A DNA stretch of 64,000 nt, taken from NCBI RefSeq assembly GCF_014138285.1, contig NZ_JACGXN010000001.1, forward strand, positions 795,314 to 859,313. The letters are read 5' to 3'. The stretch is from Phyllobacterium myrsinacearum. Its GTDB lineage: Bacteria > Pseudomonadota > Alphaproteobacteria > Rhizobiales > Rhizobiaceae. Of the stretch, positions 1 through 64,000 are shown one piece after another. The notes beneath the pieces are model-generated. The model was given only the letters and a program-made list of their open reading frames with translations, made no database searches and was not told the DNA's origin. Each line of letters begins with the position of its first letter. The first letter of the stretch is position 1. The position numbers were made by a program, and so were the translations under genes.

Positions 1-727
1 AGAACCATTCAAGTCCAATACGGTTGGATTGCCACGTCCATGTGCCGATCAATCCGAGATCATGCTCTAACCTGCGGTCAGCCATTTTTGCGGTATCGGC
101 GCCAGTGACCAGAGGAAGCTCTGCCGCGCGCCCGCTTTCCGCGAGACCCAGTGCCTTGATGTCCTGCTCGGCCAGCGTGAATACAAAGGAGGCCCGGCGG
201 CACAAGCGTCCCTCCAATCCGGCGAGCAACCTCGACTCGCGCCTGAACAGGAATTTCTGTACGATGTTCGTGGCGGCCTGCGCATTTTCCCAAGCCGAAT
301 GATGCTCGACATTATGGGCTACGAAGATTTGCGGCTTGTCAGAAAAACAGTCCTCAAATGCACCGGCCAGCGTCACACCATTCAGCACGTAGGCATCGAA
401 ATTGCCCGCCGAACCTATGGCGGTGCGCAACCGGTCGCTTGAAATGACCCGCAGCTTGACGGAGGAGACTGTAAGCCCGGATACAAGGGCCTTGCCAAGC
501 CATCGCAGCTTCTGCGGCAGACTCGCCGTGTCGTTTCGCACATCGACCTCGCCGAGAACGATCGTATTGTCGGGGTCAGAAGGCGAACTGCCTGGCCAGA
601 TGAAACCCAAAACCGTCACATGGATACCGGCACGCACCAATCCATCGATAATTGCCGCATTGGCAATCTCGTAACCTGTAGTTGGTTTTCCGTCGGGAAC
701 CAGCGATGTTACAAATAGGAGGTGCAT
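1..727 (-). CDS. Glycosyltransferase family 4-like protein, N-terminal part (runs off the window)
   Basis: Reading the minus strand from the ATG at 727 gives an open frame of 242 residues without a stop, so the C-terminus lies beyond base 1. It starts MHLLFVTSLVPDGKPTTGYE, the short strand-turn-GY opening of the GT-B N-terminal domain. Around residues 130-150 it has IFVAHNVEHHSAWENA and then RREARLLAGLEGRLCRRASFVF, which resembles the acceptor-side domain of GT4 enzymes, where an Arg/Glu-rich helix precedes the hinge. The donor-binding C-terminal domain is not visible, so the sugar cannot be named. It diverges from the GT2 and ligase genes that follow, and together they suggest a cell-surface or exopolysaccharide locus. 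The family call is inferred from motifs. Confidence 0.75.
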   Translation of the reverse strand, partial: MHLLFVTSLVPDGKPTTGYEIANAAIIDGLVRAGIHVTVLGFIWPGSSPSDPDNTIVLGEVDVRNDTASLPQKLRWLGKALVSGLTVSSVKLRVISSDRLRTAIGSAGNFDAYVLNGVTLAGAFEDCFSDKPQIFVAHNVEHHSAWENAQAATNIVQKFLFRRESRLLAGLEGRLCRRASFVFTLAEQDIKALGLAESGRAAELPLVTGADTAKMADRRLEHDLGLIGTWTWQSNRIGLEWF

Positions 728-846
728 GAACGGCCTTGGCTGAAGTCTGGTTTCCCACTAGTGGAATTCTATGAACAATGTAATGAAATCTTGAACAAAT
801 GGTACGTATAGATTGATTACATCACGCGGCGGACACAGATCGATTA

Positions 847-1842
847 ATGGCACCGGACCTTCCAGACAATATTTCGGTTTTTGCCCGATCGCCGCACCTC
901 GCACCTGAGACAATTGACGTTGTCATCACGCTACCAACATTCAAACGCCCCGAGCATTTGTTGAAGACGCTGCATTCCCTGAACCAGCAGAACACGAAAC
1001 GTCATTTCGCAATTATCGTCATGGAAAACGAGGCCGAGGCGCAAGAAGGCGCGAGGGCTGCCGGGCCGTTGTTCGAAAAGGGCGAGTACAAAGGGCTTGT
1101 CGTCATCGCCCATGATCGCGGCAACTGTAATGCCTACAATGCCGGGTGGCTGACCGCGCTCAAAACCTTCGCGCATTTCACGTCACTGCTTGTCGTTGAT
1201 GATGATGAAATAGCCGACCCGGACTGGCTGGAAAACCTGCTGCAGACACAGGAAACGCTTGGTGTCGATCTCGTCGGCGGACCACAGATTCCGGTATTCG
1301 CCAAGCACGAACATGCGGTCTGGGCCAAACATCCGGTGTTCAGTCCGCATTATTCGGCAACAGGCCGCGTCCCGATGCTTTACTCCTCGGGTAATCTGCT
1401 TATCGGCCGCAGGGTGCTGGAAACAATGCCGTTTCCGTTTCTGGATCTTGCCTTCAATTTCATGGGCGGCGGCGATTCAGATTTTATCAGCAGGAGTGTC
1501 GTCAAGGGTTTTACCGTCGCCTGGTGCGCCGAGGCACGGGTTTTCGAAACCATTCCGGCACGGCGTGTAGAGGCGGACTGGATCAGGGCCCGGGCATTGC
1601 GCAACGGAGTGCTTTCGACCCTGATCGAAAAACGCAAGCGGGCGCATGAGCCGCTGGGCGGATTGAAGACAGTGCTAAAAAGTGTTGGTCTGCTCGCCTT
1701 GTCACCGTTCCGGGCCGTAGTCAAAATGATCCAGACGGGCTCGCTGTCCATCGGTCTCTATCAGGTCTATGTTGGCCTTGGCCGCGTTCTCGCGGAATTT
1801 GGATATTCCAATGAGCAGTATCGGCAACCTGAAAAGAACTGA
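847..1842 (+). CDS. Glycosyltransferase family 2
   Basis: This is a 331-residue inverting GT-A glycosyltransferase. The N-terminus has VVITLPTFKRPEHLLKTL, the nucleotide-sugar binding strand and loop of GT2. The metal-binding motif is LVVDDDEIADPDWL near residue 118. FNFMGGGDSDFISR near residue 205 matches the acceptor/base region (usually GGED). Hydrophobic and basic stretches near the C-terminus suggest membrane association. It is a relative of rhizobial ExoM-type enzymes, but the sugar and linkage cannot be read from sequence. It overlaps the start of the next gene, so the two are probably co-transcribed and coupled. The upstream Shine-Dalgarno sequence is weak. A second GT2 with a similar DDDE motif lies at 24.5-25.5 kb. 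Confidence 0.88.
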   Translation: MAPDLPDNISVFARSPHLAPETIDVVITLPTFKRPEHLLKTLHSLNQQNTKRHFAIIVMENEAEAQEGARAAGPLFEKGEYKGLVVIAHDRGNCNAYNAGWLTALKTFAHFTSLLVVDDDEIADPDWLENLLQTQETLGVDLVGGPQIPVFAKHEHAVWAKHPVFSPHYSATGRVPMLYSSGNLLIGRRVLETMPFPFLDLAFNFMGGGDSDFISRSVVKGFTVAWCAEARVFETIPARRVEADWIRARALRNGVLSTLIEKRKRAHEPLGGLKTVLKSVGLLALSPFRAVVKMIQTGSLSIGLYQVYVGLGRVLAEFGYSNEQYRQPEKN

Positions 1843-3118
1843 CGTGGCAAGGGGCCTGCCTGTCCGCCTCGTCGCCAGTCTGGTTGCGGCCCTTATCCTG
1901 TGTTGCCTGCTGGTATCGTTCCGGCCCTTTCAGGCCGTAAGCGCCGCCGGTGCCGATGGCGGCGGCGATATCGTCAATCAGCTGGGTTTTGGCGCTCTGG
2001 GCGCCGTCTCCATCCTTGCGATGCTTGCACTTGCAGAACCACGCACATTGCTGGCGCTGATCAGTCCGATGTGGGTTGTCATGTTTGGCTTTCTCATCCT
2101 GTCGACATTCATCGCAATTGATCCTTCATCGGCACAGAGAGCCGTTGTTTTCACGCTTATTGGCATCATCTGCGTTCTGGCCGTTCTGGCAGTGCCGCGT
2201 GATGCTGACGGCTTCTCCCTCGCCTTTGTCATTGCTGCTCTTGCGGTCCTCATTCTCTCCTATATCGGCCTTGCCGTCGTGCCCGATCTTGCAAAGCATA
2301 CCGCCAGCGAGATCGAGTCCGAGCATGCCGGTCTCTGGCGGGGCATCTACGCGCACAAGAACATTGCAGGCCCCGTCATGGCTGCCTTTTCCTTCGGTAG
2401 CATTTATCTGATCCGCCGGGGTTGGAGGGTGATGGGTTCTATCATCCTCATTCTCGCGCTCTGGTTTGTTGCGCATACGGGTTCCAAGACAACCACGGCA
2501 CTGGTGCCCCTCGTGATGTTGCTTGTAATGTTTCCCGGCATGTTTGGTCTTCGCACCCTGACATCGCTCATTATCGCAGCGGCCCTCATCTTCTTCTTTG
2601 TGTTTACGATAGGCAGTCTGTTCATTCCTGCCAGCCACAATCTCCTCGTGGACGTCGGAACAGATCCAACATTCACCGGACGGACTTCCATCTGGACATT
2701 TGCGCTGGAAAAACTTTCAGCGACCCCCTGGCGCGGATACGGCTTCGAAAGTTTCTGGGAAGCGCCAGTCGTACGGGAAGCGGAAAACCCCAGCTATTAT
2801 CTCGATTGGGATGTGCGTGGCATCGTTCATGCACACAATGGCTATCTGGATATCGCCGTCGGTATGGGATTTCCGGCCATGATCTGCGGCATTATGGTTC
2901 TGGTGGTATTGCCGCTCATCGATTACGCGCGCTGTCTGAAAAAGCGCGAGAATATCTATCTGTCCGATTTCCTTGTAATGGTACTGACATTCTCGCTCAT
3001 GAATGCATTCCTCGAAAGCTTCTTTTTCCGCCGGGTCGATCCCGTATGGCTTCTGGTCGTCATGGCCACGTTCGGCTTGCGTATGACAGCACGCGTTCCC
3101 CTCCCGAGCCGTACCTAA
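1811..3118 (+). CDS. O-antigen ligase / polysaccharide polymerase-like membrane protein
   Basis: This 435-residue integral membrane protein has about ten to twelve hydrophobic segments. It carries the Wzy_C/WaaL-type periplasmic region: GRTSIWTFALEKLSATPWRG, then HAHNGYLDIAVGMGFPA, with the His and Arg residues expected in ligases and polymerases. GIYAHKNIAGPVMA in the middle is also typical of ExoQ/WaaL proteins. Such proteins join or polymerise undecaprenyl-linked glycans on the periplasmic face of the inner membrane. I chose the ATG at 1811 (MSSIGNLKRTD); an in-frame start at 1769 would overlap the GT2 gene by 74 bases. Even at 1811 the genes overlap by 32 bases. Whether it is a ligase or a polymerase cannot be decided. 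Confidence 0.85.
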   Translation: MSSIGNLKRTDVARGLPVRLVASLVAALILCCLLVSFRPFQAVSAAGADGGGDIVNQLGFGALGAVSILAMLALAEPRTLLALISPMWVVMFGFLILSTFIAIDPSSAQRAVVFTLIGIICVLAVLAVPRDADGFSLAFVIAALAVLILSYIGLAVVPDLAKHTASEIESEHAGLWRGIYAHKNIAGPVMAAFSFGSIYLIRRGWRVMGSIILILALWFVAHTGSKTTTALVPLVMLLVMFPGMFGLRTLTSLIIAAALIFFFVFTIGSLFIPASHNLLVDVGTDPTFTGRTSIWTFALEKLSATPWRGYGFESFWEAPVVREAENPSYYLDWDVRGIVHAHNGYLDIAVGMGFPAMICGIMVLVVLPLIDYARCLKKRENIYLSDFLVMVLTFSLMNAFLESFFFRRVDPVWLLVVMATFGLRMTARVPLPSRT

Positions 3119-3191
3119 ATTCTCACCTATCCGGTTGACCCGGCCCAGCGGACCGGATCAAAGTGCGCCCACATGATTTGGGAGAAGAAGA

Positions 3192-4007
3192 ATGGTTGAC
3201 AGCGTGGTTCTGGTTGGTTGCGGCAATATGGGTTTCGCCATGCTCAAGGGCTGGCTCGATGCCGGTATATTGAGGCCGGAACAGGTCCATGTTGTTGAAC
3301 CGACCGATGCGCTGCGTGAACGCGCGGCGACGCTCGGGGTCAATGTTGTTGCCGATGCAGCAGCGCTCGCCGCTCATCTTCAACCGCGCGTGATCCTTGT
3401 TGCGGTCAAGCCGCAGGTGATGGGCGACGTCCTGCCTGCCTACAAGCGCTTCGCCGAGCACGCGACATTTGTTAGCGTTGCTGCAGGGATAACTGTGAAT
3501 TTCTTCGAGAACCATCTGGGAGCCGAGACCGCGATCATCCGGACCATCCCCAATACGCCAGCCGCGATTGGCAAGGGTATGATTGTGACTTTCCGCAACC
3601 CGAATGTCAGTGACAGTGACGCCGCATTTGTCGATGCACTCCTGAAAACCAGCGGTGCGGTTGCGTCGGTTGATGATGAAAGCCTGATCGACGCAGTGAC
3701 CGCTGTTTCGGGTTCTGGGCCCGCCTACGTGTTCCATTTTATCGAAGGTCTGACCGAGGCCGGGGTCGCCGCTGGTTTGACGCGAGACATTGCAGGCCTT
3801 CTGGCCATGCAAACAGTCTATGGCGCCGGTGCTTTGGCTGCCGCCAGCACCGACACACCGACGACCCTGCGCGAGCAGGTGACAAGTCCCAACGGCACCA
3901 CAGCTGCGGCATTGAAAGTGCTTATGGGTGATAACAGGTTGAAAAACCTTCTGACCGAAGCCGTGCGTGCGGCGCACCAGCGCGCTATCGAGCTAGGAAA
4001 AGTTTGA
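3192..4007 (+). CDS. proC: Pyrroline-5-carboxylate reductase
   Basis: This 271-residue enzyme reduces 1-pyrroline-5-carboxylate to proline with NAD(P)H in the cytoplasm. The N-terminal Rossmann motif is VVLVGCGNMGFAML (residues 4-17). The dimerisation domain has the family signature AVSGSGPAYVFHFIEGLTEA followed by LREQVTSPNGTTAAAL. The length matches the family (about 270). GGGAGAAGAAGA just before the ATG is a good ribosome binding site. It sits 34 bases upstream of ureD on the same strand and could be read together with it, although a shared role is not obvious. No unusual residues were seen. Confidence 0.96.
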   Translation: MVDSVVLVGCGNMGFAMLKGWLDAGILRPEQVHVVEPTDALRERAATLGVNVVADAAALAAHLQPRVILVAVKPQVMGDVLPAYKRFAEHATFVSVAAGITVNFFENHLGAETAIIRTIPNTPAAIGKGMIVTFRNPNVSDSDAAFVDALLKTSGAVASVDDESLIDAVTAVSGSGPAYVFHFIEGLTEAGVAAGLTRDIAGLLAMQTVYGAGALAAASTDTPTTLREQVTSPNGTTAAALKVLMGDNRLKNLLTEAVRAAHQRAIELGKV

Positions 4008-4041
4008 GCTTTCGTCCCTCGACGGGCTGCGCTAGCCTGCG

Positions 4042-4878
4042 ATGATGAATGTACGGCCAACCCTTGATCTGACACCCGCAACCAAGCCACAGCGTGCCTA
4101 TGGGCATGCCCGGCTGACGGTGAAAGCCGTCAAGGGACGCACGCGTATCGCGACACTCTATCAGGAAGGCTGCGCGAAAATTCGTCTCCCTGTTACAGAC
4201 AATGCCTCGCTGGAAGCAGTGATCATCAATACATCAGGCGGCCTGACGGGTGGCGATGAAATGCGCTGGCAGTTCGACGCAGGCGATGATTGCCATACGC
4301 AGATCGCAACGCAGGCCTGCGAGCGCATCTACAAAGCCTCCAGTTCCGTCGCTCAGGTTGAAACCACGCTCTCGGTCGGCGAGAATGCCAGTCTCGCCTG
4401 GCTGCCGCAGGAAACAATCCTGTTCGAACGATCGGCACTGAAACGAACATTGACTGCGCATCTCGGCGCAACAAGCCGCGCGCTGATTGTCGAGCCGGTG
4501 GTGTTTGGGCGCAAGGCCATGGGCGAGGACGTACAGAACTGCACTTTCCGCGACCGCTGGCGGATTTACCGCCAAGACAAGCTTGTTCACGCCGAAGATT
4601 TTACGATTGGTCCTGAGACGGCAGTCATGCTCGCCCGTCCGGCCCTTCTTGGCGGAATGCGGACAATGGCGACCATTCTTCTGCTCGACCATGATGCGGA
4701 ACGGTATCTGGAGCGGGCTCGAAAAATAATTGGCGAAAAAGGCGGGGCTTCCTTCTGGTCTGGCAAGCTTCTTGCGAGGCTGGTGGATGAAGATGCCTAT
4801 TCCTTGCGGAAACGGCTGATACCGCTGATCGAACTGCTGAATCAAAAGGCAGGCGTGCCTAAAGTCTGGTCAATCTAG
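4042..4878 (+). CDS. ureD: Urease accessory protein UreD (UreH)
   Basis: UreD is the scaffold that binds apo-urease and, with UreF and UreG, forms the complex that carbamylates the active-site lysine and inserts nickel. The 278-residue product has the conserved [16 protein letters not shown] near residue 70 and [11 protein letters not shown] near residue 93. It also has [14 protein letters not shown], then [15 protein letters not shown]-like text around 155-175. Length fits the family. Two adjacent ATG codons (4042 and 4045) could serve as the start. This is the first gene of the urease cluster; ureA follows after a 77-base gap. Confidence 0.95.
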
Positions 4879-4955
4879 GTCGTACATTCATAATCTGGGT
4901 GAACGAGGAAAGATCCGGGTACACAGGACAAACATGGGATGGCCAAGAGGACAAA

Positions 4956-5258
4956 ATGAATCTGACACTCCGTGAAAAAGACAAGCTGCTGATCTCCATG
5001 GCGGCAATGGTCGCCCGTCGTCGCCTCGAACGCGGCATCAAGCTAAACCACCCGGAAGCCATTGCTCTCATTACAGATTTTGTCGTGGAAGGCGCGCGCG
5101 ATGGCCGTGCGGTCGCCGAGCTCATGGAAGCTGGAGCACACGTGATCACGCGCGATCAGGTGATGGAAGGCATTCCCGAGATGATCCACGACATTCAGGT
5201 GGAAGCAACTTTCCCCGATGGGACTAAACTCGTTACCGTTCACGAACCAATCCGTTAG
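4956..5258 (+). CDS. ureA: Urease subunit gamma
   Basis: This is the 100-residue gamma subunit of urease, which hydrolyses urea to ammonia and carbamate in the cytoplasm. The sequence begins [20 protein letters not shown] and contains [20 protein letters not shown] and VTVHEPIR at the end, all diagnostic of UreA. The frame stays open upstream to 4899, but 4956 is the start that gives the family length and it has AGAGG six bases upstream. UreA, UreB and UreC are separate here, as in most bacteria, not fused as in Helicobacter. Confidence 0.97.
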
Positions 5259-5266
5259 GAGATGAC

Positions 5267-5572
5267 ATGATCCCGGGTGAAATCATCCCTTCCACGGGCG
5301 AGATCGAACTGAACGCGGGCGCTGCCACTGTTACGCTGAAGGTGGCGAACACCGGCGATCGCCCCGTGCAGGTAGGTTCGCATTACCATTTTTTTGAAAC
5401 CAACAACGCGCTGATATTCGATCGGGCTCAGGCACGCGGCATGCGGCTTGATATCGCCGCCGGCACTGCCGTGCGATTCGAGCCAGGCCAGGAGCGCGAC
5501 GTAACGCTCGTGCCACTGGGCGGGAACAGGATCGTCTATGGATTTCAGCAGAAGATTATGGGAAAGCTTTGA
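5267..5572 (+). CDS. ureB: Urease subunit beta
   Basis: This is the 101-residue beta subunit of urease. It opens [18 protein letters not shown] and contains [14 protein letters not shown] and [16 protein letters not shown], then [16 protein letters not shown], all typical of UreB. It begins eight bases after ureA with TAGGAGATGAC as the ribosome binding site, so A and B are clearly co-translated. Unlike the compact clusters of many relatives, ureC does not follow directly: 675 bases separate ureB from ureC, and that gap holds a hairpin and an antisense gene. Confidence 0.97.
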
Positions 5573-5605
5573 CCAACCGGCCTTCCCTGAATTCCAACGA
5601 CGTCG

Positions 5606-5628
5606 ACGACCGGCAAAATTCCGGTCGT
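5606..5628. repeat. Hairpin after ureB
   Basis: ACGACCGG (5606-5613) and CCGGTCGT (5621-5628) form an 8-bp perfect stem with a 7-nt loop, 34 bases after the ureB stop. There is no T-run on either side, so it is a weak candidate for a factor-independent terminator. It could equally be an mRNA-stabilising or processing hairpin between ureDAB and ureC. Confidence 0.45.
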
Positions 5629-5676
5629 TCCCGCTGGTTTAAAGCTGGATTGACGAGAACGTCTTCTATCGCAAGA

Positions 5677-6060
5677 TCAGCTTGGCTTCTTGGTGACGAG
5701 GGTCAACAGGCCCTTGGAATCGAGGCTCGCGACCACCACGGCGGCGGACGTCAGGCCTTTTTCCTTCAACGCAGCCGAGACTTGCGGCGAAGCGTCGATC
5801 GAGGTGCGCAACTGTTGCATATCCTTGTCGGAGCGCTTGGCCACAGCGTCATTGACCTGGGTTTTCGTTCCCTCCGGCAGTTCGTTGATGTCAACAATAT
5901 TGATTGTCGTGATTGGCACCGAATTGGACTGGGCGGGCGTTTCGCCCTTACCGGCTGGCTTCTGGGCACTTGGCGTGGCTGGCGCGGCGGTCTGCGCATA
6001 AGCGGCAGACGTGGCGAGCGGGAAAGCAGCACACATGGCCAGGATCATCATTTTTCGCAT
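5677..6060 (-). CDS. Hypothetical exported protein, antisense within the urease cluster
   Basis: The 127-residue product starts MRKMMILAMCAAFPLATSAAYAQ, a clear Sec signal peptide with an Ala-X-Ala-type cleavage near residue 22. The mature part begins with a Pro/Ala-rich linker (about residues 24-45). A soluble domain follows with TINIVDINELPEGTKTQVND, ASPQVSAALKEKG and VVVASLDSKGLLTLVTKK. AAAGGAAAAACG before the ATG is a good ribosome binding site, and the codon pattern looks coding. I do not recognise a family. It is transcribed against ureDABCEFG, so urease transcripts that cross the region would be antisense to it. A role in urea or acid response is only guessed from position. Confidence 0.75.
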   Translation of the reverse strand: MRKMMILAMCAAFPLATSAAYAQTAAPATPSAQKPAGKGETPAQSNSVPITTINIVDINELPEGTKTQVNDAVAKRSDKDMQQLRTSIDASPQVSAALKEKGLTSAAVVVASLDSKGLLTLVTKKPS

Positions 6061-6247
6061 CGTTTTTCCTTTCGAATGATTGGCGAACGATCATCTTTTG
6101 ACGACTGGCGCAGTTCACATGCCGAATTCGATCTCAAGCGGTCGATTATCGGGTCATTCCGGGGCGATATGATGGCAAAAATGTGGACGCCGCTGCCCGT
6201 TCCGGCGCTTGTCCCACGCAAGACAGATCATTCAAGAGGGAACCATC

Positions 6248-7960
6248 ATGCCCGCTAAAATCTCCCGTTCGGCCTATGCCCGCATGTTTGGCCCCACGAC
6301 CGGTGACAAGGTGCGGCTCGCCGATACAGAACTGTTTATTGAGGTGGAAAAGGATTTCACCATCTATGGTGAAGAGGTGAAGTTCGGCGGCGGCAAGGTC
6401 ATACGCGACGGCATGGGTCAGAGTCAGGTTGCCCGTGCTGATGGGGCTGTCGACACGGTCATCACCAACGCCCTGATCGTTGATCATACGGGTATCTACA
6501 AAGCGGATGTCGGGCTTAAGGATGGTCTGATTGCTGCGATTGGCAAAGCGGGTAATCCCGACACGCAGCCGGGCGTCACCATCATCATTGGTCCGGGCAC
6601 GGAAATCATCGCCAGCGAGGGCAAGATTCTCACAGCCGGCGGCATGGATGCGCATATCCACTTCATCTGCCCGCAACAGATCGATGAGGCGCTGATGTCC
6701 GGTGTCACCACCATGTTCGGTGGTGGTACGGGTCCCGCACACGGCACACTAGCAACGACTTGCACGCCAGGCCCATGGCATCTGGCCCGAATGATCCAGG
6801 CCTTTGATTCCATTCCCATGAACCTCGGTCTATCCGGCAAGGGCAATACCTCACGGCCAAAAGCGTTGGAGGAGATGATCCTTGGCGGCGCATGCTCGCT
6901 GAAACTGCACGAGGATTGGGGCACCACTCCGGCGGCCATCGACAATTGCCTCACCGTTGCCGATCAGTTCGACGTGCAGGTGATGATCCATACGGATACG
7001 CTCAACGAGAGCGGGTTTGTCGAAGACACGGTTGCAGCCTTCAAGGGGCGCACAATTCATGCCTTTCATACGGAGGGTGCGGGCGGTGGTCACGCCCCGG
7101 ATATTATCAAGATCTGCGGTCTGCCGAATGTGATTCCGTCCTCGACAAACCCGACGCGACCTTACACCAAGAACACTATTGCCGAGCATCTCGACATGCT
7201 GATGGTCTGCCATCATCTGTCATCATCTATTCCTGAAGACGTTGCGTTCGCCGAAAGCCGCATCCGCAAGGAAACGATTGCGGCAGAAGATATCCTGCAC
7301 GATATCGGCGCCTTTTCGATCATCTCGTCGGACAGCCAGGCGATGGGCCGCGTCGGCGAAGTTTTGATTCGGACATGGCAGACAGCCGATAAAATGAAAC
7401 GCCAACGCGGCAGCCTGCCGCAGGAAACCGGCGACAACGATAATTTCCGCGTGAAACGTTATATTGCCAAATATACGATTAATCCGGCGATTGCGCAGGG
7501 CGTATCAAAACATATCGGTTCGATTGAAGTGGGCAAACGCGCGGATCTCGTGCTGTGGAACCCAGCCTTCTTCGGTGTGAAACCCGACATGGTCCTGCTG
7601 GGCGGTTCGATTGCCGCTGCGCCGATGGGCGATCCCAATGCATCCATTCCGACACCGCAGCCCGTGCACTACCGCCCCATGTTCGGCACATTCGGCAAAA
7701 ATGTCAGCAATTCCTCCGTTGTCTTTGTCAGCAAGGCATCGATTGAGGCAGGTCTTCGCCAGTCTCTCGGGACGGACAAGCAATTGATCGGCGTCGAGAA
7801 CACCCGCGGCGGTATTTCGAAAGCATCGATGATCCACAACGACGCCACGCCGCATGTGGAAGTTGATCCTGAAACCTACGAAGTGCGCGCTGATGGCGAA
7901 CTTCTGACATGCGAACCGGCGACGGTGCTGCCCATGGCGCAGCGCTACTTCCTGTTCTGA
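6248..7960 (+). CDS. ureC: Urease subunit alpha (catalytic)
   Basis: This 570-residue subunit carries the dinickel active site. All ligands are present at family positions: His136 and His138 in [11 protein letters not shown], the lysine to be carbamylated at 219 in [12 protein letters not shown], His248 in [11 protein letters not shown], His274 in [14 protein letters not shown], and Asp362 in SSDSQAMGR. The catalytic His322 lies in MVCHHL, preceded by the flap Cys321. Numbering runs two ahead of Klebsiella UreC. I chose 6248 rather than an in-frame start at 6209 because it gives the conserved [17 protein letters not shown] start and has AAGAGGGAACC upstream. It should be fully active once matured. 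Confidence 0.98.
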
Positions 7961-7972
7961 GGAGAATGAACC

Positions 7973-8482
7973 ATGAAACGCGTCACAGGCCATGCGCATG
8001 CCGGTAACTATAACGGCACGCCTTTTGATCATATCGTACTGGCGCATGACGAGAGGCATCTGCGCCGCAAGGTCCTGACCTTGCAAAAGGGCGAGCAAAT
8101 CCTGATCGATCTGCCCGATCCCATCGCCTTCACCCACGGCGATGTTCTTATCCTTGAAGACGGGCGGATGGCGGAGGTTATCGCCGCCGAGGAAGTCCTC
8201 TATGAAGTGACGCCGCGCGACCGGCAGCATCTGTCCGAACTGGCATGGCATTTGGGCAATCGCCATTTGCCAGCGCAACTGGAAGAAAAGCGCATCGTTA
8301 TTCTGCGCGACCATGTGATCAAGGCCATGCTGGAAGGTTTGGGGGCCACGGTTACCGAGATCGTCGCTCCGTTCCATCCAATGCGGGGAGCCTATCACAG
8401 TGGTCATGACCATGATCACCATGGCCATGAACATGAACACCATGATCACAGTCACGGGCATCACCATCACTCCCATGACTGA
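7973..8482 (+). CDS. ureE: Urease accessory protein UreE, His-rich nickel chaperone
   Basis: UreE delivers nickel to the UreD-F-G maturation complex. The 169-residue protein has the N-terminal substrate-like domain ([17 protein letters not shown]) and the ferredoxin-like metal domain with [13 protein letters not shown], whose His corresponds to the interfacial nickel-binding histidine. The last 30 residues are an unusually dense His/Asp tail made of HDHDHH, HEHEHH and HSHGHHHH runs, as in Klebsiella UreE, which suggests nickel storage. It starts 12 bases after ureC with GAGGAGAATG as the ribosome binding site and overlaps ureF by 8 bases. Confidence 0.95.
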
Positions 8483-9143
8483 TTTCAGGTCAAACACCGC
8501 GCTTGTGCGCCTTATGACGTGGCTCTCTCCGGCATTTCCCGTCGGCGCTTTTTCCTACAGCCATGGCATTGAACATGCGGTCCACGGTGGCTTGATCCAC
8601 AACAAGGACACGCTGCATGCATGGCTGACCGACCTTCTGCACCGGGGGTCGATCTGGAATGATGCGGTATTGTTTGCAGCAAGCTGGCAAGACGCGACGG
8701 AAGGCAACACTTGTCAGTATATTGCAGCCCTTGGTGAAGCCATGGCCGGATCGAAGGAACGTCACATGGAAACCATGCTGCAAGGCACAGCTTTTCTGCA
8801 GGCCATCGGGCCTTGGGATGTGATAAGCCCCGAGCCTGTCAGCGAGGTACCCTACCCCGTTGCGGTTGCAATGATCTCCGCCCGCAATGGTATTGCCCTG
8901 GAAGCGGGGCTGGCCGCATTTCTGCATGCGGTTCTCTCCAACCTCATTCAGGGTGCGGTTCGGCTTGTCCCACTTGGTCAAACCCACGGAGTTGCGCTGA
9001 TGGCGGCGATGGAACAGCCAATTCTTACGGTTGCGCAACGGGCGGCGGCATCATGCCTTGATGATCTCGGGTCGACGGCGATCCTGTCCGATATCATGGC
9101 CATGCAACATGAAACTCAATATTCAAGGATTTTCCGGTCATGA
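8475..9143 (+). CDS. ureF: Urease accessory protein UreF
   Basis: UreF bridges UreD and UreG in the urease activation complex and gates the GTPase. The 222-residue helical protein begins [20 protein letters not shown] and has the conserved [16 protein letters not shown], then a long helical body with [19 protein letters not shown] near residue 155. The open frame extends back to 8400, but that part is the His-tail coding region of ureE read in another frame. The start at 8475 gives the family N-terminus and an 8-base overlap with ureE, implying translational coupling. Confidence 0.95.
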
Positions 9144-9757
9144 TCTCGCAAAATGGACCACTCCGCGTCGGGATTGGCGGGCCTGTCGGTTCCGGCAAGA
9201 CGACTGTCACCGAAATGCTGTGCAAGGCGATGCGGGACCGGTACTCGGTCGCCGTCGTGACCAACGACATCTATACCAAGGAAGACGCCTTGATCCTCAA
9301 CCGTTTGCAGGCGCTGCCCGAAGACCGGATCATGGGTGTGGAGACCGGCGGCTGTCCGCATACGGCCATTCGCGAGGATGCCACGATCAACCTTCAGGCC
9401 ATTGCCGAGATGAACAAGCGCCACCCGGACCTTGACGTTGTTTTCATCGAATCCGGCGGCGACAATCTGGCAGCAACGTTCTCACCTGATCTCGCAGACC
9501 TGACCATCTATGTGATCTCGGTCTGCCAGGGTGAGAAGATACCACGCAAGGGTGGGCCCGGCATTACCCGCTCTGACCTTCTGATCATCAACAAAAAGGA
9601 TCTGGCTCCCTATGTGGGTGCCGATCTCGATGTCATGGAAGCCGACACAAAGGTGCAGCGCGGCGCAAAGCCCTATGTTTTCACCGATATGCTACGGCGA
9701 AACGGGCTTGACGAGGTGCTCGCGTTCATCGAGACCACAGGTGGTCTCAGGTCCTAG
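9140..9757 (+). CDS. ureG: Urease accessory protein UreG (GTPase)
   Basis: UreG is the SIMIBI-class GTPase that powers nickel insertion into urease. The 205-residue protein has the P-loop [10 protein letters not shown] (residues 13-22), the metal-binding region [14 protein letters not shown] with the conserved CPH motif near residue 72, [15 protein letters not shown], and the base-recognition motif [13 protein letters not shown]. The ATG overlaps the ureF stop (ATGA). It is the last gene of the cluster; no nickel transporter gene follows within this window. Confidence 0.97.
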
Positions 9758-9767
9758 CGGAATTTTG

Positions 9768-9821
9768 ATTCTGACATTTGCCCGAATGGCCCGGATCTTA
9801 AAGAGCTGCAAATGTCAGAAT
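9768..9821. repeat. 14-bp perfect inverted repeat between convergent ureG and LLM genes
   Basis: ATTCTGACATTTGC (9768-9781) and GCAAATGTCAGAAT (9808-9821) are perfectly complementary across a 26-nt loop. The element fills most of the 71-base gap between two convergent genes, where a bidirectional terminator is expected. Neither arm is followed by a real T-run, so it may be a repeat element or a stability hairpin. Confidence 0.6.
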
Positions 9822-9828
9822 TGCACCA

Positions 9829-10857
9829 CTAGCCATTAGCCCTCACAGGCTCGGTTTCCCGGCCTGCAATCGTGACCTCGGCGAGAATTTCGTAGGAGCG
9901 AATCCGCGCCTTATGATCGAATATGTGGCCTGTCGCCATGATTTCATCGGCGCCTGTGCGCTGGATGAACTCTTCGACACCAGCCTTGACGGTGGAAGGT
10001 GAACCGGCAACCGTGCAGGACAGCGACTGACGCAAAATCGCCCGCGCGTGGAGATCGAGCGTCTCCTCATAACCCTCCACCGGCGCGGGAAGCGGCCCAG
10101 GATGGCCAGTCCGCAGGTTGACAAATGCCTGCTGCTGCGAGCTTTTCAGCAAATGCGCTTCGTCATCCGTCTCCGCTGCAAAGACGTTCAGTCCCAACAT
10201 CACATAGGGTTTTGCAAGATGCTCGGACGGTTCGAAACGCGCGCGATAGATCTCGACCGCCCGTTCCATTTCGGCCGGAGCAAAATGCGAGGCGAAGGCG
10301 TATGGCAGCCCAAGCGCTGCTGCGAGCTGTGCACCGAACAAGCTAGAACCGAGGATCCAGACCGGGACGTCCAGACCGGCTCCGGGCACGGCCTGAACTT
10401 TCTGGCCTGGCTCCGGTTCCCGGAAATAGCTCAGGAGTTCAACGACATCCTGCGGGAAACCATTGATGTCCTGCTCAAGATTGCGGCGCAAGGCATGGGC
10501 GGTGATCTGGTCTGTGCCCGGCGCGCGACCGACGCCCAGATCAATGCGGCCTGGATGCAGTGCAGCCAGGGTGCCGAATGCTTCTGCGACCATCAAGGGC
10601 GCATGATTGGGCAACATGATGCCGCCAGCACCCAGGCGAATGGTCGACGTGCCGGCGGCCACATGCGCGATGACAACGGCTGTCGCGGCACTGGCAATAC
10701 CGCGCATATTGTGATGCTCGGCGAGCCACAACCGGTTGTAGCCAAGGCGTTCGGCATGCTGTGCCAAATCCAGTGAATTGCGAAGGGATTGCCCTGGCGT
10801 GCTGCCAACGGGAACCGGTGAAAGGTCGAGGACTGAGAGCGGGGTCATTGACTTCAT
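9829..10857 (-). CDS. LLM class flavin-dependent oxidoreductase (luciferase-like)
   Basis: The product is about 342 residues with the bacterial-luciferase TIM barrel: [17 protein letters not shown] at the N-terminus, [14 protein letters not shown], then [16 protein letters not shown] and [16 protein letters not shown]. These features are shared by the group of LLM enzymes often annotated MsnO8-like or YhbW-like. They bind reduced FMN and oxidise small organic substrates; the substrate here is unknown. ATG codons at 10857 and 10848 are both possible starts and a TTG lies further upstream at 10869; none has a strong ribosome binding site. It is a single gene convergent with ureG. Confidence 0.9.
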
Positions 10858-10962
10858 ATAGGCGAGCAATCAGCGCACACAATGCGCGATCGTCGATTCA
10901 TGATTCACAAAATTTGAAGCTCTGTTCAATGGAAGAAATTGATCTGTCCCCGCAACAAAAAA

Positions 10963-11172
10963 TCAGTTCTTCAGGACGCGTAAACCTGCACCTTCAGCGC
11001 GTAACTCCATGCCGACAAGAGCTCGTGTTTCCTGGGACAATTGTTCATCGGACTCGCGAATAGCAGTTTCAATGAAATACGCAATCATTTCAAAGCCTTC
11101 ACTATCGGCAACAGCGCATAACTTCGAGAGTTCTGTTTTCAGTACTTTCAGCGTTTGAACTCTTTTATTCAT
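10963..11172 (-). CDS. Small conserved-type hypothetical protein
   Basis: This gene encodes 69 residues, starting MNKRVQTLKVLKTELSKLCA. The product is predicted largely helical with many Glu and Lys residues and no signal peptide or membrane segment. GGATCTGGAGAGAAG upstream gives a good ribosome binding site (GGAGAG). The composition resembles small cytoplasmic rhizobial proteins that carry no named domain. It lies downstream of an AT-rich gap and has no operon partner. Function unknown. Confidence 0.6.
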   Translation of the reverse strand: MNKRVQTLKVLKTELSKLCAVADSEGFEMIAYFIETAIRESDEQLSQETRALVGMELRAEGAGLRVLKN

Positions 11173-11509
11173 GCTTCTCTCCAGATCCCACGAACCGCGA
11201 TAGTATTTGTCTTTTTCTTTGAAACATTCACACTATTACAGATAAAAATCCACGCTGCAGACGGCAAGATCAACAAATTCTGCCGTGCATTAAATGGATA
11301 TTTTTCCCAGTAGTTAATTGTTCTTGCAGATTATGATGAAAGTTTCCATCTGACATTAGTAGTAAAATAGAACCTTTGGAAAGCCCCGAAGCAATCACAA
11401 CTTCTGATGTTAGTTTCTTATCTTGATTCAAATTTACTTAAAATTATATCGATGCCTACGCAACATCATGAATGCATTCACTTATTTTATTTGATACTCA
11501 AATTACTGG
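11173..11509. other. AT-rich intergenic stretch, no gene seen
   Basis: This 337-base gap is distinctly AT-rich compared with the flanks and lies between two minus-strand genes. The part nearest 11172 must hold the promoter of the 69-residue protein. A plus-strand open frame from 11407 runs antisense into the next gene and has atypical composition, so I do not call it. No convincing hairpin, tRNA or repeat was seen. Confidence 0.5.
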
Positions 11510-11866
11510 TCACAATCTGGAAATCTGAACGCGCGGTTTTCCGCAGATTTCTTTCGATCCCGATTTCACAGCCTTATCAATCAGGCCAGACGCAAGATCC
11601 GAAACCACTTCGACGGCTATATCTTCGGGTAAACCTGTTTCAGCCATGCCGGCCTTCATGGCCTCCAGACTTGCCTCGCTGTCTGTTCCGCAAATATAGG
11701 CTTTGGCCTCCAGCAAGGCTGCCCGCTCAAACTTCCTGTTGTTGATCTCGCTGTTCTCTGAAGCAACTGCCGTCTGCCCCTTCATGCTGAAGGCTCCAGC
11801 TGGTTGGACGGACAACGCCGATATTACAACTGCCATAATAAGGACTGACGTAGATAATTTACGCAT
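11510..11866 (-). CDS. Small hypothetical exported protein
   Basis: The product is 118 residues from MRKLSTSVLIMAVVISALSV, a Sec signal peptide ending near AGAFS. The mature part has two cysteines (AYICGTD and KEICGKP) that could form a disulfide in the periplasm. It also has a repeated acidic helical region (LEAMKAGMAETGLPEDIAVE). I preferred the start at 11866 over 11902 because it puts the signal peptide at the N-terminus. No family is recognised. The cysteine spacing and size resemble small periplasmic proteins of unknown role in rhizobia. Confidence 0.65.
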   Translation of the reverse strand: MRKLSTSVLIMAVVISALSVQPAGAFSMKGQTAVASENSEINNRKFERAALLEAKAYICGTDSEASLEAMKAGMAETGLPEDIAVEVVSDLASGLIDKAVKSGSKEICGKPRVQISRL

Positions 11867-12004
11867 CTCTTTGGCCTCGATTGTAGAGGCGCGATAGCTC
11901 AATGAACGGCCTCTTCACATCTCGTTAACGACTCGGGCCACCAAGAAGTTCCCTCAGCATTCTCAAGAGGTCGTGATAGGGGATTGATTAATTGAACGCT
12001 CTTA

Positions 12005-12046
12005 TGCTGCATTGCACCAGACGCAATGCTGCTATGCAATATTATC
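12005..12046 (+). promoter_or_regulatory. Tandem 22-nt-spaced TGCTGC-NATGCA sites upstream of the sRNA
   Basis: Two copies of the motif start at 12005 (TGCTGCATTGCA) and 12027 (TGCTGCTATGCA), exactly 22 bases apart, or two helical turns. The same pair with the same spacing is found upstream of the DUF1127 gene at 15777. The second copies match at 19 of 23 bases over 12024-12046 versus 15796-15818. They lie about 60 bases upstream of the likely sRNA start, a typical position for an activator. TATTCT at 12071-12076 is a possible -10; no good -35 is visible, which suits an activated promoter. Confidence 0.65.
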
Positions 12047-12083
12047 TATATTAAATCAGGCCAATGGAGTTATTCTTAGATCA

Positions 12084-12206
12084 GGAATTTTCGACAGCGT
12101 CACCTCCTCCCGGCACTGTCGAAACGGTTGGCCTCTTCTCCTCCCAGAAGGCCTTCCATAACCAACGAAACCCACCGCACCTCCTCCCGCGGTGGGTTTT
12201 GTTGTT
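12084..12206 (+). ncRNA. alpha-r14 / NfeR1-like small RNA with three anti-Shine-Dalgarno hairpins
   Basis: Three consecutive hairpins each expose CUCCUCCC. Hairpin 1 pairs TCGACAG (12091-12097) with CTGTCGA (12116-12122) and carries CCTCCTCCC in its loop. Hairpin 2 pairs GGCCT (12130-12134) with AGGCC (12149-12153) and carries CTCCTCCC. Hairpin 3 pairs AAACCCACCGC (12168-12178) with GCGGTGGGTTT (12189-12199), carries CCTCCTCCC and ends in TTTTGTTGTTT, an intrinsic terminator. This architecture is that of the rhizobial alpha-r14 family (NfeR1 in Sinorhizobium), a trans-acting sRNA that pairs with ribosome binding sites of many mRNAs and affects osmoadaptation and nodulation. The 5' end is estimated from a -10-like TATTCT and the known length near 120 nt. 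Confidence 0.85.
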
Positions 12207-12331
12207 TCAGGCCCTCCCAGACCACGAATTAAGCTGCGACTCCAAACAAACACACCGCTCCAAGCATCATTTGCATTGGAACGGTGTTCTAATAACGATC
12301 AGGCTTGGGAGCCCGATCCCGGTTATATTGT

Positions 12332-12556
12332 TTACTGGACTGTGTTTTGAGCACCCGGTGTTTCCGGAATCTTTGACGGAACAGCCTTCTGTGTCAAAGA
12401 TTTGGGTGGTGGAACAAAATGCGTGTCTTTCGCCGGCGACAGGGCGCCAGCTTCCGATTTTGGACTGCTGTTTTTGCTCGTGCTTGTGCTCGTACTCGTG
12501 TTGCAGGCCGCAAGAGCCAGAAGGGATAACACAGCCAAGGGTAATGCAATGCGCAT
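12332..12556 (-). CDS. Small lipoprotein
   Basis: The product is 74 residues. It starts MRIALPLAVLSLLALAACNT, a textbook lipoprotein signal with lipobox LAAC, so Cys18 should be lipidated. The rest is low complexity: a Ser/Thr repeat (STSTSTS), then a Pro/Lys-rich tail with HFVPPPKSL. The frame is open to 12592, but AAGGAACG lies just before the ATG at 12556, which fixes the start there. No family is recognised. Small proteins like this often sit in the outer membrane and are under-annotated. Confidence 0.7.
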   Translation of the reverse strand: MRIALPLAVLSLLALAACNTSTSTSTSKNSSPKSEAGALSPAKDTHFVPPPKSLTQKAVPSKIPETPGAQNTVQ

Positions 12557-12691
12557 TCGACGTTCCTTCGTTTTCATATGAGAGCCGCCCAAGCGACACT
12601 TAAGACAATCGCATGCGGTTGACCACCCAATCGTGGCGATTACGCGTCAAATAAAGCACGCGCCCCGCCCTTGAAAACCAAACAAGGCTCT

Positions 12692-13948
12692 CTAACGGAC
12701 AAGGATCGCCCTGAGATCATTGACATTGGTTCCGGTTGGTCCGGGCACATAGAGGTCATCGATGGTGTTGAACGCTGACCAGGCATCGTTGCCATTGAGA
12801 TAGGCCGATGCGTCAAGCCCCTTTTCCAGCAATCGCGCTATGGTGCTGCCGTCGGCAAACGCACCGGCATTGTCCTCCGAGCCATCAATACCGTCGGTAT
12901 CGGCGGCAAAGGCACTGAGACCGTCATATCCGTCAATATCGATAGCCAATGAGAGCAGGAACTCGCTGTTTCGCCCGCCCCTACCTTTTCCACGGACGGT
13001 CACCGTTGTCTCGCCGCCTGAAAGGATGACGACCGGCTTGGTGAAAGGCTGGTTCTTGTTCAGAACCTGCTTGGCCAAGGCCGAATGCACGTGCGCCACT
13101 TCGCGCGCCTCGCCTTCGATCGCATCGGAAAGCACGACGGCTTCAATGCCAAGCGCGCGCGCGGCCTTGGCCGACGCCTCCAGGGAAACAGCAGCCGAGG
13201 CGATGACCCGGTGCTCATGGGTTGCGAATTTCGTATCCGATGGCTTTGGAGCATCGGCAGCAGTTGATTGCAGATGCTTCAAAGCGGCAGCCGGCAGATC
13301 GAGATTATAGCGTTCCACGATCCGCAAGGCGTCCTCACGGGTTGTTTCGTCGGCGACCGTCGGACCGGACGCGACGAAAGCAGGATTGTCGCCAGGTATG
13401 TCGGAGACGATCAGTGAAAACACCCGCGCAGGATGAGCCGCCGCGGCAAGTCTTCCACCCTTGATGGTCGAGAGGTGTTTGCGAACCGCATTCATCGCCG
13501 AAATTGGTGCTCCCGAGGCAAGCAGCGCCTTGTTGACGGCGATCTCGTCTTCCAGCGTCATGCCGTCAGGTGGTGACGGCAAAAGGGCCGAGCCACCGCC
13601 GGAAATCAGTGCAACCACCAGATCGTCTTCAGTCAGACCCGAGACCGTCTCAAGCAGGCGTTTGGAGGCAATCAAGCCAGCCGCGTCCGGCACAGGGTGC
13701 GACGCTTCGATAATCTCGATCCGCTCGCATGGCGCCCCAAAACCATAGCGGGTGACGACAACTCCTTCCAGCGGGCCATCCCAGGCCTTTTCAAAGGCGC
13801 TTGCCATTTGCGCAGACCCTTTGCCTGCGCCAATCACAATGGTGCGGCCCCTGGGTTTTTCCGGGAGATGGGCGGCGATTGTGCGTTCGGGATCGGCAGC
13901 TTCAACAGCGGCCTGAAAGAGTTTTACGAAAAATTCCTTGTCCTGCAT
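12692..13948 (-). CDS. gckA: Glycerate 2-kinase (MOFRL family)
   Basis: This 418-residue enzyme phosphorylates glycerate to 2-phosphoglycerate; members were formerly named hydroxypyruvate reductase TtuD. The N-terminal domain has TIVIGAGKGSAQMASAFE and VALISGGGSALLPSPPDGMT. Further on are MNAVRKHLSTIKGGRLA and SDIPGDNPAFVASGP. The C-terminal MOFRL-type part has VVILSGGETTVTVRGKGRGG, then RNSEFLLSLAIDIDG and AADTDGIDGSEDNAGAF. The start at 13948 is four bases after the stop of the Dabb gene, so the two are coupled. It probably feeds C2/C3 acids from serine, glyoxylate or tartrate breakdown into glycolysis. Confidence 0.93.
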   Translation of the reverse strand: MQDKEFFVKLFQAAVEAADPERTIAAHLPEKPRGRTIVIGAGKGSAQMASAFEKAWDGPLEGVVVTRYGFGAPCERIEIIEASHPVPDAAGLIASKRLLETVSGLTEDDLVVALISGGGSALLPSPPDGMTLEDEIAVNKALLASGAPISAMNAVRKHLSTIKGGRLAAAAHPARVFSLIVSDIPGDNPAFVASGPTVADETTREDALRIVERYNLDLPAAALKHLQSTAADAPKPSDTKFATHEHRVIASAAVSLEASAKAARALGIEAVVLSDAIEGEAREVAHVHSALAKQVLNKNQPFTKPVVILSGGETTVTVRGKGRGGRNSEFLLSLAIDIDGYDGLSAFAADTDGIDGSEDNAGAFADGSTIARLLEKGLDASAYLNGNDAWSAFNTIDDLYVPGPTGTNVNDLRAILVR

Positions 13949-13952
13949 TACG

Positions 13953-14279
13953 TCACATATCCAGATCAAAAACAAAAACACCCTCAACACCCGCCACGGC
14001 AGCGGCAACGATACGTCCGCCGATAGTTCTGTGCTGCGTATCATCAAGATAGGTATCCCGGGCACCGGCATCGGCGAAATCGATGATGAACCCCTCCGAA
14101 TAACCCTTGTCCATTCCCACTTCCGGACTCACATTTTTACGCGCGTGAAAAGACAGAACACCGGGCAGTTTCCCGCACAACACTTCAAGATCCTTATATA
14201 TTTCCTGACGGGCAGCAGCGGCGATGTCGTCGCGAAAACGAATGAAAACACAATGGCGTATCACGGAGGCGGCTTTCAT
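13953..14279 (-). CDS. Dabb (stress-responsive alpha/beta barrel) protein
   Basis: The product is 108 residues starting MKAASVIRHCVFIRFRDDIA. The pattern IRHCVFIRF..., a helix with Leu/Val spacing, then GYSEGFIIDFADAGARDTYL and a final strand VFVFDLDM is the Dabb dimeric alpha/beta barrel fold (PF07876). The family includes stress proteins and small enzymes such as olivetolic acid cyclase, so function is open. It lies between an amidase and a glycerate kinase in one apparent operon, which hints at a catabolic or substrate-binding role. The open frame reaches 14342, but 14279 gives the usual family N-terminus. Confidence 0.85.
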   Translation of the reverse strand: MKAASVIRHCVFIRFRDDIAAAARQEIYKDLEVLCGKLPGVLSFHARKNVSPEVGMDKGYSEGFIIDFADAGARDTYLDDTQHRTIGGRIVAAAVAGVEGVFVFDLDM

Positions 14280-14396
14280 TGTTTGTACAGGCTCAATCAC
14301 TTCGGGAAAGAGTTGGCCAAGATTGGATCGGTCGCAGCGCATCCTGACGAGATTACCGGAAATTGCGAGCGTTAATTCTGCTTCTCCCGAAATATC

Positions 14397-15722
14397 CTAG
14401 GTCAGCAATCGCTCAACAGAAAGCGTCATCGACAGAAGCTGCCGATCCGCTCCATGCCGGGCAAACAACATGAGACCACCCGGCAACGCCAGATCAGGCA
14501 TGGGGAGACTGATCGCGGTCAGATCGAACTGATTGGCTATCTGCGGATTGCGCAGCAGCAGCCCTTCCGTCCGCTTGTAGAACTCATCATCGTTGACAAC
14601 GGAGGCAATGGGCGGGGCTGTGATGGGCGACGTTGGCAATGCAAGAAGGTCAAAGGCCGTCATGCGCTGATCCATTTTGTGCACCAGCGCCTGCCGCTGT
14701 TGTATCAGATCAATGTATGCAGCTTCGGAGACCCCCAGACGGCGCAGCAGGGGCCTTTGCACCCGTGGATCGACATCCAGTCCTGTGTCATTGAGCCAGC
14801 CCGCATGAACACGGCTGCCCTCTATCCCCGCGATCGATCCAATGGATGTCGCCTCTGCCATTTCATGGATCAGGTCATCCAGCATAAAGTCGACCAGAAC
14901 GGCACCGGCCTTTTCACAAAGCCTCAGGCTTGTTTCAAAGGCAGCGGCAATGGCGGGTTCCATTGCATCGAGAACACTGCCTCGCGGCATGGCAATACGG
15001 ATGCCAGTCAGGGAAACGGGCTCCGCGAACGCCATTCTCTCACCCGCCATGACGGCGTCGGCAATCGCACAATCGGCAACCGAGCGGGCCAGGGGACCAA
15101 TGGAATCAAGGCTTGGCGACAGCGGAAACGCGCCCTGCAAGGGCACTCTTTTTGCCGTCGGTTTAAAGCCGACAACGCCATTGAGCGCGGCCGGTATGCG
15201 GATGGAGCCGCCCGTGTCCGAACCGATCGAAATTTCGCTCGTGCCGTCCGCCACGGAAACACCGGCGCCGGTCGAAGAACCACCCGCGACACGGCCGGGA
15301 TCGACGGCATTACCGGCAATTGAATAATGCGGATTGAGCCCTACGGCCGTAAAAGCAAATTCGGTCATGAGGGTCTTGCCAATGACAACGGCACCGGCAT
15401 TGCGCAGACGTTCGACAATGACCGCATCCTTGACCGCCGCCGGTGCGCTGCTACGCACTACTGACCCGGCGAGCGTTGGCTCTCCAGTCACATCAAACAG
15501 ATCCTTGATAGAAACGATCTTGCCATCCAGCGGTCCCAGCAAATTGCCATCCTGTGCGCGCTGGTCTGAGGCATCAGCCTCCTTGCATGCGGTATCGGCA
15601 TAGAGTTTGACGAACACGGGCCCATCCCGCGCCGCAATGGCTGCAAGGCTTTGCTCCAATTTGTCACGCGCGGATCCTGTTGACCGGGACAACGGTATCT
15701 CCTCAAAACGTATGAATTGCAT
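14397..15722 (-). CDS. Amidase (amidase signature family)
   Basis: This 441-residue hydrolase of the amidase signature superfamily has the Ser-cisSer-Lys triad: the lysine in KIVSIKDLFDVTGEPT near residue 75, and the serines in AGGSSTGAGVSVADG and IGSDTGGSIRIPAALNG around 150-175. It probably hydrolyses a small amide, allophanate or an aryl/acyl amide; the substrate is not readable. It lies upstream of the Dabb and glycerate kinase genes on the same strand (117-base gap). The start is uncertain: the ATG at 15722 has no ribosome binding site, whereas a TTG at 15692 is preceded by GAGGAGATACCG. Confidence 0.9.
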   Translation of the reverse strand: MQFIRFEEIPLSRSTGSARDKLEQSLAAIAARDGPVFVKLYADTACKEADASDQRAQDGNLLGPLDGKIVSIKDLFDVTGEPTLAGSVVRSSAPAAVKDAVIVERLRNAGAVVIGKTLMTEFAFTAVGLNPHYSIAGNAVDPGRVAGGSSTGAGVSVADGTSEISIGSDTGGSIRIPAALNGVVGFKPTAKRVPLQGAFPLSPSLDSIGPLARSVADCAIADAVMAGERMAFAEPVSLTGIRIAMPRGSVLDAMEPAIAAAFETSLRLCEKAGAVLVDFMLDDLIHEMAEATSIGSIAGIEGSRVHAGWLNDTGLDVDPRVQRPLLRRLGVSEAAYIDLIQQRQALVHKMDQRMTAFDLLALPTSPITAPPIASVVNDDEFYKRTEGLLLRNPQIANQFDLTAISLPMPDLALPGGLMLFARHGADRQLLSMTLSVERLLT

Positions 15723-15776
15723 TTCTATAGCGCCGCGCGCCGAAAAATCAAAAGCGCGGCTCCGGAAGGAGAATTA

Positions 15777-15820
15777 TGTTGCCATGCAACATACTCATTG
15801 CTGCCATGCAACATTAGCAA
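15777..15820 (+). promoter_or_regulatory. Tandem 22-nt-spaced TGYTGCCATGCAAC sites upstream of DUF1127 gene
   Basis: TGTTGCCATGCAACAT starts at 15777 and TGCTGCCATGCAACAT at 15799, spaced 22 bases. They match the pair upstream of the sRNA at 12005. The pair lies 69 to 112 bases before the DUF1127 ATG, with a -10-like TATTTC at 15847. In Brucella the LysR regulator VtlR activates an AbcR-type sRNA together with small DUF1127 genes, and LsrB is its relative in rhizobia. A regulator of that type is the natural suspect here, but this is inference. Confidence 0.65.
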
Positions 15821-15888
15821 TTTTCATGAAGGCAAACTCACCGCACTATTTCATCGGGAGGGTCATCATAAATAAGGGGAATACCAAA

Positions 15889-16032
15889 ATGAACCTTCGC
15901 AATCGTATCCAAAAATGGCGCCAGTACCGTCAAAATCTGCATGAACTGAGACTGTGCACCGATCGCAACCTGGCTGATCTCGGCATTGCACGCTCCGACA
16001 TCCGCCGGGTGGCCTGGCAGGCCTGCAGCTAA
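15889..16032 (+). CDS. DUF1127 domain small arginine-rich protein
   Basis: The 47-residue protein starts MNLRNRIQKWRQYRQNLHEL and contains the DUF1127 core, with LADLGIARSDIRRVAW at the end. Arg-rich helices and the Leu-Ala-Asp-Leu-Gly-Ile motif are diagnostic. AAGGGGAATACCAAA before the ATG is a good ribosome binding site. In Agrobacterium such proteins have been linked to phosphate and carbon metabolism and to RNA turnover, reportedly through the kinase PhoR; a phoR gene lies at 61.8-63.1 kb here. Upstream tandem sites shared with the sRNA suggest common control. Confidence 0.9.
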   Translation: MNLRNRIQKWRQYRQNLHELRLCTDRNLADLGIARSDIRRVAWQACS

Positions 16033-16089
16033 GTCCCAATTTCGACGTTCTGAATGTCAGATTGACGGGCAGGCCGATAGCGGCCTGCT

Positions 16090-16935
16090 TCAATGCCCGA
16101 CGCCAAATGAATAATTCCAGGTGATGCCGACTGCCGATTGATCTTTGGATCCAAGCCTCGGCACAATCGGGCTTTCGGCCGCATCACCGGCCAACCGGTC
16201 ATACCGGCCAAAGACCTGAACACTCCATGCATCCGAAAATGTATAGGTCGTGGCCGCGACAATTCCGTACGACTTGATACCGCCACCCGGCGTGTAAGGC
16301 TCGACCCTATGGTTATTGCGGGCCTCGTCTTCGGTCACACCGAAAGCGTTGCGCATATAGGTGCTGTCGGCGATGGACAGCCGCGGACCAACCGAAAACA
16401 GAAATTTGTCGTACCGCTGAAATACGTCGGCAGACAGATCGGCGACCAGACCGCCGGAATTGTTGAAGGCCTGTCTCACCTCGGCACGCACCCTCAGGCG
16501 ATCCTGGATCGGCCAATACTGTGCAAACATGCCGCCGTCGACGGTCCAGGAGATATGGCGAAGACCGACAAAGGCCCTATCATCGGAATGATCCCGGCCA
16601 GACCGGAAACCGACAACGGGACCAAGCTCCAGCCCACCCAGCGTCACAAGCGTATAATCGATATTGTCATCGGGTGCGCTCATGTCCTCGGGCTCGTCGC
16701 CACGGCGAATATCAAAGGACGGCATGAAACCGAAACCGTTGGAACGGGCACCTTCAAACTTGCTGCCATATTCGACGCTGGCACCGACCGTTACAATCCA
16801 GCGTGCGGGATTGACCGGTTTGCCATCTGAGGCGATAGCGTCTGCATCGGCCGCAAAGGCGCTGCCTGAGCACACGCCAAAATAGCCAGCGCATACCAGC
16901 ATCACCGCAAATCGCTTTTTACTCTGATACGCCAT
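16090..16935 (-). CDS. MipA/OmpV family outer membrane protein
   Basis: This 281-residue protein has a signal peptide (MAYQSKKRFAVMLVCAGYFG..., cleavage near AFAAD). Strands alternate in the way of an outer-membrane beta-barrel: WIVTVGASVEYGSKFEGA, ...GFGFMPSFDIRRG, LGGLELGPVVGFRSGRD and a terminal WNYSFGVGH. These match the MipA/OmpV family, whose E. coli member scaffolds murein enzymes while OmpV is a porin. The C-terminus ends with His instead of the usual aromatic residue. No operon partner. Its specific role is unknown. Confidence 0.88.
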   Translation of the reverse strand: MAYQSKKRFAVMLVCAGYFGVCSGSAFAADADAIASDGKPVNPARWIVTVGASVEYGSKFEGARSNGFGFMPSFDIRRGDEPEDMSAPDDNIDYTLVTLGGLELGPVVGFRSGRDHSDDRAFVGLRHISWTVDGGMFAQYWPIQDRLRVRAEVRQAFNNSGGLVADLSADVFQRYDKFLFSVGPRLSIADSTYMRNAFGVTEDEARNNHRVEPYTPGGGIKSYGIVAATTYTFSDAWSVQVFGRYDRLAGDAAESPIVPRLGSKDQSAVGITWNYSFGVGH

Positions 16936-17108
16936 TTTACGCGGTTACCCCGATTCGCAACCATCCCGGACTGCAACACCAACAATAATTCATTTCCACG
17001 GCAAAATTTAGTGCTGATGTGATCAGAAAATTGCACCTGCGAAACATACACATCGCTGGCTTTCTGGCTAGCGGAAAGCAGAAGGGAAATACATGGAGAA
17101 ACAAGAAG

Positions 17109-17184
17109 TGGTGCCCAGACGCGGATTCGAACCACGGACACGCGGATTTTCAATCCGCTGCTCTACCAACTGAGCTATCTGGGC
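17109..17184 (-). tRNA. tRNA-Phe (GAA)
   Basis: The minus strand reads GCCCAGATAGCTCAGTTGGT at the 5' end, with anticodon loop ATTGAAAAT (GAA), T arm GGTTCGAATCC and acceptor TCTGGGC followed by A and an encoded CCA. All four stems pair. The 76-nt length is standard and the gene looks intact. Confidence 0.98.
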
Positions 17185-17376
17185 ACTTCAGGCGTTTCCG
17201 TTATCCGGCAAGCCTTTCTGACAGCGTTGGCTTTCCGTCAGAAGCGGGTGGGTTATAACACTAAAAATCCCACTGTCCAGCATCAACTCACGAATTTTTT
17301 GCCGTTTTTCTGCCTCTTGCAAAGGGCATGCATTGGTGCGTTTGTTTAAGACATCAAGAGACAGGATTCGCGTTGC

Positions 17377-18462
17377 ATGGATGAAACGGGGGAGAAGGCT
17401 GCCAAGAGCAGTGTTTTTGGCTGGGGAATCATCGGCAGTGGTGAAATTGCCCAGCGATTTGCCGCCGATTTGGCTCGTGTGCCGAATGCAGCCCTTGCTG
17501 CCAATTATTCGCGCTCGCTTGCCAATGCCGAACAATTCCGCGACGCATTCGGCAGCAGCCGGGCCTATGCCGACCTTGATTCCTTTCTGTCGGATCCGGC
17601 CATTGATGCCGTCTATATCGCAACGCCCAACTCAGCCCATCTGGCGCAGGCACTGAAGGCTGTCCGATCCGGCAAGGCCATCCTGACTGAAAAGCCCATT
17701 GCCCCGTCCCATACGGAAGCCTCGGTTATTGAGCGCGAAGCCGCGCGAATCAAAGTCTTTGCAATGGAGGCACTCTGGACCCGGTTCCTGCCAGCTGTGA
17801 TAGCGGCCAAAACCAAGATCGATGCGGGTGAAATCGGCAAAATTCGCAGAATCACAGCGGACCTTGCCTATGCGCATGACTACGACGCAGAAAGCCGGCT
17901 CTTCAAACGATCTCTCGGGGGTGGCGCGACGCTTGATCTCGGCGTTTATTGTGTATCACTGGCCATGTATTTTCTCGGTCAGCCGCAAAAAGTATCCGGT
18001 CTGTGGTACGCGGCACCGAGCGGCGTCGACATGAGTTCGGAGATGACGCTGCATTATGATGAGGCCGAAGCTGTTCTTTCATGCGGTTTTGACCGGGATG
18101 GCGCGAATCACTTTGTGATTGAAGGAACGCAAGGCACGCTGCGGCTCGACGCACCGTTCCTGAAAGCCCAGCGGCTGACCCTGTACCGGCCATTCGCCGT
18201 TGCGAGCCCATTTGGCCCATTGAAAAGGCCGGGAGGCCTGTTCGGTAGTTTACTCGATCGCTTGCCGATTCCGGGGCGGAGGATCGAAGATTATCCGTTT
18301 GAAGGCAACGGCCTGCAATTCGAAGCGATCGCCGTGATGGATGCCATACGCAAAGGTGAAAAAACCTCGGCCACTATGCCCCTGAGCGACAGTATCAGTG
18401 TATTGCGCGCGATCAACATCGTGCTTGCCCAACCCGCTACTACACGCGTGATCAAGCTGTAG
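17377..18462 (+). CDS. Gfo/Idh/MocA family oxidoreductase
   Basis: This 361-residue NAD(P)-dependent oxidoreductase has the Rossmann motif FGWGIIGSGEIAQRFAADL (residues 14-32), IDAVYIATPNSAHLAQAL, and the family's EKPIA motif near residue 107 containing the catalytic lysine. GGGATLDLGVYCVSLAMYFL marks the C-terminal alpha/beta domain. Such enzymes act on sugars, inositols or dihydrodiols; the substrate cannot be told. The ATG at 17377 has GCGTTGC rather than a clear Shine-Dalgarno, so the start is moderately certain. It is transcribed alone, convergent with yacG. Confidence 0.92.
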   Translation: MDETGEKAAKSSVFGWGIIGSGEIAQRFAADLARVPNAALAANYSRSLANAEQFRDAFGSSRAYADLDSFLSDPAIDAVYIATPNSAHLAQALKAVRSGKAILTEKPIAPSHTEASVIEREAARIKVFAMEALWTRFLPAVIAAKTKIDAGEIGKIRRITADLAYAHDYDAESRLFKRSLGGGATLDLGVYCVSLAMYFLGQPQKVSGLWYAAPSGVDMSSEMTLHYDEAEAVLSCGFDRDGANHFVIEGTQGTLRLDAPFLKAQRLTLYRPFAVASPFGPLKRPGGLFGSLLDRLPIPGRRIEDYPFEGNGLQFEAIAVMDAIRKGEKTSATMPLSDSISVLRAINIVLAQPATTRVIKL

Positions 18463-18479
18463 GGCAAATGTCGGCTAAG

Positions 18480-18686
18480 TCAGCTTTCCAGGTCGTCTTC
18501 GCTGTCGTCAGCACTTTCCACAGCCGGAAGAACGTAGGCACCGGTCAACCAGCGATTGAGATCAACATTACGGCAACGGCTCGAACAAAATGGATAATGT
18601 TCCCGCTGCGAAGGCTTCTTGCATTCCGGGCAAGGCCGTGTCGGCCGCAATGGCGTTACTTTTGCCGCGCTTTTGTTTTCGTCCAT
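18480..18686 (-). CDS. yacG: DNA gyrase inhibitor YacG (zinc-binding)
   Basis: YacG is a 68-residue protein that binds GyrB and inhibits gyrase in E. coli. It has the zinc motif CPECKKPSQREHYPFCSSRC (C-X2-C-X15-C-X3-C) near residue 20, followed by VDLNRWLTGAYVLP, both family hallmarks. The acidic tail DDSEDDLES is common. The long open frame upstream belongs to the maf region read out of frame. The gene starts 11 bases after maf ends, so it is the last member of the infA-maf-yacG group. Confidence 0.95.
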   Translation of the reverse strand: MDENKSAAKVTPLRPTRPCPECKKPSQREHYPFCSSRCRNVDLNRWLTGAYVLPAVESADDSEDDLES

Positions 18687-18697
18687 CAGTCCAGAAC

Positions 18698-19324
18698 CTA
18701 ATGCGCCGATGATTGCCAATTGGCATAGACGGGGTAACCCTCGCCATGCAGGAGACTGGCGGTTTCGTACAGGGGCAGGCCAACCACATTGCTGTACGAT
18801 CCGACGAGCTTGACTACAAAACCACCAGCAAGCCCCTGAATGGCGTAACCACCGGCTTTTCCGCGCCATTCACCCGATGCAAGATAACTCTCCAGCTCTT
18901 CGCGTGAAAGTCGTTTGAAGCGCACGCGGGTCTCGATCAAATCCTGGCGGATCTTGCCCTTCGGCGTGACGAGGCAAAGGCCGGTATAGACGCGGTGCGA
19001 ACGCCCCGACAAAAGCCGTAGGCAACTGGTTGCATCATCAAGAATTTCGGCTTTCGGCAGGATGCGCCTGCCAACTGCGACAACAGTATCGGCCGCTATG
19101 ATGTAGGACTTGCCGAGCTCCGCATCGCCCTTCAACTCACCCGCCACTTTTTCAGCCTTGAGGCGCGACAGACGCCGTGCGAGCGAACGCGGGTGTTCGG
19201 CGCGCAGTGGTGTTTCATCCACGTCGGCAGGCAACAGGCGATCGGGCTCCAAGCCGATCTGGCCCAGAAGCGCCAGACGGCGCGGCGAGCCGGATGCCAG
19301 AACCAGTTTGTGTTGATCGCTCAT
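18698..19324 (-). CDS. maf: Maf-like nucleoside triphosphate pyrophosphatase
   Basis: This 208-residue pyrophosphatase removes noncanonical or modified nucleotides (dTTP/UTP-type or m7GTP-type). Motifs present: [18 protein letters not shown] at the N-terminus, [32 protein letters not shown] and [20 protein letters not shown] near the end. Length fits. It follows infA by 57 bases and precedes yacG, an arrangement common in Hyphomicrobiales. Which of the Maf subfamilies it belongs to is not decided. Confidence 0.95.
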
Positions 19325-19381
19325 AAACGCATTCCTGGAAATTCATGTTCTGCGGACAAATCCGGCCGAGGCCGGGAGGAC

Positions 19382-19600
19382 TTATTTGAAGCGGTAGGTA
19401 ATGCGACCCTTGGTCAGATCGTATGGAGTCATCTCAACAAGAACCTTGTCACCCGCCAGAACGCGGATACGGTTCTTGCGCATGCGGCCAGCCGTGTGGG
19501 CAATGATTTCATGATCGTTTTCGAGCTTCACCCGGAACATCGCGTTGGGCAACAGCTCCGTCACGAGACCAGGAAACTCTAGTACTTCTTCTTTCGCCAT
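19382..19600 (-). CDS. infA: Translation initiation factor IF-1
   Basis: This is the 72-residue OB-fold factor that binds the ribosomal A site during initiation. The sequence [40 protein letters not shown], and [20 protein letters not shown] matches IF-1 end to end. I chose 19600, which gives the conserved start; the frame opens at 19618. GGAGATAG is the ribosome binding site. A hairpin plus T-run sits immediately upstream in the leader. Confidence 0.97.
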
Positions 19601-19616
19601 GCGTAGTTCTATCTCC

Positions 19617-19649
19617 AAAAAAGGAATTTGCGGTCACACTCGACCGCAA
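19617..19649 (-). terminator. Hairpin with T-run in the infA leader
   Basis: On the minus strand TTGCGGTC (19649-19642) pairs with GACCGCAA (19635-19628) around a 6-nt loop, followed after five bases by six T (19622-19617). The T-run ends directly against the infA ribosome binding site. It could terminate the upstream hisD-phosphatase transcript or act as an attenuator in the infA leader. Confidence 0.55.
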
Positions 19650-19737
19650 TTTTGCGCGGAACCTATAGTATTGCGCGCCATTTGTGAACAAGGGAGTTCA
19701 ATGCAATTGTGTACGGCCTGACAAAGGCTCAAATTGC

Positions 19738-20238
19738 CTAGCCGAAACGCTCTTGTATGTGATGTTTGAGGTTATCCCGCACGTCGCGATAAGCTTCCAT
19801 GATCTGGTCACGACGACCACGAACCAGTGTCGGATCCGGCGTCGGCCAATATTCCACCTGGACGGACGTTGTACGGGTCAATTCCAGTGCCATATGGTGG
19901 GCCTTGGGCGACAAGGTGATGATCAGATCGAAATAATCATCTTCCAATTCTTCGAATGTACGCGGATGGGTGGAAATACGCTTCAAACCCAGTTCCTCCA
20001 GCACAGCATCCACAAAGGGATCCGGCTCGCCCTTTTCCACACCAGCCGAGGCAACGTAAACTCGCGGCGGCAAGAGGCTGCGGGCCAGCGTTTCGGCAAT
20101 GGGCGAGCGGATCGAATTCATGCCGCAAATAAAGAGCACAGCGCCCGGCATGCTCGGTTTGGCGGGTTCCTGCTCGTCCGGGAGCTTTTCCGGTTCGACG
20201 CCCACTGGACCGGTCACCCCCGCCAATGCAGCACACAT
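19738..20238 (-). CDS. Low-molecular-weight protein-tyrosine-phosphatase-like protein
   Basis: This 166-residue protein has the active-site loop [20 protein letters not shown] (C-X5-R at about residues 39-45) and the downstream acid motif YWPTPDPT, as in LMW phosphatases and thioredoxin-type arsenate reductases. The loop has Met-Asn instead of the common Gly-Asn. An N-terminal Pro/Glu-rich extension of about 30 residues precedes it. It overlaps the UPF0262 gene by 25 bases, so the two are coupled. In alphaproteobacteria this gene usually follows hisD-UPF0262. The substrate is unknown. Confidence 0.88.
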
Positions 20239-20699
20239 ACAAGCGTAAAGAGGCGCCGGGCCGTATCGAAATCCACATCGATCTTGCCATTCAGGCGATC
20301 CATCAGTGCTTGCGACCCTTCATTGTGCAGCCCCCTCCTCCCCATATCGATTGCTTCGATCTTGCTTGGGCTGGATGACCGGATGGCTTCGTAATAGCTC
20401 TCACAGATCATGAAGTAATCCTTCACAACCTTGCGCAAGGGTGTCAGCGACAGGATATGGGTCACGACATCACCACCGGCTTCCCGCGAAATGGCAAAGA
20501 CGAGACGCGACTCGATCAGCGACAGTTTCAGACGATAGGGACCTGTCCCCTCGTCATTGACGGGGCGGAAGCAGTTCTCCTCGATAAGATCAAAGATGGC
20601 AACGGCGCGCTCGTGCTCGACATCGGGCGTGGAGCGGCCGATGGTCTCGTCCAGCTCCACATCGATCAACCGCGCATCGGTATTGCCCGTTGCTGTCAT
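20214..20699 (-). CDS. UPF0262 family protein
   Basis: This 161-residue conserved alphaproteobacterial protein has no known function. Recognisable stretches are [38 protein letters not shown] and [20 protein letters not shown] near residues 85-105. It is soluble, without signal peptide. Its constant position between hisD and a tyrosine-phosphatase-like gene suggests a housekeeping role. It begins seven bases downstream of the hisD stop, in one operon. Confidence 0.92.
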
Positions 20700-20706
20700 T
20701 ATCGTC

Positions 20707-21999
20707 CTATAGGTTCAACCGGATTGCGACGGAATTGCCATGCGCATCGAGACCTTCGGCACGCGCGAGTTCTATCGCCGCCGGTCCCAGAGCGCGCAAC
20801 TGTTCCACACCCAGTTTCAGGATGGACGTTCGCTTGACATAGTCAAGCACGGAAAGCCCGGATGAGAACCGTGCAGACCGCGCCGTCGGCAGGACATGGT
20901 TGGAGCCGCCGACATAATCGCCAATCACTTCAGGCGTGTACCGGCCGAGGAATATGGCACCGGCATTGCGGACACCGGCAAGCAGGATCTCCGGATCATC
21001 GGTCGCAATTTCCAGATGCTCGGGAGCGATGCGATTGACGAGCGGCAGCGCAGACTCCAGATCCTGCACCAGAATCACCGCGCCATAATCGCGCCAGCTG
21101 GCGCTTGCCGTTTCCGTGCGCGGCAGCCTTGTCAGCTGACGGTCCACGGCAGCGATGACCGCATCTCCGAAGGCTTCGTCGTCGGTGATCAATATGGATT
21201 GCGATGCGCTGTCATGTTCTGCCTGCGCCAGAAGATCGGCAGCAATCCAATCCGGATTGTTTTCACCATCGGCCAGAATCAGTACTTCCGACGGGCCTGC
21301 GATCATGTCGATACCCACCTGACCGAAGACGCGGCGCTTGGCAGCGGCGACATAGGCGTTCCCCGGACCAACAATCTTGGCCACAGGCGCTATTGTTTCC
21401 GTACCGTAGGCTAATGCGGCGATCGCCTGGGCACCGCCCACGCGATAAATCTCCGAAACGCCGGCAAGGCGCGCTGCCACGAGCACCAGCGGATTGAGCT
21501 TCCCATCCGGAGATGGCACCACCATGACGATGCGTTCGACACCGGCGACCTGTGCGGGAACGGCATTCATCAGGACAGAGCTTGGATAGCTGGCAGTGCC
21601 GCCGGGCACATAGAGCCCGACTGATTCCACCGCGGTCCAGCGCGAGCCAAGTTCCACACCCAGCGCATCGGTGTAGCGGTCGTCCTGCGGCATCTGCCGT
21701 TGGTGGTGGGAGTGAATACGATTGCGCGCGAACTTGAGTGCTTCCACCGTTTCGGCCGGCGCAGCCGCCATAGCGGCATCAATTTCGGCTGAGGTAATGG
21801 CAATACCGTGTTGAACAAGGTCAATGCGGTCAAAACGCTGCGAGTACTCAATAAGTGCGGCATCGCCCTCGGTCCGGACCCGATGAATAATATCGGCAAC
21901 GACGCGATCGACATCCTCCGATATCTCGCGTTTCGTCAGAAGGAACGCGGAAAACCGGGACTCAAAATCAGGGGCGGACTGCCTCAACACCAACGCCAA
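20707..21999 (-). CDS. hisD: Histidinol dehydrogenase
   Basis: This 430-residue zinc enzyme catalyses the last two oxidations of histidine synthesis (histidinol to histidine via the aldehyde). It has [55 protein letters not shown] and the catalytic pair in RIAPEHLEI. Length is standard. It lies downstream of the DUF2948 gene (gap 21 bases) and upstream of UPF0262, so histidine synthesis is embedded in a murA-to-infA housekeeping run rather than in a his operon. Confidence 0.97.
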
Positions 22000-22020
22000 T
22001 ATACCTACTCCTCTAGCCTG

Positions 22021-22458
22021 TCAGGCATCATGCTCAGGCTTGAACCCGGTTTCCCAGACAGGTCCAAGATCGGTCAACTGTGCTTCGATGGCTTCTACTT
22101 CGAACCGCAGGGCCTTGTTGGCAGCGAATATCAGTTCTATTGCACCTGAAGGCGCATCTTCAACGGTGAACCGGATCGCCAGAAGCGAAAGCACATCGTC
22201 CTTGTAGCGGCGATCGACGCCGGTTGCTTTCAGACTTTTCACCCGCGCAAAATGCAGCGCCGTGCGACGGCGTTCAAAGCTGCGGTGACGCTTGCCATCT
22301 GCCGCCAATTCCCAGACGAACCGGTTGACAGCCAGCACGAGACGCTGTTCCGCAGGCAGATAATCGATATCGCCTATTTTCAGCACTGAATCCTGCAGAT
22401 GCGCAGAAAGGATTTGCAGATCTTCCTCATCAAGCGCGATGAGTTTGAGAGTGTCCAT
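22021..22458 (-). CDS. DUF2948 family protein
   Basis: This 145-residue protein starts MDTLKLIALDEEDLQILSAH and matches the alphaproteobacterial DUF2948 family: VLKIGDIDYLPAEQRLVLAV, ...RRTALHFARVKSLKATGV and LSLLAIRFTVEDAPSGAIEL. Function unknown; no catalytic motif is apparent. The family is characteristically found between murA and hisD, as here. The frame begins slightly upstream at 22473, but 22458 gives the common start. Confidence 0.9.
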   Translation of the reverse strand: MDTLKLIALDEEDLQILSAHLQDSVLKIGDIDYLPAEQRLVLAVNRFVWELAADGKRHRSFERRRTALHFARVKSLKATGVDRRYKDDVLSLLAIRFTVEDAPSGAIELIFAANKALRFEVEAIEAQLTDLGPVWETGFKPEHDA

Positions 22459-22594
22459 GTCTACCCTTTGCATGACTTTTCAGGATCATGGCGCGCAAGA
22501 CGCGCCACGCTCCCTTTCCTGTTAGAGGAAAGTGCAGGCAAATGGAATTCTACTCTTGGGATAAAGTGCACCCGCAGGGAAAACAGTCGCGAAA

Positions 22595-23884
<1,290 letters not shown>

Positions 23885-24001
23885 AATGTGTCACTTTCGC
23901 GGGGATATACCCGTCCTGTCGTTGAGACCCTTTGCAGAGCCGGTTGATCTAAACCATTGCAGAGAATGGTTCAAGAAATGCTTCGATCGCAGTACGACCG
24001 G

Positions 24002-24199
24002 TCAAGATTCCGAAGACGGGGTATCGGAGGATGTATTTTCTGCAGCAGTAATCCCCTCGTCGCGTTCGTCTGCAGCCCCGGAGCGCCGGGAACGTATTTG
24101 CTGTTTCCGCCGCGCCAGATTCGCCCGCAATTGTTCTGAACGCCGCTTCTCACGACTTGTTTGCTCAGGATTCGGGTTTTTCGAAGACGGCGGCGTCAT
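24002..24199 (-). CDS. Small basic hypothetical protein upstream of murA
   Basis: This 65-residue highly charged protein starts MTPPSSKNPNPEQTSREKRR, followed by SEQLRANLARRKQQIRSRR. Rhizobial genomes commonly carry a similar short Arg/Lys-rich protein with the (L)RANLARRK motif next to murA. It is predicted helical in the middle and disordered at both ends. The function is unknown. The ATG at 24199 was chosen because upstream residues look non-coding. Confidence 0.65.
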   Translation of the reverse strand: MTPPSSKNPNPEQTSREKRRSEQLRANLARRKQQIRSRRSGAADERDEGITAAENTSSDTPSSES

Positions 24200-24363
24200 A
24201 TGTTTTCTTTCAAAATCCAGCAAAGTCCGGGCCTTCTAACGTGGTTTTTATCCACGGGAATGCAAGGCTTTTGGCGAATACTGATAATTTGCCCAAGAGA
24301 TTACGATTGCTTGCTTGCGATTTGAGCAATGATATGGCAGAAGTCCGCCGCGTTCGCAAATCA

Positions 24364-24438
24364 GCTGCGGTAGCTCAGTGGTAGAGCACTCCATTGGTAA
24401 TGGAGAGGTCGAGAGTTCAATCCTCTCTCGCAGCACCA
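24364..24438 (+). tRNA. tRNA-Thr (GGT)
   Basis: The gene starts GCTGCGGTAGCTCAGTGGTA, has anticodon loop TTGGTAA (GGT), T arm GAGTTCAATCC and acceptor TCGCAGC with A and encoded CCA. Acceptor, D, anticodon and T stems all pair. Length is 75 nt. Confidence 0.98.
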
Positions 24439-24523
24439 GTTTCCGGATGATCAGATGATCATTCTTTCTGCGGACGTTATCCCCAGAATATTTTGTAAAG
24501 TCGGCTGAACGGCACACAAAACG

Positions 24524-25528
24524 TCATGCACCGTCAATGCGGTTGTAGTGCGCCGATTCCCTGCCCAGACAGGCCCGCAGGAGGCCGACGATGCTGCCGA
24601 GACGCGATGCGGCCTTAACCAGCGTCCGTCCCCGGGTGAACGGCACAGCCATCAGATAAAGACAAACGGACAACATTCTGCCGATGAGAGAGCCTGGCAA
24701 ACGGACAAGGGTTATGATTCGCCGGCTCTTCAACTTGGCGCGCATCTCGATCACGCTGATGTCGCGGCTGCGCCGATACTGATAAGCGAATGTCAGCCGG
24801 TCCTGTGGAACCGTTTCGTAGGCGATTGCCGTCGGCGTCCAGCCCGTTTTGGCGCCGAGCCTGCTGGCATCTGCCCAAAGCCGCCAGTCTTCGCCACCAG
24901 CAAGTGCCAGACCATTGTCAAATCGCACTCCGGTTCGGCGAAAGAACGCGAGATTGCCCATCCAGCTTCCGGTTGCAATCCTGATGCGATGCGCCTGTCC
25001 GCTGCTGCGCTTGCTCAGATATTTGGCTTCGCTCTTTTTGTTGGCCAGATTCATGCCTGACCAGATCATTTTCTGCCACAGGGTCGTTTCCGGCGCTGCT
25101 GGTGCCAGCCGGACCGGTGATCCGACAATATCGAGATCAAACGCATCGCGTTCAGCGAGAAGTTGAACAAGCCAGTCCGCGTCCACACACTCATCGTCAT
25201 CTGCAAATGCGAGGAAATCATCACCCGCATCGATTGCATATTCAAGAACGCGATTACGGGCGAAAGCGATGCCGAAGCGAGGCTCCACTTCATACTGGAC
25301 AGGACAAAACGGCACATGCGTGCGGAATGTGTCGACAACGCCTTGCAGGGTGGCCTGTTCATTGTTCTCGACCACCAAGAAACGGACACGTGTCCCTTCT
25401 GGTACGCGCATATGCGCATAGGATTTGAAAAGGTTCTGCAACATCAAGGGCCGATTGCGCGTGATCGTACCTACGCAGATCCTGCGCTTCTGCGCTGTCC
25501 TTCCCGACACCGGCATCATCGTTGTCAA
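24524..25528 (-). CDS. Glycosyltransferase family 2 (ExoM-like)
   Basis: This 334-residue GT-A enzyme has RRICVGTITRNRPLMLQNLF at the N-terminus and VRFLVVENNEQ. The metal motif is FLAFADDDECVDADWLVQLL near residue 115. The acceptor-side GGEDWRLW is near residue 220. The C-terminal part has hydrophobic segments (LYLMAVPFTRG) that probably attach it to the inner membrane. The pattern is similar to the GT2 at 0.8-1.8 kb, so the two could be paralogues. Its ATG overlaps the stop of the upstream deacetylase gene, so they form one operon, and a role in exopolysaccharide assembly is likely. Confidence 0.9.
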   Translation of the reverse strand: MTTMMPVSGRTAQKRRICVGTITRNRPLMLQNLFKSYAHMRVPEGTRVRFLVVENNEQATLQGVVDTFRTHVPFCPVQYEVEPRFGIAFARNRVLEYAIDAGDDFLAFADDDECVDADWLVQLLAERDAFDLDIVGSPVRLAPAAPETTLWQKMIWSGMNLANKKSEAKYLSKRSSGQAHRIRIATGSWMGNLAFFRRTGVRFDNGLALAGGEDWRLWADASRLGAKTGWTPTAIAYETVPQDRLTFAYQYRRSRDISVIEMRAKLKSRRIITLVRLPGSLIGRMLSVCLYLMAVPFTRGRTLVKAASRLGSIVGLLRACLGRESAHYNRIDGA

Positions 25529-26226
25529 CCGGTCACGGATTTACGCAGGACATTCAGCCAGCCGTCAGTCCGGCGAACAATCTTGCGCGGTAGAAGCAAC
25601 ATGTCGGAATGGGATGTCGCGCGGCCACGCTGCGTGGTGGTCGCGGTTGTATAGCCAGCACTTTCAACCAGCTGCCTGATATCTCCGGAGAAATTCCCAT
25701 AGGGATAGCAGAAGGCATCCACTGTGCTGCCAAGCATATCCTCGAGCTCGTGACGCACGTCGGTGATCTGCCGCCGGGCTTCATCAATGCCAATTTCCGT
25801 CAGATGGACATGATCGAGAGTGTGAGCTCCGACCTCATGGCCCAAAGCAGCCCATTCCAGCATTTCGGCCTTGGACATGCAGGGAGAATGGGGAACACCG
25901 ACAACCGCATCCCATTCATTGAAACCACCAATCTGCCTGCTGACAAAATAATTCGTTGCGGTGAAACCCAGTTCGTCAAGGACCGGCAGTGCGTGGACAT
26001 GGACGTTGCGGAAACCATCATCGAAGGTAATGCCGAAGACCTTACCGATCTTTTCGCCCTTCAGATAAGGCTGCAGGTCGCGTATCGACAATCCCATATA
26101 GCCCATACGCTTGAGCCAATTCATCTGGCGATGAAAATTGACCGGGTCCACAGTCAGATAGCGAAACGGGCTGCCCCGCCCTGCAGGCTTATCGATCTGA
26201 TGATACATCAATATGGGTATCGGCAT
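25525..26226 (-). CDS. Polysaccharide deacetylase (carbohydrate esterase 4)
   Basis: This 233-residue NodB-homology protein has the metal motif FGITFDDGFRNV (Asp-Asp near residues 69-70), then VGAHTLDHVHL with the two zinc-binding histidines (H-X3-H), and DAFCYPYGNFS. It starts MPIPILMYHQIDKPAGRGSP. There is no signal peptide, so it may act in the cytoplasm or at the membrane; polysaccharide deacetylation of a lipid-linked or oligosaccharide substrate is likely. It overlaps the downstream GT2 by four bases, implying coupling. Confidence 0.92.
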   Translation of the reverse strand: MPIPILMYHQIDKPAGRGSPFRYLTVDPVNFHRQMNWLKRMGYMGLSIRDLQPYLKGEKIGKVFGITFDDGFRNVHVHALPVLDELGFTATNYFVSRQIGGFNEWDAVVGVPHSPCMSKAEMLEWAALGHEVGAHTLDHVHLTEIGIDEARRQITDVRHELEDMLGSTVDAFCYPYGNFSGDIRQLVESAGYTTATTTQRGRATSHSDMLLLPRKIVRRTDGWLNVLRKSVTG

Positions 26227-26455
26227 TTTACGTCAGCTCAAATGAAAACAGGACACTTCGGAACCGCTGAAACACCTGATATAACAGGTCTTCTTTCCGC
26301 ATATAGGACATAATAATTGTGCCTTTTTCAGCGCAACGATCATCCCATTGCGGAATTAATTTGATTCTCTACAACCGCTTATATGCCGAACATGACGGCT
26401 GGGTTGCCGCGACCGGAATTCGGGATATAAATTGATGGTTTGCAAGGGAGCCACC

Positions 26456-26812
26456 ATGAGCATTCTGCTGCGCGTCGAAGGAGCAATGGTGGCTACGCTC
26501 GCCATTGGGGGTTACTCTTTGTTTGGCTCGAGCTGGTGGCTCTTTGTTGTGCTGTTTTTCGTGCCCGATATCTCGATGCTTGCTTACCTGAAAGGGCCGA
26601 AGATTGGTGCAATCTGCTACAATGCAGCCCACCTCTATGTCTTGCCGCTCATGATTTGGGCGGCGGGTTGGTGGTCAGGCTCGAAACTGACCGTGTCGAT
26701 TGGACTGATTTGGATTTTCCATATCGCCATCGACCGCGCTCTTGGCTATGGCCTCAAGTTCTTCAGCGCATTTCAGGATACGCATCTGGGCCGTATCGGA
26801 AAAAATGCATGA
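26456..26812 (+). CDS. DUF4260 membrane protein
   Basis: This 118-residue membrane protein starts MSILLRVEGAMVATLAIGGY and has about four hydrophobic segments with WWLFVVLFFVPDISMLAYLK, ICYNAAHLYVLPLMIWAAGW and IAIDRALGYGLKF, as in DUF4260. The function is unknown. CAAGGGAGCCACC before the ATG at 26456 is a strong ribosome binding site and rules out the upstream in-frame start. It converges with the LysR gene. Confidence 0.9.
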   Translation: MSILLRVEGAMVATLAIGGYSLFGSSWWLFVVLFFVPDISMLAYLKGPKIGAICYNAAHLYVLPLMIWAAGWWSGSKLTVSIGLIWIFHIAIDRALGYGLKFFSAFQDTHLGRIGKNA

Positions 26813-26833
26813 TTCAGGCTGCTATTTCCTGCG

Positions 26834-27739
26834 TCAGTAATTGCACGTCTCCATTTCCTGCTTGAAACGCTCGATCCACCACTTGGCTGCGGGCCCAAGC
26901 GGACTATCCGCCATGTGAAGGGCGAAGAGCGAGTAATGGCTTTCGGGATAGGGTTCAAGATCGAGCACGACCAATCGGCCTTTGGCGACATCATCATGTA
27001 TCATCCATTTGGGCAGGCCGCCCCACCCCAACCCCGCCACCATCAACTCGTGCTTCATGCCCACATCGGTCAGGCGCCACGTCCTGTAGGCAAAAACACC
27101 AAAATTCCTGCCTTTGGTCTGTTCGGAGAGATCAGTTACGACAAGTTGAACATGATCCCTGATGAATGACAGTGGCACAGGCCCTTTGTACCGTGCCAAG
27201 GGATGATCCGGCGCAGCTGCGGGAGTCATTGTCATTTGACCCACCCGAATCGTCACAAGGTCATCGCTGGGCTGAAGCGGCGGACCGCCGATGCCGATAT
27301 CCGCCTGTTTCTTCATAACGAGATCCCATACCATGCCCAGCGCCCCCACATGCAGACGCAAGCTTACGGTCGGAAACTGCTCCTGAAATGCTTTAAGCAC
27401 ATTGATAAGAACGGGGGACGGTACCGACACGTCAACGACGATTGCGATCTCCGCTTCCAGACCGGCCTTCAGGCCTTCCGCCCGGGCCCGCAAACCTTGC
27501 AGGGCAGATGCCATGCGCCGGGCATCTTCCAGCATGGCCACGCCTGCTTCAGTCAAGCGGGGCTCACGCGTGCCCGCACGCGAGAAGAGCTGCAGCTCCA
27601 GCTGGGCTTCCAGATTGGCAATCGTATAACTGATAACTGACTGTGACCGGTTCAAATGCCGGGCTGCGGCAGAAAAGCTGCCCATATCAGCGACGGCGAG
27701 AAAGACCTGGAGTTGATCGAGTGTCGGGTTGGGTTGCAT
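26834..27739 (-). CDS. LysR family transcriptional regulator
   Basis: This 301-residue LysR protein has the N-terminal winged helix-turn-helix (LDQLQVFLAVADMGSFSAAA, HLNRSQSVISYTIANLEAQL) and a periplasmic-binding-protein-like effector domain from about residue 90. It is transcribed divergently from azoR, and a dyad resembling a LysR box lies directly before its start. It therefore probably regulates azoR and itself. The effector is unknown; quinone, azo or redox signals are plausible for such pairs. Confidence 0.93.
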   Translation of the reverse strand: MQPNPTLDQLQVFLAVADMGSFSAAARHLNRSQSVISYTIANLEAQLELQLFSRAGTREPRLTEAGVAMLEDARRMASALQGLRARAEGLKAGLEAEIAIVVDVSVPSPVLINVLKAFQEQFPTVSLRLHVGALGMVWDLVMKKQADIGIGGPPLQPSDDLVTIRVGQMTMTPAAAPDHPLARYKGPVPLSFIRDHVQLVVTDLSEQTKGRNFGVFAYRTWRLTDVGMKHELMVAGLGWGGLPKWMIHDDVAKGRLVVLDLEPYPESHYSLFALHMADSPLGPAAKWWIERFKQEMETCNY

Positions 27740-27740
27740 G

Positions 27741-27772
27741 ATCTATCTACTTTATAGATGAGTTTGATAGAT
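27741..27772. promoter_or_regulatory. Candidate LysR operator between lysR and azoR
   Basis: ATCTAT (27741-27746) and ATAGAT (27754-27759) form an inverted repeat with 7-nt spacing, and a further GATAGAT half-site follows at 27766. It sits immediately next to the lysR start codon and 82 bases from the azoR ATG, where LysR proteins usually bind at such divergent pairs. Confidence 0.5.
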
Positions 27773-27853
27773 ATTTTCCCAGTTTTCTAAATGGATGTCG
27801 AGGGCCAGATAGTGGTCATCAAATCAGTTTTCCTTTCAGAAGGTACCAAAACC

Positions 27854-28471
27854 ATGTCATCCATTCTTCTGGTTACATCAAGCCCTCGCGGCGCAGCATC
27901 GCATTCAACCGCAGTTGCCACAGAATTTGCACGCAAGTTGCAGCGAGCCAATCCTGGCAGCCAGATCGTTACGCGTGATCTTGCCACCCAGCCGCTTCCG
28001 CACATCGATGCAGAATACACTGCCGGAATTTATACCCCCGAGGAAGCCCGCACCGCAAAACAGCAGCAGGCCGTCACCGTTTCAGATCGGGCTGTAGATG
28101 AACTCTTCGCAGCAGACAGCATTGTGATTTCGACGGCTTTTATCAATTTCAGCATCTCTTCGACGCTGAAATCATGGATCGATCACATCGCCCGCGCAGG
28201 CAAGACATTCAGCTACGGCGAAGAGGGTCCCAAAGGTCTGGTAACGGGCAAGAAAGTTTATCTGGTTCTCGCTTCCGGCGGTGTTTATTCCGCAGGTCCG
28301 GCATCTGCACTCGACCATGCGATCCCGTATCTCAAGTCGGTGCTTGGGTTCCTGGGGATGACTGATGTTGAGGTTGTCCGCATCGAAGGCGTGGGCATGG
28401 GTCCGGAAGCGGAAGCTAAGGCAATTGCAACGGCACAGGAACAGACCAGCCATCTGGCACTTGCTGCCTAA
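27854..28471 (+). CDS. azoR: FMN-dependent NADH-azoreductase
   Basis: This 205-residue flavodoxin-like reductase starts MSSILLVTSSPRGAASHSTA, with the FMN phosphate loop SSPRGAASHS. It continues with STAFINFSISSTLKSWIDHI and GKTFSYGEEGPKGLVTGKKV, typical of AzoR. Such enzymes reduce azo dyes and, more likely in nature, quinones, protecting against thiol or quinone stress. I chose 27854, not the open frame from 27791, because the family begins there. Control by the divergent LysR gene is likely. Confidence 0.93.
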   Translation: MSSILLVTSSPRGAASHSTAVATEFARKLQRANPGSQIVTRDLATQPLPHIDAEYTAGIYTPEEARTAKQQQAVTVSDRAVDELFAADSIVISTAFINFSISSTLKSWIDHIARAGKTFSYGEEGPKGLVTGKKVYLVLASGGVYSAGPASALDHAIPYLKSVLGFLGMTDVEVVRIEGVGMGPEAEAKAIATAQEQTSHLALAA

Positions 28472-28574
28472 AACGGTTTTTTGAACATGGAGGCGGGCTT
28501 TGCCTCACCTCCATCAGACTGCAGTTCGCGGATCCAATCAGAACCAAGCCGCAGTTTGACCCAGGGTCTTGAGA

Positions 28575-28760
28575 TTACTTTGAGTGCTTGTGTTCGGCTT
28601 CGTCAAGGCGGCGGAGCTGATCAAGCAGGCTCTCTGGCACAGTATCTTCCACCTTGTAGATACCGGCAGCCCGTATTGCCGTCCTGTAGGATGACTGCGA
28701 GATCTGTCGTCGCAAGATTCTTGATAACTGTTTTTCGTTGGTCCGGTCGGTGCCGTCCAT
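28575..28760 (-). CDS. Small hypothetical protein
   Basis: A 61-residue protein starting MDGTDRTNEKQLSRILRRQI, followed by ...YRTAIRAAGIYKVEDTVPES and LDQLRRLDEAEHKHSK. GTTGGAGTAATGCG before the ATG gives a GGAG ribosome binding site. It is helical and charged, with no signal peptide. It is plausible coding because it has good codon character and a strong start, but no family is recognised. It overlaps none of the neighbouring calls. Confidence 0.55.
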   Translation of the reverse strand: MDGTDRTNEKQLSRILRRQISQSSYRTAIRAAGIYKVEDTVPESLLDQLRRLDEAEHKHSK

Positions 28761-28950
28761 CGCATTACTCCAACTCTGCTTCGTGGTCTTTAAACACCTT
28801 CCCAGCGAAGAAGGTTCCCCTTTTCTAGACTCCAGTCTCTTAAGACAATGTGTCTCTGCGCCGCATGCCGATTGGGAAAGCAGAAATCATGACCTTGCCG
28901 GGAACTGTCAGCCCCGGCCAGCGTTGTGCAGGAATGTCTTTCTCCGACCG

Positions 28951-29409
28951 ATGGAGCCTATTTTGTACGAAACATTTCAGTATCTTAATTCCATGCCCAT
29001 AGTTCCTCACCTCATAGCTCTCTCGATTGCCTATGTGCTGGCTTTCCCGATCGGATGGGAACGCGAAATCGAGGAACGAAGTGCAGGCATACGGACTTTT
29101 CCGCTCGTCGCACTAGCCACCTGCGGTTTTATTCAAGGTGCTGAAAGTGCCATGAGCGGTCATCCTGAAGCCATGGCGAAGATCATCGAAGGCCTGATCA
29201 CCGGTGTCGGATTCATTGGCGGCGGCGCGATTCTTCAAATGAAGGATTCGGTGCGCGGGACAGCAACGGCAGCCAGTATCTGGGCCACGGGGGCAATCGG
29301 CGTCGCGGTCGGCCTTGAGAGCTATGATGTGGCTTTCATCATTTCACTCTTCACGTTCCTGACGCTGCGCCTGATGTTACCGCTCAAGAAGGAAACCAAG
29401 GAAAAATAA
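28951..29409 (+). CDS. MgtC/SapB family membrane protein
   Basis: This 152-residue membrane protein covers the N-terminal hydrophobic domain of MgtC: LSIAYVLAFPIGWEREIEER, then RSAGIRTFPLVALATCGFI, GVGFIGGGAILQMKDSVRGT and ATGAIGVAVGLESYD. Acidic residues and the G-rich GFIGGGAI motif are conserved. There is no C-terminal ACT-like domain, as in SapB/YhiD-like forms. The family is linked to growth in low magnesium and to F-ATPase control. The ATG at 28951 lacks a ribosome binding site and alternative starts exist (such as 28993), so the N-terminus is uncertain. It ends one base before galE on the opposite strand. Confidence 0.88.
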   Translation: MEPILYETFQYLNSMPIVPHLIALSIAYVLAFPIGWEREIEERSAGIRTFPLVALATCGFIQGAESAMSGHPEAMAKIIEGLITGVGFIGGGAILQMKDSVRGTATAASIWATGAIGVAVGLESYDVAFIISLFTFLTLRLMLPLKKETKEK

Positions 29410-29410
29410 C

Positions 29411-30403
29411 TCAACGTCCCGTATTGCGGCTTCCCAAAGCTTTTTCCCAAGCCAGCGCCGATTCCACAATCGTATCAAGGTTATCGAGACGGGGCTCCCA
29501 ACCCAGATCCTTTCTCGCTCGCGCGCTGTCGGCAACAATGGAGGCCGCATCGCCCGGGCGCCGGTCCGTAAGGCGGGCATCAATGGGCGCGCCGTGCACA
29601 CGTTCAACGCTTTCAATCACTTCGCGCACGGAATATCCCCGGCCATAACCGCAATTGGCAGTGAGACTGCTAGCACCGGTCCGCAGCCGGTCCAGCGCCA
29701 GGCGATGCGCAGCAACAAGGTCACTCACGTGGATATAATCCCGCACGCATGTGCCATCCGGCGTGGGGAAGTCATGACCGTAAATTTCCATATGAGGCCG
29801 TTTGCCCAACGCCGTTTCACAGGCAACCTTGATCAAGTGAGTCGCACCGCGTGTCGACTGCCCGGACCGACCCTTGGTGTCAGCTCCCGCAACGTTGAAA
29901 TAACGAAGCGCCGTGTATCGAAAATCATGGGCTGCAGCTGTGTCACGCAGCATCCATTCCGTCATAAGCTTGGAAACTCCATAGGGCGATTGCGGCTGAA
30001 GTGCCGTGTCCTCGGTAACAGGTTCCATACCGCCATCACCATAGACAGCAGCCGTCGATGAAAAAATGAAATTCCGCACGTCGGATTTAACAACCGCTTC
30101 GATAAGCGAACGCGATTTGGAGGTGTTGTTTTCGTAGTAGGTGAGCGGATCGCGAACCGAATCCGGCACGACAACCGACCCGGCAAAATGAATGACCGCA
30201 TCCACATAATTGCGTTCAATGGTTTCACGGACGAGGTGCTGATCGGCAATATCGCCAACTATAAATTTGGCCTCAGGCGCGATTGCCCACTCAAATCCAG
30301 TGGATAGCCGATCGATAACAACAACGGACTCCCCCGAGTCCAACAACTCCCAGACCATATGGCTGCCAATATATCCGGCACCGCCGGTCACGAGTACTGT
30401 CAT
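29411..30403 (-). CDS. galE: UDP-glucose 4-epimerase
   Basis: This 330-residue SDR enzyme interconverts UDP-glucose and UDP-galactose, a precursor of exopolysaccharide and LPS. It has the NAD motif MTVLVTGGAGYIGSHMVWEL, the catalytic SSTAAVYG and YGVSKLMTE (Tyr-X3-Lys near residues 144-148), and ALRYFNVAGAD. Together with the GT and polymerase genes in this window it supplies surface glycan sugars. It is transcribed on its own, converging with the MgtC-like gene. Confidence 0.96.
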   Translation of the reverse strand: MTVLVTGGAGYIGSHMVWELLDSGESVVVIDRLSTGFEWAIAPEAKFIVGDIADQHLVRETIERNYVDAVIHFAGSVVVPDSVRDPLTYYENNTSKSRSLIEAVVKSDVRNFIFSSTAAVYGDGGMEPVTEDTALQPQSPYGVSKLMTEWMLRDTAAAHDFRYTALRYFNVAGADTKGRSGQSTRGATHLIKVACETALGKRPHMEIYGHDFPTPDGTCVRDYIHVSDLVAAHRLALDRLRTGASSLTANCGYGRGYSVREVIESVERVHGAPIDARLTDRRPGDAASIVADSARARKDLGWEPRLDNLDTIVESALAWEKALGSRNTGR

Positions 30404-30716
30404 TTGCTAACCCCTGAAGCATGAACGCAGTTCTACCATGGGTATCTTGCCGTATTTCAGCAGGAGTGCAAAGCTTTGAAGCGACAATATAAAAATTCTT
30501 CAGGCCAAGCACTTTATGCAGCGCGGATACGGTGGCTCAACATTTTCCCCGAGAGGGCATCACTCGCCTGCAATTTTGTGACTATTTGAGCCTGCAGGTG
30601 CAATTGATCACCTCGGCACGCCGTCTTTTTTGTCCAAGCGTGGCAAATTGCCCACCTTCATGTCATGGATTTTAGGCTGCAAAAACGGTAGTAAGTCCAT
30701 GATACAGGAGCAGTTC
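30404..30716. other. Intergenic region between galE and hemA
   Basis: This 313-base gap separates two divergent genes and must contain the promoters of both. The CAGGAG before the hemA ATG is its ribosome binding site. GCCTGCA occurs twice (near 30567 and 30590). No perfect FNR/FixK box, hairpin or RNA gene was found by eye. An in-frame hemA extension to 30630 lacks family similarity. Confidence 0.5.
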
Positions 30717-31994
30717 ATGGACTATCGTCGGTTTTTCGAAGACGCGATCGACCAGTTGCACGCTGAAAAGCGCTATCGGGTCTTTGCTAATCTGGAACGG
30801 ATCGTGGGAAGATTTCCGCGTGCGCTTTGGCGTACGGCAGATGCCACACGCGAAATCACCGTCTGGTGTTCAAATGATTATCTCGGCATGGGTCAGCATC
30901 CGGCGGTGATTGCTGCCATGCATGATGCTTCGAGCCGCATGGGCTCAGGTGCCGGTGGTACCCGGAATATCTCCGGCAATAATCATCCACTTGTAGAGCT
31001 GGAGAACGAGCTCGCCGATCTCCACAATAAGGAAGCTGGCCTGGTGTTTACATCCGGTTTTGTGTCCAATGAGGCGTCGATCTCGACCATTGCCCGACTC
31101 CTGCCCAATTGCCTTATCCTTTCTGACGAGTTGAACCATGCCTCGATGATCGAAGGCGTCCGCCGCTCCGGTGCAGAGAAGAAGATTTTCCGCCACAATG
31201 ACGTGGCCCATCTTGAAGACCTCCTGAAGGCAGCAGGCAAGGAACGCGCCAAGCTGATCGTGTTCGAGTCGGTCTATTCGATGGATGGCGACATCGCTCC
31301 GATCGCGACGATTGCCGACCTTGCTGAAAAATACAATGCCATGACCTATATTGACGAGGTTCATGCGGTTGGCATGTACGGCAATCGTGGTGGCGGCATC
31401 ACCGATCAGGAAGGCCTTTCAGATCGTATCGATATTATCGAAGGGACGTTAGCCAAGGCATTCGGCACCCTCGGCGGTTATATAACCGGCCCCAAAACAG
31501 TGATCGATGCTGTTCGCTCCTATGCGCCAGGCTTCATTTTCACCACCGCGCTTCCTCCGGCGATTGCTGCGGCGGCAACGCAATCCATCCGGCATTTGAA
31601 GGTGTCTCAGGAAGAGCGCAGGCTGCATCAGCGTCAGTCACAGCTTACCAAAGATATCTTGGCCTCAGCAAATCTGCCCGTCATGCAATCGCAGACTCAC
31701 ATTGTCCCGATCCATGTCGGCGACCCGGAGTTGTGCAAGATGGCAAGCGACCGGTTACTCGACGTGCATGGCATCTACATCCAGCCGATCAACTACCCGA
31801 CAGTTCCGCGCGGAACCGAGCGCTTGCGCATCACTCCAACACCATTTCATTCCGATGAACTGGTGCTTGAGTTGAAGGATGCTTTGGTTGAGGTCTGGAC
31901 TGCTCTTGGCATTCCGTTTGCCAAGGACAGCACCCCATCGGCAGAAACGGATGAACGTGTGGTCACTCTGGCCGTTTCGAAGGCTGGTGGCTGA
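30717..31994 (+). CDS. hemA: 5-aminolevulinate synthase
   Basis: This 425-residue PLP enzyme condenses glycine and succinyl-CoA to 5-aminolevulinate, the first step of heme synthesis by the C4 route typical of alphaproteobacteria. It has [37 protein letters not shown], the cofactor Asp in [12 protein letters not shown] and the PLP lysine in [20 protein letters not shown] six bases before the ATG at 30717 fixes the start; the frame opens at 30630. A stem-loop with a T-rich tail follows the gene. Confidence 0.97.
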
Positions 31995-32019
31995 AAACAC
32001 CGTTTTTCCAAATTGTAAC

Positions 32020-32050
32020 AAGCCCGTCATCTCGCTGAGATAGCGGGCTT
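32020..32050 (+). terminator. hemA terminator
   Basis: AAGCCCG (32020-32026) pairs with CGGGCTT (32044-32050) and inside it ATCTC pairs with GAGAT around a GCT loop. ATTTGTTTG follows on the plus strand. It overlaps the end of the gene on the other strand by two bases. Confidence 0.75.
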
Positions 32051-33101
32051 ATTTGTTTGTGCTGGTGCCGCTGAGCCAGCGCGCCAGAAACGGCACAGCA
32101 AGTGCGATCATCAAAAACCGCGCCACGTGATGGGACGCCACGTAAGACGGGTCAACACCGAGTGAAAAGGCAATGACAGTGAGGGCCTCCAGTGCACCGG
32201 GGGCAAAAGCAAGGGCGATCTGCGCCGGATGAATATCAAGAATATACCAGACCGCAAAAGCGGCAAGAAATGATGCAACGGTGCCGATAACAAAGGCACT
32301 CAGCGCGGCAGGAAGATACCGTACGAGTTGCGTACGATGCTCCGCTCCGACTCGCGAGCCAATCAAAACACCCAGAATAATCAACCCGATATCGGCAATG
32401 GAGCGTGGCACAACGGCCGTTACCAGAGATGCCCCATGCAGCAAGGCACTCGCCAGCAAGGCACCAAGCATCATACCGCCGGGAACACGGGTGAAATGGC
32501 CGAGGAGCGCACCGCCAAGGCCGCAGACAAACAGGACGAGAGCCTCCTGGACTGTCCAATTGTAGTTCAGCTCCACGACCACGTGTGGAGCGTTCCTGGC
32601 GATGATTGCGAGCAGGGGCGCCAGAAAGCCGATAAGCAACAAAAGGCGAATACACTGAACAACGGTGATCTTAACCATGTTGGCCTGCGTCCCCATGGCC
32701 GCAACCAGGACAAAAGAGAGAGCTCCCGGAAGCGATGAGAACAGAGCCGTCGGTCCATCCCAGCCGAACCCTTTGCGCAGCATGAGATAGGTCAACCCCG
32801 TCACAGCAACCAGTGCGACAAACAGCATGAGAAAGCTCACCGGCCACAACACCATCTGATTGATCGTGTCGGAGGAGACACCAGAACCAGCTTGTATACC
32901 CAGCATGAAGAACACGAACACACGCAGCCAGTCTGGCAGATGAATACGAATCCCCGAAAGCGAGGCAGCGGTGACCGCAAGCGTTGATCCAAGGAGAAAC
33001 GGGATGGGCAAGCCGACAAAACCGGCGCTGAAAGCACCAGCCGAAGCAATCAGAAGGGAAAGAATGGTGGCCTGGGTATTATTCAGATGTATGCGGTTCA
33101 A
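32049..33101 (-). CDS. AbrB-type membrane protein (annotated as AbrB family transporter)
   Basis: This 350-residue protein with about nine hydrophobic segments matches the AbrB-duplication membrane family; despite the name it is not the DNA-binding AbrB. Recurrent text is FVGLPIPFLLGSTLAVTAAS and RVPGGMMLGALLASALLHG, the duplicated motif of the family. The start is a TTG at 33101, because AGGAAACG precedes it, and the TTGA overlaps the TGA stop of the aminotransferase gene. Upstream codons of the open frame are read out of frame from that gene. Its transport substrate is unknown. Confidence 0.85.
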   Translation of the reverse strand: MNRIHLNNTQATILSLLIASAGAFSAGFVGLPIPFLLGSTLAVTAASLSGIRIHLPDWLRVFVFFMLGIQAGSGVSSDTINQMVLWPVSFLMLFVALVAVTGLTYLMLRKGFGWDGPTALFSSLPGALSFVLVAAMGTQANMVKITVVQCIRLLLLIGFLAPLLAIIARNAPHVVVELNYNWTVQEALVLFVCGLGGALLGHFTRVPGGMMLGALLASALLHGASLVTAVVPRSIADIGLIILGVLIGSRVGAEHRTQLVRYLPAALSAFVIGTVASFLAAFAVWYILDIHPAQIALAFAPGALEALTVIAFSLGVDPSYVASHHVARFLMIALAVPFLARWLSGTSTNK

Positions 33102-34264
33102 CGTTTCCTGATCCAGTCTGCGAGGCGATCGGCAGCCTCCTCGACCTGATCGATTCGCCGAGCAAAACACAGTCGAAGGAAGGCTTCACCACCATCCCCA
33201 AAAGCTGTGCCGGGCGCAAGACCAACCTTTGCTTCGTCGACAATATCAAAGGCTGCCCGGTATGAATCCGTAACGCCCTCAATACCGAACAGCAGATAGA
33301 AAGCGCCCGCGGGGGGTGACAGACGCACCCTGCCTGTCGCTGCCAGTTTGGCGCAGAGGATGTCACGAGCCTTGTGAGCCCGGTCAACCTGCATCCTGAT
33401 GAATGCATCACCCTGGTCGAGTGCGGCAACGGCACCACGCTGCATGAATTGCGCAACGCCCGATGTTGAATATTGAATCAGATTCTCGACGGTTTTTCCG
33501 AGGGACGGATGCACTGTCATCCACCCTACCCGCCAGCCGGTCATTGCCCAGTTCTTGGAAAAACTGTTGACGAAAATAATCCGGTCGTCCGCGTCCATGA
33601 TATCGAAGAACGACGGAGACCGCAGCGCACCATAGTAGAAATGGGTGTAGATCTCGTCGGCAACAATCCAGAGACCGTGCTGACGCGCAATCTGCAATAT
33701 CTCTTTCAATGTTTCCAGATCGGCCGTCCAGCCTGACGGATTGGATGGAGAATTGATGAAGAGGGCCTTTGTTTTCGGCGTGATCGCGTCGCGGATTTTC
33801 TGGGGATCAAGCGTCCAGCCGTTTCCGGTGAAATCCTGGACGACGGGAACGGGTCTCGCGCCGGCGATACCGGCGGCTGCAGCAAAATTCGGCCAGGCAG
33901 GCGAGAGATAGATAACTTCGTCTCCCGCCCCCGCGGTAGCCTGAATTGCCAACTGGATCGACTGCATTCCGGAGCCGGTGACGTAAAAATGGCTCACCGG
34001 CAGATCGACGTTGAAATGGCGCTTGTGATAATCTGCGAGAGCCTGCCGCAATTCGGGGATACCCGCCTGCCAGGTGTAGAAGGTCTCGCCGTTGGCCAGG
34101 CCTGCGCTTGCAGCATCCCGGATGAAATCCGGCGTGGGCAGATCGCCCTCACCCGCCCAAAGAGGAATGACACCCTCCTGCCGCCTGCCATGGTTCATCA
34201 CTGCAACAATGCCGCTTTCCGGAGCGACAGCGGCTTCGTGGCGCAAGTGTTCGGTCATACCCAT
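33098..34264 (-). CDS. Class I/II PLP-dependent aminotransferase
   Basis: This 388-residue fold-type I aminotransferase has LWAGEGDLPTPDFIRDAASA near the N-terminus and YVTGSGMQSIQLAIQATAGA. The substrate/cofactor part has LFINSPSNPSGWTADLETL. The PLP lysine is in VNSFSKNWAMTGWRVGWM and the substrate carboxylate-binding Arg near the C-terminus is in FLRLCFARRID. The family includes aspartate and aromatic aminotransferases. The ATG at 34264 with GGAGAAATCAC upstream is preferred. It is coupled to the downstream AbrB-type gene by a 4-base overlap, which suggests the product or substrate is also transported. Confidence 0.92.
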   Translation of the reverse strand: MGMTEHLRHEAAVAPESGIVAVMNHGRRQEGVIPLWAGEGDLPTPDFIRDAASAGLANGETFYTWQAGIPELRQALADYHKRHFNVDLPVSHFYVTGSGMQSIQLAIQATAGAGDEVIYLSPAWPNFAAAAGIAGARPVPVVQDFTGNGWTLDPQKIRDAITPKTKALFINSPSNPSGWTADLETLKEILQIARQHGLWIVADEIYTHFYYGALRSPSFFDIMDADDRIIFVNSFSKNWAMTGWRVGWMTVHPSLGKTVENLIQYSTSGVAQFMQRGAVAALDQGDAFIRMQVDRAHKARDILCAKLAATGRVRLSPPAGAFYLLFGIEGVTDSYRAAFDIVDEAKVGLAPGTAFGDGGEAFLRLCFARRIDQVEEAADRLADWIRKR

Positions 34265-34442
34265 GTGATTTCTCCAATGCCTAGAGCATGTTTTGTTCGT
34301 AAAGAGCCGTTCTGCCGGAGGGAATTTCTGGAGACCGCAAGGCTGACGTACCGCAATGAAGCGCAATAATCACGTGGATATTTGTGATGTTCCCATCACC
34401 GTCGCTGATAGTCTGCTGACGTCTTACTGACAAATGCAAAGC

Positions 34443-34468
34443 AAAACCCCGGCACGGGGCCGGGGCTT
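34443..34468 (-). terminator. mscL terminator
   Basis: On the minus strand GCCCCGGC pairs with GCCGGGGT around CCCGT, followed by TTTGC. It lies 20 bases after the mscL stop. Confidence 0.65.
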
Positions 34469-34488
34469 CGAAACGCGTGCGAAATGTC

Positions 34489-34896
34489 TTAGCGCTTGGC
34501 CAGCAGGTCGCGAATTTCTGTCAACAGAACTTCTTCCTTGGCTGGCGCGGGTGGAGGAGCAACAGGCTCCTTCCTCTTGAGCGTGTTCATGGCCTTTACC
34601 ACCATGAAGAGGACCCAGGCAATAATCAGGAAGTTGATCACCAGGGTGATGAAGTTACCGTAGGCGAGCGTGGCACCGGCAGCACGTGCGGCGGCCAATG
34701 TTGCAGCGGGCGCACCCGCCAATTGGATATACATGTTGGAAAAGTCGACGCCACCGGTCAGAAGTCCAATGATGGGCATCAAGATGTCATTCACAATCGA
34801 ATCAACCAGTTTGCCAAAAGCACCGCCGATGATCACACCAATGGCGAGATCGACCATGTTTCCCTTCAAGGCGAATTCTTTGAATTCCTTTAGCAT
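34489..34896 (-). CDS. mscL: Large-conductance mechanosensitive channel
   Basis: This 135-residue inner membrane channel relieves osmotic downshock. It starts [20 protein letters not shown], has TM1 with [20 protein letters not shown], the periplasmic loop, TM2 ([19 protein letters not shown]) and the charged C-terminal helix [12 protein letters not shown], the pentamer coiled coil. TACTGGAGAGTGGTATATC upstream gives a GGAGAG ribosome binding site, so 34896 is the start rather than 34965. Confidence 0.96.
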
Positions 34897-35120
34897 GATA
34901 TACCACTCTCCAGTATTCCGTGTTAATTGGAAGCTGTCAGTCCCCAGTGATGCAATATGCAACACAGATTGACAGTAACAGATGTTCCTAAATTATTAAC
35001 ATAAAGTTTTGATTTCTAAGCAGATATGCATTCAATACCGCGGAATTTCCCCGTGTTTTCGTTTTAAACTGATCAATTTTCATCAAGGCATTTGCCGTCA
35101 TTAACGGAAGGTTGGAGCCC

Positions 35121-38100
35121 ATGGTGGGCTGGACTGGCGCGCTCGTCGCACTTTTATATCTCCTGGCACAATACATCCTGATCAAGACGGTTGACCGGCG
35201 CGCTCGCACTGAAAACGGTCCGGACCGGCCGTATATCTATGCTTTGAGTCTGGCGTCCGGGGGCAGCAGCTGGCTGTTTTATGGAGCGCTTGGCTATGCT
35301 GCCGATAACGGATTCGAATTCATCGGATTGTTCATCGGGATCGCGCTGGCATTTACGCTGGGCTTTCCGTTTCTGCGCAAAATTGTCCGTCTGGCGAAAT
35401 CAGAGGGCATCACCTCCATCGCCGACCTCATTGGCGCCCGATACGGCAAAAGCTTCTCTGTTACTGCGCTCGTGACCCTGATCGCCACGGTTGGGCTGGT
35501 TCCTTATCTGGCCCTGCAGATCACAGCCATCCATTATCTGTTCGACGTATTCAGAAATACATTCGCATCCCATGGTCAGGGTGAGCACCACGGTTCGCAC
35601 TGGCTCTTGTGGTGTCTCCTGTGCGTAATCGGCCTGTTCACAGTCCGCAATAGCGAGAAATCAGTCCATACGACGGATCATGATGAAGGGCTTGTCCGCG
35701 TGTCCGCCAACGATTCGGTGTTCAAAATCATCGTCTTCGTGATCGTCGGCATGACTGCGATAACCTTGTTCTTTACGGAGCCGGTCGAACACATAAGCCA
35801 AATCGCCATACCTTGGCCGCAAGGGCGAATCTCGCTTGAGAATATGATCGCTCTCATTTTGATCGGCGCGTCGACAACAGTATTGCTGCCCAGCCATTTT
35901 TATCTGACAGTCGTGGAGAACAGGAGCGAACGGGAATTGCGCACCGCACGGTGGCTGGTGCCAGCATGTCTGTTTATCGCCGGTGTGTTTGTTTTACCCG
36001 TCACGGCAATTGGATTGCAGGTCCTGCCATCGACGGCCTATCCCGATTTTTATTTTCTCTCGCTGCCACTGTTGATGGATCACGATTGGCTCAGTGCCGT
36101 CGCATTTGCAGGCGGCTTATCAGCCGCATCCACCATGCTCGTCCTGCCGGCAATCGTCCTCTCAATCATGATCTCCAACGACCTGGTTATGCCGGTGGTA
36201 CTCAAATGGCCAAGGCGAGCGGCCGCCCAGGATTTCACGAGAACAATTTCAAAAGTACGTCGTTATTCCATCCTGGTGATCTTGCTCGCTGCCTATGTCT
36301 ATCAATTCACAATCATGGAGCACGTGGACTTTTCCGAACTGTCCCTCATTTCGGCGGTGAGCATGATGCAAATGCTTCCGCCATTTCTTGGCGGCTTTGT
36401 CTGGCGGCAAGCAACAGGGCGCGGTGCGTTATGGGGTATGACCGCGGGTATCACCGTATGGCTTTACACGATGGTTTTGCCAACATGGCTCGATCAATCG
36501 TCCTCTCTTATCGCCAATGGACCTTTCGGTGTCGGCGGCTTGCGCCCGCACCATCTTTGGAATTTGCAATCCAGCTCCTTCGTCAACGGGTTGTTGTGGA
36601 GCCTGATCGCCAATCTGGCCTTCTTCATTGTTGGTTCATTATCGAAGAGCGCACGTCCGCTGGAACGCATTCAGGCGAATGTCTTCATCAGCCACAAACC
36701 TGCCGCAACCGTTTCAATTCGGAACTTGCGGCCGAAGATCACCATCCGTCAACTTAAGGAGGCAATTTCCCGATACATAGGAGCTGAGCGGGCAGAGCTC
36801 GCGTTTCGTACTTTCTGCGAGCGTGAGGGTGTTGAACTGGACAGGGATGATCCTGCCGATTTCAAAACGGTTCATTTTTGCGAGCAGCTTCTTTCCGGGA
36901 TTGTTGGATCGCCTTCCGCCCGGCTCATTCTTTCGCTCGCACTGGGACCAACCGGAATAGCCCAGAAACGGGCACAGATATTGCTGGATCATGCCACGGG
37001 TGCTTTGGTGCAAAATCGCTATCTGTTGCAAACGGCACTCGATCAGATGGATCAGGGTATCGGCGTCTTCGACGAGCACGCGCGGCTCACATGCTGGAAC
37101 CGGCAATTCCCGTTCATGCTTGATCTTCCTGAAAATCTTCAACGCATGGGGGTCTCGCTTCGCCATATTGCATCCTTTCTCACTGACCGAGGCGATCTGG
37201 TGCAGCTGGAAGACAAGGACTGTCATCCGGAGTTTGATCCGTTAGCGGCGCATTGGCGTGTCCGGTTTCGGGATACAGGGCAGATCATCGACGTCCTTTC
37301 CAACACCATGCCGGATGGTGGACGGGTAACAACCTTTACGGATATCACGAAGGCCGTCGAAACAGACCGGATGCTGCGGCAAACCAATGAGTATCTCGAT
37401 ACGCGTGTACGCGAGCGTACCGCAGAGCTAACTCTTGCAAATCAGGAGCTGGCAAAAGCACAGCGCCGAGCCGAAGATGCCAATATCAGCAAGACGCGTT
37501 TTCTGACCGATGCGGGGCATGACATTCTGCAGCCGCTCAACGCTGCCCGTCTGTATTCGTCCGCACTTAGCGGACACCTCAGTGAAACGCATCAGAAAGA
37601 ACTGGCAGTGAGCCTCGATTCATCCTTGGAAGCGGTGGAGTCAATCTTCAACGCATTGCTCGATATTTCACGACTGGATGCCGGCGCACTGCAGCCGGTC
37701 ATATCCACTTTTTCCCTCAACACCGTATTACAACAGGTTGTTCGGGACTTTTTGCCGGCTTCCCTGGAAAAGGGACTCGAACTCAAACTCGTCGACAGTT
37801 CGGTTGTCGTAGAGACAGATCGCAATCTTCTGCGCCGGCTGCTCCAGAACCTGGTTTCGAACGCAGTCAAGTATTGCAGATCAGGCAAGATACTGGTGGG
37901 AGTACGTCATCAAGGTAACATGCTTGAGGTTCAAATTCTCGATACGGGCATCGGTATTCCCCAATCGGAGCTGAACGTTGTCTTTCGGGAATTCTCGCGG
38001 CTCTCCGAGGGCATGAATGAATCAGACGGCCTTGGACTCGGTCTGTCGATCGTCGAGCGCATAGCCAAAACTCTGGGCATGCAAATCGGAGTCACTTCAA

Positions 38101-38591
38101 ACGTTGGGAAGGGCTCCGTTTTCTCTGTCCGGATGCCCGTATCGCAATTACCAACATTGACGCATGTCAATGGGGTACCTTCGATCGGCGATTCCAGCGT
38201 AGCGGACGGTCTGTCGGTCCTTTGTATTGATGACGACAAGCGTTCGCTTTCCGCTATGAAGGAGCTATTGCAAAGCTGGGGTTGCACGGTGGATGCCCTG
38301 AGCCAGGGCAAAGCCCTCAGGCGCCTTTGTCAAAACCGCACGGAGCCGCCGGATCTCATCCTTGCCGATTATAATCTCGGCGATGAAACCGGCCTGGATC
38401 TCATTGCTTACGTGCGTGACCACTACGATTGCAGTATCAGAGCGGCACTCGTCACAGCGGAGCGATCCAGTCAGTTGCGCAATCGAGCTGCGGCCGACGA
38501 CGTTTCAGTCATCAACAAGCCTGTCAGGCCCGCCATTCTAAGGGCGGTTCTTTCGCATTCTCAGGCAGGAGAAAGCAATGAGCGCCGGTGA
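35121..38591 (+). CDS. Hybrid sensor histidine kinase with N-terminal sodium/solute symporter domain
   Basis: This 1156-residue protein joins four parts. Residues about 1-500 are a sodium:solute symporter-like (SSS) domain with about twelve TM segments (YALSLASGGSSWLFYGALGY, LRKIVRLAKSEGITSIADLI). PAS-like segment near residues 630-740 has MDQGIGVFDEHARLTCWNRQ. A coiled coil (TAELTLANQELAKAQRRAED) leads to the HisKA helix with phospho-acceptor His800 in DAGHDILQPLNAARLYSS. The ATPase has NLVSNAVKYC, DTGIGIP and GLGLGLSIVERI. A C-terminal receiver has Asp1083 in LILADYNLGDETG. It resembles the CbrA/NahK/MctS class that senses a carbon source or monocarboxylate. The frame opens at TTG 35112, but ATG 35121 is more likely. 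It is convergent with a LuxR-type regulator. Confidence 0.93.
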   Translation: MVGWTGALVALLYLLAQYILIKTVDRRARTENGPDRPYIYALSLASGGSSWLFYGALGYAADNGFEFIGLFIGIALAFTLGFPFLRKIVRLAKSEGITSIADLIGARYGKSFSVTALVTLIATVGLVPYLALQITAIHYLFDVFRNTFASHGQGEHHGSHWLLWCLLCVIGLFTVRNSEKSVHTTDHDEGLVRVSANDSVFKIIVFVIVGMTAITLFFTEPVEHISQIAIPWPQGRISLENMIALILIGASTTVLLPSHFYLTVVENRSERELRTARWLVPACLFIAGVFVLPVTAIGLQVLPSTAYPDFYFLSLPLLMDHDWLSAVAFAGGLSAASTMLVLPAIVLSIMISNDLVMPVVLKWPRRAAAQDFTRTISKVRRYSILVILLAAYVYQFTIMEHVDFSELSLISAVSMMQMLPPFLGGFVWRQATGRGALWGMTAGITVWLYTMVLPTWLDQSSSLIANGPFGVGGLRPHHLWNLQSSSFVNGLLWSLIANLAFFIVGSLSKSARPLERIQANVFISHKPAATVSIRNLRPKITIRQLKEAISRYIGAERAELAFRTFCEREGVELDRDDPADFKTVHFCEQLLSGIVGSPSARLILSLALGPTGIAQKRAQILLDHATGALVQNRYLLQTALDQMDQGIGVFDEHARLTCWNRQFPFMLDLPENLQRMGVSLRHIASFLTDRGDLVQLEDKDCHPEFDPLAAHWRVRFRDTGQIIDVLSNTMPDGGRVTTFTDITKAVETDRMLRQTNEYLDTRVRERTAELTLANQELAKAQRRAEDANISKTRFLTDAGHDILQPLNAARLYSSALSGHLSETHQKELAVSLDSSLEAVESIFNALLDISRLDAGALQPVISTFSLNTVLQQVVRDFLPASLEKGLELKLVDSSVVVETDRNLLRRLLQNLVSNAVKYCRSGKILVGVRHQGNMLEVQILDTGIGIPQSELNVVFREFSRLSEGMNESDGLGLGLSIVERIAKTLGMQIGVTSNVGKGSVFSVRMPVSQLPTLTHVNGVPSIGDSSVADGLSVLCIDDDKRSLSAMKELLQSWGCTVDALSQGKALRRLCQNRTEPPDLILADYNLGDETGLDLIAYVRDHYDCSIRAALVTAERSSQLRNRAAADDVSVINKPVRPAILRAVLSHSQAGESNERR

Positions 38592-38603
38592 GGCGCTACT
38601 CGC

Positions 38604-39272
38604 CTAGTGCAGTTCAGCAGGCTCGGCTTTCAAAATCGCCGCCTCGGTCCTGAAACGTGAAAAACGAATAACCGCCTGTGTTCGGCTTTCAACACCAAGT
38701 TTATACAGAACCGCCGACACATGCGCCTTGATGGTTGCCTCTGATACGTTCAACTCATGGGCAATCTGTTTGTTCAGCATGCCGCTCGCCATCATGCCAA
38801 GCACCCGCCCCTGCTGCGGCGTAAGCCGGCGCAAGCGGGCGGTCAACTCAAGCAATTCTGCATCCAGAGCAATGCTGCTGCTCATCGGCGGTGACCATAT
38901 CTCGCCATCGAGTATCTTGCTGACAGCCAAACCGATTTTGTCCGGCGTCGATGATTTGGAAATGAAGCCCGATGCCCCAAGGGCCAAGGCCGTACGCATG
39001 GTGATCGTGTCGTCGGTTGCCGAGACGATTGCAATGGGGATTGTCGGGCAAAGAGCACGCAACGTAATCAGGCCAGTCATGCCACTGACACCCCCCAATG
39101 CCAGATCCAGGAGGACCAGATCGATATCAAATTCATCAAGGACAAGTTTCTTGGCGCTCTCAAGATCGCCTACCTCAATAATGTCCGCATCCCTTGCCTG
39201 CATGACAAGTGCGGCCTTCAGTGCGCCACGGAAAAGCGGATGATCGTCCACGATGACAAACTTAAATCTCAT
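38604..39272 (-). CDS. LuxR family response regulator
   Basis: This 222-residue response regulator has a receiver (FVIVDDHPLFRGALKAAL, phospho-acceptor Asp56 in LVLLDLALGGVSG, KSSTPDK near residue 105) and a C-terminal NarL/LuxR helix-turn-helix (LTPQQGRVLGMMASGMLNKQ, VSEATIKAHVSAVLYKLGVE). It lies only 12 bases from the end of the hybrid kinase, convergent with it, and is its most likely partner. Such SSS-kinase/LuxR pairs control acetate, ethanol or monocarboxylate uptake in pseudomonads and rhizobia; the target here is unknown. Confidence 0.93.
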   Translation of the reverse strand: MRFKFVIVDDHPLFRGALKAALVMQARDADIIEVGDLESAKKLVLDEFDIDLVLLDLALGGVSGMTGLITLRALCPTIPIAIVSATDDTITMRTALALGASGFISKSSTPDKIGLAVSKILDGEIWSPPMSSSIALDAELLELTARLRRLTPQQGRVLGMMASGMLNKQIAHELNVSEATIKAHVSAVLYKLGVESRTQAVIRFSRFRTEAAILKAEPAELH

Positions 39273-39502
39273 TGTTGAAAAGTCCTTATTTCTAAAAATA
39301 ACGGCGATAATAATTTATTGGTTTTAATGCTTTCGACTAAAGCGCATTTCCCTGATATATCAAGATAAATCTGATGCGCACAAAAGTTCAAGATGGACGC
39401 AGATTGTTCGTTGATGTCTGCTAAACACATGAATTGACTTGGCAAAACCTTAATCTCGCGCAATCATACACTCATTCAGTATAATCTTCGAAAGAAAGAT
39501 AC

Positions 39503-40453
39503 ATGATAACCAATACTCTTTACCCCGAGACTCAGCCCTATTCCGAGCAGATGCTTGCTGTGTCTGATCTGCACAGTATTCATGTGGAAGAATGCGGTAA
39601 TCCGAACGGTAAACCGGTCATCATGATCCATGGCGGCCCTGGCGGCGGGATTAACCCCACCATGCGCCGCCTGCACGACCCCGAGCTTTATCGCATCATT
39701 CTTTTTGATCAGCGCGGCTGTGGAAAATCAACACCTTATGCTGAACTTCGCGAGAATACGACATGGGATCTCGTGGCGGATATGGAGCGTATACGTGATC
39801 ATTTCGGCATTGATAAATGGCAGGTTTTCGGCGGCTCGTGGGGTTCGACACTGGCACTTGCCTATGCCCAGACGCATCCGGCTCATGTGAGCGAACTGAT
39901 CCTGCGCGGCATCTTCATGATCCGTCGTTTTGAGATCGAGTGGTTCTATTCGAACGGCGCCAGCATCATCTACCCGGACCGCTTTGAAGCCTATCAGGAA
40001 CATATTCCGGAGGCCGAACGCGGTGACATGATTGCTGCCTACTACAAGCGCCTAACCGACGAGGACCCGGCAGTGCGTCTAGCGGCGGCCAAACTATGGG
40101 CACGCTGGGAAGGCTCCGCGCTTTCCCTGTTACCAGATCCCGCGCGCGAAGAGGCTTTTGCCGGTGATCATTTCGCCATCGCATTTGCCCGCATCGAGTG
40201 CCACTATTTCCAGAACAAAGGCTTCTTTGAAACGGATGACCATCTCCTGCGCAACGCCCATCTGATCCGCGAGATTCCAGGCGTTCTGGTGCACGGTCGT
40301 TATGACATGTGCACGCCGCTCCTGAATGCCTGGCATTTGAAGAAAGTCTGGCCGGAAGCCGATTTGCGGATTGTGGAAGATGCCGGACACTCGGTCACCG
40401 AACCGGGTATCGTTCACGAGTTGATTGCAGCAACCAAAAAATTCGCAGCTTGA
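39503..40453 (+). CDS. pip: Proline iminopeptidase
   Basis: This 316-residue alpha/beta hydrolase releases N-terminal proline from peptides. It has VIMIHGGPGGGINPTMRRLH (oxyanion HGGPGGG), ILFDQRGCGKSTPYAELREN, the nucleophile in FGGSWGSTLALAYAQ, the acid in HGRYDMCTPLLNAWHLKKVW and the His in VEDAGHSVTEPG. Length is typical. No signal peptide, so cytoplasmic. It is transcribed alone, with a terminator following. Confidence 0.95.
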   Translation: MITNTLYPETQPYSEQMLAVSDLHSIHVEECGNPNGKPVIMIHGGPGGGINPTMRRLHDPELYRIILFDQRGCGKSTPYAELRENTTWDLVADMERIRDHFGIDKWQVFGGSWGSTLALAYAQTHPAHVSELILRGIFMIRRFEIEWFYSNGASIIYPDRFEAYQEHIPEAERGDMIAAYYKRLTDEDPAVRLAAAKLWARWEGSALSLLPDPAREEAFAGDHFAIAFARIECHYFQNKGFFETDDHLLRNAHLIREIPGVLVHGRYDMCTPLLNAWHLKKVWPEADLRIVEDAGHSVTEPGIVHELIAATKKFAA

Positions 40454-40465
40454 TATTCAACACCG

Positions 40466-40497
40466 GCAACCGGCTGCTCTGGCGGCCGGTTGCGGTT
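40466..40497 (+). terminator. pip terminator
   Basis: GCAACCGGC (40466-40474) pairs with GCCGGTTGC (40485-40493) around a 10-nt loop, followed by GGTTTTA. The position is 12 bases after the pip stop; the stem ends against the convergent VOC gene. Confidence 0.75.
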
Positions 40498-40941
40498 TTA
40501 CGCAGCCAAATGCTTGCGCCGTGATTTCACGACCCACAAGTGGCCAAAGGGATCAGTCAGCACGCCAACGCGATCCCCATTGTCCAATTCCTCAACAGCA
40601 TTACGCACGTGGCCGCCTTCCGATGTGGCGTGGTGCATCACGCGATCGACATCGTCAACATGGATATCCAGCATGACAGGCGTCGCACCTATAGCGTGTA
40701 CCGAACGCGGCCCGCCCAATGATGCATCTGCATCGCGTTTTGGGTTTGCCCCGACAATCATTATCACCGAAGCACCCATCCGCATTTCAGCAGCAATCAA
40801 CTCACCATTGTGCAGATACGGGCGTCCAACAACCCGCGCACCAAATACATTCTCATAAAAATCCATGGCCATTTGCTGGTCGCCGTGGCGCACAAAAAGC
40901 CGGATGGAAATTTCACCGATCAATCTTGTCCCCTCGTTCAT
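40498..40941 (-). CDS. VOC superfamily (PhnB/glyoxalase-like) protein
   Basis: This 147-residue protein has the vicinal oxygen chelate fold: ISIRLFVRHGDQQMAMDFYE at the N-terminus, FGARVVGRPYLHNGELIAAE and a second betaalphabetabeta unit with TPVMLDIHVDDVDRVMHHAT. The end is GVLTDPFGHLWVVKSRR. It resembles PhnB-like metal-binding enzymes or resistance proteins; reaction unknown. It starts at 40941 with few alternatives. It is convergent with pip. Confidence 0.85.
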   Translation of the reverse strand: MNEGTRLIGEISIRLFVRHGDQQMAMDFYENVFGARVVGRPYLHNGELIAAEMRMGASVIMIVGANPKRDADASLGGPRSVHAIGATPVMLDIHVDDVDRVMHHATSEGGHVRNAVEELDNGDRVGVLTDPFGHLWVVKSRRKHLAA

Positions 40942-41082
40942 CCTGTCCCTCCAGCGTCCATTAGCGAACGACTAAGGTCGTATAAATATCGGAACAAATC
41001 AAGAACAAAATGATTTATGAGGCGGCGATTTGCTATTTTCCGTGGAAAACAATTTCGGGAAAGCGCGTCAGGATTTTCGCAT

Positions 41083-41526
41083 TCAGGTCTTCTGTGGGTC
41101 CGCCTTCGAAGCCTTGTCGTCGTTCTCGAATTCCTTGGCAATGCCCATGAAACGACGCATGAATTTCTCCATGTAGCTCAAGCCTTTTTCGAATTCCTCA
41201 TCGGAGGGAAGCGCGTCACGAACGACAGGGGGAATTTTTCCCATACTGGCCACCGTGTCTTCAAGTTTGGCAACACGTGTTTTCAGATCGGCCATATCCT
41301 CTTCGTAGGCCTTGCGCTCTTCCGCCGCCAGTTTGCAGATCAACTGGCCGGACTTTTCCTGGCAGATCGACATCTCGCCGGTCTTGTTGTTCATCCTGAC
41401 ATAGCCGCTTTCGGTTTTTTCCAGCGAGTAGCTTGTCGTCTCCTCGGCGAAAGCACCATTGAAGGTTGCGATCGCCAGAAACGGAACAGCTATGACAGTG
41501 GAAAGAAGCGTGCGTGTACGTGACAT
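41083..41526 (-). CDS. Hypothetical exported coiled-coil protein
   Basis: The product is 147 residues. It starts MSRTRTLLSTVIAVPFLAIA and has a Sec signal peptide ending near FAEE. The mature part has a short beta segment (TTSYSLEKTESGYVRMNNKT), two cysteines (SICQEKSGQLICK), then a coiled coil EEDMADLKTRVAKLEDTV and a Met/Phe-rich helix MEKFMRRFMGIAKEF. GGAGGTCAGTC before the ATG is a strong ribosome binding site. The long upstream open frame is antisense to DUF952 and pyrD. Similar proteins are common in rhizobia, but I cannot name a function. Confidence 0.75.
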   Translation of the reverse strand: MSRTRTLLSTVIAVPFLAIATFNGAFAEETTSYSLEKTESGYVRMNNKTGEMSICQEKSGQLICKLAAEERKAYEEDMADLKTRVAKLEDTVASMGKIPPVVRDALPSDEEFEKGLSYMEKFMRRFMGIAKEFENDDKASKADPQKT

Positions 41527-41658
41527 GACTGACCTCCGAAATACAGAATATCGATCTTGCTGCGATAATACGCCGAAAATAGGAATACGCGTCGAGATTT
41601 CTGTTACCGACGCCAGTCTACGCTTTGCGCATTGCGGTTTTGTGTTTAGTAAAACCTC

Positions 41659-42006
41659 ATGAGCGAATTGATCTACAAGATTACCCCACGGACCCTTTGG
41701 CAGGCAGCAGAAGCTGCCGGTGTGTTTGACGGCGCGCCGATTGACCATGCCGACGGCTACATTCATTTCTCCACCGCGGCACAGGCAGTAGAGACGGCAG
41801 CCAGGCATTTTACCGGACAGGAAGATCTGCTGCTGGTCGCGGTCGAAGCCGGCCGTCTTGGCGCAGCATTGAAATATGAAGTTTCCCGGGGCGGCGATCT
41901 CTTCCCGCATCTTTACGCAACTCTGCCAATGAATGCCGTTCTGTGGGTCAAACCACTGCCACTCGACGGCGAAGGCAAACACCAGTTTCCGGAGATGGGC
42001 GTATGA
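41659..42006 (+). CDS. DUF952 family protein
   Basis: This 115-residue protein starts MSELIYKITPRTLWQAAEAA, followed by IDHADGYIHFSTAAQAVETA and HLYATLPMNAVLWVKPLPLD. DUF952 proteins resemble a glutathione-transferase-like or ligand-binding fold with conserved HxS...F; function unknown. Its stop overlaps the pyrD start by four bases (ATGA), so it is co-translated with pyrD, an arrangement seen in other Hyphomicrobiales. Confidence 0.92.
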   Translation: MSELIYKITPRTLWQAAEAAGVFDGAPIDHADGYIHFSTAAQAVETAARHFTGQEDLLLVAVEAGRLGAALKYEVSRGGDLFPHLYATLPMNAVLWVKPLPLDGEGKHQFPEMGV

Positions 42007-43100
42007 GCGGACTGTTCCAATCGCTGGGCCGTAAAGTTCTGTTTTCCTTCGATCCGGAAGACGCTCACGGCATGTCGATCAAGGCATTGAAGACCGGCCT
42101 CGTTCCGGGATGCGCGCCACAGCATGACCCTAGTCTGCAGGTAACTGTTGCCGGACTGAAGTTCCCCAATCCTCTCGGCATGGCAGCAGGCTATGACAAG
42201 AATGCCGAAGTGCCGGATGCACTGTTGAAGCTTGGTTTCGGTTTTGCCGAAATTGGAACACTGACGCCGCTCGCTCAATCAGGCAATCCGAAGCCACGCA
42301 TTTTTCGCCTTGTGGAAGACAATGCCGTGATCAACCGCCTCGGCTTCAACAATGAAGGCCATCAAGCGGCATTCCAGCGGCTTTCCGCGCGCAAGAACCG
42401 TCCGGGGATTGTCGGGGTCAATATCGGCGCCAACAAGGATTCAGCCGATCGCGTGGCGGACTATGTCGCCGGCATCCGAAAATTCAATGCGCTCGCGGGT
42501 TATTTCACGGTCAATATCTCCTCACCCAATACGCCGGGACTGCGTGATCTACAGGCCCGCGACAGCCTGAAGGAGTTGCTCAGCAAGGTACTGGAAGCAC
42601 GGGATGAAGCCGCCGCGCAGTCGGGTGCCCGCCGCGCAGTCTTTCTGAAGATCGCCCCTGATCTGCCGGAGGCCAGCCTCGATGATATTGCTGCGGAAAT
42701 CGCACTGCATCCGCTCGACGGGCTGATTATCTCCAACACCACTCTTTCCCGCACTGGCCTGCGCAGCCCGAAGCATACCGCTGAAACCGGTGGTCTTTCC
42801 GGCGTGCCGCTCTTCAACCGCTCTACGATTGTGCTCGCCAAGATTCGTCAGCGTGTTGGACCTACCTTCCCGATTGTCGGTGTCGGCGGTATCGACAGCG
42901 CCAAGACGGCGATTGCAAAGATTCGCGCAGGTGCTGATCTAGTCCAGCTTTACACGAGCATGATCTATCGCGGCCCCGGGCTCGCAGCCGAGATCGTCAA
43001 GGACATGTCCGCCCTGCTGAAGCGCGATGGCGTTGACAACATTGCCGAATTGCGCGATCGCGACGTTGCGGCGTGGGCGGCAAAAGATCTTCCCGCCTGA
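42003..43100 (+). CDS. pyrD: Dihydroorotate dehydrogenase (quinone), class 2
   Basis: This 365-residue membrane-associated FMN enzyme oxidises dihydroorotate to orotate with quinone, step four of pyrimidine synthesis. It has the N-terminal membrane-binding helix region MSGLFQSLGRKVLFSFDPED, LGMAAGYDKNAEVPDALLKL, the catalytic-Ser loop VNISSPNTPGLRDLQARDSL and the FMN phosphate motif IVGVGGIDSAKTAI. GGAG before the ATG at 42003 lies within DUF952. Class 2 is indicated by the N-terminal extension and NISSPNTPG. Confidence 0.97.
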   Translation: MSGLFQSLGRKVLFSFDPEDAHGMSIKALKTGLVPGCAPQHDPSLQVTVAGLKFPNPLGMAAGYDKNAEVPDALLKLGFGFAEIGTLTPLAQSGNPKPRIFRLVEDNAVINRLGFNNEGHQAAFQRLSARKNRPGIVGVNIGANKDSADRVADYVAGIRKFNALAGYFTVNISSPNTPGLRDLQARDSLKELLSKVLEARDEAAAQSGARRAVFLKIAPDLPEASLDDIAAEIALHPLDGLIISNTTLSRTGLRSPKHTAETGGLSGVPLFNRSTIVLAKIRQRVGPTFPIVGVGGIDSAKTAIAKIRAGADLVQLYTSMIYRGPGLAAEIVKDMSALLKRDGVDNIAELRDRDVAAWAAKDLPA

Positions 43101-43176
43101 TCGCCGAGCGTAATTTCGCCACTGTTCCGCAATCCATAGGAACGGCAGTAAATTCCCATGGAGCGGATGCAGATTC

Positions 43177-44253
43177 ATGACAAGCAAAAGACGGGTTGCA
43201 GTTCTATTCGGCGGTCGCTCGGCGGAGCACGAAGTCTCCCTGCTTTCCGCCAGCAATGTTGTCGCGGCAATCGATACGTCAAAGTACGACGTGGTTCCTA
43301 TTGCCATCACCCGCACGGGACAATGGCTGCTGGTTGAACTCGAAGTTGGCGGACTGCCAAAGGCCGTTCCGGCCACCGGTCCCGAAATCAGTCTGTTGCC
43401 CGGTGGAAAAGGCCGACTTCTCGTTATTCCGGCGAGCGGCGCTCCATATGAATTACCACGGGTCGATGTTGTCTTTCCTGTGCTGCACGGACTTTATGGT
43501 GAAGACGGTTCTGTGCAAGGATTGGCCGAAGTTGCTGATGTGGCCTATGTCGGCTGTGGTGTCCTCGGTTCCGCGACCGCAATGGACAAAGATATTGCCA
43601 AGCGCCTGCTCAAAGAAGCGGGCCTCTCGGTCGCACGCGGCGTGACGATCCAGTTTGGAGAGACAGCCAGATTCAACGATATTGTCAGCAATCTTGGCAC
43701 GCCGGTCTTTGTCAAACCTGCCCGGCAGGGCTCGTCCGTCGGTGTAGGCAAGGCCGACACCGCTGAAACCTTCGATGCCGCCATCAAGGAGGCGTTCAAG
43801 CATGACCGCAAGGTCATCGTCGAGGAGTTTGTGCAGGCCCGCGAGATCGAATTCGGCGTGCTCGAACACAGTGACGGTTCTCTGACCGTTTCAGTCCCTG
43901 GTGAAATCGCTCCGGCGGCCAGTCATGGTTTTTATACGTATGAAGCCAAATATATCGACGCCGATGGTGCGGCATTGTCCATTCCAGCCAACCTTCCGGC
44001 ACCCGTCAAAGAGCAGTTGCAGGAGATGGCAGGCCGGGCATTTCGTGCCTTGGGCTGTGAGGGTATGGCACGGGTCGACTTCTTTCTACGGCCCGACATG
44101 AGTGCGGTTGTGAACGAGGTCAACACCATACCAGGCTTCACCAATATCAGCATGTACCCGAAAACGCTCGGAGCCAGCGGCATCCCCTATCCTGAACTGG
44201 TCGACAGGCTCATCCAGCACGCCCTGCATCGCGCCGAACGCCAGTCGATCTAG
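43177..44253 (+). CDS. ddl: D-alanine--D-alanine ligase
   Basis: This 358-residue ATP-grasp enzyme makes D-Ala-D-Ala for peptidoglycan. It begins with VAVLFGGRSAEHEVSLLSAS (N-terminal substrate loop), has VFPVLHGLYGEDGSVQGLAE, the ATP-binding VFVKPARQGSSVGVGKADT, VEEFVQAREIEFGVLEHSD, and the C-terminal NEVNTIPGFTNISMYPK. It is the longer DdlA-like form rather than the DdlB of the dcw cluster. GGAGCGGATGCAGATTC precedes the ATG. It overlaps the convergent MATE gene by four bases at the stops. Confidence 0.96.
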   Translation: MTSKRRVAVLFGGRSAEHEVSLLSASNVVAAIDTSKYDVVPIAITRTGQWLLVELEVGGLPKAVPATGPEISLLPGGKGRLLVIPASGAPYELPRVDVVFPVLHGLYGEDGSVQGLAEVADVAYVGCGVLGSATAMDKDIAKRLLKEAGLSVARGVTIQFGETARFNDIVSNLGTPVFVKPARQGSSVGVGKADTAETFDAAIKEAFKHDRKVIVEEFVQAREIEFGVLEHSDGSLTVSVPGEIAPAASHGFYTYEAKYIDADGAALSIPANLPAPVKEQLQEMAGRAFRALGCEGMARVDFFLRPDMSAVVNEVNTIPGFTNISMYPKTLGASGIPYPELVDRLIQHALHRAERQSI

Positions 44254-45605
44254 TTGGCGAACTGCAGTCGCGCCCGCCGCGGCAGGATTGCGAGAAGCGA
44301 CAAGCCGCGCAGCCCAAGGAAAAGATGGAGCGCAAGCCAAAGCCCGTGATTGCCCATGAATTGCGGCAGTATGAAATAAGCAGCGAAATAGCCGAGCAGC
44401 GACAAGATCATCATGTTTCGCATGTCGCGCGACCAGGTGGCACCGATAAACACACCGTCCATGTGAAACGCCAGCAGGCCAGTGACGGGCGCGAGCGCTG
44501 CCCATGGCATATAGAGTGCTGCCATCGCCTGCACATCCGCAGATTTGATGAGTATGGCCACGATGGCATTGCCGTAGGCGAGAAAGAAAAGTGCCATCAG
44601 CGAGGCCAGGACCAAACCCCACAGGAATGAAAGCTTGATACCGCGATCGAAAGCCGGGCGATAATGCGCACCCACGGCACGGCCGGAAATCTGTTCGGCA
44701 GCGGTGGTTACACCGTCGATGAGGTAGCCCGAAATCAGCAGAAAATTCATCAGCACGGCATTCGTCGCCAATGTCACAGCACCTGCTTCGGTTCCGGCAC
44801 GGGTGAAATAGGCATAGGCGATCAGCAGGAAAAACGAGCGTAGCATGATATCGCGATTGACCGCGAACATCCGGCGGATGGCATGCATATCAAGAATGCG
44901 CGCACGTGAAGGATTAGGCACCGCTCGAAACTGCCAGTAGACCATGCCCAAGCCGACAAGGAGTGCAACGCTTTCGCCAAGGACCGTTCCCCAGGCAATG
45001 CCCGCAACGCCCCAGCCAAGAACCAGCCCCAGCCAGTAGGTCATGACCACATTGACGCCGTTCAGCAGAAACTGCAGATAAAGCCCCTGCATGGCTTTCC
45101 CCTGCCCGAGCAGCAGGCCAAGAACAACAAAATTTCCCAGCGCCATCGGAGAAGAAAAAAGCCGGATCGACACATAGGTTGACATTGCATCGGCGACCGC
45201 CTGATCCGGATTCATGAAACGGACCGTTGCGGTCAGAACCAGCGGTGTTGCTGCAATAAAAACAAAGCCAACAAGCACCGCAATGCCGATTGCCCGCCAG
45301 AACACGGCCTGCTGCTCGACATTGTCATGGCGTCCCATGGCCTGCGCCACCAATCCGGTTGTTCCTGCCCGCAGGAAGTTCATGGTGGAGAACAGAAAAT
45401 CAAAGACCAGAGCCCCGATTGCCAGCCCGCCCAACAGATGCGGATCACCGAGCTGGCCAATGACAGCTGTATCAACAAGGCCAAGCAAGGGTGTCGTGAG
45501 CGACGCCAGCATCACCGGAATCGTAATCGCCAGCATCAACCGGTTGGTCACCTCGAACGGGCGAACGATCTTGGATCCGTCAGGATTGGACACTTGCATC
45601 GACAT
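44250..45605 (-). CDS. MATE family efflux transporter (DinF-like)
   Basis: This 451-residue protein has twelve predicted TM segments. The MATE pattern shows LAITIPVMLASLTTPLLGLV with DTAVIGQLGDPHLLGGLAIG in TM1, characteristic of DinF-like MATE proteins, and a repeated second half (NAVLMNFLLISGYLIDGVTT). Such proteins export drugs or organic cations in exchange for Na+ or H+. The start at 45605 (MSMQVSNPDG) may shift to the second Met. Substrate unknown. Confidence 0.93.
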   Translation of the reverse strand: MSMQVSNPDGSKIVRPFEVTNRLMLAITIPVMLASLTTPLLGLVDTAVIGQLGDPHLLGGLAIGALVFDFLFSTMNFLRAGTTGLVAQAMGRHDNVEQQAVFWRAIGIAVLVGFVFIAATPLVLTATVRFMNPDQAVADAMSTYVSIRLFSSPMALGNFVVLGLLLGQGKAMQGLYLQFLLNGVNVVMTYWLGLVLGWGVAGIAWGTVLGESVALLVGLGMVYWQFRAVPNPSRARILDMHAIRRMFAVNRDIMLRSFFLLIAYAYFTRAGTEAGAVTLATNAVLMNFLLISGYLIDGVTTAAEQISGRAVGAHYRPAFDRGIKLSFLWGLVLASLMALFFLAYGNAIVAILIKSADVQAMAALYMPWAALAPVTGLLAFHMDGVFIGATWSRDMRNMMILSLLGYFAAYFILPQFMGNHGLWLALHLFLGLRGLSLLAILPRRARLQFAN

Positions 45606-45700
45606 AAGGACACCGGGAAAGACGCCAGAGGGGCTGTCGATATCCTATGCCATTGTGCGCGGCGCTTTTCCAGAACTATCGGCCAGTTTCGGCCGAAAGA

Positions 45701-46198
45701 TCAACTGGCAAGGACAAGCGCCCAATACCGTTGGCTGCTGCCACTGGCAGCTTCTGAGTAGGCAAGTCCATACCGGGTGAATTTCTGATCAAGCATGTTG
45801 CGGCGATGCGGCGGCGACGCCATCCACATGGCAAAGAGCTTGTCCAGTTCCATGCGCCCCACAGCGATGTTCTCTGCGGCTATCCCGTGGATCTCGTTGT
45901 TTCTGACACGGGTGGCAAAATCCCGGCCCCAACCGGTTGTGTGTGACATCCGGCCGGCACTGGCCATATAGCCCGCCTGCTGCAACGCAGCGCTTTCCAG
46001 AACAGAGTCGGCTGTCAAACCAGCCAATCCGTTGGAAGATCGTATATTCTGCACAATCGATGTGGCTGAGGCCGACACACCGGCACTTTTTCCGGGTGTG
46101 CGTGTCACCGTCTGGCAGGCTGCCAGCGGCACCAGCGCCGAGGCAGTGGCAAAACCAAGAAAGCTGCGGCGTGACAAAAGAAATTTATGATCGGACAT
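45701..46198 (-). CDS. CAP-domain lipoprotein with a twin-arginine-type signal
   Basis: This 165-residue protein starts MSDHKFLLSRRSFLGFATAS: twin Arg with RRSFLG motif, hydrophobic stretch and lipobox PLAAC, so it looks like a Tat-exported lipoprotein. The mature part is a CAP/SCP domain: LTADSVLESAALQQAGYMAS, SHTTGWGRDFATRV, AENIAVGRMELDKLF, MASPPHRRNMLDQKF and RYWALVLAS. The function of bacterial CAP proteins is mostly unknown. The start at 46198 was chosen over the open frame from 46249. Confidence 0.85.
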   Translation of the reverse strand: MSDHKFLLSRRSFLGFATASALVPLAACQTVTRTPGKSAGVSASATSIVQNIRSSNGLAGLTADSVLESAALQQAGYMASAGRMSHTTGWGRDFATRVRNNEIHGIAAENIAVGRMELDKLFAMWMASPPHRRNMLDQKFTRYGLAYSEAASGSSQRYWALVLAS

Positions 46199-46274
46199 AG
46201 GCAATTCCTGAATGAGACGCACTGCCGATACGCAGCAATTGTGGCTCATTCAGGCCAACGAGGTGTTTTTGCGC

Positions 46275-46541
46275 CTAGCGCCGATAGCTGAGCAGCCGCA
46301 AAATGATGAAGCAGGGGACAACCACGATGGCACCAAGCAGGAAGTAATCGGCAAAACGTTCAATGGCGCCAAAACCGAGATTCCAGATACGACGGGCAAA
46401 ATTCTCGAAGCCGTACAAAATATCGAGAGGCGACCAGTTGAATGCACTCATGACCACGCCAACAAAAAGCGAAATCAGAATGAGCTTGAGCAAAACGCGA
46501 GCCGGCGTGTCTCCCAGAAAACGGTTCATATTATCTGACAT
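46275..46541 (-). CDS. DUF6460 small membrane protein
   Basis: This 88-residue protein starts MSDNMNRFLGDTPARVLLKL, with two hydrophobic segments (LILISLFVGVVMSAFNW and DYFLLGAIVVVPCFIILRLL) and a central amphipathic part IWNLGFGAIERFADY. This matches the alphaproteobacterial DUF6460 family. Function unknown. It lies upstream of the CAP-domain gene on the same strand (76-base gap) and could be co-transcribed. Confidence 0.85.
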   Translation of the reverse strand: MSDNMNRFLGDTPARVLLKLILISLFVGVVMSAFNWSPLDILYGFENFARRIWNLGFGAIERFADYFLLGAIVVVPCFIILRLLSYRR

Positions 46542-46633
46542 CGATACTCCGATAGTAATGGCGGCAATTGCCGTGTTCCCTTGACATATGGCGATTAGCG
46601 ATCTGGTTCAAGCCTTGAGAGTGCCCCCGTTCG

Positions 46634-46765
46634 ATGACAGTAGAGCGTGAGATTCAGAGAACGTCATTTCAAGAAACACGCGATCGGGTCACCCGTCACT
46701 TCATTGCAAAAGTGCGGTTGCACACGCAGAACATTCTGCCATTCATCGACCGGTTTTATGATTAA
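46634..46765 (+). CDS. Candidate 43-residue ORF
   Basis: An ATG at 46634 opens a 43-codon frame: MTVEREIQRTSFQETRDRVT, then ...FIAKVRLHTQNILPFIDRFYD. The composition is protein-like with charged helical character and a GAGAG sequence lies 17-13 bases upstream. No family is recognised, so it could be chance. It is one of the few plausible readings in the 477-base gap before the VOC gene at 47.0 kb. Confidence 0.35.
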   Translation: MTVEREIQRTSFQETRDRVTRHFIAKVRLHTQNILPFIDRFYD

Positions 46766-46887
46766 GCTCTTGTTTACTGTGAGATGGCAGCCTGTTAGCG
46801 CTGAGCTGAGAAGGTCAGCGAAACAGTCCGGCCTGCCTTCGTATTGAGTATCTGGCGGGCCGGATTACACCTTCCGGGGAAACGCAA

Positions 46888-46971
46888 ATGGCTTTGACCG
46901 CGAGTGACCTGATCTACATCTTTCTGGCAACTACCGCATTGCTAGGTGTCTGTCTGTTCCTGACAAATTAA
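46888..46971 (+). CDS. Candidate single-span membrane microprotein
   Basis: The ATG at 46888 is preceded by CCGGGGAAACGCAA (GGGGA). It opens a 27-codon frame MALTASDLIYIFLATTALLG followed by VCLFLTN and a TAA. It is one hydrophobic helix from about residue 8 to 25 with a short polar N-terminus, as in KdpF-like or stress-induced microproteins. Its length is below most gene finders' cut-off. No partner gene is adjacent. Moderately likely to be translated. Confidence 0.45.
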   Translation: MALTASDLIYIFLATTALLGVCLFLTN

Positions 46972-47018
46972 AGCTTAGCCGCAAATCTGCAAATCCTTGC
47001 CGGGTCGATACGGTGATG

Positions 47019-47498
47019 TCAGCCGCGCCGAGCGGCCTTGATCGCGGCGACGTCGATTTTCTTCATATCCATCATCGCATCAAACGCGCGTTTTGCCTCA
47101 TCGCCGCCGGCAGCCATCGCCTCGGTCAGCACGCGCGGTGTGATTTGCCAGGACACACCCCATTTGTCCTTACACCAACCGCACGCACTTTCCTGACCGC
47201 CATTACCGACGATGGCGTCCCAGTAGCGATCGGTCTCTTCCTGATCGTCAGTGGCGATCTGGAACGAGAAGGCTTCGTTGTGCTTGAACACAGGTCCGCC
47301 ATTGAGGCCGAGACAGGGGATTCCGGCAACTGTGAATTCGACCGTCAGAACGTCGCCTGTCTTGCCAGACGGGTAGTCGCTGGGAGCGCGATGCACCGCA
47401 CTCACCGAGCTGTTAGGAAAAGTCTCAGCGTAGAAACGGGCCGCAGTCTCGGCGTCCTTGTCGTACCACAGGCAGATTGTGTTCTTGGCAATTGCCAT
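47019..47498 (-). CDS. VOC superfamily protein (PhnB / 3-demethylubiquinone methyltransferase-like domain)
   Basis: This 159-residue protein has NTICLWYDKDAETAARFYAE, GDVLTVEFTVAGIPCLGLNG, NEAFSFQIATDDQEETDRYW and CGWCKDKWGVSWQITPRVL, the pattern of PhnB-like VOC proteins. The name 3-demethylubiquinone-9 3-methyltransferase is a historical misannotation. Metal-binding His/Glu residues are only partly conserved. Function unknown. The start at 47498 follows AAGGGAGGGACGAGAA (strong ribosome binding site). Confidence 0.88.
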   Translation of the reverse strand: MAIAKNTICLWYDKDAETAARFYAETFPNSSVSAVHRAPSDYPSGKTGDVLTVEFTVAGIPCLGLNGGPVFKHNEAFSFQIATDDQEETDRYWDAIVGNGGQESACGWCKDKWGVSWQITPRVLTEAMAAGGDEAKRAFDAMMDMKKIDVAAIKAARRG

Positions 47499-47720
47499 TT
47501 CTCGTCCCTCCCTTTTGAAGTCAGTTCCAGTTTTCTATCGTCATCCTCTATCTTTCGAGGTCGGTAGCCAAGCGCATTGCTCTCTCCCAGCAGGGACCGT
47601 TTCGCCCTGGCCGTTGCCATAGGCAACCAACTTATCTTAGCGTTGCTGCACGTTTTGGTCAAAAGCGGACGTAACCCCATTAATAGATCCATGCTCTCGC
47701 AACAGACCAACCTGATCGAA

Positions 47721-50111
47721 TTACCGAACATCCAGATCGCATGCAGTACTCAATTCAGTTGAGCTGAATGCCGACCAGCGGATGTACGAAATCGCATTGG
47801 GAGCTGAAGCAACAACACAAGGTATTCCCCCCGGAAACTTGAACGCATTGCCAAAAGCCACGCTCCTGCCACCGGTTGCATCCTGCGAAATACGAATGAA
47901 TCCCGTGCGCCCGGGCACGACATTCAGCGGATTATCCAGATTCGTTACCGGGAGAGTCAGATGCAGCGAATAGTTCTTGCCCGTCGAGAAATTTAGGACA
48001 ACGTGTAGGTCATCGTTCAGGGTGACCGGAGCATCTGCGGCATTTACAGAAGGTGGCTGCACAAGCCGGTTTGCCGTTCCTTCCCACATATCAGCTGCCG
48101 ACGCGGCAACAGTCGGAATTCTCAGCCAATCACCACTGTAGATATTCAAATTCCTGTTCGTTGCGTCAAACGTGAAGGGAGCCATTCCGGAAATCGCGGG
48201 AGGAGTTCCTGTGGGCTTTCCGGCAATTGATCCCATGTAGGGAAATCCTGCAACAGATGCGGGCGTAAGGGTCTGTTGGCCCAGATAAACGTTACCTCCC
48301 GATGGATTGAGCGCAAGCGGCTGCGGGGCAACATGAGCCTGGATGGACTGTACTACGCTTATGTTGTTCACAGGATCCCAGCCAAAGGCGAGACGTTTCG
48401 CAGGTATGGCGGTATCGGAAACAAAAAGGCTGCCATTGTTGGCAACGTCACCAAAGCCAGCAGATTGCCAGCTCGCATTTTGTCCTGTGGATTTCACATT
48501 CGTCAGGCCGCCAAAGGCGAAGCTATAGGGCGAGAGGGAATCTATCATCGGATCGCCGAACGAATGCGTTAATGCTTCCTTGTGATTGATCTGCAATCCA
48601 GTCACCGCAGGATCAATGTTGAAAGCCGTGGGCCCTTTTTCTCCTGATGCCTTGTTCATATTAATAATGCCGGTGACGTTGTGGGGTCCACCCGTAGTTT
48701 CAATGGCATACGACCATGTCGGTGGGGCATTCTGCTGCGCTCGTGTGTTGGTTGCCCCCTCAATCACCAAATTGTTCATCCGCAGATTGGAGATTGGCAA
48801 CGGTTGGCAATTTCGCCGATGCTCATCGCACGTGACCTCATCATTACGGATTCTTACCGCCGCATAGCCACCCGCTAGAGCCTTTGAAGGGGACTCACAT
48901 TCGACATTGTTCCAGTTGGATGATGTTGCACCAATGATGAGACACTGACGACCTGCCCCACGGACAGTTATGTTGTTCCATGATGTCTGCGACGCGGAGG
49001 CACCTGCCAAAACACCAAATGTGTCCGGTGAAATGATATTGATATTGTTAAACATGCCTCCGGCCGATCCGTTGTAAAAACCGAAACCGCTTGCGGGCAC
49101 TGCAGCCGTGTGAGCAGGATCGCGACGGGCAAAATAACCCCAGGCATTGGTCCAGTTAACACCTGCGCCCGCATTGAGATCATTGCCAAAATTGGCAAAG
49201 GACTGCCTGTCAATCACATTGCTGATGTTGACGTATGAACCTGACCCATTGTCTACTCCAAAACCATTGTGGCCCGGAATAGGCTGGTTCGCTGCTGCAA
49301 TTCCATTGCCGCAATATTCTGTGTAGATATTGTTCAGGTTAACGTTGCGCGGGCTTCCAAAAATTGGTTTTTTGCCATCCGCAGTTATCTTGCCGATGCC
49401 AATACAATTGTTGAAGGCTCGCCTGACTTTCAGATTATAACCCGTAAAATTGTTGCCTTCGATTACGAAAGCCACCTCGCCCCACGGCGTCATCGGCGAA
49501 GTCACAACACCACCGTAATACACGGAATCAAGATAGTTATCGTTTACGGAATTGCCGTCAAAAGCCAAATCATGAACAGTGACATTATCGGCCAGAACGT
49601 CGATGGTCGGCGCATAGTTTGTACCAAAAGGTGCATTCCATTTGATCAGAGTGCCCGCCGTCCCCTGACCTTCAATCTCTATTGGACTGGTAATCTGCAA
49701 GGTACTGCTTGCAGTATTGAGGCAGAAAGTTCCCGCCGGAATTACCAGTTTTTTCCCAGCGGCTGCAGCAATCGCTGCTCTCAGCGGGCCTGTGGCATCT
49801 GTCGCGCAATTGTCACTCACCAGACCAAAATCGGCAGCATTGATGATCTGACTGAGCTTGCTGTTTACCGTCAAGGCGACAGCTCCGGTACCCGGGGCGA
49901 TGTAGTAGATGGCATCATTGGATGGGGTATCCGTCGTGCCAACAGCAGCGGGAAGCGGTTTTCCACTGTCCGAAGGCAAAACTTCGGTTGTATTGCCAGC
50001 AATAGGCGCGTTTCCTATCGTCGATGTTGAAGGCCCCATATCAGGCCTGGATTGCGCAAATGCCGAAGCTGGAACCAGAAAGAGCAGATTGAGCCAAAAG
50101 AACATTCTCAT
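47721..50111 (-). CDS. Exported beta-helix (pectate-lyase-like / tailspike-like) protein
   Basis: This 796-residue protein starts MRMFFWLNLLFLVPASAFAQ, a Sec signal peptide cleaved after AFA. A Ser/Thr/Pro-rich linker leads to the capping strand INAADFGLVSDNCATDATGP at about residue 85 and LVIPAGTFCLN, as in Pectate_lyase_3 proteins. The central part (about 130-480) is a right-handed parallel beta-helix with many Asn and short repeats (VTVHDLAFDGN, NISNVIDRQSFANFG, SNWNNVECESPS). The C-terminal part has the phage-like motif FDATNRNLNIYSGDWLRIP followed by strands. The start at 50111 has GGAG upstream. There are no phage genes around it. It could be an exported polysaccharide-binding or degrading protein; no catalytic residues are assigned. 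Confidence 0.8.
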   Translation of the reverse strand: MRMFFWLNLLFLVPASAFAQSRPDMGPSTSTIGNAPIAGNTTEVLPSDSGKPLPAAVGTTDTPSNDAIYYIAPGTGAVALTVNSKLSQIINAADFGLVSDNCATDATGPLRAAIAAAAGKKLVIPAGTFCLNTASSTLQITSPIEIEGQGTAGTLIKWNAPFGTNYAPTIDVLADNVTVHDLAFDGNSVNDNYLDSVYYGGVVTSPMTPWGEVAFVIEGNNFTGYNLKVRRAFNNCIGIGKITADGKKPIFGSPRNVNLNNIYTEYCGNGIAAANQPIPGHNGFGVDNGSGSYVNISNVIDRQSFANFGNDLNAGAGVNWTNAWGYFARRDPAHTAAVPASGFGFYNGSAGGMFNNINIISPDTFGVLAGASASQTSWNNITVRGAGRQCLIIGATSSNWNNVECESPSKALAGGYAAVRIRNDEVTCDEHRRNCQPLPISNLRMNNLVIEGATNTRAQQNAPPTWSYAIETTGGPHNVTGIINMNKASGEKGPTAFNIDPAVTGLQINHKEALTHSFGDPMIDSLSPYSFAFGGLTNVKSTGQNASWQSAGFGDVANNGSLFVSDTAIPAKRLAFGWDPVNNISVVQSIQAHVAPQPLALNPSGGNVYLGQQTLTPASVAGFPYMGSIAGKPTGTPPAISGMAPFTFDATNRNLNIYSGDWLRIPTVAASAADMWEGTANRLVQPPSVNAADAPVTLNDDLHVVLNFSTGKNYSLHLTLPVTNLDNPLNVVPGRTGFIRISQDATGGRSVAFGNAFKFPGGIPCVVASAPNAISYIRWSAFSSTELSTACDLDVR

Positions 50112-50582
50112 GGAAGATCTCCAAACAATTTGCTCACCAACATCAGCAATCACTCCAATCAGTGATAGGCGGTTGGCTAGATAAGGTCAGTTCTGAGATT
50201 GTCCCAATCTGTATAACTCAGCATTGCCGACAGCAGTAATATTCCCGCATCATATCCAATGTGAGAATAACAATTAAGTATATTTACACCTACGCGTCTT
50301 CTCAACATTGACTCTAGGCTTCTTACCTTGGACTTCCTTTGTTATCGCGAGATCAGTACCAAAGGATATCGATGGCCCTTCGCCGTGCTCCGCGCGTCAA
50401 TGTCCCTCCTAACGTCGTCAGGGTTCGGGAGTTTCGAAACTCGAAACTCCCGCACGACGATCAAAAACGAGGCTTGGACCATACGGAAAAGATAATGCAA
50501 AAAAGATTGGGGGCTTGTAGGAACTTGATTACTCAGTTCGTCCTACGATTAACTCATTGCAGATAGTTAGGGAGAGCATCGG
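50112..50582. other. Intergenic region with a 10-bp perfect hairpin
   Basis: This 471-base gap holds the promoter of the beta-helix gene. GGGAGTTTCG (50427-50436) and CGAAACTCCC (50442-50451) form a perfect 10-bp stem with a 5-nt loop, not followed by a T-run on either strand. An open frame at 50339-50566 is basic, has no family match and is interrupted by this hairpin; I do not call it a gene. The AGGGAG before 50583 is the DUF4287 ribosome binding site. Confidence 0.5.
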
Positions 50583-50798
50583 ATGTCTACAGACGAAACT
50601 GTGAAAGGCCCTGCTTCGTACTTTCCATCCATCGAGAAAAAATATGCCAAACCCATTGATTATTGGCTGGCTACTTTGGGCAGTTTAAAAGACCAGAAAC
50701 ATATGGAGATGGTTGCCTTCCTTAAAACACAACACAATATGGGTCATGGACACGCCAACGCTTTGGTCGCTTATTTTCGAGCCCGGAATGAAAGCTGA
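50583..50798 (+). CDS. DUF4287 domain protein
   Basis: This 71-residue protein starts MSTDETVKGPASYFPSIEKK, then YAKPIDYWLATLG, HMEMVAFLKTQHNMGHGHAN, ALVAYF. The KGPASYFPSIEKKYGKP-like and MGHGHANA motifs define DUF4287, found in many soil bacteria as part of larger or solitary small proteins. Function unknown. The ATG has AGGGAGAGCATCGG upstream. It is followed 74 bases later by a VOC gene, perhaps in one transcript. Confidence 0.92.
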   Translation: MSTDETVKGPASYFPSIEKKYAKPIDYWLATLGSLKDQKHMEMVAFLKTQHNMGHGHANALVAYFRARNES

Positions 50799-50872
50799 TT
50801 TCACCATCCCTTGGGGCTTTCGGGATTGCAAACGCCGGGCCTCGCGCAGGCTCACGCACTTCAGGAAAATTC

Positions 50873-51247
50873 ATGTTTGATCATGTCAAATTCGGGGTCG
50901 TCGACTATGCGGCGAGCAAAGCGTTCTATCTCAAGGCACTGGAACCACTTGGCGTAGCTGTTGTCGCTGAGGGCTTGCCGACATATGGTGTCGAGCTTAG
51001 CCCAAAGGGTAAAGCTTCCTTGTGCCTGTATCAAACCGAGGAGAGGCCGGCACATCTTCACTTGGCGTTCACAGCTGAGAATCGCCAGCAAGTCGAAGCA
51101 TTCTATCACGCGGCCCTGGAGGCGGGTGGTAAAGACAATGGTGCGCCTGGTCTGCGTCCGCGCTACCACGCGAACTACTATGCAGCTTTCGTCATTGATC
51201 CGGACGGGCACAACATCGAAGTGGTTTGTCACGAACCTGGTGCCTGA
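50873..51247 (+). CDS. VOC superfamily (glyoxalase-like) protein
   Basis: This 124-residue protein has MFDHVKFGVVDYAASKAFYL at the start, AHLHLAFTAENRQQVEAFYH in the second module and FVIDPDGHNIEVVCHEPGA at the end, with the metal-type His5 and Glu in NIEVV. It resembles small glyoxalase or bleomycin-resistance family members common in Rhizobiales. CAGGAAAATTC precedes the ATG. The substrate is unknown. Confidence 0.9.
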   Translation: MFDHVKFGVVDYAASKAFYLKALEPLGVAVVAEGLPTYGVELSPKGKASLCLYQTEERPAHLHLAFTAENRQQVEAFYHAALEAGGKDNGAPGLRPRYHANYYAAFVIDPDGHNIEVVCHEPGA

Positions 51248-51320
51248 CCTTTTCGCCGGCGCCACCCGCAGGTCAGCGTCCCATCATCCCAAAGAAAAGG
51301 GGCATTATGCGTAACCAATC

Positions 51321-51476
51321 CTACTTTGCAGGAACCGGGTAGTCGGCGTCACCGTCGTTGCATTTCAGATAGGCCTTAAGCGCCACCTGTCGGACTTTGG
51401 TCAAGTTTAACTTGCAAGAAAAATAGATGACAGGGGCACGCGACGTGCCATGAGGCGAGAACTGAAAAACATGCAT
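51321..51476 (-). CDS. Candidate 51-residue ORF (possible small gene or remnant)
   Basis: The minus strand reads MHVFQFSPHGTSRAPVIYFS, then CKLNLTKVRQVALKAYLKCN and DGDADYPVPAK before a TAG. The second half looks strongly protein-like, while the first 15 residues do not, and there is no clear ribosome binding site. An in-frame stop precedes the ATG by three codons. It may be a small gene with a different start, or the 3' remnant of a longer decayed gene. It lies alone in a 395-base gap. Confidence 0.35.
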   Translation of the reverse strand: MHVFQFSPHGTSRAPVIYFSCKLNLTKVRQVALKAYLKCNDGDADYPVPAK

Positions 51477-51642
51477 TCGTCGTCACCAAATTCTGCCCGC
51501 GACTTTTGCGCAGCATTAGAGCGCAGTATTCTGTGCGCGCGCGTGATTGAACTTGTTCATGCTATTATCCTTGGCCCGGGATCATTCCAGTCATTCACGC
51601 GTTGATGAGATGGGGAATATTCGAACCGAAGGGAGAAACATC

Positions 51643-51948
51643 ATGCACGCAGCAAATCTGCAAATTGAAGGGCTTTGTTTAGCCATTGCATCGATCAACC
51701 GTCTGCTGGTCTCTAAAGGTATCATCTCTCAAGAAGAACTGGATGTTGCGTTCGACAAGGCAGAAGCAACCGCCCGAAGCGACAACAGGTTCACAGAAAA
51801 CATGTCTCCGTCCAATCGGGATGCCGTGTGTTTTCCAATCAGAGTTCTGCAAATTGCCAATGATACAGGCGCCGAAACGCCCTGGTCTTTCTCGGAACTT
51901 GCAAAACTGGTTGGGGAATCGAAAGAACCCTACAACGACCAGCTTTAG
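51643..51948 (+). CDS. Hypothetical small protein
   Basis: This 101-residue protein starts MHAANLQIEGLCLAIASINR, with LLVSKGIISQEELDVAFDKA, RDAVCFPIRVLQIANDTGA and FSELAKLVGESKEPYNDQL. AAGGGAGAAACATC before the ATG at 51643 fixes the start, although the frame is open to 51547. It is soluble with helical text and two cysteines. The ISQEELDVAFDKAE stretch resembles helical segments of other rhizobial hypothetical proteins. No function can be assigned. Confidence 0.7.
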   Translation: MHAANLQIEGLCLAIASINRLLVSKGIISQEELDVAFDKAEATARSDNRFTENMSPSNRDAVCFPIRVLQIANDTGAETPWSFSELAKLVGESKEPYNDQL

Positions 51949-52201
51949 ATCACCAAAGCGCTGCAAACGCACATACGCATGAACATGTAGCAGGGAATGA
52001 CGCCGACGGCGATGCAACACCTGCCCCTGTCGATGCTTATCGGCTGAATATGTGGAAGGCCAACTCAACTCCTGACCGCGCGTAAAACGAACCGCCGAGA
52101 TTGAGTTCTATTGGCATAATTGGACGGCAAATCAGCTAAGCAGCGTGCAGCTAAGAACGGTTTTGCAAACGGTATTCACCGCATTCTAAACGAGGTTGCA
52201 T

Positions 52202-52717
52202 ATGCTGATCATCATGAGTGGGCTGCCGGGAACCGGAAAATCCACTATCGCGCGTGAACTTGCTCGACGCTTGAATGGGATGTTTTTGCGCGCTGACACG
52301 ATCGCACAGGCTCTCATTTCAGCCGACGTTATGAAGGACGATGACAACCCAACGGCCTACATCGTTGGATACGCTGTTGCAGAGGAAAACCTGCGGACAG
52401 GAGCGACCGTCGTTGCCGACTACGTCAACGGCATGGAGCTCACCCGTCAAGCCTGGCGAGATGTGGCAGCACGCACCAACGTCCCTTTTCACGCGATTGA
52501 GGTCATATGTTCGGACATGGCCGAGCACAGACGCCGCGTCGAAACTCGGGTTTCAGATATTGCCGGCTTGGTACTACCTACCTGGAAACAGGTCGTCGAT
52601 CGACCTTATGAAAAGTGGGATGCAGGAACAATCACCGTTGATACTTCCATTACGGGTTTGGAAGACGCCATTGCCGGTCTGCTAATTCAACTCAGTAAAC
52701 GCCGCGCTGACCGTTGA
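52202..52717 (+). CDS. AAA/P-loop kinase-like protein
   Basis: This 171-residue protein starts MLIIMSGLPGTGKSTIAREL with Walker A GLPGTGKS (residues 7-14), then LRADTIAQALISADVMKDDD, ...GYAVAEENLRTGATVVADYV and DMAEHRRRVETRVSDIAGL. This is the pattern of the zeta-toxin/chloramphenicol-phosphotransferase-like and AAA_33 kinase families. No antitoxin-like partner is next to it. The natural substrate is unknown; a small-molecule phosphotransferase is plausible. A TTG lies two codons upstream; the ATG is preferred. Confidence 0.85.
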   Translation: MLIIMSGLPGTGKSTIARELARRLNGMFLRADTIAQALISADVMKDDDNPTAYIVGYAVAEENLRTGATVVADYVNGMELTRQAWRDVAARTNVPFHAIEVICSDMAEHRRRVETRVSDIAGLVLPTWKQVVDRPYEKWDAGTITVDTSITGLEDAIAGLLIQLSKRRADR

Positions 52718-53110
52718 ATGGCTCGCCTGGAAGCGTTCAACCTCCGCAAGATTTACCCAATGATGTTTAGAGCGCTCGAATATTGACAGGGTTGGCGCCG
52801 GGAAGTTTGGATCGGCCAATGCACCAACGCCTACGCCAATTATTGCGGGTGCAGCATCGGGCTTCCAATAGAGTGTCGAACCACAGGCCGGGCAAAAATA
52901 CATGCGTACATTGCGGCCACTGTCGGCAACGCGAATGTACTCCCTTGCGGCTCCGAAAACTTCGACGGCATCAGTTGCATAGAACGCGTTGACGCTGAAT
53001 GAAGTACCAGTTCGCCGCTGGCAGGCTAGACAATGACACGCGGCAACCAATTTTGCTGGCTCTCGCATCTTAAGCCTCAGTGAACCGCATACGCATTGGG
53101 CATCGGACAT
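52682..53110 (-). CDS. GFA family (glutathione-dependent formaldehyde-activating-like) protein
   Basis: This 142-residue zinc protein starts MSDAQCVCGSLRLKMREPAK. It has CHCLACQRRTGTSFSVNAFY and MYFCPACGSTLYWKPDAAPA, the Cys clusters of the GFA/CENP-V fold. GATGGAGGATTTTCC before the ATG at 53110 is a strong ribosome binding site. Many members have no proven activity on formaldehyde. It overlaps the end of the convergent kinase gene by 36 bases. Confidence 0.92.
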   Translation of the reverse strand: MSDAQCVCGSLRLKMREPAKLVAACHCLACQRRTGTSFSVNAFYATDAVEVFGAAREYIRVADSGRNVRMYFCPACGSTLYWKPDAAPAIIGVGVGALADPNFPAPTLSIFERSKHHWVNLAEVERFQASHSTVSAAFTELN

Positions 53111-53328
53111 GGAAAATCCTCCATCTTTCTCGGTGAAACAACTTTTGGAATGTTGGGGTGAGGCGCAGTTTTGACCGTTGTCACGGACTGGCAGCGCTTG
53201 GGACGTGACCCTGTCAAGGATCAGTATGCGCAACGCCAAAAATGATACAGTGCACGGAAGCTGTCAACCGCGCAGCAATTCATGACATTCTGCATCGATC
53301 ATGAACAGGTCGGGGTTGAAAAGGCTTC

Positions 53329-53402
53329 TGGAGCGGGTGAAGGGAATCGAACCCTCGTATGCAGCTTGGGAAGCTGCCGTTCTACCATTGAACTACACCC
53401 GC
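53329..53402 (-). tRNA. tRNA-Gly (CCC)
   Basis: The minus strand reads GCGGGTGTAGTTCAATGGTA at the 5' end, has anticodon stem GCAGC/GCTGC with loop TTCCCAA (anticodon CCC), T arm GGGTTCGATTCCC, and acceptor CACCCGC with T and encoded CCA. All stems pair. Length 74 nt. Confidence 0.97.
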
Positions 53403-53495
53403 CTATCCAAGAGGCGTGCCGGACAACCAAAATCAAAAGCAGACTGAACCGATAGTCAACCAGTTTCGCTGATCACGCCGGAAACTGTCTGTATA

Positions 53496-53807
53496 TCAGC
53501 GGCTCCGGCGCATCCGCCCGGCAACAGCAGCAATGCCAAGCCCGACCCAACCCAACACTGCTATCAACAGAACAGGCGCGGCCGGTATCATCAGCCACCC
53601 CAGAACGCCCATCGTGTAGAGCATATCCCCAATGTCGATGCCACCCACAAGACACGGATGGACGCTGCCTTCATCCACCGCGCATCCGAGCGGTGTGGCG
53701 ATGGCGTAAGTCGCCAGCACTGAAAACAGCGGCAGCAGGGCAATGATGGTGACGATCGTCAGGACGATGACAACGATGCGCCGTTTGGGCCGGGATTCCT
53801 GAGGCAT
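53496..53807 (-). CDS. Small hypothetical membrane protein
   Basis: This 103-residue protein starts MPQESRPKRRIVVIVLTIVT, with two or three hydrophobic segments (IALLPLFSVLATYAIATPLG and WLMIPAAPVLLIAVLGWVGL) and a periplasmic loop containing two cysteines (LGCAVDEGSVHPCLVGG). It ends RMRRSR, so the inside-positive rule puts both ends in the cytoplasm. No family name is assigned; similar two-TM proteins are frequent in rhizobia. Confidence 0.7.
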   Translation of the reverse strand: MPQESRPKRRIVVIVLTIVTIIALLPLFSVLATYAIATPLGCAVDEGSVHPCLVGGIDIGDMLYTMGVLGWLMIPAAPVLLIAVLGWVGLGIAAVAGRMRRSR

Positions 53808-53888
53808 TGCGAATGTCCAAATCCAATGGAAAAATTCGTGGTGCCGCTCAACCTCTGCCGAATGACGGTTTTGTCAACCAGTGGTCGT

Positions 53889-54983
53889 TTATGATCGAAA
53901 ATGTTTGGAAAGCTTCAGGCCCTGCGCCTGATAGTTCGAGCCAAGATCCGTGCCGTAAAGGGCACTGGGCCGCTCCAGCATATGTTCATAGATCAGACGG
54001 CCCACGATCTGGCCGTGCTCCAGAATAAATGGGACCTCATGGCTGCGCACTTCAAGCACGGCACGGCTGCCGGTGCCACCCGCTGCGGTATGGCCAAAAC
54101 CCGGATCGAAGAACCCGGCGTAGTGAACACGAAACTCACCCACCAGCGGATCAAACGGCGTCATCTCAGCTGCATAAAGCGGAGGAACATGTACGGCCTC
54201 GCGGGAAACGAGAATGTAGAATTCGTCCGGATCAAGCACCAGCTCACGGGCGCCACGATCATGGATTGGCTCCCAGAAATCGAAGAGATCATGGGCACCC
54301 CGTTTGTCCACGTCCACAACGCCGGTGTGATGTTTGCCGCGATAGCCGACCAGACCATTCTTGTCGCCCGTAAGGTCAATGGACAACGCGATACCGCCGC
54401 CCGAAATGTTCGGCGTATCCGATGCCACGAGCGTATCGCTTCCATGCAATGCGGTCAGTTCAGTCTCATTGAGTTGTGCCCGTCCGGTGCGGAAGCGTAT
54501 CTGTGAAAGCCGCGATCCGGCGCGCGCAACAATCGGGAAGGTGCGCGGGCTCACTTCGAGATAAAGCGGCCCGGTATACCCTGCCGGAACTTTGTCGAAT
54601 TCCTGTGCGCCATCCACAATAACGCGGGTGAAAATATCAAGACGGCCTGTGGAGCTCTTGGGGTTGGCCGATGCCGAAACGCCTGATGGCAAGGCGAGGC
54701 TCTCAAGCAGAGGAACGATATAGACACAGCCGGTTTCCAGAACGGCACCCTGACTGAGGTCGATCTCGTGCAGCTTGAGCTTCTCCAGTTTGTGAATGAC
54801 GGGAGTGCCGGGTCCCGGCATAAAACTTGCGCGCACACGATAGGCTTTTGCACCAAGCCGCAAATCCAGACTCGCCGGCTGAATCTGATCGGCATCAAAA
54901 TCCCGCTCTGTCTTCAGTGCACCGGCCTGATACAATGCCCTGATGCCACTATCCGCCAGAATGCCCGCTTCACGTATACTCAT
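53889..54983 (-). CDS. dcd: 2'-deoxycytidine 5'-triphosphate deaminase (double-domain)
   Basis: This roughly 364-residue protein is the alphaproteobacterial form of dCTP deaminase, about twice the length of E. coli Dcd (193 residues). It has IQPASLDLRLGAKAYRVRAS near the N-terminus, ASANPKSSTGRLDIFTRVIV (SSxxR-type motif) and YTGPLYLEVSPRTFPIVARA. A second half repeats the fold with LVLDPDEFYILVSREAVHVP and SHEVPFILEHGQIVGRLIYE. It makes dUMP/dUTP precursor for thymidylate. Either the ATG at 54983 or a GTG at 55013 may be the start. Confidence 0.92.
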   Translation of the reverse strand: MSIREAGILADSGIRALYQAGALKTERDFDADQIQPASLDLRLGAKAYRVRASFMPGPGTPVIHKLEKLKLHEIDLSQGAVLETGCVYIVPLLESLALPSGVSASANPKSSTGRLDIFTRVIVDGAQEFDKVPAGYTGPLYLEVSPRTFPIVARAGSRLSQIRFRTGRAQLNETELTALHGSDTLVASDTPNISGGGIALSIDLTGDKNGLVGYRGKHHTGVVDVDKRGAHDLFDFWEPIHDRGARELVLDPDEFYILVSREAVHVPPLYAAEMTPFDPLVGEFRVHYAGFFDPGFGHTAAGGTGSRAVLEVRSHEVPFILEHGQIVGRLIYEHMLERPSALYGTDLGSNYQAQGLKLSKHFRS

Positions 54984-55074
54984 GTCGACCGCCGAAACCT
55001 CACACAATTTCACAAAAGCTTTAGCGCCTCACCCGATTGACGCAAGCCGCCAAGAGGATTAAAGCACTTTTATC

Positions 55075-55131
55075 CCGTGGTGATTTGGCCGGCCGGCTTG
55101 CAGCCACGTTAAATAATTTGCTAAAAGAGGC
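55075..55131 (+). promoter_or_regulatory. SAM-II riboswitch (metA motif) in the metZ leader
   Basis: CGTGG (55076-55080) pairs with CCACG (55104-55108) to form P1. The loop starts TGATTT and contains TTGCA, and the 3' part is TTAAATAATTTGCTAAAAGAGG, all conserved in the SAM-II class (TGATTT...TTGCA...TAAAT...GCTAAA). SAM-II aptamers form an H-type pseudoknot and occur upstream of methionine genes in alphaproteobacteria. The ATG of metZ follows 78 bases after the end of the aptamer. Confidence 0.9.
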
Positions 55132-55177
55132 CCGGTCTCGTCCGGCCTTTTTGCGATTCCCGCAAGGCCGGTTTTTT
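55129..55177 (+). terminator. Antiterminator/terminator pair downstream of the SAM-II aptamer
   Basis: CCGGCC (55142-55147) can pair with GGCCGG (55166-55171), with TTGCG/CGCAA inside the loop, followed by TTTTTT (55172-55177): an intrinsic terminator. The same CCGGCC can instead pair with GGCCCGG (55129-55135), making an antiterminator that starts at the last bases of the aptamer. The two are exclusive. SAM binding would be expected to favour the terminator and switch metZ off. Confidence 0.75.
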
Positions 55178-55208
55178 ATTGGCCAGATTCTGGCAGATTG
55201 AGAAGACG

Positions 55209-56396
55209 ATGACCACAACCCGTAAGCTGCGCCCTGCGACACAACTCGTTCATGCCGGAACCTTGCGCTCCGGATTCGGTGAAACATCGGAAGCCCTGTT
55301 CCTCACCCAAGGCTTTGTCTACGACACGGCCGAAGCTGCTGAATCCCGCTTCAAGGGCGAAGAGCCCGGCTTTATCTATTCGCGCTACGCCAACCCGACC
55401 ACGGATATGTTCGAAAAGCGCATGTGTGCCCTTGAGGGCGCGGAAGATGCGCGCGCAACCGCTTCGGGCATGGCTGCCGTTGCCGCTTCCATCCTGTGTC
55501 AGGTCAAGGCCGGAGACCACGTCCTGGCCGCCAAAGCGCTGTTCGGCTCGTGCCGTTATATTATCGAGACCCTCCTGCCGAAATATGGTGTTGATTTTAC
55601 CCTGATCGATGGTTCGAAAGCCGAGAACTGGGAAAAGGCCATCCGTCCCAACACCAAGGCACTCTTTCTCGAGAGCCCAACCAATCCGACGCTTGAGATC
55701 GTTGATATTGCTGCGGTGGCAAAGATTGCCAACTCGGTCGGCGCCAAGCTGATCGTTGACAATGTGTTTGCGACGCCTCTGTTTCAGAAGCCACTCGAAC
55801 TCGGCGCCCATATTGTCGTTTACTCGGCAACCAAGCACATTGAAGGTCAGGGGCGGTGCCTAGGCGGCGTTATCCTTTCCGACAAGAAGTGGATCGATGA
55901 GAACCTGCATGAATATTTCCGTCATACCGGTCCGGGCCTCAGCCCATTCAATTCCTGGATCATGTTGAAGGGGCTAGAAACCTTGCCCGTGCGCGTGCGC
56001 CAGCAGACAGAAAGTGCGGCAAAGATTGCCGATTTCCTCGCCGATCATCCGGCAATTTCAAAAGTAATATACCCAGGACGCGCCGATCATCCGCAGGCTG
56101 ATATCATTGCCAAGCAGATGACGGGCGGCTCAACTCTCGTTGCGTTCGAACTGAAGGGCGGCAAGAAAGCGGCCTTTGATTTTGAAAATAGCCTGGAAGT
56201 GGTGCGGATTTCCAACAATCTCGGGGATTCGAAGAGTCTGATCACTCATCCGGCGACAACCACCCATAAAAACCTTACAGATGAAGCGCGCGCGGAACTG
56301 GGCATTTCGGATGGGCTGTTGCGCCTGTCCGTCGGCCTTGAAGATGCCGATGATCTGATCGAGGATTTTGACGCTGCCCTCAAGGCAGCCAAGTAG
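55209..56396 (+). CDS. metZ: O-succinylhomoserine sulfhydrylase
   Basis: This 395-residue PLP enzyme of the Cys/Met metabolism family makes homocysteine directly from O-succinylhomoserine and sulfide. It has SRYANPTTDMFEKRMCALEG, ARATASGMAAVAASILCQVK, the cofactor motif VDNVFATPLFQKPLELG and the PLP lysine in VYSATKHIEGQGRCLGG. The conserved end is LITHPATTTHKNLTDEARAE. I chose 55209 (MTTTRKLRPATQLVHAG) because it gives the family N-terminus. It is controlled by the SAM-II leader. MetZ rather than MetB/MetX is indicated by the GQGRCLGG loop, with moderate certainty. Confidence 0.95.
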   Translation: MTTTRKLRPATQLVHAGTLRSGFGETSEALFLTQGFVYDTAEAAESRFKGEEPGFIYSRYANPTTDMFEKRMCALEGAEDARATASGMAAVAASILCQVKAGDHVLAAKALFGSCRYIIETLLPKYGVDFTLIDGSKAENWEKAIRPNTKALFLESPTNPTLEIVDIAAVAKIANSVGAKLIVDNVFATPLFQKPLELGAHIVVYSATKHIEGQGRCLGGVILSDKKWIDENLHEYFRHTGPGLSPFNSWIMLKGLETLPVRVRQQTESAAKIADFLADHPAISKVIYPGRADHPQADIIAKQMTGGSTLVAFELKGGKKAAFDFENSLEVVRISNNLGDSKSLITHPATTTHKNLTDEARAELGISDGLLRLSVGLEDADDLIEDFDAALKAAK

Positions 56397-56409
56397 GGCA
56401 TTACCGATG

Positions 56410-56439
56410 CCGCACTGAAACCAATTTCAGTGCGGTTTT
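56410..56439 (+). terminator. metZ terminator
   Basis: CCGCACTGAAA (56410-56420) pairs with TTTCAGTGCGG (56425-56435) around CCAA, followed by TTTTGG. This is an 11-bp perfect stem 14 bases after the metZ stop. Confidence 0.85.
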
Positions 56440-56565
56440 GGTATATTTAAGTATAAATTTTGCAACAATATTGAATATTCACATTAAATTTAACCAACTT
56501 TATGTATTGCGGCGGTTGACGCGACGGCTCTGACCCGCAATATCAGCGATGAAACAAGGTTTATC

Positions 56566-56958
56566 ATGTATCGCGCTGTTACCCGTAACATTGAAGTTGT
56601 TGTAGAACCATTCTATCTGGAGGAGCAGTCCAACCCGGATGAGAATCGATATGTCTGGGGATACCGGATTACGATTGCCAATGAATCCGACGGGACCGTT
56701 CAGCTCCGTGCACGCTACTGGAAGATTACTGACGGCAACGGCCAGATCGAGGAAATCCGCGGACCGGGCGTGATTGGCGAGCAACCGGTGCTTAACCCGG
56801 GAGACTCATTCCAATATTCGTCGGGTTGCCCTTTGACAACCACATCCGGTGTCATGGTCGGGCGTTACTCCATGGAAACCGAGGCCGGAAAATTGTTCGA
56901 TATTGAAATCCCCGCTTTTTCGCTTGATTTGCCAGACCAATTGCGGACATTGAATTAA
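56566..56958 (+). CDS. apaG: ApaG / Co2+-Mg2+ efflux-type protein
   Basis: This 130-residue protein matches Apa[61 protein letters not shown] and [20 protein letters not shown]. The family has a fibronectin-type III-like fold; roles in cobalt resistance, magnesium and Ap4A metabolism have been proposed. GAAACAAGGTTTATC upstream gives an AAGG ribosome binding site. It is transcribed separately from metZ, after the terminator. Confidence 0.95.
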
Positions 56959-57036
56959 GCGCGACCGAACGGTCTCATTTTGCACCGCGCAGCGTTTCAA
57001 GCGTCACTTTGATCACATGCATGAGTACACCACCTG

Positions 57037-57345
57037 ATGACCAGCCAAACTGAAATACCTTATGTGAAGGCGCTCGCCTGTTCTGTCGTCACTTTTGCCA
57101 TCGGTGTTGGCGCACTTTTTATGGGCTATGTTCTGCCAAGCATCCAGGCAGGAAAGGCGGGTATACCGGAATTGCTGGCGCTCGCGCTTGTCCCCGGTCT
57201 CGTTGTCGGGCTATTTGCCAAACGGTCGGCAAAACCATGGCCGCTATGGCTGATCATCAGTGCGTTTCTCGTGCTGCTGATCGCCGTTACGATTGCCCAC
57301 GAGGCACTCGTTTCCTGGCGGATGGCCAACGGTATGCTGCAATAG
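57037..57345 (+). CDS. Small hypothetical membrane protein
   Basis: This 102-residue membrane protein starts MTSQTEIPYVKALACSVVTF, has three hydrophobic segments (VVTFAIGVGALFMGYVLPSI, LALALVPGLVVGLFAKRSAK, LWLIISAFLVLLIAVTIAH) and ends with a short tail. No domain is recognised. It lies 78 bases after apaG and could be co-transcribed with it. Its role is unknown. Confidence 0.7.
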   Translation: MTSQTEIPYVKALACSVVTFAIGVGALFMGYVLPSIQAGKAGIPELLALALVPGLVVGLFAKRSAKPWPLWLIISAFLVLLIAVTIAHEALVSWRMANGMLQ

Positions 57346-57387
57346 AACCTGCCGGCACGGGGTGATTTCAGAGACATCGCCAGTTGA

Positions 57388-57600
57388 TCAGGCCTTCTTG
57401 ACGAACTCAGTTCGCAGCACCAGGCCCTTGACCTGCTTGGTGTTGCACTCGACTTCACCCTCGCGGCCATTGAGACGAATGTTCCTGACCAGTGTGCCGC
57501 GCTTGATGGTTTCGGATGTTCCCTTGACCTTGAGATCCTTGATCAAAGTGACTGAATCGCCATCCTGAAGTTCATTTCCGTTGCTGTCACGCACTTCCAT
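57388..57600 (-). CDS. PhnA/YjdM-like small protein
   Basis: This 70-residue protein starts MEVRDSNGNELQDGDSVTLI, followed by KDLKVKGTSETIKRGTLVRN and RLNGREGEVECNTKQVKGLV. This is the C-terminal PhnA domain of YjdM proteins without the N-terminal zinc ribbon. The family name alkylphosphonate uptake protein PhnA is historical and no phosphonate genes are near. It starts at 57600 with TCACAAGGATTGCCCTT upstream (AAGGA). Confidence 0.9.
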   Translation of the reverse strand: MEVRDSNGNELQDGDSVTLIKDLKVKGTSETIKRGTLVRNIRLNGREGEVECNTKQVKGLVLRTEFVKKA

Positions 57601-57624
57601 AAGGGCAATCCTTGTGAGGAGTCA

Positions 57625-58635
57625 TCAGTTTTTTGGCAGGAATTCCGCGGGATCAAACTCGTAATGAGTCGAGCAGAATTCGCACGTCACACTGATCTTG
57701 CCATCTTCAATGCTGTCGGTGATCTCTTCGGCGGTAAACCCTGAAAGCACACCCGCAATCTTGTCCCGTGAGCAAGAGCAGTCGTCATTGACCGGGACAG
57801 CGTCAAACACGCGCACGCCCCGTTCATGAAACAGACGATAAAGCAGTCTCTCGGCTCCTACTTGCGGATCAGTCAGTTCCGAACTTTCAATGGTGGCAAC
57901 CAGAGCCTTTACTTCAGCCCAGTCATCATCCTCTTCAATGTCGTCTTCATCCTCATCGGCATCCGGAGCATCCCCGGCCGGCAGGTCACGCTGACGGATA
58001 CGCAATTCGGATTCCGGAAGGAACTGCACGATCAAACCACCGGCGCGCCATTGCTCGACGGGTTTGCCGTCTTCGCCACGTTCAATGAGCTTTGCTACCG
58101 AAAGGCGCAGATCCGTCGGTATCTGTTCTGACTGCCGAAAATAGGTCTTGGCAATTTCCTCCAGATTGGAGCCATCAAGCGCTACGATACCCTGATAACG
58201 CTGCGTATATTCTCCCTGATCGACGGTCAACGCCAGCGTTCCAGTGCCCATCAGCTGTTCCGGCGAGAGCTGGTTTTCAGCAATCGCCTCCGCCAGACGA
58301 TCCTCGTCATAGCGGGCATAGGCCCGCACGGAGTTCGGGGTACGGAAGTCGACGACAAGCATATCGACCGGCCCGTCGGACTGTGATTGGAAAATGAACT
58401 TGCCATCGAATTTCAATGACGTCCCCAAAAGAACAGTCAGGACAATCGCTTCTGCCAAAAGCTTCGCGACGGGTTCTGGATAGTCATGTCGGCTGAGAAT
58501 ATCATCGAGCGTTGCACCCAACTGCACGGCGCGACCGCGAGCAGCAAGCGTCTCGACCTGGAACGGGACAACGGCATCATCCCCGGCGAAGACATATTCG
58601 TCGGAGCGCTTGGTAATATCAGGCATATCAGACAC
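57625..58635 (-). CDS. hslO: Hsp33 redox-regulated holdase chaperone
   Basis: This 336-residue cytoplasmic chaperone is activated by oxidation and zinc loss. The zinc cysteines are in [18 protein letters not shown] and [19 protein letters not shown] (C-X-C and C-X2-C). The N-terminal domain has [20 protein letters not shown] and [17 protein letters not shown]. An acidic insert [17 protein letters not shown] lies between domains. The GTG at 58635 follows GAAGGAGGTCGCCCGA, a near-perfect Shine-Dalgarno that overlaps the argF end by eight bases, so GTG is the likely start rather than the ATG three codons on. Confidence 0.95.
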
Positions 58636-59566
58636 TCGGGCGACCTCCTTCGAGACACCAGGCTAGAATAGCTTTTTGTGCATGCAACCGGTTTTCGGCT
58701 TCATCGAAGACTACTGAATGCGGTCCGTCAATAACTGAATCCGTTACTTCTTCACCGCGATGAGCCGGAAGGCAGTGCATGAACAACGCATCCGGATGCG
58801 CGTGCTTTATCAGGGCATCATTGACCTGATAGGGCATGAATACATTGTGACCGCGCGCGCGGCCCTCCTGTCCCATCGAAACCCACGTATCGGTGACGAT
58901 ACAATCGACGCCTTCAACTGCCGCAATCGGGTCGGATGTCAGCTTGACATTGCCACCGGCGTTCCTGGCCCAAGCAAGATATTTGCTCTCGGGCTCACTA
59001 CCGTCAGGTGTGGCAATATTGAGATTAAAATCAAAGCGTGCAGCCGCCTCCACAAGCGAATGCAGAACGTTGTTGCCATCGCCAGTCCACGCAAATGTTT
59101 TGCCCTTGACCGGACCACGATGTTCTTCGAAGGTCATGATATCGGCCATGATCTGGCACGGATGCGTGTCATCGGTCAGCGCATTAATGACAGGTACGGT
59201 GGCGTTCTCAGCCATTTCGATCAGCCGGTCGTGGGTGGTCGTGCGCATCATGATGATATCGACATAACGCGAGAGCACCTTCGCCGTGTCAGCAATGGTC
59301 TCGCTGCGGCCAAGCTGCATTTCGGAACCCGTAAGCATGATGGTTTCGCCACCGAGCTGGCGCATGCCGACATCGAAGGAAACGCGGGTACGCGTCGAGG
59401 GCTTGTCGAAAATCATCGCAAGCACCTTGCCGGCGAAAGGCTTTTCGATATTGCCTGCCTTGAGGCGGTTCTTGCGGGCGCGCGCATCGTCGAGAATTGA
59501 CCGCAATACATTAGAAGAAAGCGCCGAAATATCCGTGAAGTGACGGAGGTCCTGCTTGATTGTCAT
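58628..59566 (-). CDS. argF: Ornithine carbamoyltransferase
   Basis: This 312-residue enzyme makes citrulline from ornithine and carbamoyl phosphate. The carbamoyl-phosphate motif [15 protein letters not shown] (STRTR) and HPCQIMADI are present, with the ornithine loop [19 protein letters not shown] (HCLP). AAGGAACTGTC precedes the ATG. It lies nine bases downstream of argD and overlaps hslO, so the three are one operon, an order seen in many Hyphomicrobiales. Confidence 0.97.
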
Positions 59567-59575
59567 GACAGTTCC

Positions 59576-60781
59576 TTACGCGCTCTTCTGCCGGGCTGTG
59601 ACCGAAAGACGTTCGGCTGCCGCTTCAATTTTCGAAAGAGCCTCGCGCGCTTCTTCTTCCGTCACGACCAGAGGCGGAAGCAACCGCACGACATTATCGC
59701 CCGCACCCACGGTCAACAGATGCTCGTCGCGCATCGCCTGTACAAGTGCTGTGTTAGGAACGACACTCTTGATACCTATCAACAGGCCACGGCCGCGCAC
59801 CTCCGCAATCACTTCGGGATAGCGGTCGGAGATCGACGCAAGGCCCTGCTTCATGAACAGTGCAATCTGCTGAACGTGTTCGAAGAAGCCATCGGCAAGG
59901 ATAATGTCCAGCACCGCATTGCCCACAGCCATGGCGAGCGGATTGCCGCCATAGGTTGTGCCATGCACGCCTGCCGTCATGCCTTTGGCTGCTTCGGCTG
60001 TTGCCAGGCAAGCGCCCAGCGGGAAGCCGCCGCCAATACCCTTGGCAACTGCCATGATATCAGGCGTGATCCCTGACCATTCATACGCAAAAAACTTGCC
60101 CGTGCGTCCAACGCCCGACTGAACCTCGTCGAGGATCAGCAGCAGACCGTTCTCGTCGCAAATCTTGCGCAGACGGCGCAGATCTTCATCCTCTACCGGC
60201 CGTACGCCGCCCTCACCCTGAATTGGTTCGATCAGGATGGCAGCAGTCTGTGGGCCGATGGCGGCCTTCAACGCTTTTTCATCACCAAAGGGCACCTGAT
60301 CAAAACCAGACACTTTTGGTCCGAAACCTTCGAGGTATTTCTCCTGACCACCGGCAGCGATTGTTGCCAGCGTCCGGCCATGGAAGGCACCTTCAAACGT
60401 AATGATATGGAACCGTTCCGGCTGGCCATTCACATAGTGATAGCGGCGGGCGGTCTTGATCGCACATTCCAGCGCCTCCGCACCGGAATTGGTGAAGAAG
60501 ACCTTGTCGGCAAAGGTATTGTCGACAAGACGCTGGCCAAGGCGTTTCTGCCCTGGAATTTCATAAATATTGGACAGGTGCCAAAGCTTGTCGGCCTGGG
60601 CCTTCAGGGTCTCGACGAGATGCGGATGCGAGTAGCCCAGCGAATTGACGGCAATGCCGGCAGCGAAGTCGAGATAGCGTTCACCACTCTCGGTTACCAG
60701 CCACACGCCCTCTCCTCGCTCAAAGCGCAGATCCGCACGAGCAAAAGTGTCGTATAGCGGTTGCGCGTTTGCGTCCGTCAT
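59576..60781 (-). CDS. argD: Acetylornithine / succinyldiaminopimelate aminotransferase
   Basis: This 401-residue class III PLP aminotransferase acts in arginine synthesis and often also in lysine synthesis. It has [60 protein letters not shown], the cofactor Asp in [20 protein letters not shown], and the PLP lysine in [15 protein letters not shown]. Translation starts at 60781 ([17 protein letters not shown]). An intrinsic terminator lies in its leader. It is the first gene of argD-argF-hslO. Confidence 0.97.
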
Positions 60782-60851
60782 GTCGTTTCGGGCCTCCAAT
60801 ACCCTGTTTTAATCTGCTGTTTGCTAAGAAGAAACCGGCAGCGATGAAATC

Positions 60852-60874
60852 AAAAAGCCGCCCACAAGGGCGGC
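60852..60874 (-). terminator. Intrinsic terminator in the leader of argD
   Basis: On the minus strand GCCGCCC (60874-60868) pairs with GGGCGGC (60863-60857) around a TTGT loop, followed by TTTTTG. It sits 70 bases upstream of the argD start. It could be an attenuator of the argD-argF-hslO operon or the end of a separate minus-strand transcript. Confidence 0.7.
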
Positions 60875-61265
60875 CTGACACTGGTAATATCATCATTCGA
60901 ATTGCAATTGTCAAATGAACACTTCAAAAACAGACCGAGATATTACCCTTTGAACCAAGCGGTCTTTCCTCAAGTTTTTCAGAACTATAGCCGTACCGTC
61001 ATACAAAAAGCGACATGACCTCCAAGAAATGTCATTTATGTCCCGTTTCCACGCGCAAGTTGGGGAAAACCCAAAAAAGCATAGCTGCATCCCACGCCCG
61101 ACTCTTGTCACAGAGTCATCGCATATTGTAGCTTGAGAAACGGAATAGCTAGATTTCGTGCGGCGGACCTCGTCACCTGGATAGATATAGTATCTGCGAT
61201 CTGGAGCAATCCAGATGTGAGGGAAGGATTCAGCCTAGAGTCCGCACAATACGGAGCCAAGGAAC
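60875..61265. other. Intergenic region with four GANTC sites before gcrA
   Basis: This stretch holds the promoter regions of the argD operon and of gcrA. GANTC sites for CcrM methylation are at 61100-61104, 61113-61117, 61227-61231 and 61238-61242, more than the roughly one expected by chance in 170 bases. TATAGT near 61185 could be a -10 for gcrA. The open frames in it look non-coding. No RNA gene was recognised. Confidence 0.5.
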
Positions 61266-61793
61266 ATGAACTGGACAGATGAGCGCGTAGAACAGCTGAA
61301 AAAGCTTTGGGCCGAAGGCCTGAGCGCAAGCCAGATCGCAGCACAGCTGGGTGGCGTCAGCCGCAATGCGGTCATCGGGAAGGTGCACCGCCTGAAATTG
61401 TCAGGTCGTGGTAAGACAACCTCGACCCAGACGCGCAGCAAGAAAGTCAATACAACCGCTTCGAGCGGACATCGTAGCGGCGTGGCAACCTCCGTGCAGA
61501 TGACAAGCCGGGTGGTGACAAAGAGTGTCGGTGCAACCGCATTGCAGCAGGAATATTTTGCTGATGCCGTGACACAGACGGTCATGAAGCCTTCCACCGA
61601 TGTCGTTGTGCCGATTTCACGCCGGCTTGAACTGGTGCAGCTCAGCGAGCGTACCTGCAAGTGGCCCATGGGTGACCCGTTGCAGCCTGATTTCCACTTC
61701 TGTGGAAATGATGTCGGCGAAGGCGGTCCCTATTGCACGTATCATTCCCGGCTGGCCTATCAGCCAGCCTCCGATCGCCGACGCGTTCGGTAA
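61266..61793 (+). CDS. gcrA: GcrA cell cycle regulator
   Basis: This 175-residue protein starts MNWTDERVEQLKKLWAEGLS, followed by ASQIAAQLGGVSRNAVIGKV and HRLKLSGRG, the GcrA DNA-binding helix-turn-helix. The C-terminal sigma70-binding region has LVQLSERTCKWPMGDPLQPD and FCGNDVGEGGPYCTYHSRL. GcrA with sigma70 activates genes at CcrM-methylated promoters. AAGGAAC lies directly before the ATG, with GGAG further up. A strong terminator follows. Confidence 0.97.
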   Translation: MNWTDERVEQLKKLWAEGLSASQIAAQLGGVSRNAVIGKVHRLKLSGRGKTTSTQTRSKKVNTTASSGHRSGVATSVQMTSRVVTKSVGATALQQEYFADAVTQTVMKPSTDVVVPISRRLELVQLSERTCKWPMGDPLQPDFHFCGNDVGEGGPYCTYHSRLAYQPASDRRRVR

Positions 61794-61810
61794 CTAGAAT
61801 ACACTTTTGG

Positions 61811-61838
61811 AAAAAGGCGCCCTCAGGCGCCTTTTTTG
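61811..61838. terminator. Bidirectional terminator between gcrA and phoR
   Basis: AAAAAGGCGCC (61811-61821) pairs with GGCGCCTTTTTT (61826-61837) around CTCA. The flanking A-run and T-run make it effective on both strands, for convergent gcrA and phoR. Confidence 0.9.
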
Positions 61839-61845
61839 TTTGGCC

Positions 61846-63123
61846 TCATATTCGGGTCTTCTGCGAGCCGAAGGCAACCGTGAAGGATGATCCTTCCCCG
61901 ACGCGCGAGCGGACCACGAGGCGTGCACGGTGGCGCGTCAGAATGTGCTTGACGATTGCGAGACCAAGACCCGTGCCCTTCTGGGCGCGGCTTGTCTCGA
62001 TGTTAACGCGGTAAAATCGCTCGGTCAGTCGCGGTATGTGTTCTTCGGGTATGCCAGGACCAAAATCCTGAACAGTGGCCTTGATGCCCTCGCCATTGTT
62101 CTTGAGTTCCACAATGACCTTCTTGCCTGACTGGCCGTATTTACATGCGTTTTCCAGCAAGTTCTGAAAGACCTGTGTCAGTTCATCCCGGTCACCGAGA
62201 ACCATGACCGGACCGGGATCGATGTTCCGTTCAATCTCTATGTCCAGATCAGCAGCAAGCGGGCGGAGCGAATCCACCACGTGATTGAGAACTGTTGTCA
62301 GGTCTACCTGATCCTTGACGACGATGTGTGCTTTCATCTCGATGCGTGACAGAGACAGCAGATCGTCAATCAGCCGTGCCATGCGTTCAGCCTGTTTGTG
62401 CATAATCTCAAGGAAATTGTCGCGCGCGACGGCGTCGTTGCGTGCAGGACCGCGCAGCGTTTCAATGAAGCCGCTGAGTGAGGCCAGCGGTGTACGCAGT
62501 TCGTGGCTGGCATTGGCAATGAAATCCGACCGCATCCGTTCGAGCCGATGGGCTTCTGTCAGATCGCGGAACGACAACAGGTACTGCCGGTCGGGGCCGC
62601 CTTGATCAAGGCGCAAGACTGTGGCGCGATACCAGCGTTCAACCGGAACACGCTCGGAATAGTCGATCGACCCGGCCTGCGCATCTGCCATGACGGACTG
62701 AACCAAGGTCTGCATCTCCGGTGCACGAAAATGCAGGAGCAATGTCCCCCCACGCGCCAATGGACCGAACGCGGCGTTGGCAGCCGGATTCACATAAAGA
62801 ATTGTGCCTTCGTGATCGAAGATAATCAGCGGATCAGGCAATTGCGCTGCGAGCTGCTGACCGGACAAGCGAAAGATCGCCGGATCGCTTATTGGCTGAA
62901 CAGCGTTGCCATCGTCCATGCGCGGAATACTCGCGGACAGTGCGACAACGCCCAGCAGAAGAAGCATCAGAATAACAAAACTCAGCCACCAGGAAGCGCC
63001 GGAATTAAGCACAAGCGCAGTGAGAAAGGCCGCGGCGCCCAGAACGTAGCGCGCCCGGATGATCCGCTGGAGCGCTCTCTGCCGCAAACTGCGACCCTCC
63101 TGACCCGAACCCAATATGCTCAT
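61846..63123 (-). CDS. phoR: Phosphate regulon sensor histidine kinase PhoR
   Basis: This 425-residue kinase has two N-terminal TM helices ([20 protein letters not shown] and [19 protein letters not shown]), a PAS domain ([20 protein letters not shown]), HisKA with [19 protein letters not shown], and the ATPase ([38 protein letters not shown]). The family senses phosphate starvation through the Pst system and phosphorylates PhoB. CAGGGAGTTGAACGC upstream sets the start at 63123. No pst, phoU or phoB follows at its 3' end, where gcrA lies convergent; a PPK2 gene diverges at its 5' end. Confidence 0.93.
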
Positions 63124-63219
63124 GCGTTCAACTCCCTGCCCTGCCATGCTTGTCATCGACACTGGACGCCACAACGCTGTCCCAATAACATGGCTTCATG
63201 TCAATTGAGGGAGGCTGTA

Positions 63220-64000
63220 TTGGCCAAGAATTCGAAAAAGAAATCCGACCAGCCGCAGGTTGGTAAGACAACGCTTAAACTCAAGATTGATGGCAAGAAG
63301 CGCAGCTTCAATATTGATGACCCCAAATTGCCGGACTGGATTGACGACGGTGCCCTTGCATCGGGTGATTTTCCCTATACCGAGAAAATGGACAAGGACG
63401 AATACGCGAAGACCCTTGAACAGTTGCAGATTGAACTGGTCAAAATGCAGAGCTGGCTCCAGGAAACAGGCGGCCGTGTCGTGTCTGTTTTCGAGGGTCG
63501 CGATGCCGCCGGCAAGGGCGGTACCATCTTCACATTACGCCAGTACATGAACCCACGTAATGCACGCAACGTTGCCCTGCCCAAACCCAGTGAAACGGAA
63601 AGCGGGCAATGGTATTACCAGCGCTATGTCTCGCATTTTCCGACAAAGGGCGAATTCGTCACATTTGACCGCTCCTGGTACAATCGCGGCGGTGTCGAAC
63701 CTGTCATGGGTTTCTGCACACCGGAGCAGCATGAGTCCTTTCTGGAGGAAACACCGGGCTTCGAGCGGATGATCGTCGCCGATGGCATTTTCTTCTTCAA
63801 ATTCTGGCTCAACATCGGCCAGATCATGCAGTTGAAGCGCTTCCATGATCGGCGCCACAGCCCGTTGAAAAACTGGAAATTCTCACCGATGGACATTGCC
63901 GGCGCGGAAAAATGGGATGGTTACACCAAGGCACGGGATGAGATGATGGCCCGAACCCATACGGCCCATGCGCCATGGACCGTGGTCCGTTCCAATGACA
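63220..64000 (+). CDS. ppk2: Polyphosphate kinase 2 (runs off the window)
   Basis: The visible 260 residues match PPK2, which makes GTP/ATP from polyphosphate or the reverse. The P-loop is [20 protein letters not shown] near residue 90 and the lid/Walker B region has [20 protein letters not shown], followed by [29 protein letters not shown] before the TTG at 63220 is a strong ribosome binding site, so TTG is preferred to the in-frame ATG at 63190, which has none. Its position next to phoR suggests phosphate control. The C-terminus is outside the window. Confidence 0.94.

Follow-up and report, generated by a model that had tools for sequence, protein, structure and literature searches.

Paired LsrB/VtlR-type boxes predicted upstream of an ar14 sRNA and a DUF1127 gene in Phyllobacterium myrsinacearum

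In Phyllobacterium myrsinacearum, an ar14 sRNA and a DUF1127 gene are separated by 3.7 kb and by genes on the minus strand, and each is preceded by a tandem sequence motif, which raises the question of whether one regulator activates both. We analysed the 64-kb stretch of DNA that contains them (hereafter the window; Table 1). Four motif copies were located at 12005, 12027, 15777 and 15799 with a spacing of 22 nt, and the second copies (12027 versus 15799) match at 19 of 23 bases, all as given in the initial annotation; the first copies of the two promoters match at 16 of 23. The description of the copies as near-identical holds for the DUF1127 promoter (copy 1 versus copy 2, 18/23) but is too strong for the sRNA promoter because its two copies match at only 14 of 23 bases. 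Aligned over 44 bp in a common register, the two promoters share 34 identical bases. This value was reached in 0 of 1,000 dinucleotide shuffles of the 300-nt regions upstream of the two genes, whose best-matching 44-mers agreed at 28 bases at most. The boxes precede the ar14 start by 43–85 bp and the DUF1127 start codon by 74–116 bp, and in all 20 Phyllobacterium genomes both motifs stand as conserved islands amid diverged upstream sequence. TGC triplets 22 nt apart are present in 40 of 40 promoters of the genus, and TGCTGCTATGCAATATT of the ar14 core box is identical in 19 of 20 genomes. A simple scan of positions 11900–12300 found no sigma-70 consensus promoter near the sRNA.

Table 1 Features of the ar14–DUF1127 locus, in window coordinates
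Feature	Position	Strand	Basis
Copy 1, upstream LsrB-type half-box, ar14 promoter (predicted)	12001..12021	+	22 nt before copy 2; conserved in 20/20 genus genomes
Copy 2, core LsrB/VtlR-type box, ar14 promoter (predicted), GCAATGCTGCTATGCAATATT	12023..12043	+	VtlR 15-mer match, AbcR matrix, conservation
ar14 (NfeR1/cuckoo-type) sRNA	12086..12204	+	Rfam RF02344, 78.4 bits (gathering score 58.8)
Separating genes: MOFRL/DUF4147 (glycerate-kinase type), Dabb, amidase	12692..15722	-	Pfam
Copy 1, upstream LsrB-type half-box, DUF1127 promoter (predicted)	15773..15793	+	22-nt register; genus conservation
Copy 2, core LsrB/VtlR-type box, DUF1127 promoter (predicted), TCATTGCTGCCATGCAACATT	15795..15815	+	VtlR 15-mer match, AbcR matrix
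GGGAGG element, DUF1127 leader, separate from Shine-Dalgarno	15856..15861	+	Complementary to ar14 CCUCCC loops
DUF1127 small protein, 47 aa	15889..16032	+	Pfam PF06568, 43.8 bits (cut-off 23.3)

The sRNA has the ar14 architecture of three CUCCUCCC loops (aSD) plus a terminal hairpin and folds at −55.8 kcal/mol (z −7.4); the fifth ar14 of the genome is located 3' of a phasin gene. A close homologue of the DUF1127 protein (at least 81% identity) is encoded in all 19 other genomes of the genus.

Candidate regulators come from published systems. In S. meliloti, LsrB is reported to bind and activate the ar14 sRNA NfeR1 (PMC10746234), a demonstration of what the initial annotation had left open, namely whether this class of regulator acts on an ar14 sRNA. 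There, as in the window, an LsrB-type box precedes the core promoter; NtrC repression of the NfeR1 promoter also belongs to it. The precedent invoked for joint control of an sRNA and DUF1127 genes is likewise in print: Brucella VtlR, a single LysR regulator, positively regulates AbcR2 and three DUF1127 genes (PMC12595884), although the sRNA published for that regulon is AbcR2, not ar14. Agrobacterium VtlR is reported to bind the abcR1, atu1667 and vrsA promoters; regulator class and box (GCAT-N3-TG-N3-T) are the same as proposed here, but ar14 is absent from the promoters reported as bound. The ccaF1–CcsR1-4 operon of Rhodobacter sphaeroides (CIN1/cuckoo) also combines a DUF1127 gene with CcsR-type sRNAs, but is described with an RpoHI/RpoHII promoter, whereas in Phyllobacterium the boxes are of the LsrB type and the two window genes have become separated. 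The LsrB–NfeR1, VtlR–DUF1127 and DUF1127–CcsR links are each already published, and among the open-licence papers searched none was found that places ar14/NfeR1 together with DUF1127 under LsrB. The work of Reinkensmeier and Giegerich (2015) and of Gruetzner (2021) is cited here through PMC10253847 and PMC8625941, and PMC11975290, PMC8844928, PMC7486931, PMC12218461 and PMC12501420 served as further sources.

The window motifs resemble the sites of these regulators. When the VtlR motif CAATGCAGCCATGCA, as quoted in PMC12595884, was searched on both strands of the window, the best two matches were at 12024 and 15796 (13/15, two mismatches each) and the next had three mismatches. The Agrobacterium box is matched with one mismatch in each window promoter and exactly in neither; within the genus it is exact in 11 of 20 sRNA promoters and 4 of 20 DUF1127 promoters. 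Of the 20 ar14 promoters of the genus, 10 contain TGCA-N6-GCAT, the NfeR1 motif of S. meliloti, without a mismatch, and the window promoter departs from it by a single base (GCAA).

AbcR promoters are an established class of LsrB targets. A matrix built from 37 distinct AbcR promoter sites, which were chosen by the published consensus (22 of 80 lsrB loci yielded none), placed 15773 first in the window (16.26) and 12001 second (14.03), ahead of 11.95 for the next site. With the 18 Brucella-side sites alone the pair scored 21.4 and 18.0 (next, 10.0), and with three Phyllobacterium-named records left out (34 sites) the DUF1127 promoter ranked first and the ar14 promoter fourth; the 19 sites from the Mesorhizobium/Aminobacter/Aquamicrobium side missed the pair (DUF1127 rank 27, ar14 rank 124). 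The matrix ranking of the window pair depends on the training set. Across the genus, the top-scoring site of the 37-site matrix lay on the sense strand in every one of the 20 genomes, at the sRNA promoter (12.7–31.5) as well as the DUF1127 promoter (8.4–23.8), and it scored above the best window background in all 20 sRNA promoters and 13 of 20 DUF1127 promoters, or in 16 and 8, respectively, with the 34-site matrix. A covariance model of the AbcR sites put the pair first and second in the window, yet at only 7.2 and 7.0 bits (E 0.38 and 0.45), and in a genome search with this model the pair was not among the matches listed (best 150 of 2,196 candidates scored). Exact 22-nt ATGC spacing occurs in only 7 of the 37 AbcR sites.

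Beyond the genus, 20 loci from 15 genera contained 15 matrix matches of at least 14 (14 separate boxes) in the interval 20–160 nt upstream of ar14 or DUF1127 and none outside it; 10 of the 20 loci had no match at this score. The enrichment persisted under all four training sets. The ar14 copy on S. meliloti pSymA has the same box at the same position (score 17.7), and its promoter is close to that of the window in a DNA search of plasmid records. These motifs are thus probably LsrB/VtlR boxes, as predicted from sequence, and because both promoters share a conserved motif resembling the regulator's site, the two genes are probably activated together.

Random occurrence of the motif in unrelated intergenic regions had been named as an observation that would count against a common regulator, and here the answer depends on the form of the motif. 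When up to two mismatches are allowed, the genome contains 255 copies of the 14-mer TGCNATGCAAYATT versus 58 of the reversed pattern, and this short form is therefore not specific. A 51-position tandem model gave two strong genomic matches, of 52.8 and 48.4 bits, which are the window pair and hence its own training sites, with the next at 16.2 bits (best 150 of 3,536 candidates scored). A reciprocal search of 20 genomes of the genus (E at most 0.01) returned 32 matches beyond the training pair, 25 of them at other DUF1127–ar14 or ar15/AbcR promoters; a model from the two window promoters thereby also recovers AbcR promoters in relatives. The genome holds twelve DUF1127 matches, three of which are the window gene and those on C9 and C15. 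The C3a/C10 DUF1127 pair carries GCAT-N3-TG-N3-T with AbcR-matrix scores of 6.4 and 9.1, and the remaining seven loci have no AbcR-matrix match above 6.6.

The main rival to LsrB/VtlR is PhaR, the polyhydroxybutyrate (PHB) regulator associated with TGC-rich repeats, which could control both promoters if the boxes were its sites. PhaR merits serious consideration since the short 14-mer is also present near PHB and ketone-body genes: matches lie upstream of ppdK, xylF and the genes for phasin, 3-hydroxybutyrate dehydrogenase and acetoacetate decarboxylase, the last with two copies at a distance of 21 nt, and another is 271 nt from citrate synthase. This half of the motif is therefore not specific by itself, and at these genes it probably marks PhaR sites. 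PhaR is encoded in the genome (C1:1805042) and is reported to bind TGC-rich or GC-N3-GC tandems (PMC10888616), and the position of the fifth ar14 copy by a phasin gene also speaks for it. However, with the 37-site AbcR matrix alone the phasin and hydroxybutyrate-dehydrogenase loci score below 4 and the decarboxylase 5.5, whereas the window pair reaches 16.3 and 14.0, a one-sided comparison; the left part of the motif, GCA(A/T)TGCTGC, resembles the VtlR motif; and a pull-down with the S. meliloti nfeR1 promoter is reported to have yielded LsrB and NtrC (PMC10746234). Given the low scores of the PHB and ketone-body sites, we downgraded PhaR as sole regulator and consider it unlikely. Slightly less probable still is a shared site, with PhaR recognising copy 1 through its TGCATTGCA/TGCAATGCA core and LsrB recognising copy 2, integrating carbon storage and redox: the TGCAATGCA core of the PHB genes recurs (on either strand) in copy 1 of the window sRNA promoter and in the upstream copy of the genome's own C9 promoter, but is missing from the upstream copy of the window DUF1127 promoter, and the invariant 22-nt TGC spacing fits one tetrameric regulator. 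A duplicated promoter with no regulation in common today is highly improbable, for although common descent is conceivable because the genes neighbour each other in other genera, the boxes persist as conserved islands in all 20 genomes and AbcR genes carry a similar box.

A single LsrB/VtlR-class regulator, as initially proposed, is best supported by the 15-mer, matrix, other-genera and reciprocal results. The genome encodes an LsrB orthologue, a LysR protein of 298 residues. It has just two cysteines, 142 and 271, which in the alignment with Agrobacterium LsrB (PDB 9HH1, 482 bits) fall on chain positions 144 and 273, and its gene lies beside ar15 (AbcR sRNA) and the C-terminus of a pyridine-nucleotide-disulphide oxidoreductase (reductase-type). 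The organization of the genes also differs from that elsewhere: DUF1127 and ar14 are 229–349 nt apart in four genera, and intact adjacent units occur in other genera and, in the same genome, on C9 and C15, whereas the window pair lacks this CIN1/ccaF–CcsR-type adjacency. Since the genes are close neighbours in other genera, the pair looks split, which suggests a divided cluster and not two unrelated targets. We consider it likely, from these sequence comparisons, that the LsrB/VtlR orthologue, encoded elsewhere beside the AbcR sRNA, binds both promoters, where a tetramer would span the two boxes, 22 bp or two helical turns apart, and would switch on ar14 and DUF1127 jointly, presumably under redox input. 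Both genes would derive from one ancestral DUF1127–ar14 module (the 'CIN1'/cuckoo locus), a compact cluster that was pulled 3.7 kb apart with a box retained at each gene. If so, LsrB/VtlR redox control, NfeR1/ar14 riboregulation and DUF1127/CcaF small proteins would form one circuit that several genera within the order have kept, and the locus supplies concrete test promoters.

A broader reading, tentative and somewhat short of probable, is that LsrB/VtlR is an ancient regulator dedicated to the whole DUF1127–ar14 module across Hyphomicrobiales, with intact, tandemly repeated or split modules each retaining an LsrB box of their own where Rhodobacter uses an RpoH promoter, and that a trans feed-forward loop arose after the Phyllobacterium split. 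The DUF1127 leader would then have acquired its conserved GGGAGG, with which co-induced ar14 could pair in trans. This element is present in the leader in 20 of 20 genomes of the genus versus 0 of 24 leader stretches from other genera. The GGGAGG–ar14 duplex itself was not significant (42 of 300 shuffled leaders paired equally well) and is retained as a prediction only. The MOFRL/DUF4147, Dabb and amidase genes that separate the pair occupy the same stretch in 19/19, 18/19 and 19/19 relatives within the genus, respectively.

The window sRNA falls in the Rfam family ar14, to which NfeR1 belongs, and its fold has hairpins bearing CUCCUCCC loops; the small protein encoded 3' of it is a DUF1127 protein. 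All four motif copies described upstream of these genes in the initial annotation, with their 22-nt spacing and the 19/23 identity of the second copies, were reproduced in the window sequence, but their description as near-identical is too strong for the two sRNA copies, which agree at 14/23 positions only. The two promoters share 34 of 44 bp, a value equalled by none of 1,000 shuffles (shuffle maximum 28). Each of the 20 Phyllobacterium genomes carries an ar14 and, 3.4-3.8 kb away on the same strand, a close homologue of DUF1127 type; when both upstream regions are aligned, the tandem box stands out most clearly as an island of conservation. A 51-column tandem model built from 40 sites recovers both sites in 20/20 genus genomes, these being its own training sites; a search with it, scoring the best 150 candidates per genome, gave two strong sites only among the matches listed for the window's own genome (G000), the window pair at 52.8 and 48.4 bits (next, 16.2).

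Features of the window (G000:C1:795314-859313, genome size 5.97 Mb; bare numbers are window positions) and of other loci
Feature	Position	Strand	Score
5_ureB_sRNA (Rfam)	6400-6689	-	138.7 bits
Tandem box of ar14, copy 1; copy 2 (core)	12005; 12027		
ar14 sRNA	12086-12204	+	
Genes between the pair	12692-15722	-	
Interval between divergent DUF1127 and amidase genes	15722-15815		
Tandem box of DUF1127, copy 1; copy 2 (core)	15777; 15799		
DUF1127 gene (47 aa)	15889-16032	+	
Best VtlR 15-mer matches	12024; 15796		
SAM riboswitch, alphaproteobacterial (Rfam)	55067-55146	+	78.7 bits
Fifth ar14, at phasin gene (L225)	G000:C1:754802-755482		
AbcR promoter	G000:C8:43795		
LsrB-type box, MFS transporter (L189)	G000:C7:157-202		21.9
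Site similar to the transporter box (L324)	G007:C1:2098052		
Two DUF1127 genes	G000:C3:324924; C10:112692		
DUF1127 array (L145)	G041:C130:30300-33600		

By sequence, both window promoters fit three published box descriptions for the LysR-type regulator LsrB/VtlR: in the passages cited, the VtlR motif CAATGCAGCCATGCA (PMC12595884), the box GCAT-N3-TG-N3-T (PMC7486931, PMC8844928) and the NfeR1 promoter element TGCA-N6-GCAT, for which LsrB binding and activation were demonstrated (PMC10746234). The best two window matches to the VtlR 15-mer fall at the two promoters, with two mismatches each (next, three). Genome-wide, 29 matches had at most two mismatches, versus four for the reversed control; the two window promoters, the AbcR promoter, the promoter of a DUF1127-ar14 unit on contig C15 and a transporter promoter on C7 account for five of the 29. 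Exact GCAT-N3-TG-N3-T occurs in neither window promoter, and in 11/20 sRNA and 4/20 DUF1127 promoters of the genus. A closely similar pair of DUF1127 genes, on C3 and C10, carries GCATAGGTGGAAT upstream, an exact match to this box.

Promoter sites of AbcR (Rfam ar15), a proven LsrB target class, were chosen by the published consensus and obtained from 58 of 80 lsrB loci (none from 22); 45 sites (37 distinct) from L241-L306 gave a matrix. Over ~128,000 window positions its highest score fell at the DUF1127 promoter (16.26), followed by the ar14 promoter (14.03), in register (third, 11.95). Three training records are named Phyllobacterium, yet their LsrB is just 84-85% identical; without them (34 sites) the window promoters ranked 1 and 4. 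The 18 Brucella-side sites alone ranked them 1 and 2 (21.4 and 18.0; next 10.0), and the 19 Mesorhizobium/Aminobacter/Aquamicrobium-side sites alone missed the pair in the window (ranks 27 and 124), so the matrix result depends on the training set. Across the genus, the 37-site matrix scored sRNA promoters at 12.7-31.5 and DUF1127 promoters at 8.4-23.8, on the sense strand in 20/20 genomes; 20/20 and 13/20, respectively, exceeded the window background maximum. A covariance model of the AbcR sites gave weak scores at the window pair (7.2 and 7.0 bits), which was absent among the matches listed from the genome search. A record titled Bacillus subtilis (L266, JAHREI010000004.1) is probably misnamed or contaminated: its LsrB matches the query at 80% identity, as in Pseudochrobactrum.

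A window-trained model was searched over 34 genomes. At E up to 0.01, the 20 genus genomes yielded 72 rows, 40 of them the training pair; among the 32 others, 15 were C9-type DUF1127-ar14 promoters, one was C15-type (assigned by position) and nine lay at ar15/AbcR loci (five Rfam-confirmed, four by position within lsrB loci). Of the other seven, five were TGC-rich tandems, one was the promoter of an MFS transporter and one was left unassigned. The TGCTGCAATGCAAC-type tandems, in five genomes (L316-L319, L323) and, by eye, beside an FtsK-like ORF at four loci, are probably PhaR-type sites. The gene that starts ~60 nt downstream of the C7 box encodes an MFS transporter (Pfam 164 bits) and is a predicted LsrB target; a similar site is found in G007.

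The genome holds five ar14 and twelve DUF1127 matches. On C9 and C15, a DUF1127 stop codon precedes an ar14 start by ~10-15 nt, and each promoter has a conserved box in its own and 19 genus sequences; the C3 ar14 has one in its own and 19/20 stretches, from 16 genomes, the remaining stretch lacking a match. The 37-site matrix scored these at 15.6 (C9), 14.1 (C15, opposite strand) and 7.7 (C3), and stayed below 3.4 throughout the fifth locus, where ar14 immediately follows a phasin gene and a TGC-rich site lies upstream. This ar14 possibly derives from phasin mRNA; the phasin was present in 13 of the 14 relatives' stretches examined.

Outside the genus (20 loci, 15 genera), the same matrix gave 15 matches of at least 14, forming 14 separate boxes. 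All lay in the zone 20-160 nt upstream of the start of an ar14 or DUF1127 match, which makes up 16% of positions, and none of at least 14 fell outside it (binomial p 1.8e-12 for the enrichment, positions not being independent). Boxes occurred at 10/20 loci at cut 14 and 15/20 at cut 10 (25 in the zone, 4 out), and enrichment was kept for all four training sets (in/out at cut 10: 25/4, 20/3, 7/0 and 17/2). In four of these genomes (G022, G030, G032 and G033), the DUF1127 gene most like that of the window pair sits on the 3' side of an ar14, at a distance of 229-349 nt, with boxes of 21.5 and 19.2 (G022) and 16.3 and 10.2 (G030); G033 has 15.8 at DUF1127 but 8.3, on the opposite strand, at ar14, and G032 has 10.1 at DUF1127. 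The G041 array comprises four DUF1127 units, each with an LsrB-type box (20.8, 18.9, 17.9 and 14.7); behind three of them lies an ar14 match that falls short of the Rfam cut-off, and Sinorhizobium meliloti pSymA has an ar14 (89.9 bits) with a window-type box. The minus-strand genes between the two members of the window pair occupy the same place in 18-19/19 genus relatives, and we infer that the pair is a former cluster pulled apart by them.

PhaR, the polyhydroxybutyrate (PHB) regulator, is the main rival candidate: it is encoded in the genome, and the short half of the motif lies upstream of several PHB or ketone-body genes. Those sites, however, score low with the AbcR matrix, and LsrB is thus preferred, on sequence grounds, as the regulator of both window promoters; PhaR could still occupy the upstream box copy. 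The genome's LsrB shares 100% identity with that of Phyllobacterium sp. OV277 and 97-99% with those of 13 other loci (12 labelled Phyllobacterium), and on this basis the host is assigned to Phyllobacterium. As a tetramer, LsrB is taken to bind both box copies and, once bound, would activate both promoters; the core box lies 43 nt upstream of the ar14 model start. In alignment, its cysteines 142 and 271 fall at positions 144 and 273 of the Agrobacterium protein (LsrB, PDB 9HH1), and a redox input may apply by analogy with relatives, as described in the passage cited (PMC11975290). LsrB-NfeR1, VtlR-DUF1127 and DUF1127-CcsR links are each already in print; the open-licence literature searched yielded no account of ar14 and DUF1127 being under joint control by LsrB. 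Since the DUF1127 box sits between divergent genes, the amidase gene could respond too.

The DUF1127 leader contains GGGAGG in 20/20 genus genomes, and in 0/24 leader stretches from other genera. The pairing energy with ar14 was not significant, and pairing is therefore only a prediction; the element is complementary to the CCUCCC loops of ar14.
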